A stretch of DNA of 64,000 nt from Candidatus Baltobacteraceae bacterium (lineage in GTDB: Bacteria; Vulcanimicrobiota; Vulcanimicrobiia; Vulcanimicrobiales; Vulcanimicrobiaceae), in contig DATBTN010000058.1 of assembly GCA_036559195.1 (NCBI GenBank), positions 1 to 64,000 on the forward strand. Direction: 5' to 3'. Below are positions 1-64,000 of the stretch, one piece after another; the stretch's first letter is position 1; the number at the start of each line of letters is the position of its first letter. The notes under the pieces are model-generated. The model was given only the letters and a program-made list of their open reading frames with translations, searched no databases and had not been told where the DNA came from. The position numbers were made by a program, and so were the translations under genes.

Positions 1-42
1 TCGTCTCCCCCGCAATGCAAGCTTTCGCCCCGAGGAGAGACT

Positions 43-2043
43 GTGCCCAATACGCGCGAGGACGAGCAACGTATCAACGCGATCCGTTTTCTATCGGTGG
101 ATGCCGTGCAAAAGGCGAAATCCGGGCATCCCGGCATGCCGCTGGGGGCGGCGGCGACCGCCTTCACGCTCTGGAGCAAGCACCTGCGGTTCAACCCGAA
201 GGATCCGGCCTGGTTCGATCGGGACCGGTTCGTGCTCAGCGCCGGCCATGCGTCGGCGATGCTCTATTCGCTGCTCTACCTAACCGGCTACGATCTCTCG
301 ATGGACGATTTGAAATCGTTCCGTCAACTCGGCAGCAAGACGCCCGGCCACCCCGAGGCGCATCACACGCCGGGGGTCGAGGTGACGACCGGGCCGCTCG
401 GACAGGGCTTCGCCAACGCCGTCGGCCTGGCTATCGCCGAGGCGCATTTGGGTGCCGTCTACAACACGGGCGCGCAGCGGATCGTCGACCACCACACCTA
501 CGTGATGTGCAGCGACGGCGACATGATGGAAGGGATATCCAACGAAGCCGCGTCGCTCGCGGGTCATCTGCAGCTGGGCAAGCTGATCGCGCTCTACGAC
601 GATAACAAAGTGACGCTTGCCGCCGACACCGGGGTCACCTTTACCGAGGATGTCGGCTTGCGCTTCGAGGCGTTGGGCTGGCACATCGCACACATCCCCG
701 ACGGCAACGACGTCGCGGCGATCGACGCTGCGATAACGGCCGCCAAGGCGGTCGCGGATAAGCCCTCGCTGATTCTCGTTCGCACGCACATCGGCTACGG
801 CTCGCCGGAGCAAGACTCGTTCAAGGCCCACGGCGAACCGCTCGGTCCCGAGAACGTGAAGAAAACCAAAGAGCGCCTCGGCTGGCCGCTCGAACCCGAC
901 TTTTACGTGCCCGACGACGTGCTCGCGTGGTATCGCACGTTCGTCGATCGCGGCGCGGAACTGCAGAACGATTGGAAGAAGACGTTCGATGCCTGGAAGG
1001 CCGGCAACACCGAAGCCGCCGCGCAACTCGAACGCGCCCTCGCGAAGCAGCCGCCGGCGCAGATTGCGTGGCCGGTCTTTACCAAAGAGAACGGCGACAA
1101 CATCGCCACGCGCGATGCCGGCGGTATCGCGATCAACGCGATCGCCAAGGCCGCGCCCGAACTCGTCGGGGGTTCGGCGGATCTCGATTCGTCTACGAAA
1201 ACCTATCTCAAGGACTTTGGCGACTTCCAACCCGGAACGTATGCCGGGCGCAACATTCACTACGGCGTGCGCGAGCATGCGATGGCCGCGATAAATACCG
1301 GTCTCGCGCTACACGGCGCGCTCTTGCCGTTCGGCGCGACCTTCTTGAACTTTCTCGATTACATGAAGGGCGCGGTCCGTTTGGCCGCGCTCAATAAGGT
1401 GCGCTGCTACTACGTTCTCACGCACGACTCCGTCTTTCTTGGCGAGGATGGGCCGACGCACCAGCCGATCGAACATCTCGCACACATGCGCGCGACGCCG
1501 AATCTCATGGTCGTCCGTCCGGCCGATTCGGTCGAAACGCTCGAAGCGTGGAAGCTTATGCTTGCGGCGCAGGGCGGCCCGTGGGCGCTGATCTTGAGCC
1601 GGCAGAAACTGCCGTTTCTGGGCGAGCGCACGTTCGATATGCGCAACGGCGCCTACACGCTCGTCGACACCGACGCGACCCCGGATCTCATCTTGATCGC
1701 CACCGGCTCCGAAGTCTCGCTTGCCGTGCGAGCCGCCGAGCTGCTCGCCAAACGCGGAATGAAGACGCGGGTTGTTTCGATGCCGTGCTGGGAGCTCTTC
1801 GCGGCGGCTTCGCAATCGTACCGCGATAGCGTCTTGCCGCCCGCCGTCACCGCGCGGATGTCGATCGAAGCCGCCGCAACCTTCGGCTGGCGGGAGTGGG
1901 TCGGCGATCGCGGCTATACCTACGGCATCGATCATTTCGGAACATCCGCGCCCGCCGCCGATATCGTTCGAGAGTACGGATTCACGCCCGAGCACATCGC
2001 GCAGGTCGCGCAAGACCACTTCGCTACTGCCGCCCAACACTAG
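43..2043 (+). CDS. tkt: Transketolase
   Basis: Thiamine-diphosphate enzyme that moves two-carbon ketol units between sugar phosphates in the non-oxidative pentose phosphate pathway; cytoplasmic. The 666-residue product has the usual full length. The cofactor-binding segment begins at SDGDMMEG (residues about 158-165) and ends with YDDN near residue 188. The conserved glutamate lies in YGVREHAM near residue 411. The start is GTG at 43, chosen because GAGGAGAG lies just upstream. It is the first gene of a six-gene operon and is followed 12 bases later by the tal-pgi fusion. The promoter is probably outside the window, since only 42 bases precede the gene. Confidence 0.97.
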
Positions 2044-2055
2044 GAGAATGCGTTC

Positions 2056-4896
2056 ATGAGTAACCAATTGCAGCAATTGCTCGAAGCCGGCCAGAGCGTA
2101 TGGCTCGACAACCTGCGGCGCAGCATGTTCGCTTCGGGTGAGCTGCAGGGCCTCATCGACCGAGGCCTGCGCGGCATGACGTCCAATCCGACGATCTTCG
2201 AAAAAGCGATCGGCACCGGCAACGACTACGACGAACAGCTGAAATCGCTGATCGGCAAACAGCACGATGCGAACACGCTCTTCTGGGAGCTCGCGATCGC
2301 CGACATTCAAAACGCGTGCGACCTTTTCAAACCGGTCTACGACGGAAGCGGCGGAAACGACGGATTCGTCAGTCTCGAGGTCTCGCCGTTGCTCGCGCAC
2401 GACACGCAGGGCACGATCGACATGGCCAAAGATCTCTGGAAACGCGTCAACCGCGCGAATCTCATGGTGAAGATCCCGGGAACCAACGAGGGCGTACCGG
2501 CGATCGAAGCGTGCATCGCCGAGGGCATCAACATCAACGTGACGCTGATCTTCTCGATCGAAATGTACGAGAAGACCTCACAGGCCTACATTCGCGGCCT
2601 GCAGCGCCGTCTCGAAAAGGGGCAGCCGATCGACCGCATTCGATCGGTCAACAGCGTCTTCGTGAGCCGTATCGATACGGCGATCGATAAGATTCTTCAA
2701 GACCGCATCGACAAGGGCGAGAAGAATCTCGTTTCGCTGCTGGGCAAAACCGGCGTGGCGAACTTGAGACTCACCTATCAGAAATTCCTCGAACTCTTCG
2801 AGGGTGCCGGGTTTGCGGCCGTCAAGAGCAAGGGCGGACACGTGCAGCGCCCGCTCTGGGCCTCGACGTCGACCAAAAACCCCAGCTATCCCGATCTGAT
2901 GTACGTGGAACCGGTCGTCGGCAAAGAGACCGTCAACACGATGCCCCCGAATACGCTCGCGGCGCTGCTCGATCACGGCAGCGTCGTACCGGAGACGGTC
3001 TTGCGCGATTTGGATGACGCTCGCGCGACGATCAAGCATCTGCAGGACGCGAAGATCTCGCTTTTCGACGTCACCCACAAGCTGCAGGTCGAAGGCGTCG
3101 CTTCGTTCAGCGACTCGTTCGCGGCGCTGCTCGGCGCGATCGTCTACAAACAGAAGCAGCTCAGCTCGGGGCAAAAACGGGTTGCGCTCTCACTCGGCAC
3201 CTACGAGGAACCGTTTTCCAGCGCGCTCGAGACGTTGGCGAAGAACGATTTTCTGAAAAAGCTCTGGGCCAAAGATCCGAGCCCGTGGTCGAGCGACCCG
3301 CAGCATGCCGAGATCATCAAGCACGCACTCGGATGGCTCGAGATCCCGCAGCATATGCTGGAAAGCGTCCCCAATCTTCAGCATTTCGCGAACGACGTCG
3401 CGTCCCAGTTCTCGCATGCGGTCGTACTCGGAATGGGCGGCAGTTCGCTCGCCCCCGACATCATGCGCCTAACCTTCGGAAAGATCGACGGGCATCCCCA
3501 ACTCCACGTGCTCGACTCGACCGACCCCGCGCAGATTCGCGATATCGAAGGGGCGATCGATCTGGCGCGTACGCTGTTTATCGTAGCGAGCAAGAGCGGT
3601 ACTACGACCGAACCCGACGCGTTCTACCGGTATTTCCACGCGGAGGTCACCAAGGCGGTTGGCTCGGCGCACGCCGGCTCGCACTTCGTCGCCATTACCG
3701 ATCCCGGAACGGCGCTCGAAGCCGAAGCGCAAGCGCAAGGCTTCCGCGCGACGTTCGTCAACGATCCGAACATCGGCGGGCGATATTCGGCCCTCTCCTT
3801 CTTCGGCATGGTTCCGGCGGCCGTCGCCGGCTACGACATCAACCTATTGCTCGATCGCGGACTTGGAGCGATGCACGCGAACGACAAGTCCGTCACGCCC
3901 GCCGACGCACCGGGCGCCCGATTCGGTGCCGCCATCGGCGCGCTCGCAACGCACGGTCGCGATAAGCTTACGATCGTTACGCATCCCTCGGTTCGCGCGT
4001 TCGGCGCCTGGGCCGAGCAGCTCGTCGCCGAATCCACCGGCAAAATGGGCAAGGGTATTCTGCCCGTCGAGGGCGAGCGGCTCGGCGAGCCGGAGGTCTA
4101 CGGCGACGATCGCGTATTCGTCTACGTCGGTGCCAATCTCCCGAAGGCCGAAGCCGAGACCGACACAAAATTGCGCGCGATCGAAAAAGCCGGACATCCG
4201 GTGATTCGTCTAGCCATGAACGACGCCTACGATGTCGGCGAGCAGTTCTTCCTCTGGGAGATCGCGGTAGCCGCGGCGGGATCGATCCTGCAGATCGATG
4301 CATTCGATCAGCCGAACGTGCAAGAATCCAAAGACAACACCAAAGCGCTGCTTAAAGAATACGCCGGTAACGGCAAAATCCACGAGCCTGTAGCCGACGT
4401 CGACGGCGAACTCTTCGATATCACGTTTATGAGCGGCAGCTCCGAAGCTGGCAGCACCGATCTCACGGCCGCTCTCGTCGAATTGGTCGCGCAGATTCGG
4501 CCTCACGACTACGTCGCGTTTTGCGCGTATATCGATCGCAATGCGAAGCACGCCGAATCGATCGATCGCGCGCGGCTCGCCATTCGCGATGCCAAACGCA
4601 TCGCAACCACCGTCGGCTTCGGACCGCGCTTCCTGCACTCGACGGGGCAGGAACACAAAGGCGGACCGGCTACCGGCGTTTTTATCCAAATCACCGGCGA
4701 CTCGCCGTTCGATCTGCCGATCCCCGGCATGAACGTCGGATTCCGAACGCTCATCGCGGCGCAGGCGCTCGGCGATCTGCAGTCGCTCGATAAGCGCAAC
4801 CGGCGCGGCGTGCGCGTGCATCTCAAGGGCGACGTCGACAAGGCGCTGCACGCATTGGTCGCGTCAATCGAAGACGCGCTTTCGCTTAAAGTTTAA
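2056..4896 (+). CDS. tal-pgi: Bifunctional transaldolase/glucose-6-phosphate isomerase
   Basis: A natural fusion of two sugar-phosphate enzymes, 946 residues. Residues 1 to about 370 are transaldolase, with the motif TSNPTIFEKAI (42-52) and the Schiff-base lysine in LMVKIPGT (K139). Residues about 380-946 are phosphoglucose isomerase, with a sugar-phosphate-binding SKSGTTTE segment and a C-terminal catalytic region around HSTGQEHKGG. Such Tal-Pgi fusions are known in several bacteria. The fusion joins fructose-6-phosphate made by transketolase and transaldolase to glucose-6-phosphate, the substrate of zwf downstream, so carbon can cycle through the oxidative branch. It lies 12 bases after tkt and 10 bases before gnd. 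Confidence 0.95.
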   Translation: MSNQLQQLLEAGQSVWLDNLRRSMFASGELQGLIDRGLRGMTSNPTIFEKAIGTGNDYDEQLKSLIGKQHDANTLFWELAIADIQNACDLFKPVYDGSGGNDGFVSLEVSPLLAHDTQGTIDMAKDLWKRVNRANLMVKIPGTNEGVPAIEACIAEGININVTLIFSIEMYEKTSQAYIRGLQRRLEKGQPIDRIRSVNSVFVSRIDTAIDKILQDRIDKGEKNLVSLLGKTGVANLRLTYQKFLELFEGAGFAAVKSKGGHVQRPLWASTSTKNPSYPDLMYVEPVVGKETVNTMPPNTLAALLDHGSVVPETVLRDLDDARATIKHLQDAKISLFDVTHKLQVEGVASFSDSFAALLGAIVYKQKQLSSGQKRVALSLGTYEEPFSSALETLAKNDFLKKLWAKDPSPWSSDPQHAEIIKHALGWLEIPQHMLESVPNLQHFANDVASQFSHAVVLGMGGSSLAPDIMRLTFGKIDGHPQLHVLDSTDPAQIRDIEGAIDLARTLFIVASKSGTTTEPDAFYRYFHAEVTKAVGSAHAGSHFVAITDPGTALEAEAQAQGFRATFVNDPNIGGRYSALSFFGMVPAAVAGYDINLLLDRGLGAMHANDKSVTPADAPGARFGAAIGALATHGRDKLTIVTHPSVRAFGAWAEQLVAESTGKMGKGILPVEGERLGEPEVYGDDRVFVYVGANLPKAEAETDTKLRAIEKAGHPVIRLAMNDAYDVGEQFFLWEIAVAAAGSILQIDAFDQPNVQESKDNTKALLKEYAGNGKIHEPVADVDGELFDITFMSGSSEAGSTDLTAALVELVAQIRPHDYVAFCAYIDRNAKHAESIDRARLAIRDAKRIATTVGFGPRFLHSTGQEHKGGPATGVFIQITGDSPFDLPIPGMNVGFRTLIAAQALGDLQSLDKRNRRGVRVHLKGDVDKALHALVASIEDALSLKV

Positions 4897-4906
4897 AAGG
4901 AGATCC

Positions 4907-5809
4907 ATGCAACTCGGAATGGTCGGACTCGGGCGCATGGGCGCGAACATGACGACGCGCCTGCAGCAAGGCGGCCACAGCGTCGTCGTCTACGATCGTA
5001 GCGCCGATGCCGTAAAAACCGCCGCTTCGGGCGGGGCGACCGGCGCGCAGTCGCTGGCCGACTTGTGCGGGAAGCTCAACGGTTCGCCCAAGGTCGTCTG
5101 GATTATGGTGCCCTCAGGCAAACCGACCGACGAAACGATCGACGCGCTGATCGCGCTGCTCGGCCAAGGCGATATCATCATCGATGGCGGCAACACGAAC
5201 TACAAGGAAGGTCTCGCAGCCTACGAACGGTGCAAGGCCAAGGGCGTCAGCCTCGTCGACGCGGGAACCAGCGGGGGCGTTTGGGGACTCAAAGAGGGGT
5301 ACTGTTTGATGGTCGGCGGCGACGACGCTGCGGTAAAAAGCTGCGAGCCGATCTTTCTAACGCTCGCACCCGAGAACGGCTACGCGCACGTCGGGCCCGC
5401 GGGTGCCGGACACTACTCGAAGATGGTGCACAACGGCGTCGAGTACGGACTCTTGCAAGCCTACGGCGAAGGATTCGAGCTGCTCGAAACGTCGCCGTAC
5501 ACCTACGATCTCAAACAGCTCGCCGAACTCTGGCGTCACGGCAGCGTCGTGCGCTCGTGGCTGCTCGATCTCGCCGTACTCGCGTTCGATGAGGATCCGG
5601 GCCTCGAAAAAATTCGCGGGTACGTCGACGATAACGGTGAGGGGCGCTGGACGGTGCAAGCCGCGATCGAGCAGAGCGTGCCGGCACCGGTCATCACGCT
5701 CTCGCTTATGGCACGCTTCGCATCGCGTCAAGACGAATCGTTTAGTGCGAAGGTGATCGCGGCGCTGCGAAATCAGTTCGGCGGACACGCGGTTAAGGCC
5801 GAGAAGTAA
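4907..5809 (+). CDS. gnd: 6-phosphogluconate dehydrogenase, decarboxylating (short type)
   Basis: Oxidises 6-phosphogluconate to ribulose-5-phosphate and CO2. It has 300 residues, the length of the short GndA/YqeC-like class rather than the 470-residue class. The N-terminus shows the Rossmann motif GLGRMGANM, and the substrate-binding signature is DAGTSGGVWGLKEG (about 118-131). AAAAGGAG precedes the ATG with good spacing. The residue after beta-strand 2 (YDRS) does not settle the NAD versus NADP preference; short-type enzymes are often NAD-linked. It is co-transcribed with zwf, whose start lies 3 bases after this stop. Confidence 0.94.
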   Translation: MQLGMVGLGRMGANMTTRLQQGGHSVVVYDRSADAVKTAASGGATGAQSLADLCGKLNGSPKVVWIMVPSGKPTDETIDALIALLGQGDIIIDGGNTNYKEGLAAYERCKAKGVSLVDAGTSGGVWGLKEGYCLMVGGDDAAVKSCEPIFLTLAPENGYAHVGPAGAGHYSKMVHNGVEYGLLQAYGEGFELLETSPYTYDLKQLAELWRHGSVVRSWLLDLAVLAFDEDPGLEKIRGYVDDNGEGRWTVQAAIEQSVPAPVITLSLMARFASRQDESFSAKVIAALRNQFGGHAVKAEK

Positions 5810-5811
5810 TC

Positions 5812-7395
5812 GTGGCGGCCACCTCAACCAAAACAAAGAACGGCAAGAGCGACGGCGCGCAGCCCAAACCTGCGGCGCCGGCCGTCAACCCGCTGCGCGC
5901 GGGGCTCGATTCCGGGCGAATCAACGATCCGTGCACGATCGTCTTTTTCGGAGCGAGCGGCGACCTGTTCAAGCGGATGCTCATGCCGGCGATCTATAAC
6001 CTGCGCGTCGAAGACATCTTGCCGACGAATTTCAGTCTGATCGGCTTCGCACGCAGCGAATACACCGACGACGAGTTTCGCGCGTACTGCAAGCAAGCAG
6101 TCGACGAGTTTTCACACTCCGGCAAGGCCAACCCGTCGCTCTGGAACGACATGGCCAAGCGTATCTCGTACATGGCCGCGGATTTCAGCGATACGTCGCA
6201 CTTCGAAGCGCTCAAGAAACGACTCGACGAAAGCGCCGAGCAACTCGGGACCGGCGGAAACGTGCTCTTCTATCTCGCCACGCCGCCGGCGGTCTTTCCG
6301 CAGATCATCGACCAGCTCAAACGCGCGAAACTCGATCCAAAGAACAATGCCAAGGGCTGGACGCGCATCATCGTCGAGAAGCCGTTCGGTACGGATCTCG
6401 CATCCGCGCAAGCGCTGCAGGCCGAGGTCGAAAAAGTTTTCGACGAAGGCCAGGTGTACCGCATCGACCACTATTTGGGCAAAGAACCCGTGCAGGATAT
6501 CATGGCCCTGCGTTTTGCCAACACGATCTTCGAGCCGATCTGGAATCGTAACTACATCCAATCGATCCAAATTACGGCGGCCGAGACGCTCGGCGTCGAA
6601 CTGCGCGGCGGATATTACGACAACGCCGGCGCGCTGCGCGACATGATTCAGAACCACGTCATGAACCTGCTCGCGCTCGTTTCGATGGAGCCGCCGGCAA
6701 GCTCCGACGCCGACGCCATCCGAAACGAAAAATTCAAGGTGTTCTCGGCGATCGAACCGCCCACGCCTGAATCGGTCTTCACCATGAGCGTTCGCGGGCA
6801 ATACGACGCCGGCACCATCGACGGCGAGCCCGTTCCCGCCTATCGCACGGAGCGAGACGTCAAACCGTCCTCCAATACCGAGACGTTCGCTACCCTCAAA
6901 CTCTACGTCAACAATTGGCGCTGGGCAGGGGTGCCGTTCTATCTGCGCAGCGGCAAGCGTCTGTCGCGCAAGGTTTCGGAGATCGCCATTACCTTCAACT
7001 CGATCCCGCACAAGCTTTTCGGCGAGAAGAGCGATACGATCGAGCAGAACGAACTGGTCATCAAGATCCAACCCGACGAGGGCGTCTCGATTCGCTTCAA
7101 CGGCAAGGTGCCGGGTCCGAAGAACCACATTCGCAGCGTGACGATGGACTTTAACTACGGCACCGGTTTCGGCGTTGCTTCGGCGCCGGCGTACGAACGG
7201 CTAATCGGCGACGCGATGCGCGGCGATGCGACGCTCTTCACGCGCTGGGACGCCGTGCAGCGGGCGTGGGAGATCGTCATGCCGATTCTCGAGGTCTGGA
7301 CCTCGATCAAAGATCGCACCTTCCCCAATTATCGGGCCGGCACCGAAGGTCCGGCGGCCGCGCACGACCTTAATCCGAATTGGCGCCCGCTGTGA
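5812..7395 (+). CDS. zwf: Glucose-6-phosphate 1-dehydrogenase
   Basis: First committed enzyme of the oxidative pentose phosphate pathway, producing 6-phosphogluconolactone and NADPH. The 527-residue protein has a coenzyme-binding motif FFGASGDLFKR near residue 45 and the catalytic signature YRIDHYLGKE near 216-225. The start is GTG at 5812, two bases after the gnd stop. About 35 Ala/Lys/Pro-rich residues precede the conserved core, so the extreme N-terminus may be a flexible tail. The 3' end overlaps the GTG of opcA in a GTGA arrangement, which suggests translational coupling to its assembly factor. Confidence 0.97.
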   Translation: MAATSTKTKNGKSDGAQPKPAAPAVNPLRAGLDSGRINDPCTIVFFGASGDLFKRMLMPAIYNLRVEDILPTNFSLIGFARSEYTDDEFRAYCKQAVDEFSHSGKANPSLWNDMAKRISYMAADFSDTSHFEALKKRLDESAEQLGTGGNVLFYLATPPAVFPQIIDQLKRAKLDPKNNAKGWTRIIVEKPFGTDLASAQALQAEVEKVFDEGQVYRIDHYLGKEPVQDIMALRFANTIFEPIWNRNYIQSIQITAAETLGVELRGGYYDNAGALRDMIQNHVMNLLALVSMEPPASSDADAIRNEKFKVFSAIEPPTPESVFTMSVRGQYDAGTIDGEPVPAYRTERDVKPSSNTETFATLKLYVNNWRWAGVPFYLRSGKRLSRKVSEIAITFNSIPHKLFGEKSDTIEQNELVIKIQPDEGVSIRFNGKVPGPKNHIRSVTMDFNYGTGFGVASAPAYERLIGDAMRGDATLFTRWDAVQRAWEIVMPILEVWTSIKDRTFPNYRAGTEGPAAAHDLNPNWRPL

Positions 7396-8402
7396 GCCTC
7401 GACGTCGGCGCCATCCTCGACGAACTCGCCAAGGATCGCAAAGAACGCATCGGCGTATCCGCCACCTCGCTCAACTTGGTCGCCTTCGTCGAGGATCCGC
7501 AACTGCTGGGCTGGCTTAAGGAGCGTACCGGAACCATCGCCCAACGTCATCCGTCGCGCACGCTGCTGCTCGATGCGACGCACGCCGATTCGGCTCGCAG
7601 CGTTTACTCGGCGGTAAAAGAGATCGACGATACGGTACTCACGCAGACCGAGCAAATCGAACTCGGCGTGCGGGATTTCGCTGCCGAAGAACTCGGGTCG
7701 ATCGTCCGCGCGCTCACCGTTCCCAACGTGCAGACCATCCTGTGCTGGGCGGGAGCGCACATCGCGGGCGAGAGCCGTTTTACGGAGTTAACCCGGCTTG
7801 CCGACAGCGTGCTGCTCGATAGCTCGCGGGGCGACAAAACCGCCGGCACGCTTCGCGAACTGACGCAGTGGATGGCCGGCGGCTCGCATCGAGCCGTGCG
7901 CGATCTCGCCTACATGCGGCTCGCACCGTGGCAGGATATGATCGCGCAGTTCTTCGACGATGCCGATCTCGCGAGCGAGTTGCCGTCGATCGAGCGCGTC
8001 GCGATTACCTCGGGCTCCGATGCCGAAGCCTACTATTTGATCGGCTGGCTCGCGAGCCGCCTGCAGTGGAATCCATGTGGAGCGCACGAGTTCTGCAACG
8101 CGCGAGGGGAGAAGATCGGCGTTTCGTTCCGCCACCAGGGCGAAGCCCGACGGGTCGTACGCATCGTCCTGGAAAGCGCGCACTCGACCTTCACGGCGGC
8201 GCTGCAAAAAGGCACGTCGGATGTCGTCTGTTTGAGCGTCGACGGTAAGAAAGCTCGCCCGCAGCGCTGCGCGCCGATTCACGACGTCGACGTGGTTTCC
8301 TTGATGGAGCAGGCGATTCTCACGCCGGCCGGCGGCGAGCTGTTTGCCGCATCGCTCGAAGCCGCACGCGCGCTGCTCGAAGCGCAGAGCCCCGCATCGT
8401 GA
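7392..8402 (+). CDS. opcA: Glucose-6-phosphate dehydrogenase assembly protein OpcA
   Basis: OpcA-family proteins help assemble or allosterically tune G6PDH and are best known from cyanobacteria and actinobacteria. I recognise the family from overall sequence (for example TRTLLLDA-like and GVSFRHQGEARR-like stretches), the length of 336 residues and the position directly after zwf and before pgl, which is the classic order. A TTG at 7380 would also be possible, but GTG at 7392 overlaps the zwf stop (GTGA) and gives the standard N-terminus. The 3' end again overlaps the next gene by four bases. Confidence 0.85.
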   Translation: MSLDVGAILDELAKDRKERIGVSATSLNLVAFVEDPQLLGWLKERTGTIAQRHPSRTLLLDATHADSARSVYSAVKEIDDTVLTQTEQIELGVRDFAAEELGSIVRALTVPNVQTILCWAGAHIAGESRFTELTRLADSVLLDSSRGDKTAGTLRELTQWMAGGSHRAVRDLAYMRLAPWQDMIAQFFDDADLASELPSIERVAITSGSDAEAYYLIGWLASRLQWNPCGAHEFCNARGEKIGVSFRHQGEARRVVRIVLESAHSTFTAALQKGTSDVVCLSVDGKKARPQRCAPIHDVDVVSLMEQAILTPAGGELFAASLEAARALLEAQSPAS

Positions 8403-9133
8403 GCGACTTTCCGGACAACGTCCATGTGTACGCCAATCCCGACAAGCTGGCGGCGGCGCTCGCCGATCGTTTCGTCAACTGCGCGCAGACGGCAATTACG
8501 GAACGCGGAACGTTTCACGTCGCGCTCGCCGGCGGCACGACGCCCAAAGCGGCGTACGCGCTGCTCGCTCAAGAGCCGCGCCGCACGGCAGTCAATTGGA
8601 ACGACGTTTTCGTGTTCTTCGGAGACGAGCGGTGCGTGCCGCCCACCGATGAAGCCTCGAACTATCGGATGGCGATGGACACGTTTCTGCACGCCGTCAA
8701 CATCCCCGGACACAACGTGCATCGCATGCGCGGCGAAGACGAGCCGGCGGCCGCCGCACGAGCCTATTCGCAACTGCTGCGCGAGGACTTGGGTGAACCG
8801 CCCCGCTTCGATCTGATTATGCTCGGAATGGGTCCCGACGGCCACACCGCCTCGCTCTTTCCCGGAACCGATCCGCTGACCGACGACGCGCAACTCGTGC
8901 GCGCTCCGTACGTCGAAACGGCTGCGATGTCGCGGCTTACGATAACGCCGCGCGTTATTAACGCGGCGCGCGACGTCGCGATCGCCGCCGAGGGCCAAGC
9001 AAAAGCCGCGATCCTCGCGGCCGTTCTGCGTGGAGTCCACGATCCGACGACCTACCCGATCCAAATCGTCGCGCCGCTCGAGGGCCGCCTCGACTGGTTA
9101 GTGGACGCCGCTGCCGCCAGCGCTCTGACCTAG
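8399..9133 (+). CDS. pgl: 6-phosphogluconolactonase
   Basis: Hydrolyses 6-phosphogluconolactone to 6-phosphogluconate, the step between zwf and gnd. It is a 244-residue SOL/DevB-type lactonase with the motifs ALAGGTTPKAAY near the N-terminus, FFGDERCVPP in the middle and LGMGPDGHTASLFPGT near residue 140. The GTG start at 8399 overlaps the opcA stop. It ends the pentose-phosphate operon, and a palindromic repeat that can form a strong hairpin follows 22 bases later. Confidence 0.95.
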   Translation: MSDFPDNVHVYANPDKLAAALADRFVNCAQTAITERGTFHVALAGGTTPKAAYALLAQEPRRTAVNWNDVFVFFGDERCVPPTDEASNYRMAMDTFLHAVNIPGHNVHRMRGEDEPAAAARAYSQLLREDLGEPPRFDLIMLGMGPDGHTASLFPGTDPLTDDAQLVRAPYVETAAMSRLTITPRVINAARDVAIAAEGQAKAAILAAVLRGVHDPTTYPIQIVAPLEGRLDWLVDAAAASALT

Positions 9134-9155
9134 CGCCCCTCGCGACGGGCTCGTC

Positions 9156-9202
9156 CTTCGACAGGCTCAGGATGACAGATAGGGGAGCTGAGCTTGTCGA
9201 AG
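9156..9202. repeat. REP-type inverted repeat between convergent genes
   Basis: Arms CTTCGACAGGCTCAG (9156-9170) and CTGAGCTTGTCGAAG (9188-9202) are complementary over 15 bases with one G:U pair, and the loop is about 17 bases. It sits between pgl (+) and the small gene at 9246 (-), so its hairpin could stop transcription from both sides. The same core recurs at 30449-30663, 42209-42347 and 63269-63949. Confidence 0.85.
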
Positions 9203-9245
9203 CGTGGTGGCGGATGGATTAAAGGTCTTTTTCTAGCGTTCGATC

Positions 9246-9494
9246 CTACGTATTGCCGGCGTCGCGGACGTCGCGCTTGGCGTGGTCGAGTCCGGCCTGC
9301 ACGTTGTGCTTTACCTCGTTCGCTGACGATTCGATCTTTTGCCCCGTCGTCATAGTCTCGCCGGACTCCGTGCGCCGCTCGTGTTCGGCTGCGGCCTGCG
9401 TTTTATGCGCGCTCTCCGAAACCGTATCCCGAACGTCCTTGGCGGCATCGCCGATCGTGTCGGCGGCCTTGGCTAGGTCATTTTTAATGTCCAT
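9246..9494 (-). CDS. Small hydrophilic stress-type protein (CsbD/LEA-like)
   Basis: An 82-residue, highly charged protein without hydrophobic segments, rich in Ala, Asp, Glu and Lys, with repeated heptad-like patterns such as AKDVRDTVSES and AGLDHAKRDVRDA. This composition is typical of small late-embryogenesis-abundant-like or CsbD-like proteins that accumulate under stress, but I see no defining catalytic motif and no firm family match. A sigma-B-like promoter pattern lies just upstream (9507-9532). The gene is convergent with pgl and separated from it by a repeat hairpin. Confidence 0.7.
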   Translation of the reverse strand: MDIKNDLAKAADTIGDAAKDVRDTVSESAHKTQAAAEHERRTESGETMTTGQKIESSANEVKHNVQAGLDHAKRDVRDAGNT

Positions 9495-9506
9495 CGTGCG
9501 CAGGGT

Positions 9507-9532
9507 GTACCCGCGCGCGAGGAGCTTGAAAC
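9507..9532 (-). promoter_or_regulatory. Candidate sigma-B-like promoter
   Basis: Reading the minus strand, GTTTCA is followed after 14 bases by GGGTAC, and the ATG of the small stress-type gene comes 12 bases later. This matches the Bacillus/actinobacterial sigma-B pattern (GTTTAA, 12-15 bases, GGGTAT) at 10 of 12 positions. A perfect 12-bp palindrome AAACCCGGGTTT (9529-9540) overlaps the -35 side. Inference only. Confidence 0.3.
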
Positions 9533-9542
9533 CCGGGTTTGC

Positions 9543-9683
9543 CTAGGCGAGCGTTCCGCGTAGCGGGCGCGTGTTCCAGCGCTCCAACTCGCGCGAATAC
9601 AGCACGGCGCTGCGCTCCTGGAGCTTCTGCTGGTTGATCTTCGAGACGCGTAGCCGTACCTCGGCGGTGCTCTTGCGTTTCAT
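9543..9683 (-). CDS. 46-residue basic protein coupled to tolC
   Basis: A short ORF whose ATG overlaps the stop codon of the upstream tolC gene (ATGA at 9683-9680), so it would be translated by coupling. It encodes 46 residues beginning MKRKSTAEVRLRVSK and containing QQKLQERSAVLYSRELERW. The product is basic, predicted mostly helical, with no membrane segment. It would be the last gene of the STAS-LolA-TetR-EmrAB-TolC operon. I do not recognise a family. The four-base overlap and the absence of an alternative gene here are the evidence that it is real. Confidence 0.55.
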   Translation of the reverse strand: MKRKSTAEVRLRVSKINQQKLQERSAVLYSRELERWNTRPLRGTLA

Positions 9684-11566
9684 GGATTGAGTGCTCCCTC
9701 TCCCACCGTTGTGAGATTGACGTTGTTGGCGCTTAAAATTTCGCCGGTCGATCGTTCGAGTTCGACGACGGCTTTGTTGAGGTCGGTCTGAGCCTGCAGC
9801 TCGCGGCCGCGATTGTCGGCTACTTCCAACTGCCGCTGCAAAATAAGAAACGTGGTCGAAGCGCCGTTGCGGAACCGGCGCTGCTCGCTCGCAAGTACGG
9901 CTTCGGATGCCGCACGCGCGGACCGCGCGGCGATGAGACGGTACTGCGCGCTCTTGAAAGCCTGCAGCGCGTCGCGTACCTCGACGGTCACGCGCTGCAC
10001 GATGCTGGCCTCCTGCAACTGCGTCGTTCGTTCGCGCTCTCGCGCGATCGCCAGATCGGCCTTGCCCGTCCGATCGCCGATCGGTATCGTGAGCCGCACG
10101 CCGGCGTTGTATACCGGGAACTTATTGCTCGTGAGATTCTTGATCGATTGATCGAGCGACCCGACGAGATACCCCGGGACCGGCGTGTTCGAGGGCATCA
10201 ACGTGGGAATTTGCTGATTTGCCGGCAGCTGCTTGTCGACCGCCGCGATTAACGCGTCGATGGCCATCACCTGCTGCGCGCTACTCTGCGCGAACGGGCT
10301 CGCATTAGGATCGGTCGGCGTTCCGGCGAAGCCGTTGCTCGTATAGCCGAGCTGCAGGTCGACTTGCGGTTTGACTTGATTCTCGGCATACGCTAGATCA
10401 ACGTTGGCAGAGCGCCGAGCGTCGGCAATCTGCGCCATTTCGGGACGATTTTTTAACGCTTGGGTAACCAGATCGGCAAGCGCCGGCTCCCGGGGAAGCT
10501 GCAGAACGGGGGTCGTCGGGACCAGATTGGCGCTCCAAATCGGATCGGCCGGATTCGCGAGCGTGAGTTCCTTGAGCTGGTTCTGCAGACTCGCCACGCT
10601 CTGCAATGCCGAAAAGACGTTATCTTGAAAAACGTTGACCTGGGTGTTCGACTGCACCACGTCGATCGGCGCGTTTACGCCGACCTTGGCGAGGCGCGCG
10701 TTGCTGCGCGATTGCACGAGCGCCTCTTTGAGCGCTTCTTCCTGTATCGCGACGTTGCGCCAGGCGGCAACCAAGTTCCAATACGCGTCCTGTACTTGCG
10801 CGACCGTCGTCGAAACCGATTGCAGGGTCTGGGCGTCGGTCATGTCGGCGTTGATTTTTGCCAGTTCGATGGACCGCGTGGTCGCATTTATCCCGCGATT
10901 CTTCGCTAACGGCTGCGTGAAGTTAACGGAAAATATCGTGGGATACGTCGGGTTGAACGCATTGATCGTCGTGTTGTCCTCGACGCGCTTACCCGAGACT
11001 TGGACTTGGTACTGCTGACCGCCGCGGAGCTGACCTTCGACGCCGCCTTGGAGTTGGATCGACTTCTGCACGATCGGCCCGAAGTTCGGCCCGGCAAAGA
11101 ACGCGTTCTGCGGCGCCTGCGAAACGTAACTATACTGCGGCTGCACCGAAAGGCGCACGTCGTATGCGCCCCGCGCGGCGGCGATTTGGTAATTCGCGAT
11201 GCGCCGGTTCGCTTGCGATACCGCCAGGTCGGGATTGTGCGCGAGCGCCATCGCGACGGCGTTGTCGAGCGTGATGCCGACGAATTGCTTCTGCGTGACC
11301 CCGACGAGATCGGCCGAGGGCGTTTCGAGATTCGGCGCCGCGTAGCCGGCGGCGACGTTCGGAACGTTCGGAAGAATCGGTATCGGCGGCGGCGGCGGCA
11401 AGCCGCCTTGCTGAATCGCCTTGGCCGCCGGCGAGGCTTGCGGGCGCGGCGTCGCGCGCGGAGCCGGCGTCTTCTGCTGCGCGCTCGCGGGTGCGGCAAA
11501 CGCCGCCCCACACGCGATCGATGCGAAGAGTGCGATGGCACGACGATTCACGAAAGCTCCAATCAT
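9680..11566 (-). CDS. tolC: TolC-family outer membrane efflux protein
   Basis: Outer-membrane channel component of a tripartite exporter. It has 628 residues with a signal peptide at residues 1-29 (VNRRAIALFASIACGAAFA, cleavage near ASAQQ) and a Pro-rich linker. Two long helical repeats follow, each with the family pattern, for example LDNAVAMALAHNPDLAVSQA near residue 100 and the matching RPEMAQIADARRSANVDLAYAENQVKP near 375. It is longer than E. coli TolC (about 493) because of the N-terminal linker and an insertion between the repeats. Its start overlaps the emrB stop (ATGA), which places it in one exporter with EmrA and EmrB. Confidence 0.92.
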   Translation of the reverse strand: MIGAFVNRRAIALFASIACGAAFAAPASAQQKTPAPRATPRPQASPAAKAIQQGGLPPPPPIPILPNVPNVAAGYAAPNLETPSADLVGVTQKQFVGITLDNAVAMALAHNPDLAVSQANRRIANYQIAAARGAYDVRLSVQPQYSYVSQAPQNAFFAGPNFGPIVQKSIQLQGGVEGQLRGGQQYQVQVSGKRVEDNTTINAFNPTYPTIFSVNFTQPLAKNRGINATTRSIELAKINADMTDAQTLQSVSTTVAQVQDAYWNLVAAWRNVAIQEEALKEALVQSRSNARLAKVGVNAPIDVVQSNTQVNVFQDNVFSALQSVASLQNQLKELTLANPADPIWSANLVPTTPVLQLPREPALADLVTQALKNRPEMAQIADARRSANVDLAYAENQVKPQVDLQLGYTSNGFAGTPTDPNASPFAQSSAQQVMAIDALIAAVDKQLPANQQIPTLMPSNTPVPGYLVGSLDQSIKNLTSNKFPVYNAGVRLTIPIGDRTGKADLAIARERERTTQLQEASIVQRVTVEVRDALQAFKSAQYRLIAARSARAASEAVLASEQRRFRNGASTTFLILQRQLEVADNRGRELQAQTDLNKAVVELERSTGEILSANNVNLTTVGEGALNP

Positions 11567-13110
11567 TTAACGGATACCGAGGCTGAGCCGATGCGCGGAC
11601 GGCGCATCAGAAGGACGAGCGGCGCCAAAACGATCGTGATGACGGCCGTCAAGCGCGACGTGTCCGCATACGATAGTGCGAGCGCCTGTTGCGCCACCAA
11701 CCCCGCTAAATCACGAATCGCGCGCAGCGAGTGTTCCCCGCCGTTGGCTGCCAAGAATTGAACGACCGGGTGCGCGTGCAAGGTGATGCCGGCCGAGAGC
11801 GCGTCTTGGTGCCGGGAGACGCCGCGCACGAGCACGGTGACGAGAACGGCCGTAGCGATGCTGCCGCCGACTTGGCGCGCGAGATTGAAGAACGCGGAAG
11901 TGGCCGCGACCTCCTTTGCGGGCACGGCATTGAGCACGGCCATCGAAAGCGGAACGAAGATCTGCGAGAGTCCGAGGCCGCTGATGACGAGCGACCAAAA
12001 GAACGTCCAGAAACCGGCCGTCGTGGTCGTTACGCTCGCGAGCATCCAATTTGAGATCGCTAAGAGCACGAAGCCCGAAAAGATCATCCACCGAACATCG
12101 ACCTTCCCGCGGCTAGCGAGGACCGCCGTGAACGGTGTCAGCAGCGCGATCGCGACGCCGCGAATGAGCATCGTCTCGCCCGACATCGTGGCCGTGAAAC
12201 CCAGCGAGTTCTGCACGTACTGCGGCAGAATCAGCACCGAGCCGTAGAGACTCACGCCGAGCACGGCTCCGAGCAGACTTCCCGCGACCACCGCGCGGTG
12301 GCGCAGCACGTGCAGATCGACGACCGGTATCTTCGAGCGCAGCGTCCAGATGACGAACGCGATGAGGCCGCCGGCGGCTAGCGCGGCGAAGAGTCGAATG
12401 TTCGGATCGGCGAACCAGTCGTATTGCTGCCCTTGATCGAGCACGTATTGCATCGATCCCAAGCCGGTCGCAAGCAGTCCCAATCCGATCCAATCGAGCT
12501 TCTTATTCTTCTGCGCCGGCGCCGGGTTACGCAGGACCAAATAGACGGCGAGCGCCGCGACGATACCGATCGGGATGTTGATGAAGAACGCCCAGCGCCA
12601 GGAGAGATTGTCGGTGATGATCCCGCCCAATAGCGGCCCGAGCGTCGGACCCACGATCACGCCGAGCGAAAAGATCCCCTGCGCTTTGCCTTGTTCGGCG
12701 AGCGGATACGTTTCGCGCAGAATCGCCTGCGAGGTGGAGATCAAACCGCCGCCGCCGACGCCTTGAACGATGCGCCAGAAGACCAGCGCCTCGAAACTGC
12801 CCGCAAAGCCGCACATGGTCGACGCGAACGTGAAGAGCGCGATCGAAGCGAGATAGTATGCGCGGCGCCCGAACCGGTCTTGCAGCCACGGGGTGATTGG
12901 AATGATCACGACGTTGGCGATGATGTACCCCGTCACGATCCAGGCGCCCTGATCGACGGCCACGCCGAAATTGCCCTGGATATTCGGCAGCGCTACGTTC
13001 ACGATCGTGGTATCGACGATCTCGAGCATCGTCGCGGTTATGACCGCCAACGTCACGACGGTCCGGCGCCACCCGTATTCGATGACGTTGGACTCGAAGA
13101 CCGAACGCAC
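11563..13110 (-). CDS. emrB: DHA2-family MFS multidrug exporter (EmrB-like)
   Basis: Inner-membrane proton-driven drug exporter, 515 residues with about 14 predicted transmembrane helices. Motifs include DTTIVNVALPNIQ in helix 1 (the DHA2 signature), LQDRFGRRAYYL (motif A, loop 2-3) and WRIVQGVGGGGLISTSQA in helix 4. I place the start at GTG 13110, one base after the emrA stop, because the upstream extension would lie inside emrA. It works with EmrA and TolC in the same operon. The substrate cannot be read from sequence. Confidence 0.92.
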   Translation of the reverse strand: MRSVFESNVIEYGWRRTVVTLAVITATMLEIVDTTIVNVALPNIQGNFGVAVDQGAWIVTGYIIANVVIIPITPWLQDRFGRRAYYLASIALFTFASTMCGFAGSFEALVFWRIVQGVGGGGLISTSQAILRETYPLAEQGKAQGIFSLGVIVGPTLGPLLGGIITDNLSWRWAFFINIPIGIVAALAVYLVLRNPAPAQKNKKLDWIGLGLLATGLGSMQYVLDQGQQYDWFADPNIRLFAALAAGGLIAFVIWTLRSKIPVVDLHVLRHRAVVAGSLLGAVLGVSLYGSVLILPQYVQNSLGFTATMSGETMLIRGVAIALLTPFTAVLASRGKVDVRWMIFSGFVLLAISNWMLASVTTTTAGFWTFFWSLVISGLGLSQIFVPLSMAVLNAVPAKEVAATSAFFNLARQVGGSIATAVLVTVLVRGVSRHQDALSAGITLHAHPVVQFLAANGGEHSLRAIRDLAGLVAQQALALSYADTSRLTAVITIVLAPLVLLMRRPRIGSASVSVK

Positions 13111-13111
13111 G

Positions 13112-14383
13112 CTAGCGGACTCGCACCGAGGCTTCGACGGACATTCCCGGACGCATCGGGTATTTGCTAAAGTCGACGCCGGCAAAGCCAATCTTTACCG
13201 GGATGCGCTGCGTGACTTTGACGAAGTTGCCGGTGGAGTTTTGTGCGGGAACCAACGCGTACGTGTTCTGCGACGCGGGATTGATCGAGAGAACCTTCCC
13301 GTCGAAGGTTTGGCCCTTGTAGGCATCGACTTTGATGTCTACCTGCTGGCCCGCGCGCATCGATCCGACTTGCGTTTCCTTGAAGTTTGCCGTCACGAAG
13401 ACCTCGTCCGGAATCAGCGTCAGCAACGACAATCCCGACTGCACGGTCTGACCGACTTCCACGTTCTTCTCTCCGACGTAGCCGTCGATCGGAGCGTAGA
13501 TTTTCGTGTACGTTACGTTTTGCTTGGCGATGTCGAGGGCCGCGCGCGCGGCGCTGATCAACGCCGGCGCTTGGGCTTGGCTGAGTTTTCCCTGCGCCGT
13601 TTGAAGGCCGCCCTGGGCGGCGCCGACGCCGGCTACCGAAGCCGAGACCTTGGATTGCGCGGCGTTAAGGTTCGCTTGCGCCACGTTGATCGAATCGAGG
13701 GCGCTGCGATACTGCGACGCGGCCGCGGCTTCCGCCGAGCGGGCGGCGTCGAGTTGCTGCGCCGGGAGATCGCCGGTCGAAACGAGCGACTGCGTGCGCC
13801 GTAGATCCGCCTGCGCTTTGGCAAGCGACGCCTGCGCCGCGGGCAACTCCGCTTGCGCCGCGCGCACTTGCGCGACGGCCGCATCTACACCGGCCTGCGA
13901 AGCCGGCACTTGCGCCTGAGCGCCGCTGATCTGCGCTTGCGCCTGCGTTATGCCGCCCGAGCCTTGCGTTACGCCGGCCCGTTGATTCTCGAGCGCGACT
14001 TGAAAGTTCGCTTCGGCCTGCGTCACTTTGGCCTGTTCGTCGGTGCTATCGAGCACGATGAGCAGTTGCCCCTTACGCACGGGTTGATCGGTCGCGACCA
14101 AGATCCGCTCGACGCGTTCGCCGATCTTGCTCGTGACGTCCACGGTGTTGGCGTCCACACGCGCGTCGTCGGTCGATTGGTGAGCGCGTGCGTAGACAAA
14201 ATACTTGACGCCGAAGATCAACAAAGCGATCACCGCGATTGCCACCACCAGGAGGCCGATCGAACGCACGACCGGATTTGCGGTCTTGGCCGGAACCTCG
14301 TCTTGGGGCGGCGCTCCGTGCCCGGTGCCGTTCGAGGTCGCCCCCGTCGTCGCCGGTTTTTGGACCTCGCGCGAATCCGTCAC
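13112..14383 (-). CDS. emrA: HlyD/EmrA-family membrane-fusion protein
   Basis: Periplasmic adaptor that links EmrB to TolC. The 423-residue protein has one N-terminal membrane helix (about residues 38-60), a biotinyl-lipoyl-like half motif, then a long Ala/Gln-rich coiled-coil hairpin (about 120-280) full of QAQ and AQAxL repeats. A second lipoyl half (APIDGYVGEKNVEVGQTV) and a beta-barrel domain follow. The hairpin is unusually long and low in complexity. Its start overlaps the tetR stop (ATGA). Confidence 0.93.
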   Translation of the reverse strand: MTDSREVQKPATTGATSNGTGHGAPPQDEVPAKTANPVVRSIGLLVVAIAVIALLIFGVKYFVYARAHQSTDDARVDANTVDVTSKIGERVERILVATDQPVRKGQLLIVLDSTDEQAKVTQAEANFQVALENQRAGVTQGSGGITQAQAQISGAQAQVPASQAGVDAAVAQVRAAQAELPAAQASLAKAQADLRRTQSLVSTGDLPAQQLDAARSAEAAAASQYRSALDSINVAQANLNAAQSKVSASVAGVGAAQGGLQTAQGKLSQAQAPALISAARAALDIAKQNVTYTKIYAPIDGYVGEKNVEVGQTVQSGLSLLTLIPDEVFVTANFKETQVGSMRAGQQVDIKVDAYKGQTFDGKVLSINPASQNTYALVPAQNSTGNFVKVTQRIPVKIGFAGVDFSKYPMRPGMSVEASVRVR

Positions 14384-15000
14384 TTGCTTCGTACTCCGTT
14401 CAGAAAGACCCCGATTTGAAATCGCGTAAGCTCGTCGGGGTCGATCGGATATTGATCCTTAAATTTCTTGCGCCCCAGCACCCGCGAAAAGATCATTCCC
14501 ATAAAGAATCGCGCGAGCCAAATCGGGTTTCCGCGCAGCTCGCCGGTCTGGACGCGCCGCGACATATATTCGACGATGACTTCGTGAATGGCGTGCGGTG
14601 CGCGCCACGCCTGATCCGAGACGCCGTCCTCTTCGTCTTCTTCGGAGAGCGACATGACGATCAGATCGCGCACGTTCTCCATGCGCTCGGTCAGCGCGCG
14701 AGCGATCGCGGCCAGATCCTCGTCGATATCTCCGGAAAGCTTGCTGACGAGCCCCTGGAGTTCTACCGCGCCGCAGAAGTGCTTCGTGCACTCCATAATG
14801 AGCGCGTCCTTATTTCCGAAATGTCGAAAGAGCGTCGCTTCGTTCACCGCGGCCCGTTCGGCGATCTCGCGGGTCGTCGTCCCGCGGCGCCCCTTACGGG
14901 AGAAGAGTTCGCGGGTGGCCCACAGGATGCGCTCGCGTGTCTCCTCGGGAGAGGTCGAACGGCCCGGATCGGGTTTTGAAACGCGTTCTGTTTCGAGCAT
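14380..15000 (-). CDS. TetR-family transcriptional regulator
   Basis: A 206-residue one-component repressor. The N-terminal helix-turn-helix (about residues 18-65) contains RILWATRELFSRKGRRGTTT and AAVNEATLFRHFGNKD, the canonical TetR recognition region. The C-terminal ligand domain is not assignable. It lies inside the efflux operon between a LolA-like gene and emrA, so it probably controls that operon. The two 18-bp dyads at 15998-16015 and 16045-16062, upstream of the first gene, are the best candidate operators. Its ATG overlaps the LolA-like stop (TAATG). Confidence 0.93.
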   Translation of the reverse strand: MLETERVSKPDPGRSTSPEETRERILWATRELFSRKGRRGTTTREIAERAAVNEATLFRHFGNKDALIMECTKHFCGAVELQGLVSKLSGDIDEDLAAIARALTERMENVRDLIVMSLSEEDEEDGVSDQAWRAPHAIHEVIVEYMSRRVQTGELRGNPIWLARFFMGMIFSRVLGRKKFKDQYPIDPDELTRFQIGVFLNGVRSK

Positions 15001-15656
15001 TATTTCCTTTCGAAGACCGCGTCGTCGACGGCGACGTTGGTGTGATACTGCACGTAGTTGGCGTCGGCGACTGCCCGCACGTGCGGAATATGAATATCGG
15101 CGTGCTGGGACGCAATCACGCTGTACTGTCCCTCGGTCTTAAACGTCTGCGTCATGACGATCAGGCCGCCGTTGGTGTAGTGCCATTCCATCTGCGCGAC
15201 CTGATAGGTGGCCGGATCGACGTACGCGAGCGTGTAATCGAGCTGGCTGCTATGGATCTTCTTCGTGAGGCGCAATGCGATCATCGGTCGTCCGCCGAGC
15301 GCGCGGACGCCGTCGATGCTAAGCCGCTGATCCTTCTCCCACGACGCCGGATCGCCGATGTCGGCGAAGAGTTTCTGGAAGCCTTTCGCGTAGCTCGGAA
15401 CGCGATCGAAGACCACTTCGTAGTTATTCGGACGCTTGAAGTACGACGTTCCATCGAGCTTCGGCGAGAGGAACGGAAAATTCAACATCCGCACGTCAAC
15501 GTGAACGCGGGCTTGAAACGAACGCAGCGACGGATTGCGCGCGAGCATTTTTTCAACCACCGCATGACCGTCGGTTGCGGTGGATTGTGCGCCGGCCGGG
15601 AGCGCGACCAGAACCGCGGCGGCGATCAGGAGGGCCGACGCGAGGCGCCGGATCAT
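15000..15656 (-). CDS. LolA-like periplasmic carrier protein
   Basis: A secreted 218-residue protein with a signal peptide (MIRRLASALLIAAAVLVALPAGAQ). The mature part resembles the LolA/LolB/DUF1571-type open beta-barrel: it begins with a helix (VVEKMLARNPSLRSFQARVHV) and continues with alternating strands such as YFKRPNNYEVVF and VAQMEWHYTNGG. Members bind lipids or lipoproteins in a hydrophobic cavity. Being sandwiched between a STAS gene and a TetR/EmrAB/TolC set, it may carry a lipid-like substrate for this exporter. Both ends overlap neighbouring genes. Confidence 0.7.
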   Translation of the reverse strand: MIRRLASALLIAAAVLVALPAGAQSTATDGHAVVEKMLARNPSLRSFQARVHVDVRMLNFPFLSPKLDGTSYFKRPNNYEVVFDRVPSYAKGFQKLFADIGDPASWEKDQRLSIDGVRALGGRPMIALRLTKKIHSSQLDYTLAYVDPATYQVAQMEWHYTNGGLIVMTQTFKTEGQYSVIASQHADIHIPHVRAVADANYVQYHTNVAVDDAVFERK

Positions 15657-15952
15657 GCCGCCACCCCGGTGGGCCGGACCGCAATCGTAAAGACGCGATC
15701 GAGGGCGGTAACGGCGAGCGTCCTTTTAAGATCCTCGCGAGTCACGTGCAATGCGATCTCGCCGCCGGCGTCGCGGACTCGCCGGAGGATGGTAATCAAG
15801 CCTCTGATGGCCTCGACGTCCAGCGACGGCAAGCCGTCGAGGTCGAGCAGGAGGCGGGCTCCGTCGGATTCGTGGGCCGCGACGAGAGCCCGCTGAAAGG
15901 CTTCGATCGGCGCGAGGCGGGGATGTTTGTATGAAAAAACGTGGCTATCCAT
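15653..15952 (-). CDS. STAS-domain protein, first gene of the efflux operon
   Basis: A 99-residue stand-alone STAS domain: LLLDLDGLPSLDVEAIRGLITILRR is the central strand-helix unit. In anti-sigma-factor antagonists a phosphorylatable Ser/Thr sits at the start of this helix (D-S-S/T-G); here it reads D45-V-E-A, so the usual phosphosite is missing. STAS domains without the site also occur in lipid transporters (MlaB type). It starts at ATG 15952 and overlaps the LolA-like gene by four bases. It is either a non-phosphorylatable partner-switch component or a structural subunit. Confidence 0.75.
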   Translation of the reverse strand: MDSHVFSYKHPRLAPIEAFQRALVAAHESDGARLLLDLDGLPSLDVEAIRGLITILRRVRDAGGEIALHVTREDLKRTLAVTALDRVFTIAVRPTGVAA

Positions 15953-15997
15953 GGCGATTCTGCTGCCCTACTACTCACAAAAAGCGGGTGTTTCGGC

Positions 15998-16015
15998 TGC
16001 AAGTGGGTACTTGCA
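15998..16015. promoter_or_regulatory. Operator-like dyad 1
   Basis: TGCAAGT-GGGT-ACTTGCA: perfect 7-bp arms, 4-bp spacer, 18 bp in total. It lies between the divergent STAS-efflux operon and the beta-lactamase-like gene. The size and symmetry suit a TetR-type dimer, and the operon encodes one. Confidence 0.55.
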
Positions 16016-16043
16016 CGCAGATGGTAGCATACCGCCGAGGGCT

Positions 16044-16916
16044 ATGCAAGTACTTACATGCATTGCGCAACCGAGCGAGCGGGCGGCAACCGAAGGCCGC
16101 ACTCCGGCGAGCGGGAATATCGCTCGCGTGTTGACCCAAGAAACCGTCCTCGCCGCCGCCGCCGATGCGGGCCTCACGCCGTGCTCGATCGTCGTGCGCC
16201 GCCTCGATTCGGGCGAAGGCCCGGATATCTCGATCGAACCGCAGCGCTACCTGTACCCGGCGAGCATGCTCAAGGTTCCGCTCGCGCTCGCAACGCTCGC
16301 ACTCGTCCAATCGGGCGATCTGCGCCTCGACCAACCCTTCGAGGTAACGCACGCGAACATGACGGCTAACGACAAACCGTCGCCGATGGTGCCCGGCTAC
16401 GCGGCGCCACTTCGCGAAATCGTGGAACTTGCGATCACGATCTCCGACAACGTTGCGACCAACATGCTCTACGATATCGTCGGGCGCGAGCGCGCGACGG
16501 CGATCGTGCAGCAGCGTTTCGGACTTACCACTACCTCGTTTGCCCGGAAACTCTCGGGAAGCGAGCCGCTGATTCACGATGCGGAGTGGGACGGCGAACG
16601 GCGCAACCGGCATAACGCCGGGGATGCCGCCCGCCTCTACGAACTGATCGCACGCGACCGGGTGCCGTTCGCACACCTGCTGCGCGAAACGTTAGCCCGC
16701 CAGCAGTTCAACAATAAGCTCAGCGCGGGGCTGCTTCCCGGCGATCGTTTCGCGCACAAAACGGGCGATACCGACGAAGTCACGCACGACGGCGGAATCC
16801 TCGATACGTTCTTGGGCGCGTCCTACGCGATCGTCGTGTATGCCGGCCTGGAGGCGACCGACTCCAACAACGCCCGATTCGGCCCGTTCATGAACCAAAT
16901 CCGGGCGCTGTTGTAA
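16044..16916 (+). CDS. Class A beta-lactamase-like serine hydrolase
   Basis: Penicillin-recognising serine enzyme fold, about 290 residues. The active-site S-x-x-K is SMLK (S74, K77 from this start), followed by an SDN loop (ISDNVATNML) and a C-terminal KTG box (HKTGDTDE). The omega-loop Glu of true class A beta-lactamases (ExxLN) is not evident; the matching region reads NRHNAGDAARL. It may therefore be an esterase or a peptidase-like relative. No signal peptide is visible from ATG 16044, and GTG 16128 is an alternative start at the domain boundary. It is divergent from the STAS-efflux operon and shares its operator region. Confidence 0.75.
   Translation: MQVLTCIAQPSERAATEGRTPASGNIARVLTQETVLAAAADAGLTPCSIVVRRLDSGEGPDISIEPQRYLYPASMLKVPLALATLALVQSGDLRLDQPFEVTHANMTANDKPSPMVPGYAAPLREIVELAITISDNVATNMLYDIVGRERATAIVQQRFGLTTTSFARKLSGSEPLIHDAEWDGERRNRHNAGDAARLYELIARDRVPFAHLLRETLARQQFNNKLSAGLLPGDRFAHKTGDTDEVTHDGGILDTFLGASYAIVVYAGLEATDSNNARFGPFMNQIRALL
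16045..16062. promoter_or_regulatory. Operator-like dyad 2
   Basis: TGCAAGT-ACTT-ACATGCA: a second copy of the dyad 47 bp from the first, with one arm mismatch. It overlaps the putative ATG at 16044 of the divergent gene, so binding could affect both directions. Confidence 0.5.
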
Positions 16917-16928
16917 GGGTACCGGCCG

Positions 16929-17333
16929 TTACGGCGTCGGCGTGGGGTTCGCGTATTCCGATCCGGCCGAGGATTTTCCGCGATGATGGCCCATGGCGCC
17001 GGCGGAGCCGGCGAGATGGTAGCCCGCTGCCGTAGCGGCCGACGGACACATGTACTGGCCGTGCGCGGTCTTACCGTAATACGGATCTCCGGCTTCGTGA
17101 TAGGCCTTTGACTTGAGGTTCACCCAAACCGGTTTGACCGCGCCGCAGTTGAGCGCGGCGGCGTTCATGGCGCCGCCGGTCGTCGGGGCCATCGCGCCGG
17201 CGGTCGACGGGGCTTGCGCGGAATTGGTGGTCGTGTAGGTCGAGCTGGTCGTCTTCTTACCGCCGCATCCGCTCAGCACGACTGTGGCGAGCATCGCGAC
17301 GGCCGCAATGCGGGAAATCGTAGTCGTATTCAC
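16929..17333 (-). CDS. Small lipoprotein with a YHxxGxxYYGKT-type motif
   Basis: A 134-residue predicted lipoprotein: signal peptide with lipobox LSGC (Cys near residue 23), a Thr/Ser/Ala-rich linker, and a compact domain containing VWVNLKSKAYHEAGDPYYGKTAHGQYM. This motif is common in small secreted proteins of unknown role, where the equivalent His/Cys positions look metal-binding-like. GGAGGG precedes the ATG at good distance. It follows the hut operon by 13 bases and may be co-transcribed, though the function looks unrelated. Its 3' end faces the beta-lactamase-like gene. Confidence 0.75.
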   Translation of the reverse strand: MNTTTISRIAAVAMLATVVLSGCGGKKTTSSTYTTTNSAQAPSTAGAMAPTTGGAMNAAALNCGAVKPVWVNLKSKAYHEAGDPYYGKTAHGQYMCPSAATAAGYHLAGSAGAMGHHRGKSSAGSEYANPTPTP

Positions 17334-17346
17334 TGCCAGGCCCTCC

Positions 17347-18642
17347 TTAGTGTAAGGTCAACATCTCAGTCAAAGCCGAAAGTTCCTGCGCCGCGCGCCG
17401 CGCGAGCGCGCTGCGTTCGCCGGTCCAGACGAGCGCGCCGCGCACGAAGGTCTGCCGAACCCACGCCGATTCCGCACGATACACCAATCCGCTGCACGCG
17501 GGCGACCATGGGTCGAGTCCGCGCGCGTCGAGCACTGCGTAGTCGGCGTGGAACCCCGGCGCAAGATCGCCGGCGCGAACGCCGAGCGCGCGCGCCCCCT
17601 GAGCGGTTCCCAAATCGAAGGCGGCCGCGGCGCCCAGCGCGCTTCCGTCGAGGTGCGCGATCTTCTGCAAGAGTGTCGCCGCGCGCATCTCGTCGAGAAT
17701 CGACGGTTTCACGTCGGCGTCGGTCCCGAGTCCCATCGTGACGCCCAGCGCCTGCAGACCGGTCACGTCGCAGATGCCGTCGCCTAAGTACTGGTTGGTC
17801 ATCGGATTGTGTACGACGCGGGTCCCGCGCGCCGCAAGCAATCGCTTCTCGTCGGCGGTTAAGTAAATCGCGTGAATCGCGACCAGCCGATCGTCGAGCA
17901 CGCCGAGCCGATCGAGCAGCACGATCGGCGTGGCACCAAACCGCTCGAGCGTTTGCGCACCTTCGTACGCAGCCTCGGCAACGTGCAGGTGCACGAGCAC
18001 GTCCCGCTCTCGCGCGAATGACATCGCGGCGCGAATCATCTCGTGCGATGCGGCGTGCAGCGAATGCGGCGCGACGCAGATATCGACGTCTGGATGCGCG
18101 TCCATCAGCGTTCGCGTGCGGGAGGCCGCTTCGTCGATCGTCTCGCGAAACGCCGGAGGCGCGTAGTCGGCGTCCATCCACGTGCGCGCGAAGACGATGC
18201 GAATACCCGTATCCGCTGCGGCCCGCAGCGCGGCCTCCGCGCGATCGTTGCCCATGCCGTTGAGATAGAAGAATTCAGCGACCGTGGTGATACCGGCTGC
18301 CAGCATCTCGTCGAAGGCCGCTACGAAGGTCCAGTAGATCTGTTCGGGCGTCAGCGACGGAACGACCTTGTAGAGCGCGTCGCTGCGCCAGCGATCGAAC
18401 GGCAGATCGTCCGCCCAACCGCGCAGTAATATCTGATAGGCGTGGCTATGTCCGTTGATAAAGCCCGGCACGACGATCGCGTCCTCACCGTGATCGTGCT
18501 GCAGGGCATCCCCGAACCGCGCGTGCAGTTCGCCGTAGCTCCCAGTCGCAACGATCGTGCCGCCCTCGATTGCAAACGCGAAGTCGCGCCGCTCGACGCC
18601 GCCAACGAGCGCCCGCGCGCAACGAACGAGATCCTTCGTCAT
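17347..18642 (-). CDS. hutF: Amidohydrolase, probable formimidoylglutamate deiminase (HutF-like)
   Basis: A 431-residue metal-dependent deaminase of the amidohydrolase superfamily. It has the N-terminal metal pair H65-x-H67 in GHSHAYQ, further ligands in APHSLHAA, VHLHVAE and AIHAIYL, and the catalytic Asp in LGTDADVKPS. In the hut operon its likely job is to deaminate N-formimidoyl-glutamate to N-formyl-glutamate, with HutG then needed elsewhere. It could instead act on a purine or another amidine, so the exact substrate is an inference from context. The start is ATG 18642, four bases after the hutI stop. Confidence 0.7.
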   Translation of the reverse strand: MTKDLVRCARALVGGVERRDFAFAIEGGTIVATGSYGELHARFGDALQHDHGEDAIVVPGFINGHSHAYQILLRGWADDLPFDRWRSDALYKVVPSLTPEQIYWTFVAAFDEMLAAGITTVAEFFYLNGMGNDRAEAALRAAADTGIRIVFARTWMDADYAPPAFRETIDEAASRTRTLMDAHPDVDICVAPHSLHAASHEMIRAAMSFARERDVLVHLHVAEAAYEGAQTLERFGATPIVLLDRLGVLDDRLVAIHAIYLTADEKRLLAARGTRVVHNPMTNQYLGDGICDVTGLQALGVTMGLGTDADVKPSILDEMRAATLLQKIAHLDGSALGAAAAFDLGTAQGARALGVRAGDLAPGFHADYAVLDARGLDPWSPACSGLVYRAESAWVRQTFVRGALVWTGERSALARRAAQELSALTEMLTLH

Positions 18643-18646
18643 GGTG

Positions 18647-19849
18647 TCATGCAACGAGCTTTCCGCGGCGGACGACGGCGGCGGCGAGGTTGCCGCCGAA
18701 TTGCCAGCCGAACTCGTCGAGCGACGCGATTTGCAGGACGACGAAATCGGCGGTCGCGCCGGCGCGCAGAACCCCGGCGTCGACGCGCAGCGAACGGGCT
18801 GCGGCTCGCGTTACGGCGTAGAGTGCTTCCGCCGCCGTTAGTCCGAAGAGTTTTCGCCCGAAATATGCGACGGTCTGCAGATTGAAGCAAGGCGACGTGC
18901 CGGGATTGTAATCGCTGGCGAGCGCGACCTCGCCGCCGGCATCGAGCAGGGCGCGAACGGGCGCGCTTTGCGGTAGATCGAGATAGGCGATCGTCGCGGG
19001 GCAGGCGACGGTCACGATCTCGCGCGCGACGATCGCACGCACGTCTTCGTCGCGGATGTAGTTGCAATGATCGACGGCATCGACGCCGAGCGACGCGGCC
19101 ATCTCGGCGGCGCCGCCGAAGGCCATCTCGTCGCAATGCACGCGCAGCCGCAGGCCGTGGGCGCGCGCCGCCTCGAGGTAGCGCCGCGTCTGCTCCGGCG
19201 AGAACCAGCCGGGCTCGCAAAACGCGTCGGCATAGACGGCGCCGTGCGCGCGCGCTACCGGCAGACATTGGTCGATCAAATAGTCGACGAACTCGACCTC
19301 GGTACGAAACTCCGGCGGCAGCGCATGCGCGCCCAAGAACGTGGCGATCAGGCGGGGCAGCCCAGCTTCGTCGGCGTGCGCCGCGATCAATGCGAGCAAT
19401 TCGTTCTCGCCGGGGGCGTGCAGCGCGTACCCGGTCTTGGTCTCGAGCGTCGTCGTTCCGTGCGCGAGCATCAGCCGCAGACGCGATGCGATCGTCTTCC
19501 AAAACGCCTGCGGACGCTCGAGCGCTTTGCGCGTTTGCTCCACGGTGTAAAGCATGCCGAGCGGCGCCCGCTCGCCGCGTTGGCGCGCCGCGAAATCCGG
19601 TTCGCGATCGCCGGCGAAGAGCGGGTGCGCGTGCGCGTCCACGAAGCCCGGTACGATCGTGCATGCGCCGAAATCCAGCGTCTCGACATCGCGCTCGCTC
19701 GACGCTCGCGCCTCGATCTCGGCGCGCGCACCCAGCGCGAGGATCGTCTCGCCGCGCATCAGGATCGCGCCGTCCTCGATGCGGCCGAGCCGCTCAAACG
19801 TGACGCCGCTCTGCGCGGCGTCGGTATCGCAGGAGAGAATCGTCCGCAC
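18647..19849 (-). CDS. hutI: Imidazolonepropionase
   Basis: Third step of histidine degradation: opens imidazolone-propionate to N-formimidoyl-glutamate. About 400 residues, with the metal motif DAHAHPLFAGDRE (H73, H75), KTGYAL, HCDEMAF and the late ASDYNPGTSP signature typical of HutI. The open frame extends upstream into hutU, but homologues begin near MRTILSCDTD, so I place the start at GTG 19849. A CTG at 19864 overlapping the hutU stop is an alternative. The order hutH-hutU-hutI-hutF matches pathway order. Confidence 0.92.
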   Translation of the reverse strand: MRTILSCDTDAAQSGVTFERLGRIEDGAILMRGETILALGARAEIEARASSERDVETLDFGACTIVPGFVDAHAHPLFAGDREPDFAARQRGERAPLGMLYTVEQTRKALERPQAFWKTIASRLRLMLAHGTTTLETKTGYALHAPGENELLALIAAHADEAGLPRLIATFLGAHALPPEFRTEVEFVDYLIDQCLPVARAHGAVYADAFCEPGWFSPEQTRRYLEAARAHGLRLRVHCDEMAFGGAAEMAASLGVDAVDHCNYIRDEDVRAIVAREIVTVACPATIAYLDLPQSAPVRALLDAGGEVALASDYNPGTSPCFNLQTVAYFGRKLFGLTAAEALYAVTRAAARSLRVDAGVLRAGATADFVVLQIASLDEFGWQFGGNLAAAVVRRGKLVA

Positions 19850-19860
19850 GCGGACGAGCG

Positions 19861-21519
19861 TCAGAGCCGCCAATCGATACCCGTTTCGTCGGCGGTTTCG
19901 ATCGCGATCTCGTATCCGGCATCGGCGTGCCGCACGACGCCCATGCCGCAATCGGTTGCGAGCACGCATTCGAGCCGCTCGCGAGCAAGCTCGCTGCCGT
20001 CGGCGACCACGACCATGCCCGCGTGCAGACTGTAGCCGATACCGACGCCGCCGCCGTGATGGAACGAGACCCAGCTCGCGCCGGCGGCCGTGTTGAGCAG
20101 CGCGTTGAGGATGGGCCAATCTGCAATCGCGTCGCTGCCGTCCTTCATCGACTCCGTCTCGCGATACGGCGACGCGACGCTTCCGGTATCGAGATGATCG
20201 CGCCCGATGACGATCGGCGCCTGAAGTTCGCCGTTCTTAACGAGTTCGTTGAAACGCAGTCCCGCTTTCGCGCGATCGCCGAAACCCAGCCAGCAGATGC
20301 GCGCCGGCAGTCCTTGGAAGGCAACGCGTTCGCGTGCGAGTTCGATCCAGCGTTTGAGTTTTTCGTCGTGCGGAAAGAGCGCCAAAAGCTCGTCGTCGCA
20401 GCGTTGGATATCGGCCGGATCGCCCGAGAGCGCTGCGAAGCGAAACGGGCCAGAGCCTTTGCAAAAGAGCGGTCGTATAAACGCCGGCACGAAGCCTGGA
20501 AAGTCGAACGCCCGTTCGACGCCCGCGCGTTGCGCCATCGCGCGAATGTTGTTGCCGTAGTCGAAGACGACCGCGCCGGCATCGAGAAACCGCAGCATGG
20601 CGTTGACGTGATCGGCAACCGTCGCGAAGGCTCGGCGCTCGTACTCCTGCGGATCGCGCACGCGCAACGCAGCGGCCTCATCGAGCGAGAGTCCCGCCGG
20701 CACGTACCCGTTGATCATGTCGTGCGCGGAGGTTTGGTCCGTCACCGCATCCGGATGCAGACCCGCGGCGAACAACGCCGGGAATTCGGTGCCCGCGTTG
20801 CCTTCGTATCCGATCGAGCGCGCGGTTCCGCTCTTGCGCGCCGCTTCCACTTCGCGCAGCGCGCTTTCGCGCGAATCGACGACGACGTCGAGGTAACGCA
20901 ACTCTCGACGGCGTTCCAAACGCGCGCGATCGACGTCGACTACGAGCGACACGCCCTCGTTCATGGTAATCGCGAGCGGCTGCGCCCCGCCCATGCCGCC
21001 GATTCCCGCGGTTAGACAGACGCGTCCTTTGAGCGATCCGCCGAAGTGTTGGCGGGCTAGCTCCGCAAACGTCTCGTAGGTGCCTTGCAGGATACCTTGC
21101 GTTCCGATGTAGATCCACGAGCCGGCCGTCATCTGGCCGTACATGATCAAGCCTTGCGCCTCGAGCTCGCGAAACGTCTTCCAATCGGCCCACTTCGGAA
21201 CGAGGTTCGAGTTCGCGATCAGCACGCGCGGCGCGCGCGCGTGCGTTTTCCACACGGCGACGGGCTTGCCGCTCTGCACGATCATCGTCTCGTCGTTTTT
21301 CAAACGTTTGAGCGTGCGAACGATCGCGTCGAACGCCTCCCACGAACGCGCCGCGCGTCCGTTGCCGCCGTAGACGACTAAGTCGTCGGGACGCTCCGCG
21401 ACGTCGGGATCGAGATTGTTCTCGAGCATGCGCAGCGCCGCTTCCTGCTCCCATCCCAAGCACGCGAGCGTCGTGCCGCGCGCGGCACGTACGGTACGAG
21501 GGCCGGCAACCGCGCTCAC
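19861..21519 (-). CDS. hutU: Urocanate hydratase
   Basis: NAD+-dependent hydratase converting urocanate to imidazolone-propionate, 552 residues as expected. Recognised by conserved blocks such as [50 protein letters not shown], the Cys region [13 protein letters not shown], and the C-terminal [19 protein letters not shown]. The open frame runs far upstream, but GTG 21519 overlaps the hutH stop (GTGA) and gives the proper N-terminus. Confidence 0.96.
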
Positions 21520-23075
21520 GCCGCACCTCCGACCAGCGGCGTACCGATCGCGCTCTCGGCGGCTCGCACGAGCGCACCGGAACGGATGAGCGCCCGCGCG
21601 GCTTCGATATCGGGGGCCGGCGAGCGGTCGTCCGTCCATGGCGCGATCCGTGCGCGAGCGACGCCGTAGGCGGCGCCGGTCCCCACGCCCGATGCGAGCG
21701 GACGGCGAAAATCGGTCGCGACCAGCGCGCCTAGCAACTCGCACGCCAGCGATGCTTCGACGTTGGTAAGCACGCGATCCAGGTTGGTAGCGGCGGTCAT
21801 GCCCATGCTGACGTGATCCTCTTGTCCGGCCGAGGTTGGAATCGAATCGACCGAGTTGGGCCACGCGAGCCCCTTGTTCTCCGATACGATCGCCGCGGAC
21901 GTGTATTGCACGATCATCAATCCCGATTGCAATCCGGAGCGTCCGGTCAAGAAGAGCGGCAACCCGCGTTCTTCGGCGTTGAGCAGCAGATAGAGCCGGC
22001 GTTCGCTGATTCCACCGATCTCCGCGAGCGCGATCTTCAGCAGGTCGCACGAGAGCGAGACCGGCTGACCGTGAAAATTGCCGCCGGTGAGAAATTCGTC
22101 GTCGTCGGGAAAGACCAGCGGGTTGTCGGTAACGGAGATCGCCTCGATCTCGATTACCCGGCGCGCGTGCGCCGCCGCGTCGCGCACGGCGCCGTGAACG
22201 ACGGGGATGCAGCGATACGAATACGGGTCCTGCACGCGGCCGCAGTCGCGATGCGACTCCATGATTTGCGAGCCTTGGAGCAGCGCGCGCAGATTGTCGG
22301 CGACGCGCACTTGTCCGGGATGCGGACGCAGCGCGTTGATACGACGGTCGAAGACCCGATCGGTTCCCAAGAACGCCTCAAGGGACATCGCGCCGATAAT
22401 ATCTGCATTTGCAAGCAGACGTTCGGCTCGCAGCAGCGCGAGCGAGGCGATGCCCGTCATCACCTCGGTCCCATTAACGAGCGCTAGCCCTTCCTTCGCC
22501 CCGAGTTCGATTGGCGTTAGTCCGGCGAGCTCGAGCGCACGCGCGCTCGGCATACGCTCGTCGCGATAATACGCTTCGCCCTCACCGATGAGCGTCAGCG
22601 TCATGTGCGCGAGTGGTGCGAGATCGCCGCTCGCGCCGACCGAACCTTGGCGCGGAACGACCGGCGTGATGCCGTGATTGAGTATCGCGATCAGGAGATC
22701 GAGCGTCGACTCGCGGATCCCCGAATGGCCGGCGGCGAGCGAACTGACGCGCAGCACGCCGGCCGCACGAACGAAGGCCTCGGCGAGCGGTTCGCCGGTC
22801 CCGGCGGCGTGACTGCGCACGAGATTGACCTGCAGTGCGGCGGCGTCTTCGGGTGCGACCATAACGTTAGCCAGGCGGCCGAACCCGGTCGTTATCCCAT
22901 AGATCGCGTCGCCGTTGCCGAATTTTTCATCGACGACTCGGCGCGCGTTAGCGACCCGTTTGCGAGCCTCCGGCGTGACGCGAACCTGCGCGCCGCCCTC
23001 GGCGATGTCGCGGATCGTTTCGAGCGCGAGGTGCTTGCCGTCGAGATCGACGGTGGGAAGAGCCGTGGTCGTCAT
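21516..23075 (-). CDS. hutH: Histidine ammonia-lyase
   Basis: First enzyme of histidine use: removes ammonia from L-histidine to give urocanate. The 519-residue protein has the A148-S149-G150 triad in [14 protein letters not shown], which cyclises to the MIO electrophile, plus [12 protein letters not shown] and the C-terminal region [15 protein letters not shown]. It starts at ATG 23075, 42 bases after a secreted-protein gene on the same strand. The hut promoter lies either in that gap or upstream of the secreted gene. No HutC-type repressor is visible in the window. Confidence 0.96.
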
Positions 23076-23117
23076 AGACGGATACTTCCGGCCACGGGGT
23101 TGGTCGCCTTTCTTCGA

Positions 23118-23597
23118 TCAGGGCCAGTTCGGGCGCACAGGCTTCGCAAGCGGCGGAGCGGCTTGAATGACGATCTGTTCGCGATCGCGCAGGACGATCG
23201 CCCGTGGATCCGCTCCGTGCCAGGGACGTCCGTTGACCACGATCGACAGGCGCGCGCCGCGCGCGGCGCGGACCGCACCCGCCCGGGTCCAACTCAATTG
23301 CGGGCCCCAGATGTCGAAGAACTCGCCAAGCGTGAACGCACGTTTGACCGGCGACTCGATATGAATGATCCCATTGGCCGAGTGCGTGTGCACCCAATAC
23401 AGGCAGCCCGCATCGACCGGGATGCCGATGGCGGCCGGAATCTCGAGCGGGCGGCCGTGGTTGAAGATTTGCAGATCGGCATGGACGTGCTGCGCCGCAC
23501 CCTCCGACGCGTCGCACCGAATCCCGTCGACCGGCGCGCCGCCGAACATGCTTTGCGCGACGATCGCCGCAATTCCTAAGAGCAACTGGAGCTTCAT
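23118..23597 (-). CDS. Secreted protein with HVHADLxI / WVHTHSANGIIHIE motif
   Basis: A 159-residue exported protein: ATG 23597 begins MKLQLLLGIAAIVAQSMFGG, a short signal peptide, and a GAGG lies 6-8 bases upstream. The mature domain has HVHADLQIFNHGRPLEIP, CLYWVHTHSANGIIHIESP and FTLGEFFDIWG, a conserved His-rich pattern shared with secreted proteins of unknown function in several phyla. The histidines could bind a metal. It precedes hutH by 42 bases, but no functional link is apparent. Confidence 0.75.
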   Translation of the reverse strand: MKLQLLLGIAAIVAQSMFGGAPVDGIRCDASEGAAQHVHADLQIFNHGRPLEIPAAIGIPVDAGCLYWVHTHSANGIIHIESPVKRAFTLGEFFDIWGPQLSWTRAGAVRAARGARLSIVVNGRPWHGADPRAIVLRDREQIVIQAAPPLAKPVRPNWP

Positions 23598-23792
23598 CGC
23601 AACCTCGTCAATGGTGGAAAATGGGGATAAGCGCGGGCCGCGCTGTGCATAAAAAGACTTTCTTGTGGAAACCCTGTGGGTTGCGCGAGCGCCCCCTTGA
23701 AACGTGTTTTTCGCGGTGCTACCATGCAATCACTTCGAGTCAATCAATCGAGAACATTCGAAGTGCGATGAACCTACCGTCGCGATTGGGCC

Positions 23793-23903
23793 ATGTTGAC
23801 GATGCAGTCGCACGTCGGCGATCCGAGTGGAACGATCGAACCGTCCGTGGGTGTCAGTAGGGCTTCTTCACCGGAGCCAAACAGGCCGAGACGAGATGCG
23901 TGA
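23793..23903 (+). CDS. Tiny ORF A upstream of the SpoIIE-type gene (uncertain)
   Basis: A 36-codon ORF starting MLTMQSHVGDPSG and ending NRPRRDA. There is no clear ribosome-binding site. Its stop overlaps a GTG that opens the next tiny ORF (GTGA). It could be a leader peptide, or the segment could simply be a structured RNA. The codons do not resemble a known family. Confidence 0.25.
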   Translation: MLTMQSHVGDPSGTIEPSVGVSRASSPEPNRPRRDA

Positions 23904-23995
23904 GTATGTATGTCAAGGGCCGTCGGTTTTACCGGCGGCCCCTGATGTTTTCCGGGAGCCTCGTCCTCTTCTCTAAAGATGAGACGGCTCACTAA
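23900..23995 (+). CDS. Tiny ORF B upstream of the SpoIIE-type gene (uncertain)
   Basis: A 31-codon ORF from GTG 23900 (or ATG 23906) reading MSMYVKGRRFYRRP and ending KDETAH. It contains the hairpin 23917-23941, so the Arg-rich part RRFYRRP is encoded by the stem-loop. It ends 21 bases before the GAF-SpoIIE ATG. It may be a leader peptide, or a by-product of a conserved RNA structure. Confidence 0.25.
   Translation: MSMYVKGRRFYRRPLMFSGSLVLFSKDETAH
23917..23941. other. Stable GC-rich hairpin
   Basis: GGGCCGTCGG, loop TTTTA, CCGGCGGCCC: a 10-bp stem with one G:U pair. On the plus strand it is followed by CTGATGTTTTCC, which is a poor T-tract. It may therefore be a weak terminator or attenuator ahead of the phosphatase gene, or part of a structured RNA. 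Confidence 0.45.
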
Positions 23996-24016
23996 CGGGG
24001 AACGTCCTTTGGAACG

Positions 24017-25279
24017 ATGCACGGCGCTCCAACGTCAACCGGCGGCGACCCTATTCTCGATGTCGAGAAAGAGCGTCTCGCGGCCGTTCGGCGATACGCC
24101 GTCCTCGATACGCCGCCCGACGGGGCCTTCGATCGCGTCACGGCGTTAGCGGCACAATTCTTCAACGTGTCGATTGCGCTGGTCACGATCGTCGACGAAG
24201 ATCGGATCTGGTTTAAATCGCGCTACGGGCTCGACGACGTCTCCGAAATTCCGCGCGACCCCGGCCTCTGCGCCTCGGCGATCTGCCGCGACGAGCCCTA
24301 CATCGTCGAACGCGCACTCGAAGATCCGCGAACGCTTGCCAACCCGCTGGTTGCCGGAGAATTCGGGCTGCGGTTTTACGCGGCCGTTCCGCTCAAGACG
24401 GTTGACGGCTTCAATCTCGGTACCCTCTGCATCATCGATCGGGCGCCGCGCGAGATGCGCCGTCGCGAAGAGATCGAAGCACTCGAAACGTTCGCCAAAA
24501 TCGTCACCGATCAGCTGGAGATTCGTCTCGCCGCCATCCGCACGGTTGCGGCCGAGCGTGCGGTATATCGACACGTGGCAGATACATTGCAGAGGGCCTT
24601 GCTTCCCGAATCGATGCCCGCGATTGCGAACGTTGAAATCGACGCCGTCTATCAAGCCGCGGCTACGGAGGCCGCCGTGGGTGGAGATTGGTACGACGCC
24701 TTCGCTTTGAACGGGCGCGAAATCGTCCTCTCGATCGGCGACGTCGAGGGGCACGGACTGGAGTCCGCGGTCGTCATGGGAAAAGTACGGCACGCCCTGC
24801 GCAGCCTTGCCTACAAAGAGTCATCGCCGTTCGGCCTGCTTCGCGATCTCGATGCCTTTCTGCGTCGTGAAAACCCGCACGTTATGGTCACGGCCTTCAT
24901 CGCGCTGCTCGACGCGGCGACCGGCACGCTCTCGTATGCGAATGCGGGCCATCCGCCGCCGTTTCTGCGCCGCGCGAACGGCGAGATCGGCACGCTGGAA
25001 ATCGGGGGCTTGCCGCTGGGGATGCGCGAGGCCAACGAACCCGCGCAACGGCGAATCATCCTCACCTCGGGCGACCTGCTCGTGCTGTATACCGACGGGC
25101 TCACGGAATCTAGCCGCGACCTCACCGCCGGCGAGCAGCGCGTGCGCGATCGGCTTGGCGCCGCGGACATGGCCGCGGATGCGACGCCCGCCCAGAGTCT
25201 CGCTTCTTCCATCATTCCGAACGGCTCGCACGACGACGCCGCAATTCTCGCCGTGCGGTTTACCGGCCGGAGCGCCTAA
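24017..25279 (+). CDS. GAF-domain PP2C phosphatase (SpoIIE/RsbU type)
   Basis: A 420-residue signalling phosphatase. Residues about 20-175 form a GAF sensor (RYAVLDTPPDGAFDRVTALAAQ, LCASAIC, YAAVPLKTVDG). Residues about 205-418 form a SpoIIE-type Ser/Thr phosphatase with the metal-binding aspartates in VGGDWYDAF, IGDVEGHGL, YTDGLTESS and SHDDAAIL. Such proteins dephosphorylate STAS-domain anti-sigma antagonists in partner-switch cascades. No kinase or sigma factor lies nearby, and the STAS protein at 15653 lacks the usual phosphosite, so the partner is unknown. It converges with the WYL gene, separated by 4 bases. Confidence 0.9.
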   Translation: MHGAPTSTGGDPILDVEKERLAAVRRYAVLDTPPDGAFDRVTALAAQFFNVSIALVTIVDEDRIWFKSRYGLDDVSEIPRDPGLCASAICRDEPYIVERALEDPRTLANPLVAGEFGLRFYAAVPLKTVDGFNLGTLCIIDRAPREMRRREEIEALETFAKIVTDQLEIRLAAIRTVAAERAVYRHVADTLQRALLPESMPAIANVEIDAVYQAAATEAAVGGDWYDAFALNGREIVLSIGDVEGHGLESAVVMGKVRHALRSLAYKESSPFGLLRDLDAFLRRENPHVMVTAFIALLDAATGTLSYANAGHPPPFLRRANGEIGTLEIGGLPLGMREANEPAQRRIILTSGDLLVLYTDGLTESSRDLTAGEQRVRDRLGAADMAADATPAQSLASSIIPNGSHDDAAILAVRFTGRSA

Positions 25280-25283
25280 CCCG

Positions 25284-26276
25284 TTACTTTCGCGTGAGTT
25301 CGTATTTGCTTGCGACTTCGGAGAGCAGCATGCGCACGCGATCGCGCAGCGCCGCCGGCGCGAGAATCTCCGCCTGCGCGCCCCAGCCAAGGACCCAACG
25401 GGCCAGCTCGTCCGCATCGGCGACGCGATACGCAATCTCGACCGATCCGTCGGGTCGCCGATCGATCGCGCGGTCGGCGACGACCCGCGCCGCGACCGCA
25501 GCCTTCGCCACGCGGGGGGCGAAGCGCACGAGCACTTCGATCGTCGCATCGCTATGCAAGACGCCGCTGATCGACGCCGCAGCGTACGATTCCACGTTGA
25601 AACTCGCCGGCTTTACGAACGTCTGCGCGAGCATCGTGAGTTCGCTGACGTTATCGACGGCAAACGTTCGCTTATCGCGCCGCGCGTGATCGTAGGCAAC
25701 GCAGTAGACGCGGCCGGCGCTGACGATAAATCCATAGGGATCGGCGCTGCGTTTGGTGCGCGTTCCCTCTTTGTCGTTATAGGTGAAGCTCACACTGCGC
25801 GCGCTTCGTTCGGCCGACGAAAGCAGCGCGAACGCGCGCTCGCCCTGTTCGTCGAGGCGGATCTCACCCAGCCGGAAGGCCACGGGCGAGGGCGCATCCA
25901 CGCGCTCCTTGACGCCGCGCCCCGACGAACCGACGAGTTTGGCGGTCACTTCGTCCACATAGGTCCCGATCGCGCCGCCCAGACTCGCGCTGATCGCTCG
26001 TAATGCCACCAGACCGAAGAGTTCGCTGCTGTTGAGCTCCAAGCGCTTGAGGCTGTAGCCCTCGGCGAAGCGATAGGTATTGGTCGAGCGATCGAAATAC
26101 CACGGAAAGCCCGCATCGGCGAGAATTGCCAGATAGCGGCGCAGGCTGCGCGTGCTCGGGCGTCGATCCCCGTCGGCGATGCGGTCCTTGAGATCCTCGA
26201 ATGAAAACCGGCCCTCGTCGATCGCATTTAATAGGCGGACTAGCAGAACGATCTTCGGCTCATTCGTCCGTTCTAT
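25284..26276 (-). CDS. WYL-domain transcriptional regulator with apparent AUA start
   Basis: A 330-residue regulator. The N-terminal helix-turn-helix is plain to read (KIVLLVRLLNAIDEGRFSFED, then TRSLRRYLAILADAGFP, residues about 9-70). A WYL domain (SVSFTYNDKEG, KRSADPYGFIVSAGRVYCVAYD) and a C-terminal WCX-type extension follow. The frame is open back to a TAG at 26327, but no ATG, GTG or TTG occurs in it before TTG 26042, which would delete the whole DNA-binding domain. ATA 26276 lies 8 bases after GGAG and about 20 bases after a good promoter, so I take it as the start. A single-base change from ATG is the other explanation. Confidence 0.8.
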   Translation of the reverse strand: MERTNEPKIVLLVRLLNAIDEGRFSFEDLKDRIADGDRRPSTRSLRRYLAILADAGFPWYFDRSTNTYRFAEGYSLKRLELNSSELFGLVALRAISASLGGAIGTYVDEVTAKLVGSSGRGVKERVDAPSPVAFRLGEIRLDEQGERAFALLSSAERSARSVSFTYNDKEGTRTKRSADPYGFIVSAGRVYCVAYDHARRDKRTFAVDNVSELTMLAQTFVKPASFNVESYAAASISGVLHSDATIEVLVRFAPRVAKAAVAARVVADRAIDRRPDGSVEIAYRVADADELARWVLGWGAQAEILAPAALRDRVRMLLSEVASKYELTRK

Positions 26277-26306
26277 GGCCGTATCTCCGCAAGGAAAAGA
26301 CAGAAG

Positions 26307-26336
26307 ATTGTATACACCTAGACCCTATTGTGCCAA
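26307..26336 (-). promoter_or_regulatory. Sigma-70-type promoter of the WYL gene
   Basis: On the minus strand TTGGCA (26336-26331) is followed after 16 or 18 bases by TATACA or TACAAT (to 26307). Both boxes are close to consensus. Transcription would begin near 26300, leaving a leader of about 24 bases with GGAG ahead of the ATA codon. Confidence 0.5.
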
Positions 26337-26366
26337 ACCGATGGCGTCAGCGCCATCAAAACGGCA

Positions 26367-27980
26367 TCAAAACACCGGGGCGGCCACCGGTTTAGGGAAG
26401 CACCCATCCGGCGCACCGATCGGCGGGGCCGTCGTGGCCGGTGGAGTGGCCGTCACGCCCACCTCGACCGGGTAGCTCGAACCGCCGTCGGTCATGGTCA
26501 GAACGGTGCTTGCCCGATGCTCGCCCGGACCTAGCGGTGGCAGAGCGGCGATCAAATAGCGATTGGGAACCCGCGTGCACCCGACTTCGTGCAGCGTTCC
26601 ATCGACCAGAAAGCTGCTGCGCAGCACGCCTCCTTGCGGCGTTTCGTAGAGATAGAGCGAGACGGGCGCGGCAGTTGGGTTGTCCAACGTCAGGTCGATC
26701 CGGTGCAGCACGCCGTAATCGCCGTAGTCGTGCCCGGGCGCGTTCGGATCGGCGCTCGGCGGCGTCGTCGCGCCGTACCGCGCGAACACATCCTGGCCGC
26801 CGGCCCGATAGGTGAGCTGGTCGACCCCGTACCCGGCGAGCGCGAAGACGCCGGTGCGGTGATGGCCGTCGCCGGGAAGCTGCGGCTGGTCGAGGTACGG
26901 CGCAATCTGCGAGACCGGGGGAGTGAAGCCGGCCGGCAGCGGCGGTACCGCGAGCACCGTAACGGTCACCGCGCCGCCGCTCATCACGCGCAGATCGACG
27001 TTTCCGGCTACGCCGTCGAGACGCTGCATCTTCAAGTCGTGCACGAGATACGGTTCGGTCTGCGGAAGATCGACGATCGTGCCTTCGTTCTGAGGTTTCG
27101 TTAGAAGAAAATTCTTCGTGACCGCGTGCCCGACGCTTAGCACGTCGATGTTCGGCCCCGCCGTCGAGTCGATCACCTGCACCGATGTCGGGTCTTGAGA
27201 AACACCGGAAAGAACGAGCAGCAGATCGTGCGGATCCCCGCCATTCTCATGGTAGTAGTACAGCCGAGTCGGCGTACCCGGCGCGATGCGGCCGCGGTAG
27301 AGCACGCCGGCGGCGTCGACCTTCTCCGGATCGTCGTCGTAAAACAACACCGGCGGCGCAAAACCCGATGCGACGATATTTTCCACCGAAACGTTGGTCG
27401 TGCCGCTCGCGTCGTAGTACGCATCGCCGCCGGGAATTTGGACGGGCACCGCGATCGCCGCGACCGAGCCCGGCGGCAGGCTCGGCGGGAGCGCGTACCC
27501 CGCAAATTGCGCCGTCAGACCCGGCTGCACGAGCGTTGCGCGCCCGAGCGCCTGCGCGATTTGCGTTTGCAGCCATGCCGGATCGAGCGGATCGCCCGTC
27601 ACCTTGAGCGTGACCGACGAGGCGATCGTTCCCGCGTCGTACGCGTTGCGCACCGGAAGATCGATCGCCGCACCGGCAGCGTCGCTGACGTGCAGTGTCG
27701 CGCGACCGGTCTGTTGCGTGCCTTGCAGCGTAATCGTGTGGTTCGTCTGATCCACGTTTGCCGTTGCCACGGCCGCATCGAGCGTCGCGCTTAGCGCACC
27801 CGTCGCATTCGAAATCGCGACGACGACCGGCGGCTGCCGCAAGCCCGCAGGGTGAAGATTCGCCAATGCCGGTTGTGCGATCAACACCGACGGCGATGCG
27901 AGCGGCGAGGGAGCCGGCGACGGCGACGCTTGCGCCGGCGTCGCTTGTGCGAGTGAAAGGACGAATGCGAGAGAGAACAT
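26367..27980 (-). CDS. Secreted protein of unknown function
   Basis: About 537 residues from ATG 27980. The signal peptide is MFSLAFVLSLAQATPAQA, followed by a Ser/Pro/Ala-rich linker and then beta-rich sequence with many Gly, Asp, Thr and Pro residues and no cysteine pairs of note. It contains stretches such as RLYYYHENGGDPHDLLLVLSG and SLYLYETPQGGVLRSSF that suggest immunoglobulin- or jelly-roll-like domains. I do not recognise a family. It is divergent from the MaoC gene, 41 bases apart, so they may share a control region. Confidence 0.75.
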   Translation of the reverse strand: MFSLAFVLSLAQATPAQASPSPAPSPLASPSVLIAQPALANLHPAGLRQPPVVVAISNATGALSATLDAAVATANVDQTNHTITLQGTQQTGRATLHVSDAAGAAIDLPVRNAYDAGTIASSVTLKVTGDPLDPAWLQTQIAQALGRATLVQPGLTAQFAGYALPPSLPPGSVAAIAVPVQIPGGDAYYDASGTTNVSVENIVASGFAPPVLFYDDDPEKVDAAGVLYRGRIAPGTPTRLYYYHENGGDPHDLLLVLSGVSQDPTSVQVIDSTAGPNIDVLSVGHAVTKNFLLTKPQNEGTIVDLPQTEPYLVHDLKMQRLDGVAGNVDLRVMSGGAVTVTVLAVPPLPAGFTPPVSQIAPYLDQPQLPGDGHHRTGVFALAGYGVDQLTYRAGGQDVFARYGATTPPSADPNAPGHDYGDYGVLHRIDLTLDNPTAAPVSLYLYETPQGGVLRSSFLVDGTLHEVGCTRVPNRYLIAALPPLGPGEHRASTVLTMTDGGSSYPVEVGVTATPPATTAPPIGAPDGCFPKPVAAPVF

Positions 27981-28021
27981 CGTGGGCAGGTTCGTTTCGG
28001 CGGTCGAGAAAACCGCCGGGG

Positions 28022-28471
28022 ATGGCACGCTACTTCGAAGACTTTGCGATCGGCGATTCGTTCGATACGGCGAGCGCGACGATCGGCGCGGACGATCTGC
28101 TTGCATTCGCTCGCACGTTCGATCCGCAGCCGTTTCATCTCGATGCGGCGGCCGCGGCGAACGGACCGTTCGGCGAACTGGTGACGAGCGGTTGGCACAC
28201 GGCTGCGGTAACGATGCGCTTGCTCGTTGAAAGCCGCGTGCTCGATGCGACCGGAATCGTCGGCCTCGGTATCGACGAACTTCGCTGGCTCGCGCCGGTG
28301 CGCCCCGGCGATACGCTGCGCGCGCGCATGGAAGTCGCGTCAAAAACGCCCTCGAGCAGCGGAAAGCGGCGCGGTGTGATGCGCGTACGCATTACCGTCC
28401 GCAATCAGCGCGACGAGCCGGTTCTAAGCGAGATCGCGATTCTCACGGTCGCCGGGCGACCGATCGCGTAG
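28022..28471 (+). CDS. MaoC-like hot-dog dehydratase
   Basis: A 149-residue single hot-dog-fold protein of the MaoC/R-hydratase class, which hydrates enoyl-CoA or related thioesters. The N-terminal ARYFEDFAIGDSF and the catalytic segment FARTFDPQPFHLD (Asp/His pair) with GELVTSGWHTAAVTMRL are characteristic. It is followed 34 bases later by the mtn genes but is not overlapped, so its link to methionine salvage is unclear. It may belong to fatty- or branched-acid metabolism. Confidence 0.88.
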   Translation: MARYFEDFAIGDSFDTASATIGADDLLAFARTFDPQPFHLDAAAAANGPFGELVTSGWHTAAVTMRLLVESRVLDATGIVGLGIDELRWLAPVRPGDTLRARMEVASKTPSSSGKRRGVMRVRITVRNQRDEPVLSEIAILTVAGRPIA

Positions 28472-28505
28472 GACTCCACGCGACTCGCTGTGGTATCGTA
28501 GCCTC

Positions 28506-29129
28506 ATGACCGAATCGCCCGACGGCATCGCCGTCGAGATCCTCGCACAGATTGCCGGCGCCGGCCGGTTTGCCGCAACCCGCGGATGGGTGCCGGCAAC
28601 CGGCGGCAATTTCTCGTGCCGGATCGACGAACGTTCGATTGCGATCACGCGCTCGGGTGCCCCGAAAGACGCGCTGACCGCGGCCGACATCGTACGCGTC
28701 CCGCTCGACGGGCCGCTGCCGCCGGGGATCTCCGCGGAGTCGCCGCTGCACCTCGCGCGTTACCGTTCGCGGGCCGCGATCGGGGCGGTGCTGCACGTCC
28801 ATTCGGTCGCGAGCACGGTGCTCTCGCGGCTGCACGCCGATGAAGGCGAGGTCTCGTTGTACGGCTACGAAATGCACAAAGCGCTCGAAGGCTTCGCGAC
28901 GCACGAAAGTTCGGTCCGCATCCCGATCTTCGGCAACCGCCAGGATACGGCGGCGCTCGCCGAAGCGATCGAGCGGCGGCTCGGGAATCGCAACGAGACG
29001 CCCGGGTATCTGCTCGCCGGGCATGGGCTGTACGTCTGGGGCGCGAGCATGACCGATGCGAGGCGTCATCTCGAGGGGCTCGAATTTTTGCTGGAATGCC
29101 ACTTGGAAGAACGGAGATTGACACGATGA
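28506..29129 (+). CDS. mtnB: Methylthioribulose-1-phosphate dehydratase
   Basis: Class II aldolase-like zinc enzyme of the methionine salvage pathway; dehydrates 5-methylthioribulose-1-phosphate. The 207-residue protein shows WVPATGGNFSCRI, TRSGAPKDALTAADIV, a metal site in VLHVHSVAST (two His) and AGHGLYVWGAS. The family call is strengthened by mtnD and mtnC directly downstream, each overlapping the previous gene by four bases. Confidence 0.93.
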   Translation: MTESPDGIAVEILAQIAGAGRFAATRGWVPATGGNFSCRIDERSIAITRSGAPKDALTAADIVRVPLDGPLPPGISAESPLHLARYRSRAAIGAVLHVHSVASTVLSRLHADEGEVSLYGYEMHKALEGFATHESSVRIPIFGNRQDTAALAEAIERRLGNRNETPGYLLAGHGLYVWGASMTDARRHLEGLEFLLECHLEERRLTR

Positions 29130-29689
29130 CGTTGACGGCGACTACGACGCGACTTCGCGTTTACGACGAATCGGACGCATCGAAAACGCTGCTCGAGACG
29201 ACCGACGGCGACGAGATAGCGCGCAGCTTGCAGGCGATCGGCGTGCGCTTCGAACGCTGGGCCGCCGACGCGGAGCTTCCGCCGGGGGCGAGCCACGACG
29301 CCGTCATAGCGGCGTATCAACGTTCGGTCGATCGCCTAAAGGCCGAGTGCGGCTATCGGGCCGTCGACGTCATCCGCCTCGAACGCGGCACGCCCGATAC
29401 CGAACCCATGCGGATGAAATTCCTCAAAGAACACCAGCATTCGGAGGACGAGGTTCGCTTCTTCGTTGAGGGCAGAGGCGCGTTCTATCTGCGAGCCGGC
29501 GGCAACGTCTTTCAAACGATCTGCGTGCGCGGCGATCTCATCAGCGTTCCCGCCGGCACCAAGCACTGGTTCGATATGGGAGCGGATCCGCAGTTCACGG
29601 CCATCCGGCTCTTCACCAACGCCGACGGCTGGGTCGCGCAGTTTACCGGCGACCCGATCGCGGAGCGTTTTCCCCGCCTCGACGCGTGA
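29126..29689 (+). CDS. mtnD: Acireductone dioxygenase
   Basis: Cupin dioxygenase of methionine salvage; with Fe it makes 2-keto-4-methylthiobutyrate plus formate. It has 187 residues, with metal ligands in KEHQHSEDEVRFF (H-x-H and Glu) and GTKHWFDMG (His). The start at ATG 29126 overlaps the mtnB stop (ATGA); the longer open frame upstream lies inside mtnB and is not used. Confidence 0.95.
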   Translation: MTLTATTTRLRVYDESDASKTLLETTDGDEIARSLQAIGVRFERWAADAELPPGASHDAVIAAYQRSVDRLKAECGYRAVDVIRLERGTPDTEPMRMKFLKEHQHSEDEVRFFVEGRGAFYLRAGGNVFQTICVRGDLISVPAGTKHWFDMGADPQFTAIRLFTNADGWVAQFTGDPIAERFPRLDA

Positions 29690-30396
29690 CCGAGGTCTTT
29701 CGCGCGCGCGCAGTTCTTACCGATATCGAGGGCACGACCGGGTCGATCGCGTTCGTGAAGGACGTGCTCTTTCCGTATGCCGATTCGCATCTCGACGATT
29801 ACGTCGCGCGCAACGCCGGCGACCGGGCCGTTGCGGAGGTGCTGCGCGACGCCGCGCTCGAGGCCCGCATCGATCCGAACGAGCGCGACGCCGTACTCGC
29901 ACAACTGCACGAATGGATCGCGCGAGACGCAAAAATCTCACCGCTCAAAACGCTGGAAGGTTTTATCTGGGCCGACGGCTATCGCGGCGGCGAGTTGCGC
30001 GGTCATATCTACGACGACGCCGCCCAAGCCTTGCGCGCGTGGCACGCGCGGGGATTAGCGCTCTACGCGTACTCCTCGGGATCCATCGCGGCGCAAGAGT
30101 TGATCTTCGCGTACAGCGTGGCCGGCGATCTGCGAGCGCTCTTTAGCGGGTTCTTCGATACGACCAGCGGCAGCAAACGCGAGCCTGCGTCCTACGCCGG
30201 CATCGCTCGCGCGATCGATCTCGCGCCGGCAGAGGTCCTCTTTCTCTCGGACAGCGCCGCCGAACTCGACGCCGCGCAAGGCGCAGGCATGCAGGCCGTT
30301 CAACTCGCCCGCCCCGAGGACGGAACGCACCCAAGCCCAACACATCGCTCGGTTACGTCCTTCGCGCAACTCCTACTCGCCGATCCGGCGCATTAA
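29686..30396 (+). CDS. mtnC: Enolase-phosphatase E1
   Basis: HAD-family enzyme that enolises and then dephosphorylates 2,3-diketo-5-methylthiopentyl-1-phosphate, supplying acireductone to MtnD. It has 236 residues with the HAD motif variant LTDIEGTTGSIAFVKDVLFPYA at the N-terminus, YSSGS (motif II) and LFLSDSAAELDAA (motif III). The GTG start overlaps the mtnD stop. The steps before MtnB (mtnA, mtnK or mtnP) are not in the window. Confidence 0.95.
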   Translation: MTEVFRARAVLTDIEGTTGSIAFVKDVLFPYADSHLDDYVARNAGDRAVAEVLRDAALEARIDPNERDAVLAQLHEWIARDAKISPLKTLEGFIWADGYRGGELRGHIYDDAAQALRAWHARGLALYAYSSGSIAAQELIFAYSVAGDLRALFSGFFDTTSGSKREPASYAGIARAIDLAPAEVLFLSDSAAELDAAQGAGMQAVQLARPEDGTHPSPTHRSVTSFAQLLLADPAH

Positions 30397-30448
30397 CAAG
30401 GCACGCGCTTTTATTACGGCGAGCCGATCGAAGCACAAGTTCGCCGCC

Positions 30449-30725
30449 CTTCGACAAGCTCAGGATGACAAGAGCGCATCCTTGTCATGCTGAGCCTGTC
30501 GAAGCATGAGCCTGTCGTCCTTCGACAAGCTCAGGATGACATGGGGGCGCATCCTTGTCATGCTGAGCCTGTCGAAGCATGAGCTTGTCGAAGCATGAGC
30601 CTGTCGTCCTTCGACAAGCTCAGGATGACATGGGGGCGCCGCATCCTTTTTTTGTCATGCTGACAAGGGGGCGCCGCATCCGTTTTTGTCATGCTGAGCG
30701 GGGGGCGCACCCTCTTTTGTCAGGG
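30449..30725. repeat. REP-type inverted repeat cluster between mtnC and clpC
   Basis: The 329 bases between the convergent mtnC and clpC hold no gene. Three hairpin units are visible, each pairing CTTCGACAAGCTCAGGATGA with TCATGCTGAGCCTGTCGAAG: 30449-30470 with 30483-30504, 30520-30541 with 30556-30577, and 30609-30630 with a decayed partner from 30653. Short repeats of GCATGAGCCTGTCG and GGGGGCGCCGCATCC lie between them. The units probably end both transcripts. Confidence 0.85.
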
Positions 30726-33227
<2,502 letters not shown>

Positions 33228-33266
33228 GGTCTACTTTAACTCCTCTTGTCCGGTCCACACCTTTAC

Positions 33267-33287
33267 GGGATAGTACTACCTATACCC
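33267..33287. promoter_or_regulatory. Dyad upstream of clpC
   Basis: GGGATAG-TACTAC-CTATACCC, an interrupted inverted repeat containing the perfect palindrome TAGTACTA, 40 bases upstream of the clpC start. It resembles neither CIRCE nor a CtsR box. It may be an operator of clpC. Confidence 0.3.
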
Positions 33288-33369
33288 GTTTGGAGTTGCT
33301 TCGGCAGTGTAGATTCCGTATAACAACAACGTTCGCGCGACGGTTTCCAAGACACGATCCTCCGAAAAT

Positions 33370-33825
33370 TTATAGGGAAAATCGAAGACCGAGGAAGCCG
33401 GCGGTCGCGCCGCCGTCGGATGTCGCGCGGTAGAGTCTCACCTCTATAGCGGTGTGTTTTGCGATCGATTTGCCCGCGAATACCGTGAGAATGGGTCCTT
33501 CGGTCCGGTCACCCGAGAGATCCCCGACGCCGGCACCCGCTCCAATATATGCCCCGCCGTAGCCGCCGCCGGTAAATCCGCGAATCTCGGCGGTCGCCGC
33601 GTAGCCGCCTTGCTTGGTAAGCGGTACGAGCAACGACCCTTGCAGTTCCAGCGGGAAGGCCGGGATCGAGGCGCCCGAACTCACGATGACGGCGCCGCCG
33701 GCGGTCGATGGACTGTTCTGCACGAAGCCGCCGCCGGCGACCGAGACCGTAGCGCGGGCCGGGGCGCAGAACAACATCCCGGCGAACAAAACGCCGGGGA
33801 CGCCCAAACACCAGTTGGCTCGCAT
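33370..33825 (-). CDS. Small secreted Gly-rich protein, possibly a beta-barrel
   Basis: A 151-residue exported protein: ATG 33825 starts a signal peptide (MRANWCLGVPGVLFAGMLFCAPARA). The mature region alternates short strands with Gly-rich turns (GGGFVQNSPSTAGGAVIVSS, GGGYGGAYIGAGAGVGD) and ends in LGLRFSL, a C-terminal phenylalanine-type ending seen in outer-membrane barrels. At this size it could be an eight-strand barrel. No family is recognised. It lies upstream of clpC on the same strand. Confidence 0.65.
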   Translation of the reverse strand: MRANWCLGVPGVLFAGMLFCAPARATVSVAGGGFVQNSPSTAGGAVIVSSGASIPAFPLELQGSLLVPLTKQGGYAATAEIRGFTGGGYGGAYIGAGAGVGDLSGDRTEGPILTVFAGKSIAKHTAIEVRLYRATSDGGATAGFLGLRFSL

Positions 33826-33897
33826 GGCGCATGCTTTAGCCAAAACGAGTGGAACTCTTGCGGGCAGTTACCGATTTGGAGAAGCAGGAGGTTCCCC

Positions 33898-34205
33898 GTG
33901 CCAACCGTCGATCAGGTGCGCGATGCGCTCAAAGATGTTAAGGATCCCGAACTCGATATGGGCGTTCTCGACCTCGGACTCATCTACGACGTCAGCGTCG
34001 AGGGCGAGGCGAGCGAGCACGTTACCGTCGTGATGACCCTCACGTCGCCGATGTGTCCGGTCGGCCCGATGTTCAAGAAGTCCGTCGAAGATAAAGTGAA
34101 GTCGGTCGACGGCGTGAAGACCGCAACGGTCGATATCACGTTCTCGCCGCCGTGGGATCCCAAAGAGATGGCTAGCGACGATGTAAAGATGGCGCTCGGC
34201 ATCTG

Positions 34206-34209
<4 letters not shown>
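33898..34209 (+). CDS. MIP18/SufT-family (DUF59) iron-sulfur assembly factor
   Basis: A 103-residue DUF59 protein: [27 protein letters not shown], then [21 protein letters not shown] with the conserved Cys, and [14 protein letters not shown]. Relatives help mature Fe-S clusters or carry metal. The start is GTG 33898, preceded by GCAGGAGG at ideal spacing; the much longer open frame upstream is antisense to the secreted-protein gene and is not credible. It overlaps pccB by four bases, an unusual pairing. Confidence 0.88.
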
Positions 34210-35759
<1,550 letters not shown>

Positions 35760-35784
35760 GCACTCGCATCCCGGAGCGTAAGCT

Positions 35785-36432
35785 ATGCCGAGCCGCAAGG
35801 CCTTTCTGCTCACAACCGCGCTGACCGCAGCCCTGCCCGGCGCCGCGGCGGCGGCAGCCGGCGGCCATCCGTTCGACCGAGCGCGTTTCGAAGCGCGCCT
35901 CGCGCGCGATGCGAAGCATCGCCAGTGTTTCGGCGTCACGAAACTCGAGGGCGGGACGGCGCTCGCCAACATGTACAACTCGATCTACGCCTACGAGGTC
36001 ACGCTCAACGAGGGATCGGGTGCGCTGCATGCCGCGGCGGTGCTCTATCACGGCACGTCGATCGTCATGGCCTTCGATCACGCAACGTGGAACGGGCTGA
36101 TCTGGCCATCAAAACTCCTCACGCAGAGCGATCTCGGTAAGGATGCTTGGCGCGCAAAACATCGCGACAATCCGTTTTACGGCAGCGCCGCGCGCGACGA
36201 GTCGTCGGTTCAAGCGCTCTCGAAGCGCCACGGCGCGTCGTTCTTCGTCTGCAACAATGCGGTGACCGGGATGGCCTCCGAGATTGCGGGCGCGTTGAAG
36301 CTGCAAGACGATGCCGTCTACGCGCGCCTGCTCGGCGGCATCGTCCCCGAAGCGATGGTGGTCCCGGCCGGCGTCATGGCGATCAACGCCTGCCAAGAGG
36401 CGAAGTTCACCTACATTCAAGCAACGCTCTAG
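35785..36432 (+). CDS. Exported DsrE-like protein
   Basis: A 215-residue protein with a Tat-like signal (SRKAFLLTTALTAALPG, with RK rather than RR) and a DsrE/DsrF-type fold: HAAAVLYHGTSIVMAFD, SSVQALSKRHGASFFVCNN and PAGVMAINACQEAKFTYIQA. Related proteins handle sulfur or thiol transfer, but a clear catalytic Cys pair is not present, only isolated cysteines in VCNN and NACQ. It sits between pccB and fabI with short gaps and may be co-transcribed. Confidence 0.7.
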   Translation: MPSRKAFLLTTALTAALPGAAAAAAGGHPFDRARFEARLARDAKHRQCFGVTKLEGGTALANMYNSIYAYEVTLNEGSGALHAAAVLYHGTSIVMAFDHATWNGLIWPSKLLTQSDLGKDAWRAKHRDNPFYGSAARDESSVQALSKRHGASFFVCNNAVTGMASEIAGALKLQDDAVYARLLGGIVPEAMVVPAGVMAINACQEAKFTYIQATL

Positions 36433-36466
36433 AGGACGCGGCAGGCCGCGCTGGTATCTAGCAGGC

Positions 36467-37246
36467 GTGAAACTCTTAGAAGGTAAGCGAGCCCTCATCA
36501 CGGGAGTCGCCAATCGCTGGTCCATCGCCACCGGGATCGCCCGGCAGCTGCACGAACACGGCGCGTCGCTCGCCTTTACCTATCAGGGGGAGCGCGTTAA
36601 AGACGAGGTTGCAAAGCTCGCGGCCGAACTCGGCGGCGGCCCGGTCCTCGAATGCGACGTCACGTCGGACGAAGCGCTCCGGACGCTCGCGCGCGACCTG
36701 CAGGCGTTTGGAAAACTCGACGCCTTGGTTCATTCGATCGCCTTCGTAAATAAGGAAGACCTCAGCGGTCGCGTGTACGACACCTCGCGCGAGGGATTCA
36801 AACTCGCGCTCGACATCTCGTCGTACTCGCTGATCGCACTCGTGCAGGCATTGCGCGAAGGGTTGAACGACGGCGCCTCGATCATGGCGCTTACCTATCT
36901 GGGTGCGACGGCGATCGTTCCGAACTATAACGTGGCCGGCATCGCCAAGGCGGCGCTCGAATCGATCGTGCGCTACCTCGCGTTCGATCTAGGCGATCGC
37001 GGCATTCGCGTCAACGCGATCTCCGCCGGACCGATCAAGACCGCGAGTTCGCGCCAGGTTGCCGGACTCTCCAAAATGCTCGACGTCGTCGGCGCAACCG
37101 CGCCGCTGCGACGCAACGTTACCGCCGACGACGTTGGCAAAACCGCCGTCTATCTCGCATCGGATCTCTCTTCTTCGATCACCGCCGACGTGCACTTCGT
37201 CGATGCCGGATTCCATGCCATGGGCATGTTCCCGCCGTCGGCATGA
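36467..37246 (+). CDS. fabI: Enoyl-[acyl-carrier-protein] reductase
   Basis: NADH-dependent reductase of the last step of the fatty-acid elongation cycle. The 259-residue SDR protein has the atypical FabI nucleotide motif GVANRWSIATGIA near residue 14 and the Tyr-x6-Lys catalytic pair in NYNVAGIAKAALE. It also has the FabI block LTYLGATAIVP and NAISAGPIKTASSR. The GTG 36467 start gives the standard N-terminus. It overlaps the epsilon-like gene by four bases, placing fatty-acid synthesis inside the carboxylase cluster. Confidence 0.95.
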   Translation: MKLLEGKRALITGVANRWSIATGIARQLHEHGASLAFTYQGERVKDEVAKLAAELGGGPVLECDVTSDEALRTLARDLQAFGKLDALVHSIAFVNKEDLSGRVYDTSREGFKLALDISSYSLIALVQALREGLNDGASIMALTYLGATAIVPNYNVAGIAKAALESIVRYLAFDLGDRGIRVNAISAGPIKTASSRQVAGLSKMLDVVGATAPLRRNVTADDVGKTAVYLASDLSSSITADVHFVDAGFHAMGMFPPSA

Positions 37247-37431
37247 CCCTCGGCTTCGTAGGCGCGTCACCGACCGACGACGAGGCTGCGGCGATTCTAG
37301 CCGTGCTCCTCGCGCGTGAATCAGAACCCATGGAGACGCCGCGCACGCCGGCGTGGACGCTCGCGCATCGTTTTCCCGACCTCGATCTGGATGAGGTTCG
37401 CACGTTACGGATCACGGGCAATGTTCGATAA
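37243..37431 (+). CDS. Acyl-CoA carboxylase epsilon-like small subunit
   Basis: A 62-residue protein beginning MTLGFVGASPTDDEAAAILAVL. A short (P)T-x-x-E-x-A-A-I/L-x-A-x-L helix followed by a Pro/Trp-containing tail (TPAWTLAHRF) is the hallmark of the small epsilon subunits of actinobacterial acyl-CoA carboxylases, which stabilise the alpha-beta complex. It overlaps fabI (ATGA) and runs 11 bases into the biotin carboxylase gene in another frame. The call rests on motif shape and position. Confidence 0.6.
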   Translation: MTLGFVGASPTDDEAAAILAVLLARESEPMETPRTPAWTLAHRFPDLDLDEVRTLRITGNVR

Positions 37432-39181
37432 AATCCTGATCGCGAACCGGGGCGAGATCGCCGTGCGCATCATCCGGACCGCGCACGAGATGAACGTTGC
37501 GACCGTCGCCGTGTACTCGGAGATCGACCGCGACGCGACGCACGTTCGCATGGCCGGCGAAGCGTTTTTGCTCGGCCCCGCAGCGCCTTCGCAGAGTTAT
37601 CTCAACATCGAACGACTCCTCGACGCTGCAGACCGCTCGGGCGCGCAGGCTATCCACCCGGGCTACGGCTTTCTCGCCGAGAACGCCGCCTTCGCGCGCG
37701 CCGTGCTCGCGCACGGACTTGCGTGGATCGGCCCGCACCCCGATGCCATCGACGCGATGGGCGACAAAGTGCGCGCGCGACAGGCGATGGTCAAGGCCGG
37801 CGTTCCGGTCGTGCCCGGCGGAACCGAACCGATCGCCGATGCCGCCGGAGCCCGCGCCGCGGCGCAAACCTTCGGCCTTCCGCTCGCGCTCAAGGCCTCG
37901 GGTGGCGGCGGCGGCAAAGGCCTGAAAGTCGCGCGCACGATGGATGAAGTGGAGTCGGCCTTCACCACCGCACGGCGCGAAGCCGAAGCCTATTTCAAGA
38001 ACGATACGGTCTACGCCGAGCGCTATCTCGACAATCCCAAGCACGTGGAGCTTCAGGTGCTCGCCGACAAGCACGGTAACGTGGTCCACGTCGGCGAACG
38101 CGACTGTTCGCTCCAGCGGCGCCATCAAAAGGTCTGGGAAGAAGCGCCGGCAACGATCTCGCAACGCGTGCGCGACGGCATGCGCGAAGCCGGGATTCGC
38201 GCGGCGCGAGCGATCGACTACGACAGTGTCGGAACGATCGAATGTCTGGTCTCCGGCGACGATTTCTTCTTTCTCGAGATGAACACGCGCATTCAAGTGG
38301 AGCACACGGTCACCGAGATGATCGCCGGAATCGATCTGATTCGCGAGCAAATCAGGGTCGCCGCAGGCGAGCCGCTCGGCTACGCGCAGGACGCGATCGT
38401 TTTCCGCGGCCACGCGATCGAGGGACGGGTCAACGCGGAAGACCCCGCGCAGAATTTCCGCCCCGCGCCCGGTACGATTACCGCGTATCGCGAACCGGCG
38501 GGTCTCGGCGTGCGAGTCGATTCCGCCGCCTATGCCGGCTGCACGATCTCACCGGACTACGACTCGATGATCGCCAAGCTCGTGGTCTGGGCGCCGACGC
38601 GCCCCGAGGCCATCGCACGATTTCGCCGCGCCATCGACGAGTACGCAATCGCGGGCGTGCCGACCACGCTCCCACTCCTGCGCGCGCTCTGCGATGAGCC
38701 TGCGGTGCGCGATGCAAGCTACGGAACCGCAACGCTCGAAGCGTTCGCCGCCGAGCGATTTGCCGGTGGCGCAAACGCGTCCGCTGCGCAGGGCCTCGCG
38801 CAAACCGGGGCGGCGCCAAACGTCGCCGCGAGCGATGAGATCGTGCGCGTCGAGATCAACGACAAACTCTACCGCGTTCGCGTGCTCGATCGGCCCGTGC
38901 AGGCTTCGCGCGGGGCGGGGAAAGTCGCGCCGCGTACCGCCTCGGCCAAACGCAATGCGGCCGCGAGCGGCAACGACGTGCGATCGCCGATGCACGGCGT
39001 GGTCGTGGAGGTGCCGGTCAACGCCGGCGATGCGGTCGTCGAGGGTCAGGTCGTGGCCATCGTCGAGGCGATGAAAATGATGAACGAGATTCGCGCGCAC
39101 CGTGCGGGCACGGCAACGAAGATTCACGCTCAAAAAGGCGAGACGGTCGAAGCGGCGAGCACGCTCGTGACGATCGAGTAG
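37421..39181 (+). CDS. pccA: Biotin carboxylase/BCCP (alpha) subunit of acyl-CoA carboxylase
   Basis: A 586-residue fusion of ATP-grasp biotin carboxylase ([20 protein letters not shown] at the N-terminus, ATP-binding loop [30 protein letters not shown]) with a C-terminal biotin-carrier domain. The biotinylated lysine is K552 in EAMKMM. The start is ATG 37421; the upstream extension is out of character. It pairs with pccB and probably the epsilon-like protein. The same alpha subunit might also serve acetyl-CoA carboxylase, as in actinobacteria. Confidence 0.94.
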
Positions 39182-39219
39182 AGCGTTCGCGGCAGCTGAA
39201 GGCGAATACCGTTTCCGAC

Positions 39220-40797
39220 ATGGCCCGCGACCTCAACGATTCCGGCATCCCGCTGCGACCGGTCTACGACCGCATCGGCGACGAGCCGCACGATCTCGGT
39301 ACGCCCGGAACCTTTCCGTTCGCGCGCGGCGTGCGCAAGGATATGTATCGCGGCCGTTTGTGGACGATGCGTCAGTACGCGGGATTCGCCACGGCGGCGG
39401 AATCGAACGCTCGCTACCGCTACTTACTCGAGCACGGTACGACCGGCCTTTCGGTCGCATTCGATCTGCCGACCCAACTCGGCTACGATTCCGACGCGCC
39501 GCAGGCGCGCGGCGAAGTCGGCAAAGTGGGCGTCGCGATCGACAGCGTTGCCGATGTGGAGACGCTTTTCGACGGAATTCCCCTCGATGAAGTTACCGTT
39601 TCGATGACGATCAACGCGCCGGCCGCGATCGTGCTCGCGATGGTGCTCGCCGTCGCCCGGCGTCGCGGCATCGCCTTCGAGAAACTCGGCGGCACCATTC
39701 AGAACGACGTGCTCAAAGAGTACGTCGCGCGCGGCACGTATATTTATCCGCCCGCGCCGTCCATGCGCCTGGTCACCGACGTCATGGCCTACTGCGCCCG
39801 GGAAGTTCCGCAGTGGAACACGATCTCGATCTCCGGCTATCACATTCGCGAGGCCGGCTCGACCGCGCTCGAAGAGATCGCGTTCACGCTTTCGAACGGC
39901 AAAGCCTATCTGCGCGCCGCCCGAGACGCCGGCATCGATCCCGACACCATCGCGCCACGGCTTTCGTTCTTTTGGAACGCTCACAACGATTTCTTTGAAG
40001 AAGTGGCAAAGTTTCGCGCCGCCCGCTATCTCTGGGCGCACATCACGCGCGACGAATTCGGCTGCCTCGACCCGCGTTCGCAGATGCTGCGCGCACATGC
40101 CCAGACGGCCGGCTCGACGCTGACCGCGCAGGAGCCGGAGAACAACGTCGTGCGCGTGACGCTGCAGGCACTCGCGGCCGTTCTCGGCGGCACGCAGTCG
40201 CTGCATACCAACGGCAAGGACGAGGCGCTCGCGCTGCCCACGGCCGAATCGGCGAAGCTCGCACTGCGCACGCAGCAGATCATCGCTTACGAGAGCGGCG
40301 TCGCCGACGTCGTCGATCCGCTCGCCGGATCGTACTATGTGGAGAGCCTGACCAACGATTTGATCGCGCGCGCGCAAGCGCTCATCGCCGAAGTCGACGC
40401 CTTGGGCGGCGCCGTCGCCGCGATCGAGAGCGGCTGGATGCAGACGCGCATCGCCGATTCGGCGTACCGCGCGCAGCAAGCCATCGAAAGCGGCGAGGCG
40501 GTGGTGGTGGCGGTCAATCGCTTTGCCGAGAGCGGCAAAAGCGTTCGCATCCCGCTGCAGCGGATCGGCGAAGCCGTCGAACGCGATCAGAGCGCTCGCC
40601 TGCAGGCGTTTCGCGCGCACCGCGATGCGGCGCTGGTCGAGGAAAGGCTGGCGGCGGTTCGCGCCGCCGCAGCGGGCACTGAGAACCTGATGCCGCGATT
40701 CGTCGACGCCGTCGACGCCGGCGCGACGCTCGGCGAGGTCTGCAATGTTTTACGCGACGTCTTCGGCGTCTATCGCGCGCGAGAGATCGTAGCCTAA
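39220..40797 (+). CDS. Methylmalonyl-CoA mutase, large (catalytic) subunit
   Basis: Catalytic barrel subunit of the B12 enzyme that turns methylmalonyl-CoA into succinyl-CoA. 525 residues, with RQYAGF (Y53), R171 in ARGTYIYPP and H208 in ISGYH; these positions match the residues that favour methylmalonyl-CoA over isobutyryl-CoA in studied mutases. No C-terminal cobalamin-binding domain (DxHxxG) is present, so it is the split type and needs a separate small subunit that is not in this window. It follows pccA by 38 bases and is followed directly by the epimerase gene. Confidence 0.92.
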
Positions 40798-41211
40798 GTG
40801 CGGATCGACCACATCGCCATCGTCGTGCGCGATCTCGACGCAACGATCGAGCTCTACACGCAAACCCTCGGCTTCGAACAGATCTATCGCGAGATCGTCG
40901 CCGATCAAGGCGTCGAGGCGGTCGGTCTGAGGGCCGGTGAAAGCGTCATCGAACTGCTGCGGCCGCTCGATGAGACCTCGCCGATCGCGCGCTATCGCGG
41001 CGACGCCGCGACGAAGCTTCACCATACGGCGTATCGCGTAGACGACCTCGTCGGCGAACTCGCGCGACTAAAAGCCGCCGGCGTACGTTTACTCGACGAA
41101 CATCCGCGTGCGGGCGCTCACGGAAATCGCATCGCGTTTCTCCATCCCAAGAGCACGCTGGGCGTGCTCGTCGAACTCTGCCAACCCGCTACCGCAACAC
41201 CCACCGCGTGA
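40798..41211 (+). CDS. mce: Methylmalonyl-CoA epimerase
   Basis: A 137-residue vicinal-oxygen-chelate protein that interconverts the (S) product of propionyl-CoA carboxylase and the (R) substrate of the mutase. Motifs: RIDHIAIVVRDLDATIELYTQTLGF with the first metal His, HHTAYRVDDL in the middle, and VLVELCQ (metal Glu) near the C-terminus. The GTG start lies immediately after the mutase stop. Confidence 0.93.
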   Translation: MRIDHIAIVVRDLDATIELYTQTLGFEQIYREIVADQGVEAVGLRAGESVIELLRPLDETSPIARYRGDAATKLHHTAYRVDDLVGELARLKAAGVRLLDEHPRAGAHGNRIAFLHPKSTLGVLVELCQPATATPTA

Positions 41212-41223
41212 CCGTAGGAGTCC

Positions 41224-42177
41224 ATGGCTCGCAAACGTAGACGCCGCGGCGCCGGCCGCCTCAAGCCCTTGCCCGTGTTGTTTCTTCTGCTTATCGCGGC
41301 GCTCGTGATTTGGGCGCTGCTCCCCCGCCACGCGCCCAACCATCGCACGCGCGGCACGACTGTGGCGCAGACGACCGCCGCGCCGATCGCTACACCCGCG
41401 TCCACCGTTGAAGCGACCGCAACGCCGGAGGCTTCGCCATCGGCCGAGTCGAGCGCGACGCCCGCCCCCGCCCTCACGCTCGCACCGCGCGCCACGCAGG
41501 CACCCGCCTACACGGGAAACGCGCCGGTCGTCGCCATCATCGTTGACGATTGCGGCCAGTGGCTCGATACCGAACGCGGCTACATCGCGCTGCCGATTCC
41601 GCTCACGATGTCGGTGCTGCCCCACGTGCGATACGGAACCCTCATTGCGAACGAAGCGCAAGCCGCCGGCAAAGGGGTGATGCTGCATCTTCCGATGGAA
41701 CCGATTTCGCATATCAATCCGGGACCGGGCGAGATCAAGACGGCGATGGGCGATGCCGCCATCGTCGCGCAGACCGAGAACGACGTCGCGCAAGTTCCGC
41801 TGGCAACCGGCGTGAACAATCACGAAGGCAGCGAAGCAAGCGCCGATCCACGCGTGATGAACGACGTGATGGGCGTGGTCAAAGCGCACGGCCTCTTCTT
41901 CATCGACTCGATGACCTCGGCGAAATCGGTCGCCAAACAAACCGCACAGACCGACGGCGTACCGACCGCCGCTCGCGACGTCTTTCTCGACAACCAAGAC
42001 GATGTGGCCTACAGCGAGTCGATGCTCGCCCGCGCCGTCGCCGTAGCAAAGGCTAACGGCTCGGCCATCGCCATCGGCCACCCGCGCCCCACGACCCTCG
42101 AAGCCCTCCGCGTTATGTACCCCAAGATGCAAGCCGAAGGCATCCACTTCGTCCTCGCCTCACAACTCGTACGTTAA
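41224..42177 (+). CDS. Divergent polysaccharide deacetylase family protein (YibQ/DUF610-like)
   Basis: A 317-residue protein with an N-terminal signal anchor (PLPVLFLLLIAALVIWALL), a Thr/Ala/Pro-rich linker to about residue 95, and a deacetylase-like barrel: VAIIVDDCGQWLDTERGYIALPIPLTMSVLP, MLHLPMEPI, TGVNNHEGSEA and FFIDSMTS. These are the hallmarks of the YibQ family, exported proteins associated with the cell envelope. It lies 12 bases after mce and probably belongs to the same transcript, without an obvious metabolic link. A REP hairpin follows. Confidence 0.88.
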   Translation: MARKRRRRGAGRLKPLPVLFLLLIAALVIWALLPRHAPNHRTRGTTVAQTTAAPIATPASTVEATATPEASPSAESSATPAPALTLAPRATQAPAYTGNAPVVAIIVDDCGQWLDTERGYIALPIPLTMSVLPHVRYGTLIANEAQAAGKGVMLHLPMEPISHINPGPGEIKTAMGDAAIVAQTENDVAQVPLATGVNNHEGSEASADPRVMNDVMGVVKAHGLFFIDSMTSAKSVAKQTAQTDGVPTAARDVFLDNQDDVAYSESMLARAVAVAKANGSAIAIGHPRPTTLEALRVMYPKMQAEGIHFVLASQLVR

Positions 42178-42208
42178 TGCGCGGTCGGCAAAGCGCGTAA
42201 CAGGCGCC

Positions 42209-42347
42209 CTTCGACAAGCTCAGGATGACAAGGGTCGGACCATGCCCTATTATTTTGAGCTGACGGTGCGTTTTGTTATGTTGAGCTGGCGGTGCGTTTT
42301 GTCATGTGAGCCGACAGCGCGTTTTTGTCATGCTGAGCCTGTCGAAG
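42209..42347. repeat. REP-type inverted repeat between convergent genes
   Basis: CTTCGACAAGCTCAGGATGACAA (42209-42231) pairs with TTGTCATGCTGAGCCTGTCGAAG (42325-42347). Between them are three decayed copies of TTTTGTYATGYTGAGC spaced about 30 bases apart. It lies between the convergent YibQ and DUF4127 genes. Confidence 0.8.
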
Positions 42348-42373
42348 CACGGGCGCTAGCAGGTCGCTCGGTG

Positions 42374-43909
42374 TTAGCGCGCCGGCAAACCTGGGGCGAG
42401 GCGGACTTCGATTTCGGTTTCGAAGGTGCGGTCCCATGGGAGGGTGATGCGCATGTCGGCGATGTGATAGCCCGGATAGATTTGGCCGAGGATATCGACG
42501 GCGCGGTTCCAGAGTTCGGCGTTATTTCGTTCGGTGATCGGCGTGGCTTGATCGGGCAACAGATACGTGTGATCCGTAATGCCTTGAGCCGTTAGCGTTG
42601 CGTTGAGGTCGGGGCGAACGTAGTCGTGAAAGAGATAGTCGTCCATGTAACGGTCGAAGGTGAAATCGGCGTGCGCGATCGCGTTGTAGCGGTGCGAGCG
42701 GCGGCCCACGCCGGCGGCGATCGCTTCGGCGAGCGCGGTACCCACCGTGTTGGCGTTGGTATTCCACGACGAATACGCGTCGATCTTCCCCGCAATGCCG
42801 GCTTGCATCATCGATTGAACGAACTCCGATTGGTGAACGAAGCTGCCCTCCAGGAACGTAAGGTCGGCGAGCGCCACCGATTTGCCCGCGGAAACGTCGC
42901 CCTGCATCGATGCAAGAAGCGAGGCGTCGTGTGCCGGGTCGGTCTTGGGCACGCGAACGTAGAGCGTAAGGTCGGGCGCCGTGTCGTCGCGCACGCCGCC
43001 GCAAAGTCCGATTAGCCCGTCGATCGCCGTTTCGATCGGGGCGAATTCGAGTGGATCGTTGAACGCGGCGCCGTCGGGCATCGAGTATCGCACGGCAACG
43101 TGCGGCGTCCATGCGATGCCGCGATCTAAGGCCTGCGCGATCATCGCCATTCCGAGTTCGTCGGCGCCGGGTTCGATCGCAACGCGATCGGCGATCCCGA
43201 GCTGCGCGACTTCGGCTTTCAATGCGCGCACGTCTTTGAGATGCAAGCCGACCGGGCCGGCGTCGTCCTGGCCGAGCACGGTACGATCGATCGGTCCGTT
43301 CGAAGTGAGTTGCAGAATCTTCAAATCGACCTCGAGATTTCGTGTGCGCGTGTCGAGGTAGGCTTGCAGTATCGGCTCGCCGATCAACTGCCGCAGTTCT
43401 TGCGCCCGCGCCGCTTCACTCGGGAGCGGCGGATCGTGCAGGTTCGCATACTCCTGGAGATATTTCCACGCCGGGTACGCAGCGAAGAAATCTTTCGCCG
43501 GGCCGAGCGCCGGAACGCCGGTCGGAGCCAAGCGCATCACCGTGCCGAACGCACCGAGCCACGCCTTGGGATGTTCGGCACGCAAATGCGCGAGTTCGCG
43601 CAATCGCGAGTACGCATCGGCATAGGTAACGCCGGGAATGCGCGAGGCGACCAGGCCGCCGTAGGCGAGCATGTCGGTCGAAACGACGAAGTCGCCGGCG
43701 TGCTGCCCCGCCGGGCCGTTGAGCCACGCGATGATCGCTTCGGGATTCCCAGGCGTAAGATAGTTCCCCAGATCGGCACGCGGCGGCGTCGACACCGCTC
43801 GCCCGGCGATCGCGCCCAAGAGCACGGGCAGTTGCCGCGTGACCGGCCGATCGTCGAGGGGCACGAATGCAATCGGGAGCAGAGCAAGCAAAAGCGCCGC
43901 AATTTTCAT
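42374..43909 (-). CDS. DUF4127 family protein
   Basis: A 511-residue exported protein with a short signal peptide (MKIAALLLALLPIAF). The N-terminus VPLDDRPVTRQLPVLLGAIAG and later SDMLAYGGLVASR and WNTNANTVGTALAEAI are characteristic of DUF4127, a family of uncharacterised secreted proteins sometimes found near glycan-handling genes. The enzymatic activity is unknown. The 3' end faces the YibQ-like gene across the repeat. Upstream, 61 bases separate it from another small secreted gene on the same strand. Confidence 0.88.
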   Translation of the reverse strand: MKIAALLLALLPIAFVPLDDRPVTRQLPVLLGAIAGRAVSTPPRADLGNYLTPGNPEAIIAWLNGPAGQHAGDFVVSTDMLAYGGLVASRIPGVTYADAYSRLRELAHLRAEHPKAWLGAFGTVMRLAPTGVPALGPAKDFFAAYPAWKYLQEYANLHDPPLPSEAARAQELRQLIGEPILQAYLDTRTRNLEVDLKILQLTSNGPIDRTVLGQDDAGPVGLHLKDVRALKAEVAQLGIADRVAIEPGADELGMAMIAQALDRGIAWTPHVAVRYSMPDGAAFNDPLEFAPIETAIDGLIGLCGGVRDDTAPDLTLYVRVPKTDPAHDASLLASMQGDVSAGKSVALADLTFLEGSFVHQSEFVQSMMQAGIAGKIDAYSSWNTNANTVGTALAEAIAAGVGRRSHRYNAIAHADFTFDRYMDDYLFHDYVRPDLNATLTAQGITDHTYLLPDQATPITERNNAELWNRAVDILGQIYPGYHIADMRITLPWDRTFETEIEVRLAPGLPAR

Positions 43910-43970
43910 TACGGCGCTTTTTCGCCCATACCGACGCTTTAGACTGCCTGTCTCGAATTACGGGGAGATC

Positions 43971-44321
43971 TTAGTTCTTGGTGTAGTAGAGCGCCCGGCC
44001 GTGATGTCCGTAAACGAAGACCTTGGCGGCGTGGCGCACGCCGAGCGATTGCGTGTAGATCACGTGAACGCGCGCTCCGGGTTTAAGGTCTTTGGTTTGA
44101 ACCGTCGTGCCGTCTTCGAGATCGACGAATTTCGGCCACGAAAGAAACGACACGTCGGCCGGAACGCCGTCCGTGCAATGCACGCGAACGTTCTCGAGCG
44201 ACACGTGATCGATCCAACCGTGGCATTGCTTGTATTTTCCGCCCGGCGGAACCGCCGCGGCGGGTAGGAACGAGCCGAGCACTACCGCGGTGCTGAGAAC
44301 AATGCCGAATACATAGCGCAT
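43971..44321 (-). CDS. Small secreted protein of unknown function
   Basis: A 116-residue exported protein with the signal peptide MRYVFGIVLSTAVVLGSFLPAAA. The mature domain, about 93 residues, contains QCHGWIDHVSLENVRVHC (a likely disulfide pair), VQTKDLKPGARVHVIYTQ and VFVYGHHG, an OB-fold-like beta pattern similar in style to DUF5666 proteins. No firm family. It stands alone between lrgB and the DUF4127 gene. Confidence 0.7.
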   Translation of the reverse strand: MRYVFGIVLSTAVVLGSFLPAAAVPPGGKYKQCHGWIDHVSLENVRVHCTDGVPADVSFLSWPKFVDLEDGTTVQTKDLKPGARVHVIYTQSLGVRHAAKVFVYGHHGRALYYTKN

Positions 44322-44375
44322 AAGCGAATCCTCCGCACGGATTCTACCCGAGAACCCCCACCTTTCAAACGGATG

Positions 44376-45077
44376 CTAGCGCGAGAACCAGGCCAACAGC
44401 AGATGAAACACGGGCGGCAAGAGGAGCGCCGTTGCGATTGCGTTGAGTCCCAAAGCGAGGCCCGAAAACGTTCCGGCGAGCACGTCGATCGCAAGCGCGC
44501 GCGCCGTCCCGATTCCGTGCGAGGCGATGCCGATGCCGAATCCGCGAAAACGCCGATCGTGCTTCGCACCGAGAATCATCGGCGCGAACATCGCTCCGAT
44601 CACGCCGCTCACGATCGCGAACGCGGCCGTAAGCGTCGGCGAACCGCCGATCTGCGCGCTCACGATCATGGCGACTGGCGTCGTCACCGACTTCGGAGCG
44701 AGCGATCGCAACACCACGTCGGGCAGTCCGAAAACGTGCGCACAGAGCACGGCGGTAAGCACGGCCGTGGCGGAGCCGCAGAGCAGCGCGACGCCCAGCG
44801 GAAGTGCGGACCGGCGTATGATAGCGGCGTTACGAAAGAGCGGAACCGCGAGCGCGATCGTCGCGGGAGTCAAAAGAAACGAGATTGGCCACGCAGCCGC
44901 CGCGTAACGCTCGTACGGAATATGCAGCGCGTAGAGCGCGGCACCGATAAGGAGCATCGAGGTTAAGACCGGATTGAGCAGCGGATGGTCTCGACCCGCG
45001 CGCGAGAGCCGCTCCATGAGCAGGTAAACGCCGATCGTTACCGCGCAGCCTACGATCATATCGAGTATATCGAGCAT
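44376..45077 (-). CDS. lrgB: LrgB/CidB-family membrane protein
   Basis: A 233-residue inner-membrane protein with about 6-7 helices and the family blocks HPLLNPVLTSMLLIGAAL, FLLTPATIALAVPLF, SLAPKSVTTPVAMIVS and GIASHGIGTARAL. LrgB with LrgA forms transporters for small carboxylates: pyruvate in Bacillus (PftAB), glycolate/glycerate in the plastid homologue PLGG1. Its ATG overlaps the lrgA stop (TAATG), and lrgA in turn overlaps murQ. MurQ releases D-lactate, so D-lactate is an attractive substrate (inference). Confidence 0.92.
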   Translation of the reverse strand: MLDILDMIVGCAVTIGVYLLMERLSRAGRDHPLLNPVLTSMLLIGAALYALHIPYERYAAAAWPISFLLTPATIALAVPLFRNAAIIRRSALPLGVALLCGSATAVLTAVLCAHVFGLPDVVLRSLAPKSVTTPVAMIVSAQIGGSPTLTAAFAIVSGVIGAMFAPMILGAKHDRRFRGFGIGIASHGIGTARALAIDVLAGTFSGLALGLNAIATALLLPPVFHLLLAWFSR

Positions 45078-45349
45078 TACGTCCGCTCTTGCACGCGCGC
45101 GATCGCGCCTCCGACGAGCGCGGTTACGAGAATTGCGAGCGCGACGGAGAGCACCAGCGCGACGGCGAGTCCCAGCCAATATACGCGAATCAACGCGAGG
45201 TATCGGATGACGCCGACACCCGCCGGCACGAAAAAGAGCGGAAACCATCGTAAGAGCCAGCGGCTCGTAAGATCGATCGGCGGATCGACCCGGCGGCGAA
45301 GAAAGAGCAGAGCGAGCAGGGCGAGCAGACCGCCGACTGCGAGGCTCAC
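45077..45349 (-). CDS. lrgA: LrgA/CidA-family membrane protein, short form
   Basis: A 90-residue hydrophobic protein with three predicted helices and the LrgA core LLRWFPLFFVPAGVGVIRYLALI. Typical LrgA proteins have 115-145 residues and four helices; this one begins at what is usually helix 2. The GTG at 45349 overlaps the murQ stop (GTGA), and sequence further upstream in this frame lies inside murQ, so a longer protein is unlikely. It partners LrgB. Confidence 0.85.
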   Translation of the reverse strand: MSLAVGGLLALLALLFLRRRVDPPIDLTSRWLLRWFPLFFVPAGVGVIRYLALIRVYWLGLAVALVLSVALAILVTALVGGAIARVQERT

Positions 45350-46230
45350 AGGCTCGCGCGCAAATCCCCGCCGTGCGCGTCGAGCACCGCACGCGCCGCC
45401 GGCGCGTCGACGCCGTGGCTCGCCATAACGACCGCGATCTTCACGCGACCGTCGGCCGCGTCGAGCAACGCTTGCGCGCGCTCGGGATCCACATGCGCGA
45501 TCCGTTCGACCAAACGTCGCGCCCGCTGGCGCAGCTTGTGATTGGTCGCGACGACGTCGACCATCAAGTTGTCGTAGACTTTCCCCAAGCGAACCATCGT
45601 CGCGGTCGAAAGCGTGTTGAGCAGTACTTTCTGCGACGTGCCGGCTTTGAGGCGCGTCGATCCGGTCAGCGGCTCGGCGCCGGTCAACAACGCGATGCCC
45701 AGATCGGCTGCCGCGAGCAGCGGTGCGCCGGCGGAGTTGGCTACCCCGAGCGTCCACGCGCCGATCGAACGTGCTTCGGCGATCGCGCGCACCACGTACG
45801 GCGCACCGCCGCTCGCCGAGATACCCACCACGGCATCGCCCGGCAGCACGTGCCCGCGCATCGCGCGCACGCCGGCTTCGCCGTCGTCCTCAGCCCCTTC
45901 CGCCGCCCGCGTGAGCGCCGGCAGATCGCCGGCGATATGCCCGCACACGAGTCGCGGATCGGTCCCGAAGGTCGGCGGCATCTCGGATGCATCCAAGAAA
46001 CCGAGCCGCCCGCTCGTTCCCGCGCCGACGTAGTGCAGGTGACCGCCGGCGCGCAGACGCGGCGCGATCTCGTCAACCGCTCGGGCGATCGCGGCGCTCT
46101 GCGCGACGACCGCATCGACGGCGGCGCGATGTTCGTCGGCCAGCACGTGAACCAAGTCGGCGGTTTGCAGCGCATCGAGTCCGCTGGTTCGCGGATTGAC
46201 CGCTTCGGTCTGCGGCAGGCCGTCGTGCAT
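45346..46230 (-). CDS. murQ: N-acetylmuramic acid 6-phosphate etherase
   Basis: Cleaves the lactyl ether of MurNAc-6-phosphate to GlcNAc-6-phosphate and D-lactate in cytoplasmic cell-wall recycling. A 294-residue SIS-fold protein with YVGAGTSGRLGFLDASEMPPTFG near residue 65, GISASGGAPYVV, and TSRLKAGTSQKVLLN, all classical MurQ blocks. ATG 46230 overlaps the upstream kinase stop (TGATG); GTG 46233 is a possible start one codon earlier. Fed by AnmK upstream. Confidence 0.96.
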   Translation of the reverse strand: MHDGLPQTEAVNPRTSGLDALQTADLVHVLADEHRAAVDAVVAQSAAIARAVDEIAPRLRAGGHLHYVGAGTSGRLGFLDASEMPPTFGTDPRLVCGHIAGDLPALTRAAEGAEDDGEAGVRAMRGHVLPGDAVVGISASGGAPYVVRAIAEARSIGAWTLGVANSAGAPLLAAADLGIALLTGAEPLTGSTRLKAGTSQKVLLNTLSTATMVRLGKVYDNLMVDVVATNHKLRQRARRLVERIAHVDPERAQALLDAADGRVKIAVVMASHGVDAPAARAVLDAHGGDLRASL

Positions 46231-47135
46231 CACTCGCTCGCCAGTCGTTCGGCCGCGGCGAGTGCGCCAGCGTAGGGTTCCACCGCTTCTTTGCGGATCG
46301 GCATGTGTGGGAATTCGTTCTGCAAACGGGTCTCCAGCAGGTACGTGAGCATACTGTTGCGCCGCAAAAGGCCTCCGGCAAAGACGATCGGCACGCTCGG
46401 CGCGTCGAAACCCGCTTTGCGAATCACGGCTTTGAGTAACTCCGCGAGATCGAGCGCGGCCACCTGTAAGATCTTGGTCGCGGCGCGCTCGCCCGCGTTG
46501 GCGGATTCCAGCACGATTGGCGCGAGGGCGGCGATGCGCGTGACCGGGTTCGGCGAGCCGTAGATCCGATCGATCGCGGCAATGGCGTCGGCCACATCGA
46601 GCTCGGCCGCGAGTGCCTGCACGAATGCATCCTGCGGCGCGCGCCCGTCGAACGCGCGTACGAGCGTTTTGAGGGCCGCCTGTCCGATTGCAAAGCCCGA
46701 ACCTTCGTCGCCCGCCAGGTAGCCGAAGCCGCCGCTGCGATACGCGCGATTGTCGCGCTCCGCATACGCGATCGAGCCGGTTCCGGCAATTACGACCGCG
46801 CCGTCACCGGCCGGCACGACCGCGCGCAGCGCGATGAACGCGTCGTCGCGCACGAGCACGCGCGCCGGCGCGAACCGCGCGCGAATTGTCCCCTCGATCG
46901 CCGACGCGACGCCCGAACGGCCGGCTCCGGCGGCGCCCACGACGATTGCATCGGGCATCGCGCCGTCGAGGACGGCGAGGATCGTCTGCACGATCGTCTC
47001 GCTCGCGGGTTCGACGCCGCGCGAACTCGCATTGGCCGCGGCTCCCTCGTGCGTTCGCTGCAGTTTACCATCGCGCGCGATCGCGGCGATCGTCGAGGTT
47101 CCCCCGGCGTCGACGCCGATCGTTACCGTCGGCAT
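46230..47135 (-). CDS. BadF/BcrA-family amino-sugar kinase (GlcNAc/MurNAc kinase-like)
   Basis: A 301-residue ASKHA kinase: TIGVDAGGTSTIAAIARDGK (phosphate 1 loop), VIAGTGSIAYA (phosphate 2), GDEGSGFAIG and VPIVFAGGLLRRN (adenosine loop). Members phosphorylate N-acetylglucosamine, and in clostridia also MurNAc (MurK). In this operon it would salvage the GlcNAc and possibly MurNAc released by NagZ. It overlaps anmK by 13 bases and murQ by one. Confidence 0.88.
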   Translation of the reverse strand: MPTVTIGVDAGGTSTIAAIARDGKLQRTHEGAAANASSRGVEPASETIVQTILAVLDGAMPDAIVVGAAGAGRSGVASAIEGTIRARFAPARVLVRDDAFIALRAVVPAGDGAVVIAGTGSIAYAERDNRAYRSGGFGYLAGDEGSGFAIGQAALKTLVRAFDGRAPQDAFVQALAAELDVADAIAAIDRIYGSPNPVTRIAALAPIVLESANAGERAATKILQVAALDLAELLKAVIRKAGFDAPSVPIVFAGGLLRRNSMLTYLLETRLQNEFPHMPIRKEAVEPYAGALAAAERLASE

Positions 47136-48268
47136 TCGGCCTCCAGCGTTTCGAGAAGGGCGCGCAGGTTGTGCGGCGCGATCGCTCCGAGCGGCACGGT
47201 GCGCGCGGCGCCGGTGACGCGCGGAACGTTGGCCGCGCGTTCGCGCAGCGTTTCGTAGCCGAGAATCGCGAACGCGATCGCTTCTTTGGCATCCGGGTCG
47301 AGCATTGCCGTCGATGGTTCGACAACGAAGCCCGTAAGCCGTTCTGCCAGCCCGCGCAGGATCGCCGCATTGCGCGCGCCGCCGCCGCTGATGAGAACGC
47401 GGGCGCCCGGCGGCGCGTGCGTTCGAATCGCATCCGCCAGCGTCGCCGCCGTGAGCGCGGTCAGCGTCGCGGCGCCGTCCTCGAGCGAAAGCGCATCCAA
47501 CGCGCGGGCGTGAGCGGCGAGAAACTGCGCTCCGAAGCGCTCCCGGCCGGTCGTTTTCGGCGGAGCCTGCGCGAAGTACGCATCGTCGAGCATCGCCGCA
47601 AGAGCGGTTCGGTCGGCAACGCCGGCCGCGGCTAGCGCGCCGCCGGCGTCGTACGCGTGGGTTCCGTCGGTGCGCTCGCGCACGAACGCGTCGATCAGCA
47701 TATTTCCCGGCCCGCTATCGAAGGCGATCACCTCGGGCGGTGCGACGCCGCGACGCAAGACCGTAAGATTCGCGATGCCGCCGATATTAACGGCGACGCG
47801 ATCTTCAACGCCGCTCGCGAGCAGTAGCGCATCGACATAGGGCACGAGCGGCGCGCCGTGCCCGCCGGCGGCCACGTCGGCGCTGCGAAAATCGAAGCAG
47901 ACCGTCACGCCCAGCGTTTCGCGAATCGCGAACGGGTCCGCGACCTGCAGCGTGAAGTGCCGATCGCCGTCGTGCCAGAGTGTCTGACCGTGCGAAGCGA
48001 CGTAGTCGACGTGCCGCCCCCGCAGAAGCGTTTGCGCGGCGTGCGCGAACGCCTCACCGAGCCGGCGGTGCAGCGCGGCGACATCCTCCACCGAACCCGT
48101 ATTCGGCGGGAGCGCGGCCGTCAGTTCCGCGCGCAGATCGGCTGAAAACGGCGTCGTCGTGAAATCGAGAAGCTCGACGTCGTATCCGGCGCCGTGCGGA
48201 ACGATTCGGCAGAGTGCGGCGTCGATACCGTCGAGCGACGTACCGCTCATCAGCCCGACGGCGATCAT
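47123..48268 (-). CDS. anmK: Anhydro-N-acetylmuramic acid kinase
   Basis: Opens and phosphorylates 1,6-anhydro-MurNAc to MurNAc-6-phosphate, the substrate of MurQ. The 381-residue protein starts MIAVGLMSGTSLDGIDAAL, the family signature, with ASHGQTLWHDG, VNIGGIANLTVL, AFDSGPGNMLIDA and VLISGGGARNAAI following. ATG 48268 is the right start; the open frame upstream is inside the hydrolase gene. A need for anhydro-sugar recycling implies lytic transglycosylases and an intact periplasm, supporting a diderm cell. Confidence 0.96.
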   Translation of the reverse strand: MIAVGLMSGTSLDGIDAALCRIVPHGAGYDVELLDFTTTPFSADLRAELTAALPPNTGSVEDVAALHRRLGEAFAHAAQTLLRGRHVDYVASHGQTLWHDGDRHFTLQVADPFAIRETLGVTVCFDFRSADVAAGGHGAPLVPYVDALLLASGVEDRVAVNIGGIANLTVLRRGVAPPEVIAFDSGPGNMLIDAFVRERTDGTHAYDAGGALAAAGVADRTALAAMLDDAYFAQAPPKTTGRERFGAQFLAAHARALDALSLEDGAATLTALTAATLADAIRTHAPPGARVLISGGGARNAAILRGLAERLTGFVVEPSTAMLDPDAKEAIAFAILGYETLRERAANVPRVTGAARTVPLGAIAPHNLRALLETLEAECRR

Positions 48269-49305
48269 GCGGCGGCGATGGCGTCGTAGAAGGCGGCGCG
48301 CAGATCGCGCGTGTCGCGACGGCCGAAATAGACGCTGTTCGTCAGCAGTACGCCCGAAATATCGCGCGCCGGATCCGCCCACACGCACGTTCCGACGAAT
48401 CCCGTGTGCCCGAACGTCTGCGCCGAGAGCGTGCGGCCGCACGAGTTCTCGTCGCTCGTCTTGAGCGCCCATCCGAGTCCGCGGCGCAAAATCGGATCGA
48501 ACGCGATCTCGCGAGTCGCCTCGCGCACGAGCGATTCGGGAAGGAAGCCCGGCGCGCGTCCGCAGAGCGGCCCGAGATAGTGTTCGGTGAGCCGCGCAAC
48601 GTCGGCGGCCGTTCCAAAGATGCCGGCGTGACCGGCGACGCCGCCCATGAGATAGGCCTTTTCGTCGTGTACTTCGCCCTGCACGCGTCCGCGCCAGCCG
48701 TCATCTTCGGTAGCCGGGATCGCCGGCCGCTGCGTTGCGGCGGGTCGAAAGATCGCATCGAGCGCGGGCATGCGATCGCGAAGCAACGCCGGCAACGCGC
48801 GTCCCGTCGCTCGCGTCAACAGTTCGCCGAGCGCGATGAAGCCGAGATCGCTGTAGATAACGCGCTCGCCCGGCGGCGCGACGAGTTCGCGTTCGAGCGT
48901 GTAGGCAACGACGTCGTGTCCGAGCAGTTGGCGATAGTCGGCGCCGGAGTTCATGCCGGCATCGTGCGCGAGCAACATGCGCAAGCTAATGGAAGCGTGC
49001 TCGTTGCCGGCCCATTCGGGAATCCGCTTTCCAAGCGGCTCGTCGAGGTCGAGCACGCCGTCGGCAACCAGCGCGAGCGCGAGCGTCGAGACGAAGATCT
49101 TGGTAATCGACGCAAGATCGAAAGAGGTATCGACGTAGATCGGCTCGCCGAACGCGTCGTCGCGCGTACGGCCGTACGCGCGTTCGAAGACGGGTCGGCC
49201 GCCGCGCTCGACGCGCGCGACCGCCGCCGTGAATTGCGTGCCGCAGGCATCCTGCAGCAACGCCTCCACCGCAGCGAACTCCGGGGCAATAGCCGTGCGC
49301 GTCAT
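48265..49305 (-). CDS. Beta-lactamase-family serine hydrolase (class C/PBP4*-like)
   Basis: A 346-residue protein with S-x-x-K at S66-I-T-K69, the Tyr motif YSDLGF near residue 150 and HTGF near the C-terminus in place of KTG. This is the AmpC/esterase-like group. No signal peptide is visible, so it is probably cytoplasmic, and in this operon it may cut a peptide or ester on a recycled muropeptide. LdcA/AmpD-type enzymes are absent here, so it could replace such a step (inference). It overlaps both neighbours by four bases. Confidence 0.82.
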   Translation of the reverse strand: MTRTAIAPEFAAVEALLQDACGTQFTAAVARVERGGRPVFERAYGRTRDDAFGEPIYVDTSFDLASITKIFVSTLALALVADGVLDLDEPLGKRIPEWAGNEHASISLRMLLAHDAGMNSGADYRQLLGHDVVAYTLERELVAPPGERVIYSDLGFIALGELLTRATGRALPALLRDRMPALDAIFRPAATQRPAIPATEDDGWRGRVQGEVHDEKAYLMGGVAGHAGIFGTAADVARLTEHYLGPLCGRAPGFLPESLVREATREIAFDPILRRGLGWALKTSDENSCGRTLSAQTFGHTGFVGTCVWADPARDISGVLLTNSVYFGRRDTRDLRAAFYDAIAAA

Positions 49306-50834
49306 CCTTCGACGAGCGCGGGTGCGGCGATCGGGAGCCGGCCCCGAGCCGGCACGTCACCAAAGAGCACGTCGGCGAGGCCGGCAATGCTCGGAGCGTC
49401 GTCGCCATACGTGCAGACGACCGTACGGGCCTGCGGAAACTCAAACGCATCGTACGGCTCGCGGGCCGATACGAGCAGCGCCTCGGGATATTGCGCCAGA
49501 ATCCGATCGATGGCGCGAGCCTGCTCCGGATAGAGGTGCGCGCGACGCATCAGCACGACGGGCCGACGCCGCGTCTGCGCGAGTCGCGCGAGCAGTTCGT
49601 CGATCTGTGAAACCGGCGGTTCGAGCGCCGCGCGCAATTCCTCGAGATCGGTCGCATGCAATGCGAGCGAGGCGTGCTCGCTATGCGTTCCGACGACCCC
49701 CTCGGTCGTCGTGCCTTCAAAACTTACGACGATGCTTTGTGCGGCCGCGGCCCGAGCCTCGCCGCGCAAACAGGTAACGGCGGCCTGGCCAATCTCGCGA
49801 CCTACGCCCGCGGCCGGCGGCGCCGCGTCGAGCGGTACGGGAGACGCGAGCGAACGCCGGAAACGCATCACGCGATCGTGCGCTTCTCGCAGACGCGCTT
49901 CGGGCAAGCTTTCATCTTCCACCGCTGCGGCGATGAGTTCGACAGCTTCCCCGGCGGTGGTAATGCTGTGCGAGATCAACGCACAATCGGCGCCGGCGAT
50001 CAGCGCGAGCACGGCACCGCGAGCGGTGCCGACGGTCTTTGCGATCGCGTCCATCTGCATGCAGTCGGTAAAACAGACGCCCTTGAAGCCGATCTCGTCA
50101 CGCAGCAAACCGGTGAGAATGCGCGGCGAAAGCGTGGCGGGCCGATCCGGATCGAGAGCGCGGAAAACGATATGTGCCGTCATCACCGACTGCGCTTCGG
50201 GCAGCAAGGCTTTGAACGGCAGCAGATCGCGCGCGCGTAAGGTCTCGAGCGTCTCGTCGATCGCCGGGAGCCCGAGATGCGAATCCTCCGCGGTCGAACC
50301 GTGTCCGGGAAAGTGTTTGTAGGTCGTCGCGATACCGGCACCGCGCATCCCGCGAGCGGCCGCGCCGGCAAGTTCGATGACCAGCGCCGGGTCGTCGCTA
50401 AACGCACGCGCACCGATCGCGGTGTTCGCGCTCTGCAGCGCCAAATCGAGCACCGGCGCGAAATCGAGATTGACGCCCGCGCGTCGCAGATCGAAGGCGA
50501 GCGCTTCGCCGGCCCGGCGGGCAAGCGCCGCATCCCGCGTAGCGCCGACCGCCATCATCGACGGAATCTCTTCCACGCGGTCGCGCAAACGCGCGACGCG
50601 GCCGCCTTCTTGATCGATCGCAACGATCGGCGGATGTTCCGCATCGCCGAGTATCTCGCGAATGCGATCGGTCAGCGCGCGCGTCTGCGCGAGCGATTCG
50701 ACGTTGCGGCCAAAGAGAATCAGCCCGGCCACCGGCGTCGCTCGCAGCTGTGCTTCGAACGCGGCGTCGATTGTGACGCCGTCGAACCCGGTACAAAGTA
50801 CGCCCGCCGCCATGCGGCGGATATCGTCGGTCAT
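49302..50834 (-). CDS. nagZ: Beta-N-acetylhexosaminidase, GH3 (NagZ-like)
   Basis: Removes GlcNAc from GlcNAc-anhydroMurNAc muropeptides in the cytoplasm. 510 residues: a GH3 barrel with DQEGGRVARL, the catalytic dyad loop KHFPGHGSTAEDSH (about 173-186), and the nucleophile Asp in CFTDCMQMDAI. A C-terminal domain of about 170 residues makes it longer than E. coli NagZ (341) and more like Bacillus two-domain NagZ. No signal peptide. Its start overlaps the ABC ATPase stop. Confidence 0.92.
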   Translation of the reverse strand: MTDDIRRMAAGVLCTGFDGVTIDAAFEAQLRATPVAGLILFGRNVESLAQTRALTDRIREILGDAEHPPIVAIDQEGGRVARLRDRVEEIPSMMAVGATRDAALARRAGEALAFDLRRAGVNLDFAPVLDLALQSANTAIGARAFSDDPALVIELAGAAARGMRGAGIATTYKHFPGHGSTAEDSHLGLPAIDETLETLRARDLLPFKALLPEAQSVMTAHIVFRALDPDRPATLSPRILTGLLRDEIGFKGVCFTDCMQMDAIAKTVGTARGAVLALIAGADCALISHSITTAGEAVELIAAAVEDESLPEARLREAHDRVMRFRRSLASPVPLDAAPPAAGVGREIGQAAVTCLRGEARAAAAQSIVVSFEGTTTEGVVGTHSEHASLALHATDLEELRAALEPPVSQIDELLARLAQTRRRPVVLMRRAHLYPEQARAIDRILAQYPEALLVSAREPYDAFEFPQARTVVCTYGDDAPSIAGLADVLFGDVPARGRLPIAAPALVEG

Positions 50835-51829
50835 CGTCTCGCTTTCCCAGTAGAGTTATCGAACCTGCGCACGTGCGCGGTCGGAAATTCCATCGCGAGC
50901 GGCGCCCCGAGTGCGGGGCGATCGTGCCACGTTTGCGGCATACGCGCGAGCACGTCGCCGCGCGGCGTCGATACCCGCACGTACCAATCCGAGCCGCCCC
51001 GCTCGTACCCCGCGACTTCTCCTCGCACCGCACCATCGTCGCGCAGGACGACGTGCTCGGGTCGTATTCCAATCGTTTCCATCGTGTCTTGCAACAGATT
51101 CATCTGCGGCGTTCCGAAAAACCTGGCAACTCGCAGATCGACGGGCGAATCGTAGAGCGCCTGCGGCTGCCCGCACTGCACGATACGTCCGTCGATAAGG
51201 ATTGCGAGTTCGTCGGCGACGGCAAACGCTTCAACGTGGTCGTGCGTGACGTAAATGGCCGGCCCTGAAAACCGCGCGCGAAACCCGACGAACTGCGAGC
51301 GGACGTGCGCTCGCAACTCGGGATCGAGATGCGCGAGGGGTTCGTCGAGCGCGAGAACTTGCGGATCGCTCAGAATCGCGCGCGCGATCGAGGCGCGCTG
51401 CCGCTCGCCGCCCGAGAGGCGGGCCGGGCGTTCGCGCAGGTGCGCCGAGATCGCCAACGCATCGGCGACTTCGCGCACGCGTCGCTCGATCTGCGATTCG
51501 CCCGCACGGCGCAACCGCATCGAGAACGCCAGATTCTCGAAGATCGTCAGATGCGGGAAGAGCGCGTCGTCTTGAAAGACGAGGGCCACACCGCGCCGTT
51601 CGGCGGGCACATCGGCGATCTCGCGTCCGCCCAGCATGATGCTCCCCGAATCGAGCGATTCGAGGCCGGCGAGCAGGCGCAGCAACGTGCTTTTCCCCGC
51701 TCCCGAGGGGCCCAACACGACCAGCGTCCGTCCTTCGGCCACAGAAAACGAAACGCCGTCGAGCACTGCTCGACGGCCCCGACGGTCCGAATACGATTTA
51801 TGAAGGTTTTCCGCGACGACGGCGGCCAC
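50831..51829 (-). CDS. Sugar-type ABC transporter ATP-binding protein (MsmK/UgpC-like)
   Basis: A 332-residue ATPase with Walker A LGPSGAGKSTLLRLL near residue 37, signature LSGGERQRASIARAI, Walker B VLALDEPLAHLD and switch His in YVTHDHVEA. A TOBE-type domain from about 230 contains IGIRPEHVVL, as in the multi-sugar MalK/MsmK class. No permease or binding-protein gene is next to it, so it may energise a permease encoded elsewhere. It opens the recycling operon, overlapping nagZ by four bases, which suggests import of cell-wall sugars. Confidence 0.92.
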   Translation of the reverse strand: MAAVVAENLHKSYSDRRGRRAVLDGVSFSVAEGRTLVVLGPSGAGKSTLLRLLAGLESLDSGSIMLGGREIADVPAERRGVALVFQDDALFPHLTIFENLAFSMRLRRAGESQIERRVREVADALAISAHLRERPARLSGGERQRASIARAILSDPQVLALDEPLAHLDPELRAHVRSQFVGFRARFSGPAIYVTHDHVEAFAVADELAILIDGRIVQCGQPQALYDSPVDLRVARFFGTPQMNLLQDTMETIGIRPEHVVLRDDGAVRGEVAGYERGGSDWYVRVSTPRGDVLARMPQTWHDRPALGAPLAMEFPTAHVRRFDNSTGKARR

Positions 51830-51832
51830 CAG

Positions 51833-52201
51833 CTAGCGGATACGGATGATTTGAGCGATCAATCGGCCGTCGACCTGGCTGACGAAAACTTGAACGCGGG
51901 CGCCCTGACGCAGGTCCGTGAGTGCGGCGTACCCGGACTTGCCGCGGAAGATGCTCGTGCTCGGCGTCACCTGCACGGTGATGCGGCCCTTCGCCGTATC
52001 CAGGGTGAACTCGCCGGAGGAATAATCGACGCTCGCAATCGTGCCCGCCACCGAGCCGCGGTCCTGCGCCTGTCCGCCGTCTTCAAAGTTGTAGACGCCA
52101 TGATGCGCCCAGGCCGGCGGATCCGCGAGCGCGCGACCGTAGCCGCCGAGAGCGAGCGCGGCAATCATCGAGGCAATTCCGAGTGTGCGAAGTGAAACCA
52201 T
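51833..52201 (-). CDS. Secreted DUF5666-like protein
   Basis: A 122-residue exported protein (signal MVSLRTLGIASMIAALALGGYGRALA from ATG 52201). The mature part contains GSVAGTIASVDYSSGEFTLDTAKGRITVQVTPSTSIF and LRQGARVQVFVSQVDGRLIAQIIRI, an OB-like fold typical of DUF5666. It ends three bases upstream of the ABC ATPase start on the same strand, so it may be the first gene of the recycling transcript. Role unknown. Confidence 0.78.
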   Translation of the reverse strand: MVSLRTLGIASMIAALALGGYGRALADPPAWAHHGVYNFEDGGQAQDRGSVAGTIASVDYSSGEFTLDTAKGRITVQVTPSTSIFRGKSGYAALTDLRQGARVQVFVSQVDGRLIAQIIRIR

Positions 52202-52307
52202 GTCAGTACCTAAACGCGTCCGTTCACAGCACCGTTCCATTTCGACGCCGTTCCCCTAGTTGCTTCTCGCGAAGTATGGTCCACCAGCCTGGCGTGCCGG
52301 GCGGCTG

Positions 52308-53375
52308 CTATTCCTCGCCCTCGTAGTACGGGAGTTGCGGCGTGCCGCGGACTCGAATTTCACGCGACGAGATGCTGACTTTGTCGGAGTCGGGATAGTA
52401 GACGATCTCATCCGCGCGTTCCATTCCTAGGAGCAGCAGCTTCGCCGGGCCCTCGCTTTCGTTAAGAAGCTGGTGCGCGCCGCGATCGCCGGTCGGAAAG
52501 GCGATGATGTCTCCCGGCCGCAACCGGACCGACCCCCGCATCGAGCGGATCGTCGGCTCGCCCTCTAAGACGAAGAACATCTCTTCTTCTCGATCGTGCG
52601 CGTGCAGCGGGCAGTAGCGCTTACCCGGCGGGACGATCGCCAGACGATAGCCGAGCTTCCGCGCTCCAATCAGGTCGCCGACCTCCGCGTCGCTCGCGGC
52701 GTAGACTCCGTTCGGACTCGCGTCGTCGATCCAGGTCACCTCGTCGATGTTGATGCGGTTGACGCCGATGCCGCCGCGCGCCTCGAGCAGCGTACCGATC
52801 GCATCGTCGGCGCCGGCAAAGAGCGGGGCGCCGTCGCACAGCAGGAGCGATTCCAGACGCAGGGCCCAGAGGCGGCGCAAGGCCAGCACGAACGCTTCGC
52901 GGTCCGCCAGCTTGTCGTCGGCGAGCAAGCAGAGCGACCCGGCGGGGGTGCCGATGATCGCGTCACCCACGATCGCCGTCCGAAGCTCGGGCAAATGCAG
53001 CGCCACCTCGCCGGGCGTCTTGCCGTGAGGCAGCCCGAGCGCAACGACGCCGTCGGAGACCTCCTGGCCGTCGCGAAACGTTCCGTCGAGCGGAAGCCCA
53101 AAAAGCGGCGCTTCGATCTCCGAGGCCAGAACCCGCGCGCCGAAACGGCTGCGAATCTGCGCGGCTTCCCGCTCGTGATCGCGATTGGTGAGAACCACGA
53201 CGGCGATGCCGCCGAGCGATTCGAGTTCGCGAACGTCGGCCTCGTCGAGCGCGAGCGGGTCGACGGCGAGGTTTCCGCCGGCTCGTTCGATCAGGTAGCT
53301 ATTGAAAAACATCCCGCGGTCGGGCTGCCAGCGCGACCAGCTCCGAACGCCGGCGATTGCTAAGCGCTGCATCAT
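52308..53375 (-). CDS. Metallo-beta-lactamase-fold/cupin fusion protein
   Basis: A 355-residue two-domain protein. Residues 1 to about 190 follow the metallo-beta-lactamase pattern (FFNSYLIERAGGNLAVDPLAL, VVVLTNRDHEREA, GLPHGKTPGEVAL, IVGDAIIGTP), but the HxHxDH motif is reduced to N64-R-D-H67. Residues about 245-340 form a cupin with motif 1 GKRYCPLHAHDREEEMFFVLEG and a second motif ending GAHQLLNES. The cupin ligands look intact, so metal chemistry may lie there. Its ATG overlaps the stop of the small upstream gene. Function unknown. Confidence 0.8.
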   Translation of the reverse strand: MMQRLAIAGVRSWSRWQPDRGMFFNSYLIERAGGNLAVDPLALDEADVRELESLGGIAVVVLTNRDHEREAAQIRSRFGARVLASEIEAPLFGLPLDGTFRDGQEVSDGVVALGLPHGKTPGEVALHLPELRTAIVGDAIIGTPAGSLCLLADDKLADREAFVLALRRLWALRLESLLLCDGAPLFAGADDAIGTLLEARGGIGVNRINIDEVTWIDDASPNGVYAASDAEVGDLIGARKLGYRLAIVPPGKRYCPLHAHDREEEMFFVLEGEPTIRSMRGSVRLRPGDIIAFPTGDRGAHQLLNESEGPAKLLLLGMERADEIVYYPDSDKVSISSREIRVRGTPQLPYYEGEE

Positions 53376-53671
53376 GCCAGCTCGCGATAGTACGCCTCGC
53401 GGGCGCTCGCCTCATCGACGCCTTTGGCGCGCGTCCGTTCGATAATGGAGCGAAGGCGCACGACCGTCGAGTCCTCCGCCTTCTTGCCGGCCAGCACCAG
53501 GCGCAGCGCGATGAGAGCCAGATCGGGTGACTTGGCGCCGAGCGTTTCGATGCCGGTATAAAACGCGGCGGCTCCCGGAACGTCCACCGGCGACGCGAGC
53601 AGCGCGCGGACGACCTCGCTTTTGGATGGCGTGCCGTCAAGAAGGTAGCTGTCGAGCATCTCGAATCCCAT
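53372..53671 (-). CDS. Small helical protein of unknown function
   Basis: A 99-residue soluble protein from ATG 53671 (alternative ATG 53659), reading MGFEMLDSYLLDGTPSKSEV, predicted almost entirely helical, with AAFYTGIETLGAKSPDLALIALRLVLAGK in the centre. Its start codon lies in a 23-bp palindrome shared with the divergent aspartic-protease-like gene, three bases away. Its stop overlaps the MBL-cupin gene (ATGA), so the two are probably functionally linked. The longer open frame upstream is antisense to the divergent gene and is rejected. Confidence 0.65.
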   Translation of the reverse strand: MGFEMLDSYLLDGTPSKSEVVRALLASPVDVPGAAAFYTGIETLGAKSPDLALIALRLVLAGKKAEDSTVVRLRSIIERTRAKGVDEASAREAYYRELA

Positions 53672-53684
53672 GCCATGGGATTCG
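53662..53684. promoter_or_regulatory. 23-bp perfect palindrome holding two divergent start codons
   Basis: CGAATCCCATG (53662-53672), one central C, then CATGGGATTCG (53674-53684). The minus-strand ATG (53671-53669) and the plus-strand ATG (53675-53677) both lie inside, so both proteins begin Met-Gly-Phe. As RNA it could form a hairpin that hides either start; as DNA it could be an operator. Confidence 0.6.
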
Positions 53685-55153
53685 CCGCCAGAGCCGCATT
53701 GCTCTGCGCGCTGTTGCTCCCGCTTTTGGGGGCATCGTCGCAGCAGGCGCCGCTCCAGACCGTGCTCGATCGAATGCGCGCGGCCTCCGGCTTGCCCGAT
53801 CGAGCGCACATCGCGAGCGCCGCGCAGTATCGCGACGACACCATCCTCATCACGCGGCACGAAGATACCGATGGGTTGCGAGAACTCTCCGAGCATTGCA
53901 ACGAAGCGATCTGCCTGGGCATGTATTTCGATGGGGAACGCTTCTACGCGGTCAATATGAACGGCACCGCGCTGCCCAGCTCGCACATCGACTACTATTC
54001 ACGAGGATTGCGCACCATTACGAGCGACGCGTTTCTCGAACCGGCTTTCGCGCGCGACGGCGGTCACATCGAGGACCGCGGCCTCGTAACGGTCGATTCG
54101 AAATCGTATCGCCGGCTCGCCGTCGCCGCCCGCGACGCGATCCCGATGGAAGTAGATGTCGATCGGCAAACGTGGCTGGTCGCGCGGACGCGCGACGCCA
54201 ACGAAGACGCCGAGTTCCGCTTCGGCGATTACCGGCGCGTCGGCAGCTATATGCTGCCGTTTGCGATCGACCGCAACGGCCAGGCGTTCGAGCGCTACAA
54301 AACGCGATCGGTTGCGACGGTACCCTTCGAGCCGCCGAAGGGACTCGTGCCGGTTTGGAACGGCTCGGCTCCAATGGCGTTAGATTCCTCGATCGTCGCG
54401 CCCATCGGTACTTGCACGATCGCGGGCATCGCGGTCCGATGCCTCATCGATACGGGGAACTCCGGCATCGCGATGAGTTTGGATCTAGCCGAACAACTGC
54501 ACGCGCCGATCGTGGGAGCGTTTCGCGTCAACGGGCTGGGCGAATACGCGACCGAAGTCGTGACGGCCGGCCCGCTGCGCGTCGGCAGCGCAACGTTCGG
54601 GCAAGCGAAGTACGTCGTTCTGCACGACATTCACGCCTACGGATACGACCTCGTCTTGGGAGCCGACGTCCTCGCGAATACGTCGCTCACCCTCGACAAC
54701 GACGCGCACACCGCAACGTTCGAAAATCCGTCGGGGGATGCGTCGCCGAACGGGATCGCCTTGGACTTCGAGAACTTCTTGCCCGTCGTCGCCGTAAAGC
54801 TCGGCTCGCTCAGCACGCATCTCGCGGTCGATACCGGCGATCAATCGACGATCAATCTTAGCTACGAATATTACCGCCAGCACGCGGATCTCTTCAAGGC
54901 GACGCGTTCGCAGGGCGTCGAGGGCGTCGGCGGCACGAGCGTGGAACTGCTCGGCGTCATCCCGGTCGCGCAGATCGGCGGGTTCGACGTTACCTCGCCG
55001 TCGATCGGCTCGACCCAGATTCTTCGCGGCGCGTCGCACGGCCACATCGGCGCCGGCTTGCTCGCGCATTTCCGCATGGTCCTCGACTATTCGCGCCGCC
55101 GGTTATCGCTTTTTGCCCGCCGTGGCGACAACGCCGTTCGCAAATCTCCCTGA
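53675..55153 (+). CDS. Exported retropepsin-like aspartic protease with two DTG motifs
   Basis: A 492-residue protein with signal peptide MGFAARAALLCALLLPLLGA. Residues about 25-230 resemble an outer-membrane-lipoprotein-sorting-like beta domain (EVDVDRQTWLVARTRD). Two retropepsin-like modules follow: D259-T-G in CLIDTGNSGIAMS and D386-T-G in LAVDTGDQSTINLS, with LGADVLAN and GHIGAGLLAHFRMVLDY as the flap or closing elements. Two modules in one chain could form a pseudo-dimer active site like pepsin. It has no visible ribosome-binding site because its start lies in the shared palindrome. Confidence 0.82.
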   Translation: MGFAARAALLCALLLPLLGASSQQAPLQTVLDRMRAASGLPDRAHIASAAQYRDDTILITRHEDTDGLRELSEHCNEAICLGMYFDGERFYAVNMNGTALPSSHIDYYSRGLRTITSDAFLEPAFARDGGHIEDRGLVTVDSKSYRRLAVAARDAIPMEVDVDRQTWLVARTRDANEDAEFRFGDYRRVGSYMLPFAIDRNGQAFERYKTRSVATVPFEPPKGLVPVWNGSAPMALDSSIVAPIGTCTIAGIAVRCLIDTGNSGIAMSLDLAEQLHAPIVGAFRVNGLGEYATEVVTAGPLRVGSATFGQAKYVVLHDIHAYGYDLVLGADVLANTSLTLDNDAHTATFENPSGDASPNGIALDFENFLPVVAVKLGSLSTHLAVDTGDQSTINLSYEYYRQHADLFKATRSQGVEGVGGTSVELLGVIPVAQIGGFDVTSPSIGSTQILRGASHGHIGAGLLAHFRMVLDYSRRRLSLFARRGDNAVRKSP

Positions 55154-55157
55154 ATCG

Positions 55158-56318
55158 TTAGCCGCCCGGAGCCAGGAGCGCGAACGCGCCCTGCGCGGCG
55201 ACTTGCGCGCCTGGGTTCAATCCGGTGATTTCGGCCGTCGTCCCGTCACTTTGAACCACCGAAACCGTGGTTTGCACGAATTGCGCGTCGCCGTTCTTCC
55301 CGCGTTTTTGTAAAAACACGACGGTCTTGCCGCTCTGTGGATCTTGCACGATCGCGGTCTGCGGCAGCAAGATGCCCGTCGAGTGGCCGACGATAATCGT
55401 CGCCGCAACCGCGCTGCCGGCCACGCTACCGGGCGGAACGCCCGATACAACCACCGTCGCGCTCTGCGTCGTTGGATCGACGGCCGGCGTTACGCCGATC
55501 ACCCGTCCTTGCGCGTGCAGGTTCGTGCCGGGCACGGCTATTGAAACCGGGTCCCCGACGCGCACCCGCTGCGCGTCGCCGGCCGAAACGTTGAGCGTCA
55601 ACTCGGCCTGGGCAGCGGGGCCGATCGCGATGACGGGCGTCGTCGGATCGACCGACTCTCCCGGCTGTTTGAGGATTGCGAGCACGACGCCGTCGCTCGG
55701 TGCGCGAAGTGTGGCGTTGGCGAGATCGTTTTGCGTGAGTGACGAGCGGGCGCTGGCGCTCTGTGCCTGCGCGGCCGCGGCGGTGCGCTGCGCCCCGTTC
55801 AAATTACGATCCGCGTAGTCTGCCGCGAGCACCGCACGTGCGGCTTCGATATCTTTACGGGCTCCCACGCCCGCCGCGAAAAGCGACTGGGCGCGTTCGA
55901 GCGTGCGCCGGTCGACGGCGATCTTCGTACTGAGTTTGTCGACGGCTGCGGCCTGCGCGTTGGCGGCGGCGGCGGCGGCATCGGCCTGTGCTTGCTGCGC
56001 GGTCAGCGAGAGGTTTCGCGTGTTGAGCTGCGCGAGCGTCTGCCCCGCTCCGACGTGTTCGCCGACGCGGACGTCGACGCTTTGCAAGATCCCCGGAACG
56101 GCAAAGGCCACTTTCGTTTGCGCTCCGGCCGGAGCGCCGACGCGGCCGACCGCGCTGATGCGCTCCGTAAAGTCGCCGGCGCGCGCCGTTGCGAGCGCAA
56201 CTTGCGGCGCCGCCGGTGCTTGCTGCAGCGTTGGACGACGATGAAGAACGACGTACGCGACGATCGCTCCTACAACCACGACCGCGGCCACCACGCCGAT
56301 CAACCTTCGATTTCGCAT
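55158..56318 (-). CDS. RND-type periplasmic adaptor (HlyD/AcrA family)
   Basis: A 386-residue membrane-fusion protein. One N-terminal helix (GVVAAVVVVGAIVAYVVL), a lipoyl half (VPGILQSVDVRVGEHVGAGQTL), an Ala/Gln-rich coiled-coil hairpin (about 105-200), a second lipoyl half (LRAPSDGVVLAILKQPGESV), and beta-barrel and membrane-proximal domains. It is last in the pump operon: its ATG overlaps the tolC stop (TAATG). It bridges the RND pump and the TolC encoded just upstream. Confidence 0.93.
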   Translation of the reverse strand: MRNRRLIGVVAAVVVVGAIVAYVVLHRRPTLQQAPAAPQVALATARAGDFTERISAVGRVGAPAGAQTKVAFAVPGILQSVDVRVGEHVGAGQTLAQLNTRNLSLTAQQAQADAAAAAANAQAAAVDKLSTKIAVDRRTLERAQSLFAAGVGARKDIEAARAVLAADYADRNLNGAQRTAAAAQAQSASARSSLTQNDLANATLRAPSDGVVLAILKQPGESVDPTTPVIAIGPAAQAELTLNVSAGDAQRVRVGDPVSIAVPGTNLHAQGRVIGVTPAVDPTTQSATVVVSGVPPGSVAGSAVAATIIVGHSTGILLPQTAIVQDPQSGKTVVFLQKRGKNGDAQFVQTTVSVVQSDGTTAEITGLNPGAQVAAQGAFALLAPGG

Positions 56319-57601
56319 TACTCTCCTATTAGTACCGATAGCGTTGCCCGCGCCTGCGCCTGGTTGTATCGCGCGTTAAGTTCCGAGACGACGGCTTGAT
56401 CGTACGTCCGACGAGCATCGGCCAGATCGAGGCTCGAACTCGCACCGCTGCGGTAGCCGATCTCCGTCGCGTGCAATTCGCTCTGGGCAGCTTGACGAGC
56501 GCGCGTAGCCGCGGCGGTTGCCCGAACGCTCGCATCGTACGATCGCACGGCCGCTCCGACCTCGATTTGAACACTCTGCTGTACCGACGCGAGCTTTGCC
56601 TGCGTCTGCGCGAGCCGCGCGCGTTCTTCGGCGATGAGATCCTTCGACTGGTGCGAGACCGGCAAGCTCACGAGCACGTTCGCGCTCGGCCCCTGAACGT
56701 GGATTCCCGAATCCACGCCCGTGGTATATCCGCCGCTGATGACGACCGACGGCAGCACGCCGCGCGAGGCGACCCGAACCGCCGCAGCTTCGGCCTTAAC
56801 GTTTGCCTGGGCCGCTGCGACGTCGGGGCGCAACAATTCGGCTCGCCGTGCTGCCGTTTGCGGATTGTCGGGTATGGCGTTGGACGGCGGCGCGGCGGCA
56901 ACGACGCCGGAGAACGCGGCTAGCGGTTCGCCGGTCTGAATTGCGAGTGCGCTGCGCGCGTTTTCGCTATCCGCTCGCGCGGTCTCCAAGTCGGCCTGAG
57001 CCTGCGCGATCGCGACGTCGCCGCGCACGACGTCCAAGCGTGGAACCTCGCCCGCCGCGTAGCGCTTGTGCGCTGCATTGCGATCGGCTTGCGCCGTTCT
57101 CAACGCCGCCTCGCGTAGCCGGACGGTCGCCGCGGTCTGTAGGGCCTTGAAGTAGGCGCCGATAATCGTGATGCGTTCGGTGCGCTGCGCGTTCTGCAGA
57201 TCGAACTGGGCCGCGCGCAGGTTCGATTGCGCTTGCCGAACGAACGGATCGCGCCGGAAGTAATCGCCGAGCGTCACTTGACCGCCGAGCGTGACGAGCC
57301 GCTGCGTGATCGTCGAGGTCGTGCCGCCTTGCGGCGCCTGCGCGTATCCGAGGGTCGCCTGCGGCGCACCTAAACCGCGCGCCGCTGCCAGCGCCGCCTG
57401 CGTCTCTTCCACGCGGTATTGCGCGGCCGCAACGCCCGGCGCGTGTGCTAGAGCAGCCGATTGCGCGGCTTGGAGCGATACGCCGGCAAACGCGCCGATC
57501 GCCGGCGGACTTGGTTCTTGAGCGAGGGCGGGCAGCGCCGTCGCCGCAAGAACGAACGAGAGGACGAGTCGCGTTGAAAGACGCCGAACATCGCGTTTCA
57601 T
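56318..57601 (-). CDS. TolC-family outer membrane efflux protein of the RND system
   Basis: A 427-residue outer-membrane factor with signal peptide (RLSTRLVLSFVLAATALPALAQE) and two helical repeats: VSLQAAQSAALAHAPGVAAAQYRVEETQAALAAARG and, later, RRAELLRPDVAAAQANVKAEAAAVRVAS. It is shorter than the TolC at 9680. It overlaps the RND pump gene by four bases (ATGA), so the two are translated together and the exporter set is complete. Confidence 0.92.
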   Translation of the reverse strand: MKRDVRRLSTRLVLSFVLAATALPALAQEPSPPAIGAFAGVSLQAAQSAALAHAPGVAAAQYRVEETQAALAAARGLGAPQATLGYAQAPQGGTTSTITQRLVTLGGQVTLGDYFRRDPFVRQAQSNLRAAQFDLQNAQRTERITIIGAYFKALQTAATVRLREAALRTAQADRNAAHKRYAAGEVPRLDVVRGDVAIAQAQADLETARADSENARSALAIQTGEPLAAFSGVVAAAPPSNAIPDNPQTAARRAELLRPDVAAAQANVKAEAAAVRVASRGVLPSVVISGGYTTGVDSGIHVQGPSANVLVSLPVSHQSKDLIAEERARLAQTQAKLASVQQSVQIEVGAAVRSYDASVRATAAATRARQAAQSELHATEIGYRSGASSSLDLADARRTYDQAVVSELNARYNQAQARATLSVLIGE

Positions 57602-60600
57602 GCGGTCTTCTCTTTCCCCGCAAAGCCGGCATAAAGCACCGGGACGACCACGAGCGTGAACGCCGTTGCGGTGGAAAGGCCGCCGATGACGGCGATCGCG
57701 AGCGGCCGTTCCATGGCGGAGCCCGAGCCCAGACCGAGTGCGAGCGGAAAGAGCCCACCGATGGCGGCGAACGCGGTCATCACAATCGGGCGCAGACGCG
57801 TGCGGCCCGCGGCGACGAGCGCGTCTTCGATCGAATCTCCCGCTTGCCGCCGCTGGTTGGCGACATCGATGAGCAGGATGCCGTTTTTCACCACGATGCC
57901 GACTAAGAGCAGCAGGCCCATGAACGACGACACGTTAAACGGCGTACCCGTAATGAAGAGCGCGATGGCCACGCCGATGAGCGCGAGCGGGATCGCGGTG
58001 AGAATGACCAGCGGCAGCCGAAACGATCGAAACGTCGCGAGCATTACGAAGAATACGAGTGCGACGGCGAACAGAATGACCGTCACGAACTCACTGAAGG
58101 ATTGCTGCTGCGCGCGATATTGGCCGCCGATCGAGGTCGTGTAACCAGGCGGCAATTGTATATGTGCGAGCACCGTTTTTATGCCGGCAATCACGCTCGA
58201 GAGGCTCGCGCCGTTGATGTTTGCCGTAATGCGCAAAACGCGCTGGCCGTTAATTTCATAGATCGTGCTCGAGAGCCGCGGCTGCGTTACGTGCGCGACA
58301 TCGTTGAGTGCGATCGTGCCGACGGTCGTGGCCACCAGGCGCGAGCCGAGACTCGGCTGCGAGCCGGCTACGCTTACGCGCACCGGAATGAGGTTCGTCG
58401 GTCCGGCGAGGCTGGTCGCAACCGTACCCTGACTCGTTGCCGCCACCGCGCCGCCAAGATCGCTCGCAGTAAGCCCGAGCGAGCCCAACTGCGCGAGGTT
58501 CGGAACGATATGAATCGACGGATCGTCGTAGACGACACCCGAAAATGCGTCGGCCACGCCGCCGACGGTTTTGATTTTCGCGGTTATTTTGTTGGCATAC
58601 GCAATCAACGTACGCTGATCGGGTCCGTTGAGGGTTATCTCGATCGGTGCGGGAGCGCCCGAGAGATCGTTGATCATGTCTTCCAGAATTTGGTGGAAGT
58701 CGAGTTTCGCGGCCGGCACCGCATCGCCGATGCGCGTACGCAGCCGTTCGGCGACCACCTCGTATCCGTCGCGCTGCGAAAGCGGCTTGAGCTTCACCCG
58801 GATCAATCCGTGATTTTGCGGAACCGGGGAAAAACCGTTGGAGTCGATGCCCGTCATGCGGCCGTCTGAGGCGACCGCCGGATCCTGCAGGGCGATCTTT
58901 TCCATCGCCGTGGCCGCGGCGTCGCTTGCAGCGAGGGTCGTTCCCACGGGCATCGCGTACGATATCTCAAACTGGCCCTCGTCCAGCTTCGGAAGAAAAT
59001 CGCTCGGAAGACGCGCGAGCAGAACGACGGTCACGATAAGCACGACGACGGACCCTGCGTAGACGGTGGGCCGATGCGTGAGCGTCCAGCGCAGGAGCGG
59101 TTCGTAGCGCGAAAGCAGCTTTGCGATCAGTCCCGTATCTTCTTTTTCTTCGCTCTCTTCTTTGATGAGCCAACGCGCTAAGATCGGCGCCACGAGCAGA
59201 GCGAGAACGAGCGAAACGATCAGCGCCGACGAGAGCGTGAGTGCGAGGGCGCGAAAGAAGAACCCGCTGACGCCTGAAAGCAGCGCGAGCGGGATGAAGA
59301 CGACGACGGTGGTGATCGTGGAAGCCATCATCGGAGGTGCCAACTGAGCCACGGCCTGTACGATCACGTCGCGTTTGGGCTCGCCCTTATAGAGATGCAG
59401 GTTGCGCGCGATGTTTTCGATCACGACGATCGCATCGTCGATGATCAGTCCGACCGCAACCGCCAGGCCGCCGACGCTCATCAGGTTCAGTGTTTCGTGC
59501 AGTTGACCCATCACGAAGATCGTAATGGCCATCGCGAGCGGAATCTCGATCGCGGCGACGATCGTCATCCGGAGATTGCGTAAGAACAGAAAGATGACGA
59601 GAACCGCAAGAAGCGCGCCCAACAAAATGGCGTCGCGCAGCGAAGCCTGCGATTCGACGATGAGATCGGTCTGGTCCCAATAACGGTGCAACGTGACGCC
59701 GGCCGGCAAGCGTCCCGCGAACGACGCGGCCTTCGCTTTGACGCCCGTTGCCATTTTTACGGCGTCGGCACCCGGCAGACCGTAAAAGTTCATCATGACG
59801 CCGTGATGCGCGTCGAACGATATTTGATCGACCGGCGGCGCCACGCCTAGTGCGACCGTGCCGAGTTCGCTGATCGGAACGCTGTTATGCCGGGCGTCGG
59901 AAACGCGGACGCGGCCGATGGCTTCGGCAGAAGTGATGCTGGAATCGAGCACTAGCACGTTACGCTGGTAGTACTGCTGCTGCACGCCGAGCGACGTTAC
60001 CTGATTCGCATCGGCGATCGCCTTTTTAACGTCTTGCGATGTCAAGCCATGCGCGACCAAAGCGCCGGGATCGAGGGTGATATGGTATTCGCGTTGGGGA
60101 CCGCCCGTGACCAGCACGCGCGCCAGCCCCGGCGTGCCGTAGAATTGCGGCGCCATCGTGTACTGCGCTAGTTCGTGCAGGATCGTTTGCGAAACGGTTG
60201 TCGATACCAGCGCGTAGGAGATAACGGGCTCGCGGTTCGGATTGACGATCACCGCCTGCACGTCGGTGTTGGGAGGCAGCTGCCCGCGCGTCTGCGCGAT
60301 CGCTTGGTCGACGTGCTGGAGGTCGGTTTGAACGTCGGTCTTCGGATCGTACTCGACGATAAATTCGGCGTTCCCCTGCGACGAGGTCGTGGTAACCCGC
60401 GTCACCGACGGAAGCCCCTGGAAGGCGCGATCCAGCGGCAACGCCACGGCAACGCGAACTTGATCGGGAGGAAGGTCGCCGACGTTTGCGACGACGTCGA
60501 TCCGGGCGAACGTCATGTCCGGGAAGATGCTCGCGGGCAACGTCGTGTACGCATAAATGCCTAACACGGTTAAGACGACCACCAGGAAGATGATCGTCTT

Positions 60601-60633
60601 TTCGTTGCGCAAACCAAAACGCGCGATTGGCAG
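57598..60633 (-). CDS. RND efflux pump, inner-membrane transporter; probable CUG start
   Basis: About 1011 residues with 12 predicted helices and two large periplasmic loops. Key blocks: PLPIARFGLRNEKTIIF at the N-terminus, VGLIIDDAIVVIENIARNLH in helix 4 (paired Asp of the proton relay), ASTITTVVVFIPLALLSG, and GIVVKNGILLIDVANQRR. The first standard start (TTG 60612) would remove the conserved PIARFGL segment. CTG 60633 lies six bases after AAGGAG and restores it, while a TAG at 60657-60655 blocks any longer frame. Substrate unknown; the helix-4 motif is more like drug-type than metal-type RND pumps. Confidence 0.92.
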   Translation of the reverse strand: MPIARFGLRNEKTIIFLVVVLTVLGIYAYTTLPASIFPDMTFARIDVVANVGDLPPDQVRVAVALPLDRAFQGLPSVTRVTTTSSQGNAEFIVEYDPKTDVQTDLQHVDQAIAQTRGQLPPNTDVQAVIVNPNREPVISYALVSTTVSQTILHELAQYTMAPQFYGTPGLARVLVTGGPQREYHITLDPGALVAHGLTSQDVKKAIADANQVTSLGVQQQYYQRNVLVLDSSITSAEAIGRVRVSDARHNSVPISELGTVALGVAPPVDQISFDAHHGVMMNFYGLPGADAVKMATGVKAKAASFAGRLPAGVTLHRYWDQTDLIVESQASLRDAILLGALLAVLVIFLFLRNLRMTIVAAIEIPLAMAITIFVMGQLHETLNLMSVGGLAVAVGLIIDDAIVVIENIARNLHLYKGEPKRDVIVQAVAQLAPPMMASTITTVVVFIPLALLSGVSGFFFRALALTLSSALIVSLVLALLVAPILARWLIKEESEEKEDTGLIAKLLSRYEPLLRWTLTHRPTVYAGSVVVLIVTVVLLARLPSDFLPKLDEGQFEISYAMPVGTTLAASDAAATAMEKIALQDPAVASDGRMTGIDSNGFSPVPQNHGLIRVKLKPLSQRDGYEVVAERLRTRIGDAVPAAKLDFHQILEDMINDLSGAPAPIEITLNGPDQRTLIAYANKITAKIKTVGGVADAFSGVVYDDPSIHIVPNLAQLGSLGLTASDLGGAVAATSQGTVATSLAGPTNLIPVRVSVAGSQPSLGSRLVATTVGTIALNDVAHVTQPRLSSTIYEINGQRVLRITANINGASLSSVIAGIKTVLAHIQLPPGYTTSIGGQYRAQQQSFSEFVTVILFAVALVFFVMLATFRSFRLPLVILTAIPLALIGVAIALFITGTPFNVSSFMGLLLLVGIVVKNGILLIDVANQRRQAGDSIEDALVAAGRTRLRPIVMTAFAAIGGLFPLALGLGSGSAMERPLAIAVIGGLSTATAFTLVVVPVLYAGFAGKEKTA

Positions 60634-60662
60634 GGGGAACTCCTTACGTTGGCGCTATGGGG

Positions 60663-60971
60663 TTAGTCCGGATTGCTTCCCTCTAGGGAATTCTCGAGGA
60701 CTTTACCCGTTTTGGCATCGACACCGACTTCGTGCGTTTTCGAACCGGTTTTGATGTCGAAGCTGTAGCGCAGGCCGCCGTTTTCCTGCTCGAGCTCTTG
60801 GTCCGTAATCTTTCCGGGTTGCGTTTTCAGGGCAATGGCGCGGGCCTGGGCGATTGTGACTTTTGCCTGCGAGGCGTATTGCTGGCCGCTGTAGGCGAGC
60901 GCAGCTCCCGCTGCGCTAAGACTGAGACCGACTGCCAGAACACCGGCAGTCAGGCGATTGACGTTCTTCAT
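60663..60971 (-). CDS. PepSY-domain secreted protein
   Basis: A 102-residue exported protein from ATG 60971 (MKNVNRLTAGVLAVGLSLSAAGAALA signal), followed by a PepSY domain: KVTIAQARAIALKTQPGKITDQELEQENGGLRYSFDIKT and VGVDAKTGKVLEN. PepSY proteins often sit beside two-component systems that sense envelope or metal stress. Here it lies between the histidine kinase and the RND pump, with 30-base gaps, so it may be the sensor's periplasmic helper. Confidence 0.88.
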   Translation of the reverse strand: MKNVNRLTAGVLAVGLSLSAAGAALAYSGQQYASQAKVTIAQARAIALKTQPGKITDQELEQENGGLRYSFDIKTGSKTHEVGVDAKTGKVLENSLEGSNPD

Positions 60972-61003
60972 ACGGCCCATGGTACCGGCGGCAGATGACG
61001 CCA

Positions 61004-62245
61004 TCATGAACGGCGCAGCCGGCATCGAACGAGCGCGCCGCCCCCCGGCCGATTGGCGATCGCGAGCGTGCCGTCGCAGGCCTCGATGGTGGACCTCGCA
61101 ATCGCGAGGCCTAGGCCCGTACCGTCGGCCGAGCGGGAAGCGTCGTCGCGCCAGAAGCGCTCGAGCGCGTGCTCGAGGGCGCTCGGTGAGAACCCGGGAC
61201 CGTCGTCGGAGATGTCGATGTGCGCGTATTGTGCGTCGGCACTCACGCGAATCGTAACGTGGCCGCCGCCGCGTCCGTACTTTATCGCGTTGTGGACGAT
61301 CGCGAGCAGCGCGCGTTCCAGTGCCGCTCGATCGGCGAACACCTCCACGTGCACGTCTCCGTCGAGGTGCAAGTCGATCGTTTTGGCCAGCGCCATCGAC
61401 TGCATTCGTTCGGCCACGCGTGCGCAGAGCACTGCAAGATCGACCGGCTCGCGCCGCAGCGTGCCGGCCTCCGCGCGCGCGGCGGCCAACAGTTCGTCGA
61501 TCAACGTCTCGATGCGGTCGGCCTCAACCGCGATCGTTCCGAGCGCATCGCGATAGGATTCTCCGCTGCGCTCGCGCCGTAGCGCGAGGTCGGCTTCCGC
61601 GCGGATAACGGCTAGCGGCGCTCGCAGTTCGTGCGAGGCGTCGGCGGTAAAGCGGCGCTGGCGTTCGAAGGCGTCCTCCAACGCGCGACGTGTCACGGCC
61701 GAGCCGAAGATCAACGCAACGCCCGTGATCAGCAACCCCGCGATGCCGAAGGCAACGATCGTGCTGCGGTCGAGCTCGTCGATCCAGTCGCTCGAACGCC
61801 AAATGACCACCGTGCCGACTCGCATACCGGCATGGCTGACGGGCAAGACGTAGGCGCGAAACGCCGCATCGCCGCGACCCGCCGAAAGATACCGTTCGGG
61901 CGAGTTGGAGAGAGCGGGGTTCGCCACCGCCTGGGGAAGGCGCGCTACGTTACTGAGCAGCAGCCGGCCGCGCGCATTGAAGATCGCGCCGTCGGCTTGA
62001 ACGTTGAGCAGGTCTAAGAATTGCCGGCGATCGTCGGGATCGATTAGGACGTGGCCGCCGGTAACATCCATGAAGACCGCCGACGCCTGCGCGGTCGTCG
62101 TCAGACCCCGGTCCAGCGACCCGCGCAGTGCGCGATCGATCGCCACGACGGCGAAGATGGCGAAGAGCAGCAGAGCGACAAGCAGCACGGCGACGTACGC
62201 TCGCAGCAGTCGTCCGCCCAGGGCGCGATGCGGCGTCGAGATCAT
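61004..62245 (-). CDS. Two-component sensor histidine kinase
   Basis: A 413-residue membrane kinase: TM1 (YVAVLLVALLLFAIFAVVAI), a periplasmic sensor of about 110 residues, TM2 (VAFGIAGLLITGVALIFG), a HAMP-like linker, and a DHp domain with phospho-His H205 in DASHELRAPLA. The HATPase domain has the N box VHNAIKYG, DDGPGF and GTGLGLAIA. It overlaps the response regulator by four bases. The target is most likely the RND operon downstream. Confidence 0.94.
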   Translation of the reverse strand: MISTPHRALGGRLLRAYVAVLLVALLLFAIFAVVAIDRALRGSLDRGLTTTAQASAVFMDVTGGHVLIDPDDRRQFLDLLNVQADGAIFNARGRLLLSNVARLPQAVANPALSNSPERYLSAGRGDAAFRAYVLPVSHAGMRVGTVVIWRSSDWIDELDRSTIVAFGIAGLLITGVALIFGSAVTRRALEDAFERQRRFTADASHELRAPLAVIRAEADLALRRERSGESYRDALGTIAVEADRIETLIDELLAAARAEAGTLRREPVDLAVLCARVAERMQSMALAKTIDLHLDGDVHVEVFADRAALERALLAIVHNAIKYGRGGGHVTIRVSADAQYAHIDISDDGPGFSPSALEHALERFWRDDASRSADGTGLGLAIARSTIEACDGTLAIANRPGGGALVRCRLRRS

Positions 62246-62925
62246 CGATCCCCGAACCGGTATCCGGCGCCCCGGATCGTGTGCAACAGCTGCGCTTCGC
62301 TGCCGACGGTGACTTTCGAACGCAGCCTGCTCACGTACACATCGACGACGTTCGAGGTCGCTTCGCTCTCGCGTTCGAAGAGTGCGTCTTCCATCATCGG
62401 TCGCGTAACGAGTACGCCGGCGTTGCGCATGAAATACTCGAGGAATGCCGTCTCGCGCGCGGTAAGCTCCAACTCGCGCCCGCCGCGGTGCGCGCGTCGC
62501 GATGCCAGATCGAAGACGACGTCGGCGACGTTCAAGGCGCTGTGCGCCGGCGGCGTGCTCTTACGCCGGACGATCGTGCGCAGACGCGCGTCGAGTTCGC
62601 CGAAGACGAACGGCTTGCGCAGATAGTCGTCCGCACCGGCATCGAGACCTTCGATGATGTCTTCGACCGTGTCGCGAGAGGTGAGTATCAACACCGGCGT
62701 CGCCAGCCGCTGCGAACGCATCGATCGCACGACCGAGAGGCCGTCGCGGCGGGGAAGGTTTACGTCGAGGACGACGGCATCGTAGATGTCACCGGAGGCG
62801 CACCGCTCGCCTTCTTCACCGTCGAAGGCCACGTCCACAACGTGCCCCTGCTCGCTCAAACCGCGGCGCAGGACATCGCAGAGTCGACGGTCATCTTCCA
62901 CCACCAGCAAGCGCATCTCGTGCAT
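62242..62925 (-). CDS. OmpR-family response regulator
   Basis: A 227-residue regulator. The receiver domain has the acidic pair D11-D12, phospho-acceptor D54 (VVLDVNLPRRDG) and a conserved Lys in LRKPF. The C-terminal winged helix (about 130-225) contains ELTARETAFLEYFMRNAG and DVYVSRLRSKV. It is the first gene of the minus-strand pump operon and is divergent from the pterin dehydratase gene, with only 16 bases between the starts. Confidence 0.95.
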   Translation of the reverse strand: MHEMRLLVVEDDRRLCDVLRRGLSEQGHVVDVAFDGEEGERCASGDIYDAVVLDVNLPRRDGLSVVRSMRSQRLATPVLILTSRDTVEDIIEGLDAGADDYLRKPFVFGELDARLRTIVRRKSTPPAHSALNVADVVFDLASRRAHRGGRELELTARETAFLEYFMRNAGVLVTRPMMEDALFERESEATSNVVDVYVSRLRSKVTVGSEAQLLHTIRGAGYRFGDR

Positions 62926-62941
62926 GGTATTATGGGGCGAG

Positions 62942-63361
62942 ATGAAACTCCCGCTCGCTCAACGTACCTGCGAACCGTGCAAAGGCGGCGTGCCACCGCT
63001 AACCGGGCGCGAAATCATGCCGTTCCTCCAGGAACTCGGCGGCGACTGGCAAGCCGTGGGCACGCACCACCTCGCGAAAACCTATCGCTTCAAGAATTTC
63101 CTCGACGCCCTCGCCTTCGTCAATCGCGTCGGCGACCTCGCCGAACGCGAAGGCCATCACCCGAACATTTTCCTAACGTGGGGCCGCGTCTCGCTAGAGA
63201 TTTGGACGCACAAAATCGACGGCCTAACCGAAGCCGATTTCATCCTAGCCGCCAAATGCGACCCCCTTTGTCATCCTGAGCTTGTCGAAGGACGGAAACT
63301 TGTCGAAGAACGAGAGCCTGTCGAAGAACGGCACGCCCATGGTTCGACAAGCTCACCATGA
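62942..63361 (+). CDS. Pterin-4a-carbinolamine dehydratase with repeat-encoded C-terminus
   Basis: Recycles 4a-hydroxytetrahydrobiopterin, or acts in pterin cofactor repair. Residues 1 to about 107 are a full PCD domain: GDWQAVGTHHLAKTYRFKNF and the signature EREGHHPNIFLTWGRVSLEIWTH, ending ADFILAAKCD. The last 32 residues or so (LCHPELVEGRKLVEEREPVE and on) are encoded by the first unit of the downstream repeat array, which also provides the stop codon. GGGGCGAG precedes ATG 62942. The native stop seems to have been lost or displaced by repeat insertion. Confidence 0.9.
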   Translation: MKLPLAQRTCEPCKGGVPPLTGREIMPFLQELGGDWQAVGTHHLAKTYRFKNFLDALAFVNRVGDLAEREGHHPNIFLTWGRVSLEIWTHKIDGLTEADFILAAKCDPLCHPELVEGRKLVEEREPVEERHAHGSTSSP

Positions 63362-63949
63362 CAAACAACACCCTCCCCTCTTTTTTTTGTCATCCTGAGC
63401 CTGTCGAAGGGCGAGAGTTTGTCGAAGGACGAGAGCTTGTCGAAAGAACGGCGCGCCCATGGTTCGACAAGCTCACCATGACAAACCACACCACCCCCTC
63501 TTTTTTCTTGTCATCCTGAGCTTGTCGAAGGACGAGAGCCTGTCGAAGAACGGCACGCCCATGGTTCGACAAGCTCACCATGACAAACAACACCCTCCCC
63601 TCTTTTTTTTTGTCATCCTGAGCCTGTCGAAGGACGAGAGCTTGTCGAAGGACGAGAGCTTGTCGAAAGAACGGCGCGCCCATGGTTCGACAAACTCACC
63701 ATGACAAACCACACCACCCCCTCTTTTTTTTGTCATCCTGAGCTTGTCGAAGGACGAGAGCCTGTCGAAGGACGGCGCGCACATGGTTCGACAAGCTCAC
63801 CATGACAAACAACACCACCCCCTCTTTTTTTTTTGTCATCCTGAGCTTGTCGAAGGACGAGAGCCTGTCGAAGGACGAGAGCTTGTCGAAGGACGAGAGC
63901 CTGTCGAAAGAACGGCGCGCCCATGGTTTGACAAGCTCACGTGACAAAC
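63269..63949. repeat. Tandem array of six REP-type units with variable 18-bp inserts
   Basis: Units begin at TGTCATCCTGAG at 63269, 63388, 63509, 63611, 63731 and 63834 (periods 119, 121, 102, 120, 103). Each unit starts GTCATCCTGAGCTTGTCGAA and ends with the near-complement TTCGACAAGCTCACCATGAC, then a CCCCTC and T-rich tract. Between the arms are one to three copies of an 18-bp subunit GGACGAGAGCYTGTCGAA, which explains the 18-bp steps in period. ORFs across it are repeat artefacts. No transposase is nearby. Confidence 0.92.
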
Positions 63950-63953
63950 AACA

Positions 63954-64000
63954 TCACCCACCCCTGGTTAGGAAACTTGCGATCGCGTCGAGGGTGGGTG
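63954..64000 (-). CDS. Possible 3' end of a minus-strand gene, cut by the window edge
   Basis: Reading in from the right edge, the minus strand has an open frame ending PTLDAIASFLTRGG and a TGA at 63956-63954. Only about 15 codons are inside the window, so this is a weak call. It would make the repeat array another convergent junction. Confidence 0.25.
   Translation of the reverse strand, partial: PTLDAIASFLTRGG

Follow-up and report, generated by a model that had tools for sequence, protein, structure and literature searches.

The window analysed here is a stretch of 64,000 nucleotides of contig DATBTN010000058.1, and it belongs to a 2.48-Mb genome in 80 contigs (Candidatus Baltobacteraceae bacterium, GCA_036559195.1). 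It contains two genes that are read away from each other, namely a small gene encoding 99 aa on the minus strand (53372-53671) and an aspartic protease gene encoding 492 aa on the plus strand (53675-55153), with 3 bases separating the minus-strand ATG (53671-53669) from the plus-strand ATG (53675-53677). Behind the small gene, and likewise on the minus strand, lies a gene for an MBL-fold plus cupin protein (52308-53375), the start of which overlaps the small-gene stop by ATGA. Both start codons fall within a perfect, strandless palindrome of 23 bp (53662-53684), CGAATCCCATG-C-CATGGGATTCG, in which two arms of 11 bp flank a centre of 1 bp (11-1-11), and both genes begin ATG GGA TTC, exactly as the earlier note had described.

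As a palindrome, this sequence is only modestly unusual: the window contains three inverted repeats whose arms measure 11 bp or more and whose loops do not exceed 8, against a mean of 0.9 and a maximum of 3 in 30 first-order Markov shuffles. The other two, at 49161 and 51755, have loops of 0 and 1 and lie within predicted coding regions. The palindrome at 53662-53684 occurs as a single copy in the genome, even with up to 3 mismatches allowed, which rules out a repeated genomic element.

The protease matched the Pfam families PF13975 (gag-asp_proteas; 36.1 bits, cut-off 28.2) and PF13650 (Asp_protease_2; 33.7 bits, cut-off 24.3), and this retropepsin-like domain above cut-off marks it as a clan AA aspartic protease, preceded by a signal-peptide-like stretch at the N-terminus. 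Its translation contains two DTG motifs (DTGNSG and DTGDQS), the first of which is the only one covered by the Pfam match; given the two motifs, the enzyme may be a two-lobed clan AA protease. The small protein was confidently predicted, at a mean pLDDT of 92.6, to fold into six helices. No Pfam, NCBIfam, PHROGs or PADLOC family was assigned to it above cut-off or with a convincing E-value, a Foldseek search with the predicted six-helix model gave no match at E <= 0.001, and VIA-align of the model against 76 chains yielded Z values of at most 2.8. A sequence search of the PDB returned no match for either the small protein or the protease.

Conservation of the head-to-head start

The small protein is present in 90 of the 99 family genomes (94 matches), with Candidatus Eremiobacterota assemblies among the relatives that carry it, and the protease in 88 of the 99. 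Junctions were read for all 94 small-gene matches, and 76 of them, spread over 27 genera, have a protease start on the opposite strand at a distance of 3-6 bp. These head-to-head loci comprise 70 in which the protease begins M-x-F, four with other protease N-termini (G075, G044, G045 and G085) and two of genus g37 (G087 and G088); the remaining matches are 16 without a divergent partner, one ambiguous (G015) and one with a masked junction (G022). The start-to-start gap measures 3, 4, 5 and 6 bp in 32, 26, 11 and 1 of 70 loci, respectively. In a neighbouring family of the same order, three of four genomes carry the small gene, none of them head to head with the protease.

Conservation in relatives, which the earlier note had proposed as a check, held for the head-to-head layout (76/94) and failed for the perfect palindrome, found in just 1 of the 70 head-to-head loci compared, that of the window's own genome. 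At codon 2, which completes the palindrome, arm-to-arm matching is near chance (19, 13 and 27 of 70 loci, position by position), and at codon 3 it reaches 62, 70 and 62 of 70. The idea of the palindrome as a functional element finds no backing in these counts; judged across the relatives, the head-to-head start is the conserved feature and the palindrome is incidental.

The relatives also speak for both start codons as proposed. In the main set, position 3 of the small protein is Phe at 62 of 62 loci, after the start codon and one variable residue, and position 5, which corresponds to an alternative Met at 53659 in the window, is mostly Leu or Ser. The protease N-terminus reads M-x-F-A throughout the set, TTC at protease codon 3 being partly a selection rule for loci, one that 4 of the 76 head-to-head loci fail.

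The MBL-cupin gene, previously put forward as a partner, is a local passenger outside the conserved pair: among the 29 loci whose downstream sequence extends for 1.7 kb or more, it stands behind the small gene in 3 (G000, G048 and G075), the downstream sequence of the other 61 loci being too short to judge. Only the conserved pairing suggests a functional tie between the small protein and the protease, and the shared start region could itself enforce that pairing. Three genomes contain two or three copies of the entire head-to-head unit, namely G034 (L090, L097 and L110), G091 (L104 and L107) and G004 (L013 and L105); the contamination of these bins is 4% in two and 7% in one.

Elements and codon choice at the beginning of both genes

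The claim that the two promoters cannot be separate is borne out. Shine-Dalgarno-like 4-mers at -18..-5 occur in 5 of 70 loci for the small gene and in 6 of 70 for the protease, in agreement with the statement that neither gene has a normal ribosome-binding site. Read on the opposite strand, the small-gene codons spell GAGAAGATA and (C)TCGAA upstream of the protease, and the protease codons spell GMAGAGCAA and GGCGAA upstream of the small gene. The GARRAG-like and CGAA elements are separated by 17 bp and lie at equal distances from their respective starts on both sides; in the base profiles, GAGAAG/GMAGAG occupies -33..-28 and CGAA -10..-7 on either side, counted from the inner edge of the opposite start codon.

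In the window, the putative protease elements on the plus strand are an upstream, -35-like AAGAAGGTA at 53639-53647, which coincides with small-gene codons 9-11 and deviates from the family consensus at 2 of 9 bases, and an inner, -10-like CTCGAA at 53660-53665, coinciding with small-gene codons 3-4. Their counterparts for the small gene, on the minus strand, are the inner, -10-like GGCGAA at 53681-53686 (protease codons 3-4) and the upstream, -35-like GCAGAGCAA at 53699-53707 (protease codons 9-11). The window's own upstream elements are imperfect matches to the family consensus. The inner element of the small gene is exactly GGCGAA in 60 of 70 loci and CGCGAA in all eight of genus g37, which keeps the head-to-head layout and lacks CGAA on the protease side (small-gene codon 3 is TTC in 0/8).

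No match was returned by a sigma-70 promoter scan of 53300-54000, and TANNNT at -18..-5 is found in none of the 70 loci for either gene; as far as sequence can tell, the junction elements do not resemble a sigma-70 promoter with a TATAAT-like -10 and a TTGACA-like -35. CGAA resembles the -10 of mycobacterial SigK promoters.

Codon choice was assessed in 62 of the 70 M-x-F head-to-head loci, covering 24 genera, with the eight loci of genus g37 left out; G075, G044, G045 and G085, which are head to head and do not follow the M-x-F rule, lie outside these tests. The choice at each position was compared with overall usage, weighted by genus, and genera were treated as independent. In the small gene, codons 3, 5, 6, 9, 10 and 11 are biased at p <= 0.0015, that is, 6 of the 10 codons from 2 to 11 against 0 of 87 later ones (12-98; Fisher p 2e-7), among which the smallest p is 0.0065. 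All 24 genera use TTC for Phe3, compared with a split of about 13 TTC to 11 TTT at the conserved Phe37, and about 21 of 24 use CTT for Leu10, against an overall usage of about 9%. The biased codons of the protease are 3 (TTC, 24/24), 4 (GCC, about 22/23) and 10 (CTC, about 12/15), with the rest of the signal-peptide region varying; the TTC bias at protease codon 3 is partly circular owing to the selection rule, whereas GCC at codon 4 and the small-gene positions are not. Across these loci, the data show synonymous constraint at codons 3-11 on either side and nowhere else.

Both proteins of the main set invariably have Phe at position 3 (in the protease partly by selection), as would be expected if the N-terminal protein sequences alone (MxFE and MxFA) were conserved and the DNA pattern were a by-product. 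The bias is synonymous, however (CTT10, GCC4 and TTC3), TTT is tolerated at Phe37 of the small protein, and loci without the partner mostly lack Phe3, which leaves this explanation scarcely credible.

Loci lacking the divergent protease provide a control. CTT at small-gene codon 10 is found in 57 of 62 divergent main-set loci versus 3 of 16 non-divergent ones (21/24 versus 1/10 by genus), and a single one of the 16 has TTC at codon 3, that of G015, a locus with an ambiguous start that was grouped as non-divergent both here and in the tree, a choice that disfavours reading the elements as promoters. The sister of the window's small gene, in G023 (tree support 100/89), encodes a small protein 65% identical; this genome gave no protease match, and Phe3, TTG5 and CTT10 are all lost. 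On the tree, the divergent/non-divergent label requires nine changes, and of six well-supported independent pairs an average of three to four point in the expected direction; across 200 pairings, a contrary pair turned up once. Six pairs are too few for p 0.05 to be attained. In another locus without a protease match, L230 (G093, genus g37), a GCGCGAA-like remnant stands beside the small gene, whose codon 10 is now CTG; the remnant is possibly a relic of a lost partner.

The same control bears on the possibility that the codons were selected by each gene's own translation start, through low structure or a downstream enhancer for leaderless initiation. Selection for AT-richer synonyms near start codons is common, and some of the favoured codons (CTT, TAT and TTG) are of this kind. 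Against this, the pattern is mostly missing without the divergent protease, where CTT10 drops to 3/16 and Phe3 is mostly gone, and other choices do not run towards AT: Phe3 is TTC and not TTT, Leu6 and Leu11 favour CTC, and protease Ala4 favours GCC. We consider such an origin of the pattern improbable.

The conserved codons might instead be half-sites of a transcription factor governing both genes, with the promoters elsewhere or weak, and both the symmetry of the elements about the starts (GARRAG...CGAA / TTCG...CTYYTC) and the lack of a visible sigma-70-like promoter at the junction would suit such an arrangement. The distance from half to half nevertheless varies by 3 bp with the gap of 3-6 bp, which one dimer would hardly tolerate, and neither gene contains further constrained codons that would mark a separate promoter. 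With a perfect form in 1 of 70 loci and this variable spacing between halves, the junction does not look like a palindromic operator, and we regard the half-site explanation as rather unlikely; the variation in the gap would suit two independent promoters better than one dimer site.

Proposed transcription from the shared start region

At a probability of roughly two in three, we favour the reading that the junction holds a pair of mutually exclusive promoters, leaderless or almost so, each within the first codons of the other gene. The divergent genes would share a start region of about 75 bp, nearly all of it coding, in which the first 11 codons of each gene double as the core promoter of the other on the opposite strand. 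Each core promoter would consist of an upstream GARRAG at about -31 to -36 and an inner CGAA at about -10 to -13, separated by 17 bp. Since the conserved elements reach no further than about -36 from each start, transcription would begin at the start codons or no more than about 3 nt from them, giving mRNAs that are leaderless or nearly so, back to back and non-overlapping. Each RNA would be transcribed through the promoter of the other gene, and if the polymerase can hold only one orientation at a time, mutual exclusion would link the two genes. The mutual regulation via polymerase exclusion that this implies is plausible by analogy with the bidirectional promoters of E. coli (PMC12825309) and the overlapping promoters of EcoRV (PMC5333194). 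What is inferred here is the promoter role of the elements, the leaderless nature of the RNAs and the regulatory effect of the exclusion.

The earlier note had envisaged a different course of events, with 5' ends that begin inside the opposite gene and overlap as antisense, and a palindrome that can fold over the start; on this view the leaders would be long and the fold would control translation. Transcripts spanning the junction would indeed form a 10-bp hairpin over the start, and 81-nt pieces gave minimum free energies of -32 and -30.4 kcal/mol (z about -2). The perfect palindrome is, however, limited to 1 of 70 loci, and no constrained codons past codon 11 mark a promoter deeper in either gene. 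If the RNAs start back to back, neither antisense overlap nor a start-codon hairpin is expected, as each RNA would carry one arm only, and overlapping leaders are in our judgement highly improbable.

Two leaderless promoters interleaved in this way could belong to a new class, GARRAG-N17-CGAA, read by an alternative sigma factor and locked in the first codons of both genes throughout the family, where it would dictate Phe3 of the small protein and Phe3-Ala4 of the protease signal peptide and leave the polymerase able to serve one gene at a time. We put this forward tentatively, as a possibility more doubtful than the two promoters themselves. A strict form of the pattern gave 181 matches in 61 genomes, against 131 for a reversed control, and 34 of the 181 lie at this junction, leaving no clear enrichment elsewhere; a looser form gave 9 matches in the window's own genome, against 5 for the control. 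When the frames following 29 fetched pattern matches were inspected by eye, no common family emerged except the junction itself, and a wider regulon was rejected on this basis. A de novo motif search upstream of 186 genes from a 380-kb genome sample, each with 40 bp or more of upstream space, recovered nothing beyond a compositional CGA motif at no fixed position and slightly more TANNNT at -15..-12. The putative promoter class, if real, may be rare or looser than the searched pattern; otherwise, the elements are possibly regulator sites. Set beside ECF-type promoters, the locus has the same element spacing on both sides and no clear enrichment of the pattern elsewhere.

Comparison with other compact divergent starts

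Bacterial bidirectional promoters, as described by Warman, Grainger and colleagues (PMC12825309), use pseudo-symmetric core elements to drive divergent transcription, with the polymerase bound in one orientation at a time. Their starts flank a shared -10 element or fall inside it, and common spacings are 18, 10 or 23 bp. The use of the polymerase in one orientation would be common to both systems. Here, unlike in those promoters, the two inner elements would lie outside the putative starts, these being about 4-7 bp apart, and both promoters would sit in coding sequence; the presence of two separate CGAA elements on opposite strands, outside those starts, speaks against a shared -10 type. The words leaderless and codon do not occur in the main text of PMC12825309.

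In the restriction-modification systems EcoRV and CfrBI, according to the parts of PMC5333194 consulted, divergent core promoters overlap and the genes are coupled by polymerase exclusion. The promoter elements of EcoRV are described there as intergenic and its C transcript is not leaderless, whereas the present locus has almost no intergenic region. Leaderless mRNAs, for example in Deinococcus deserti, have a transcription start that equals the translation start (excerpts of PMC9320726 and PMC5552922), and a like coincidence would apply here; those excerpts describe no head-to-head pair with reciprocal promoters in codons. Nor was a head-to-head leaderless pair of this kind met among the titles, abstract openings and selected passages surveyed in the literature.

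The main finding, in our reading, is a head-to-head start kept across the family, with coding and, most likely, promoter information interwoven on the two strands. If this is true, the junction would be an extreme and widely conserved case of dual-use DNA, with promoter and coding sequence sharing bases on both strands and almost no intergenic DNA, and it would imply that a promoter can fix amino acids of the protein next to it and keep a gene pair together through deep evolutionary time. It would also offer a compact natural setting in which to study polymerase exclusion between leaderless genes, and a way into promoter recognition in the host phylum, for which a search of titles and abstracts turned up no study of promoters.

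A survey of the 380-kb genome sample returned 49 divergent pairs, 3 of them with starts no more than 17 bp apart, counts that are incomplete given that the gene finder missed the 99-aa gene itself. Inspected by eye, the three close pairs were a spurious antisense frame, a uvrB-like gene with a doubtful start and one pair, 17 bp apart, that looks real. At L186:15340-15357, divergent starts 17 bp apart belong to genes that appear, by eye from translation, to be seryl-tRNA synthetase-like and MoeA-like; the interval, which holds CATAAT/TATCTA-like sequences, is possibly a compact divergent start of the sigma-70 kind.
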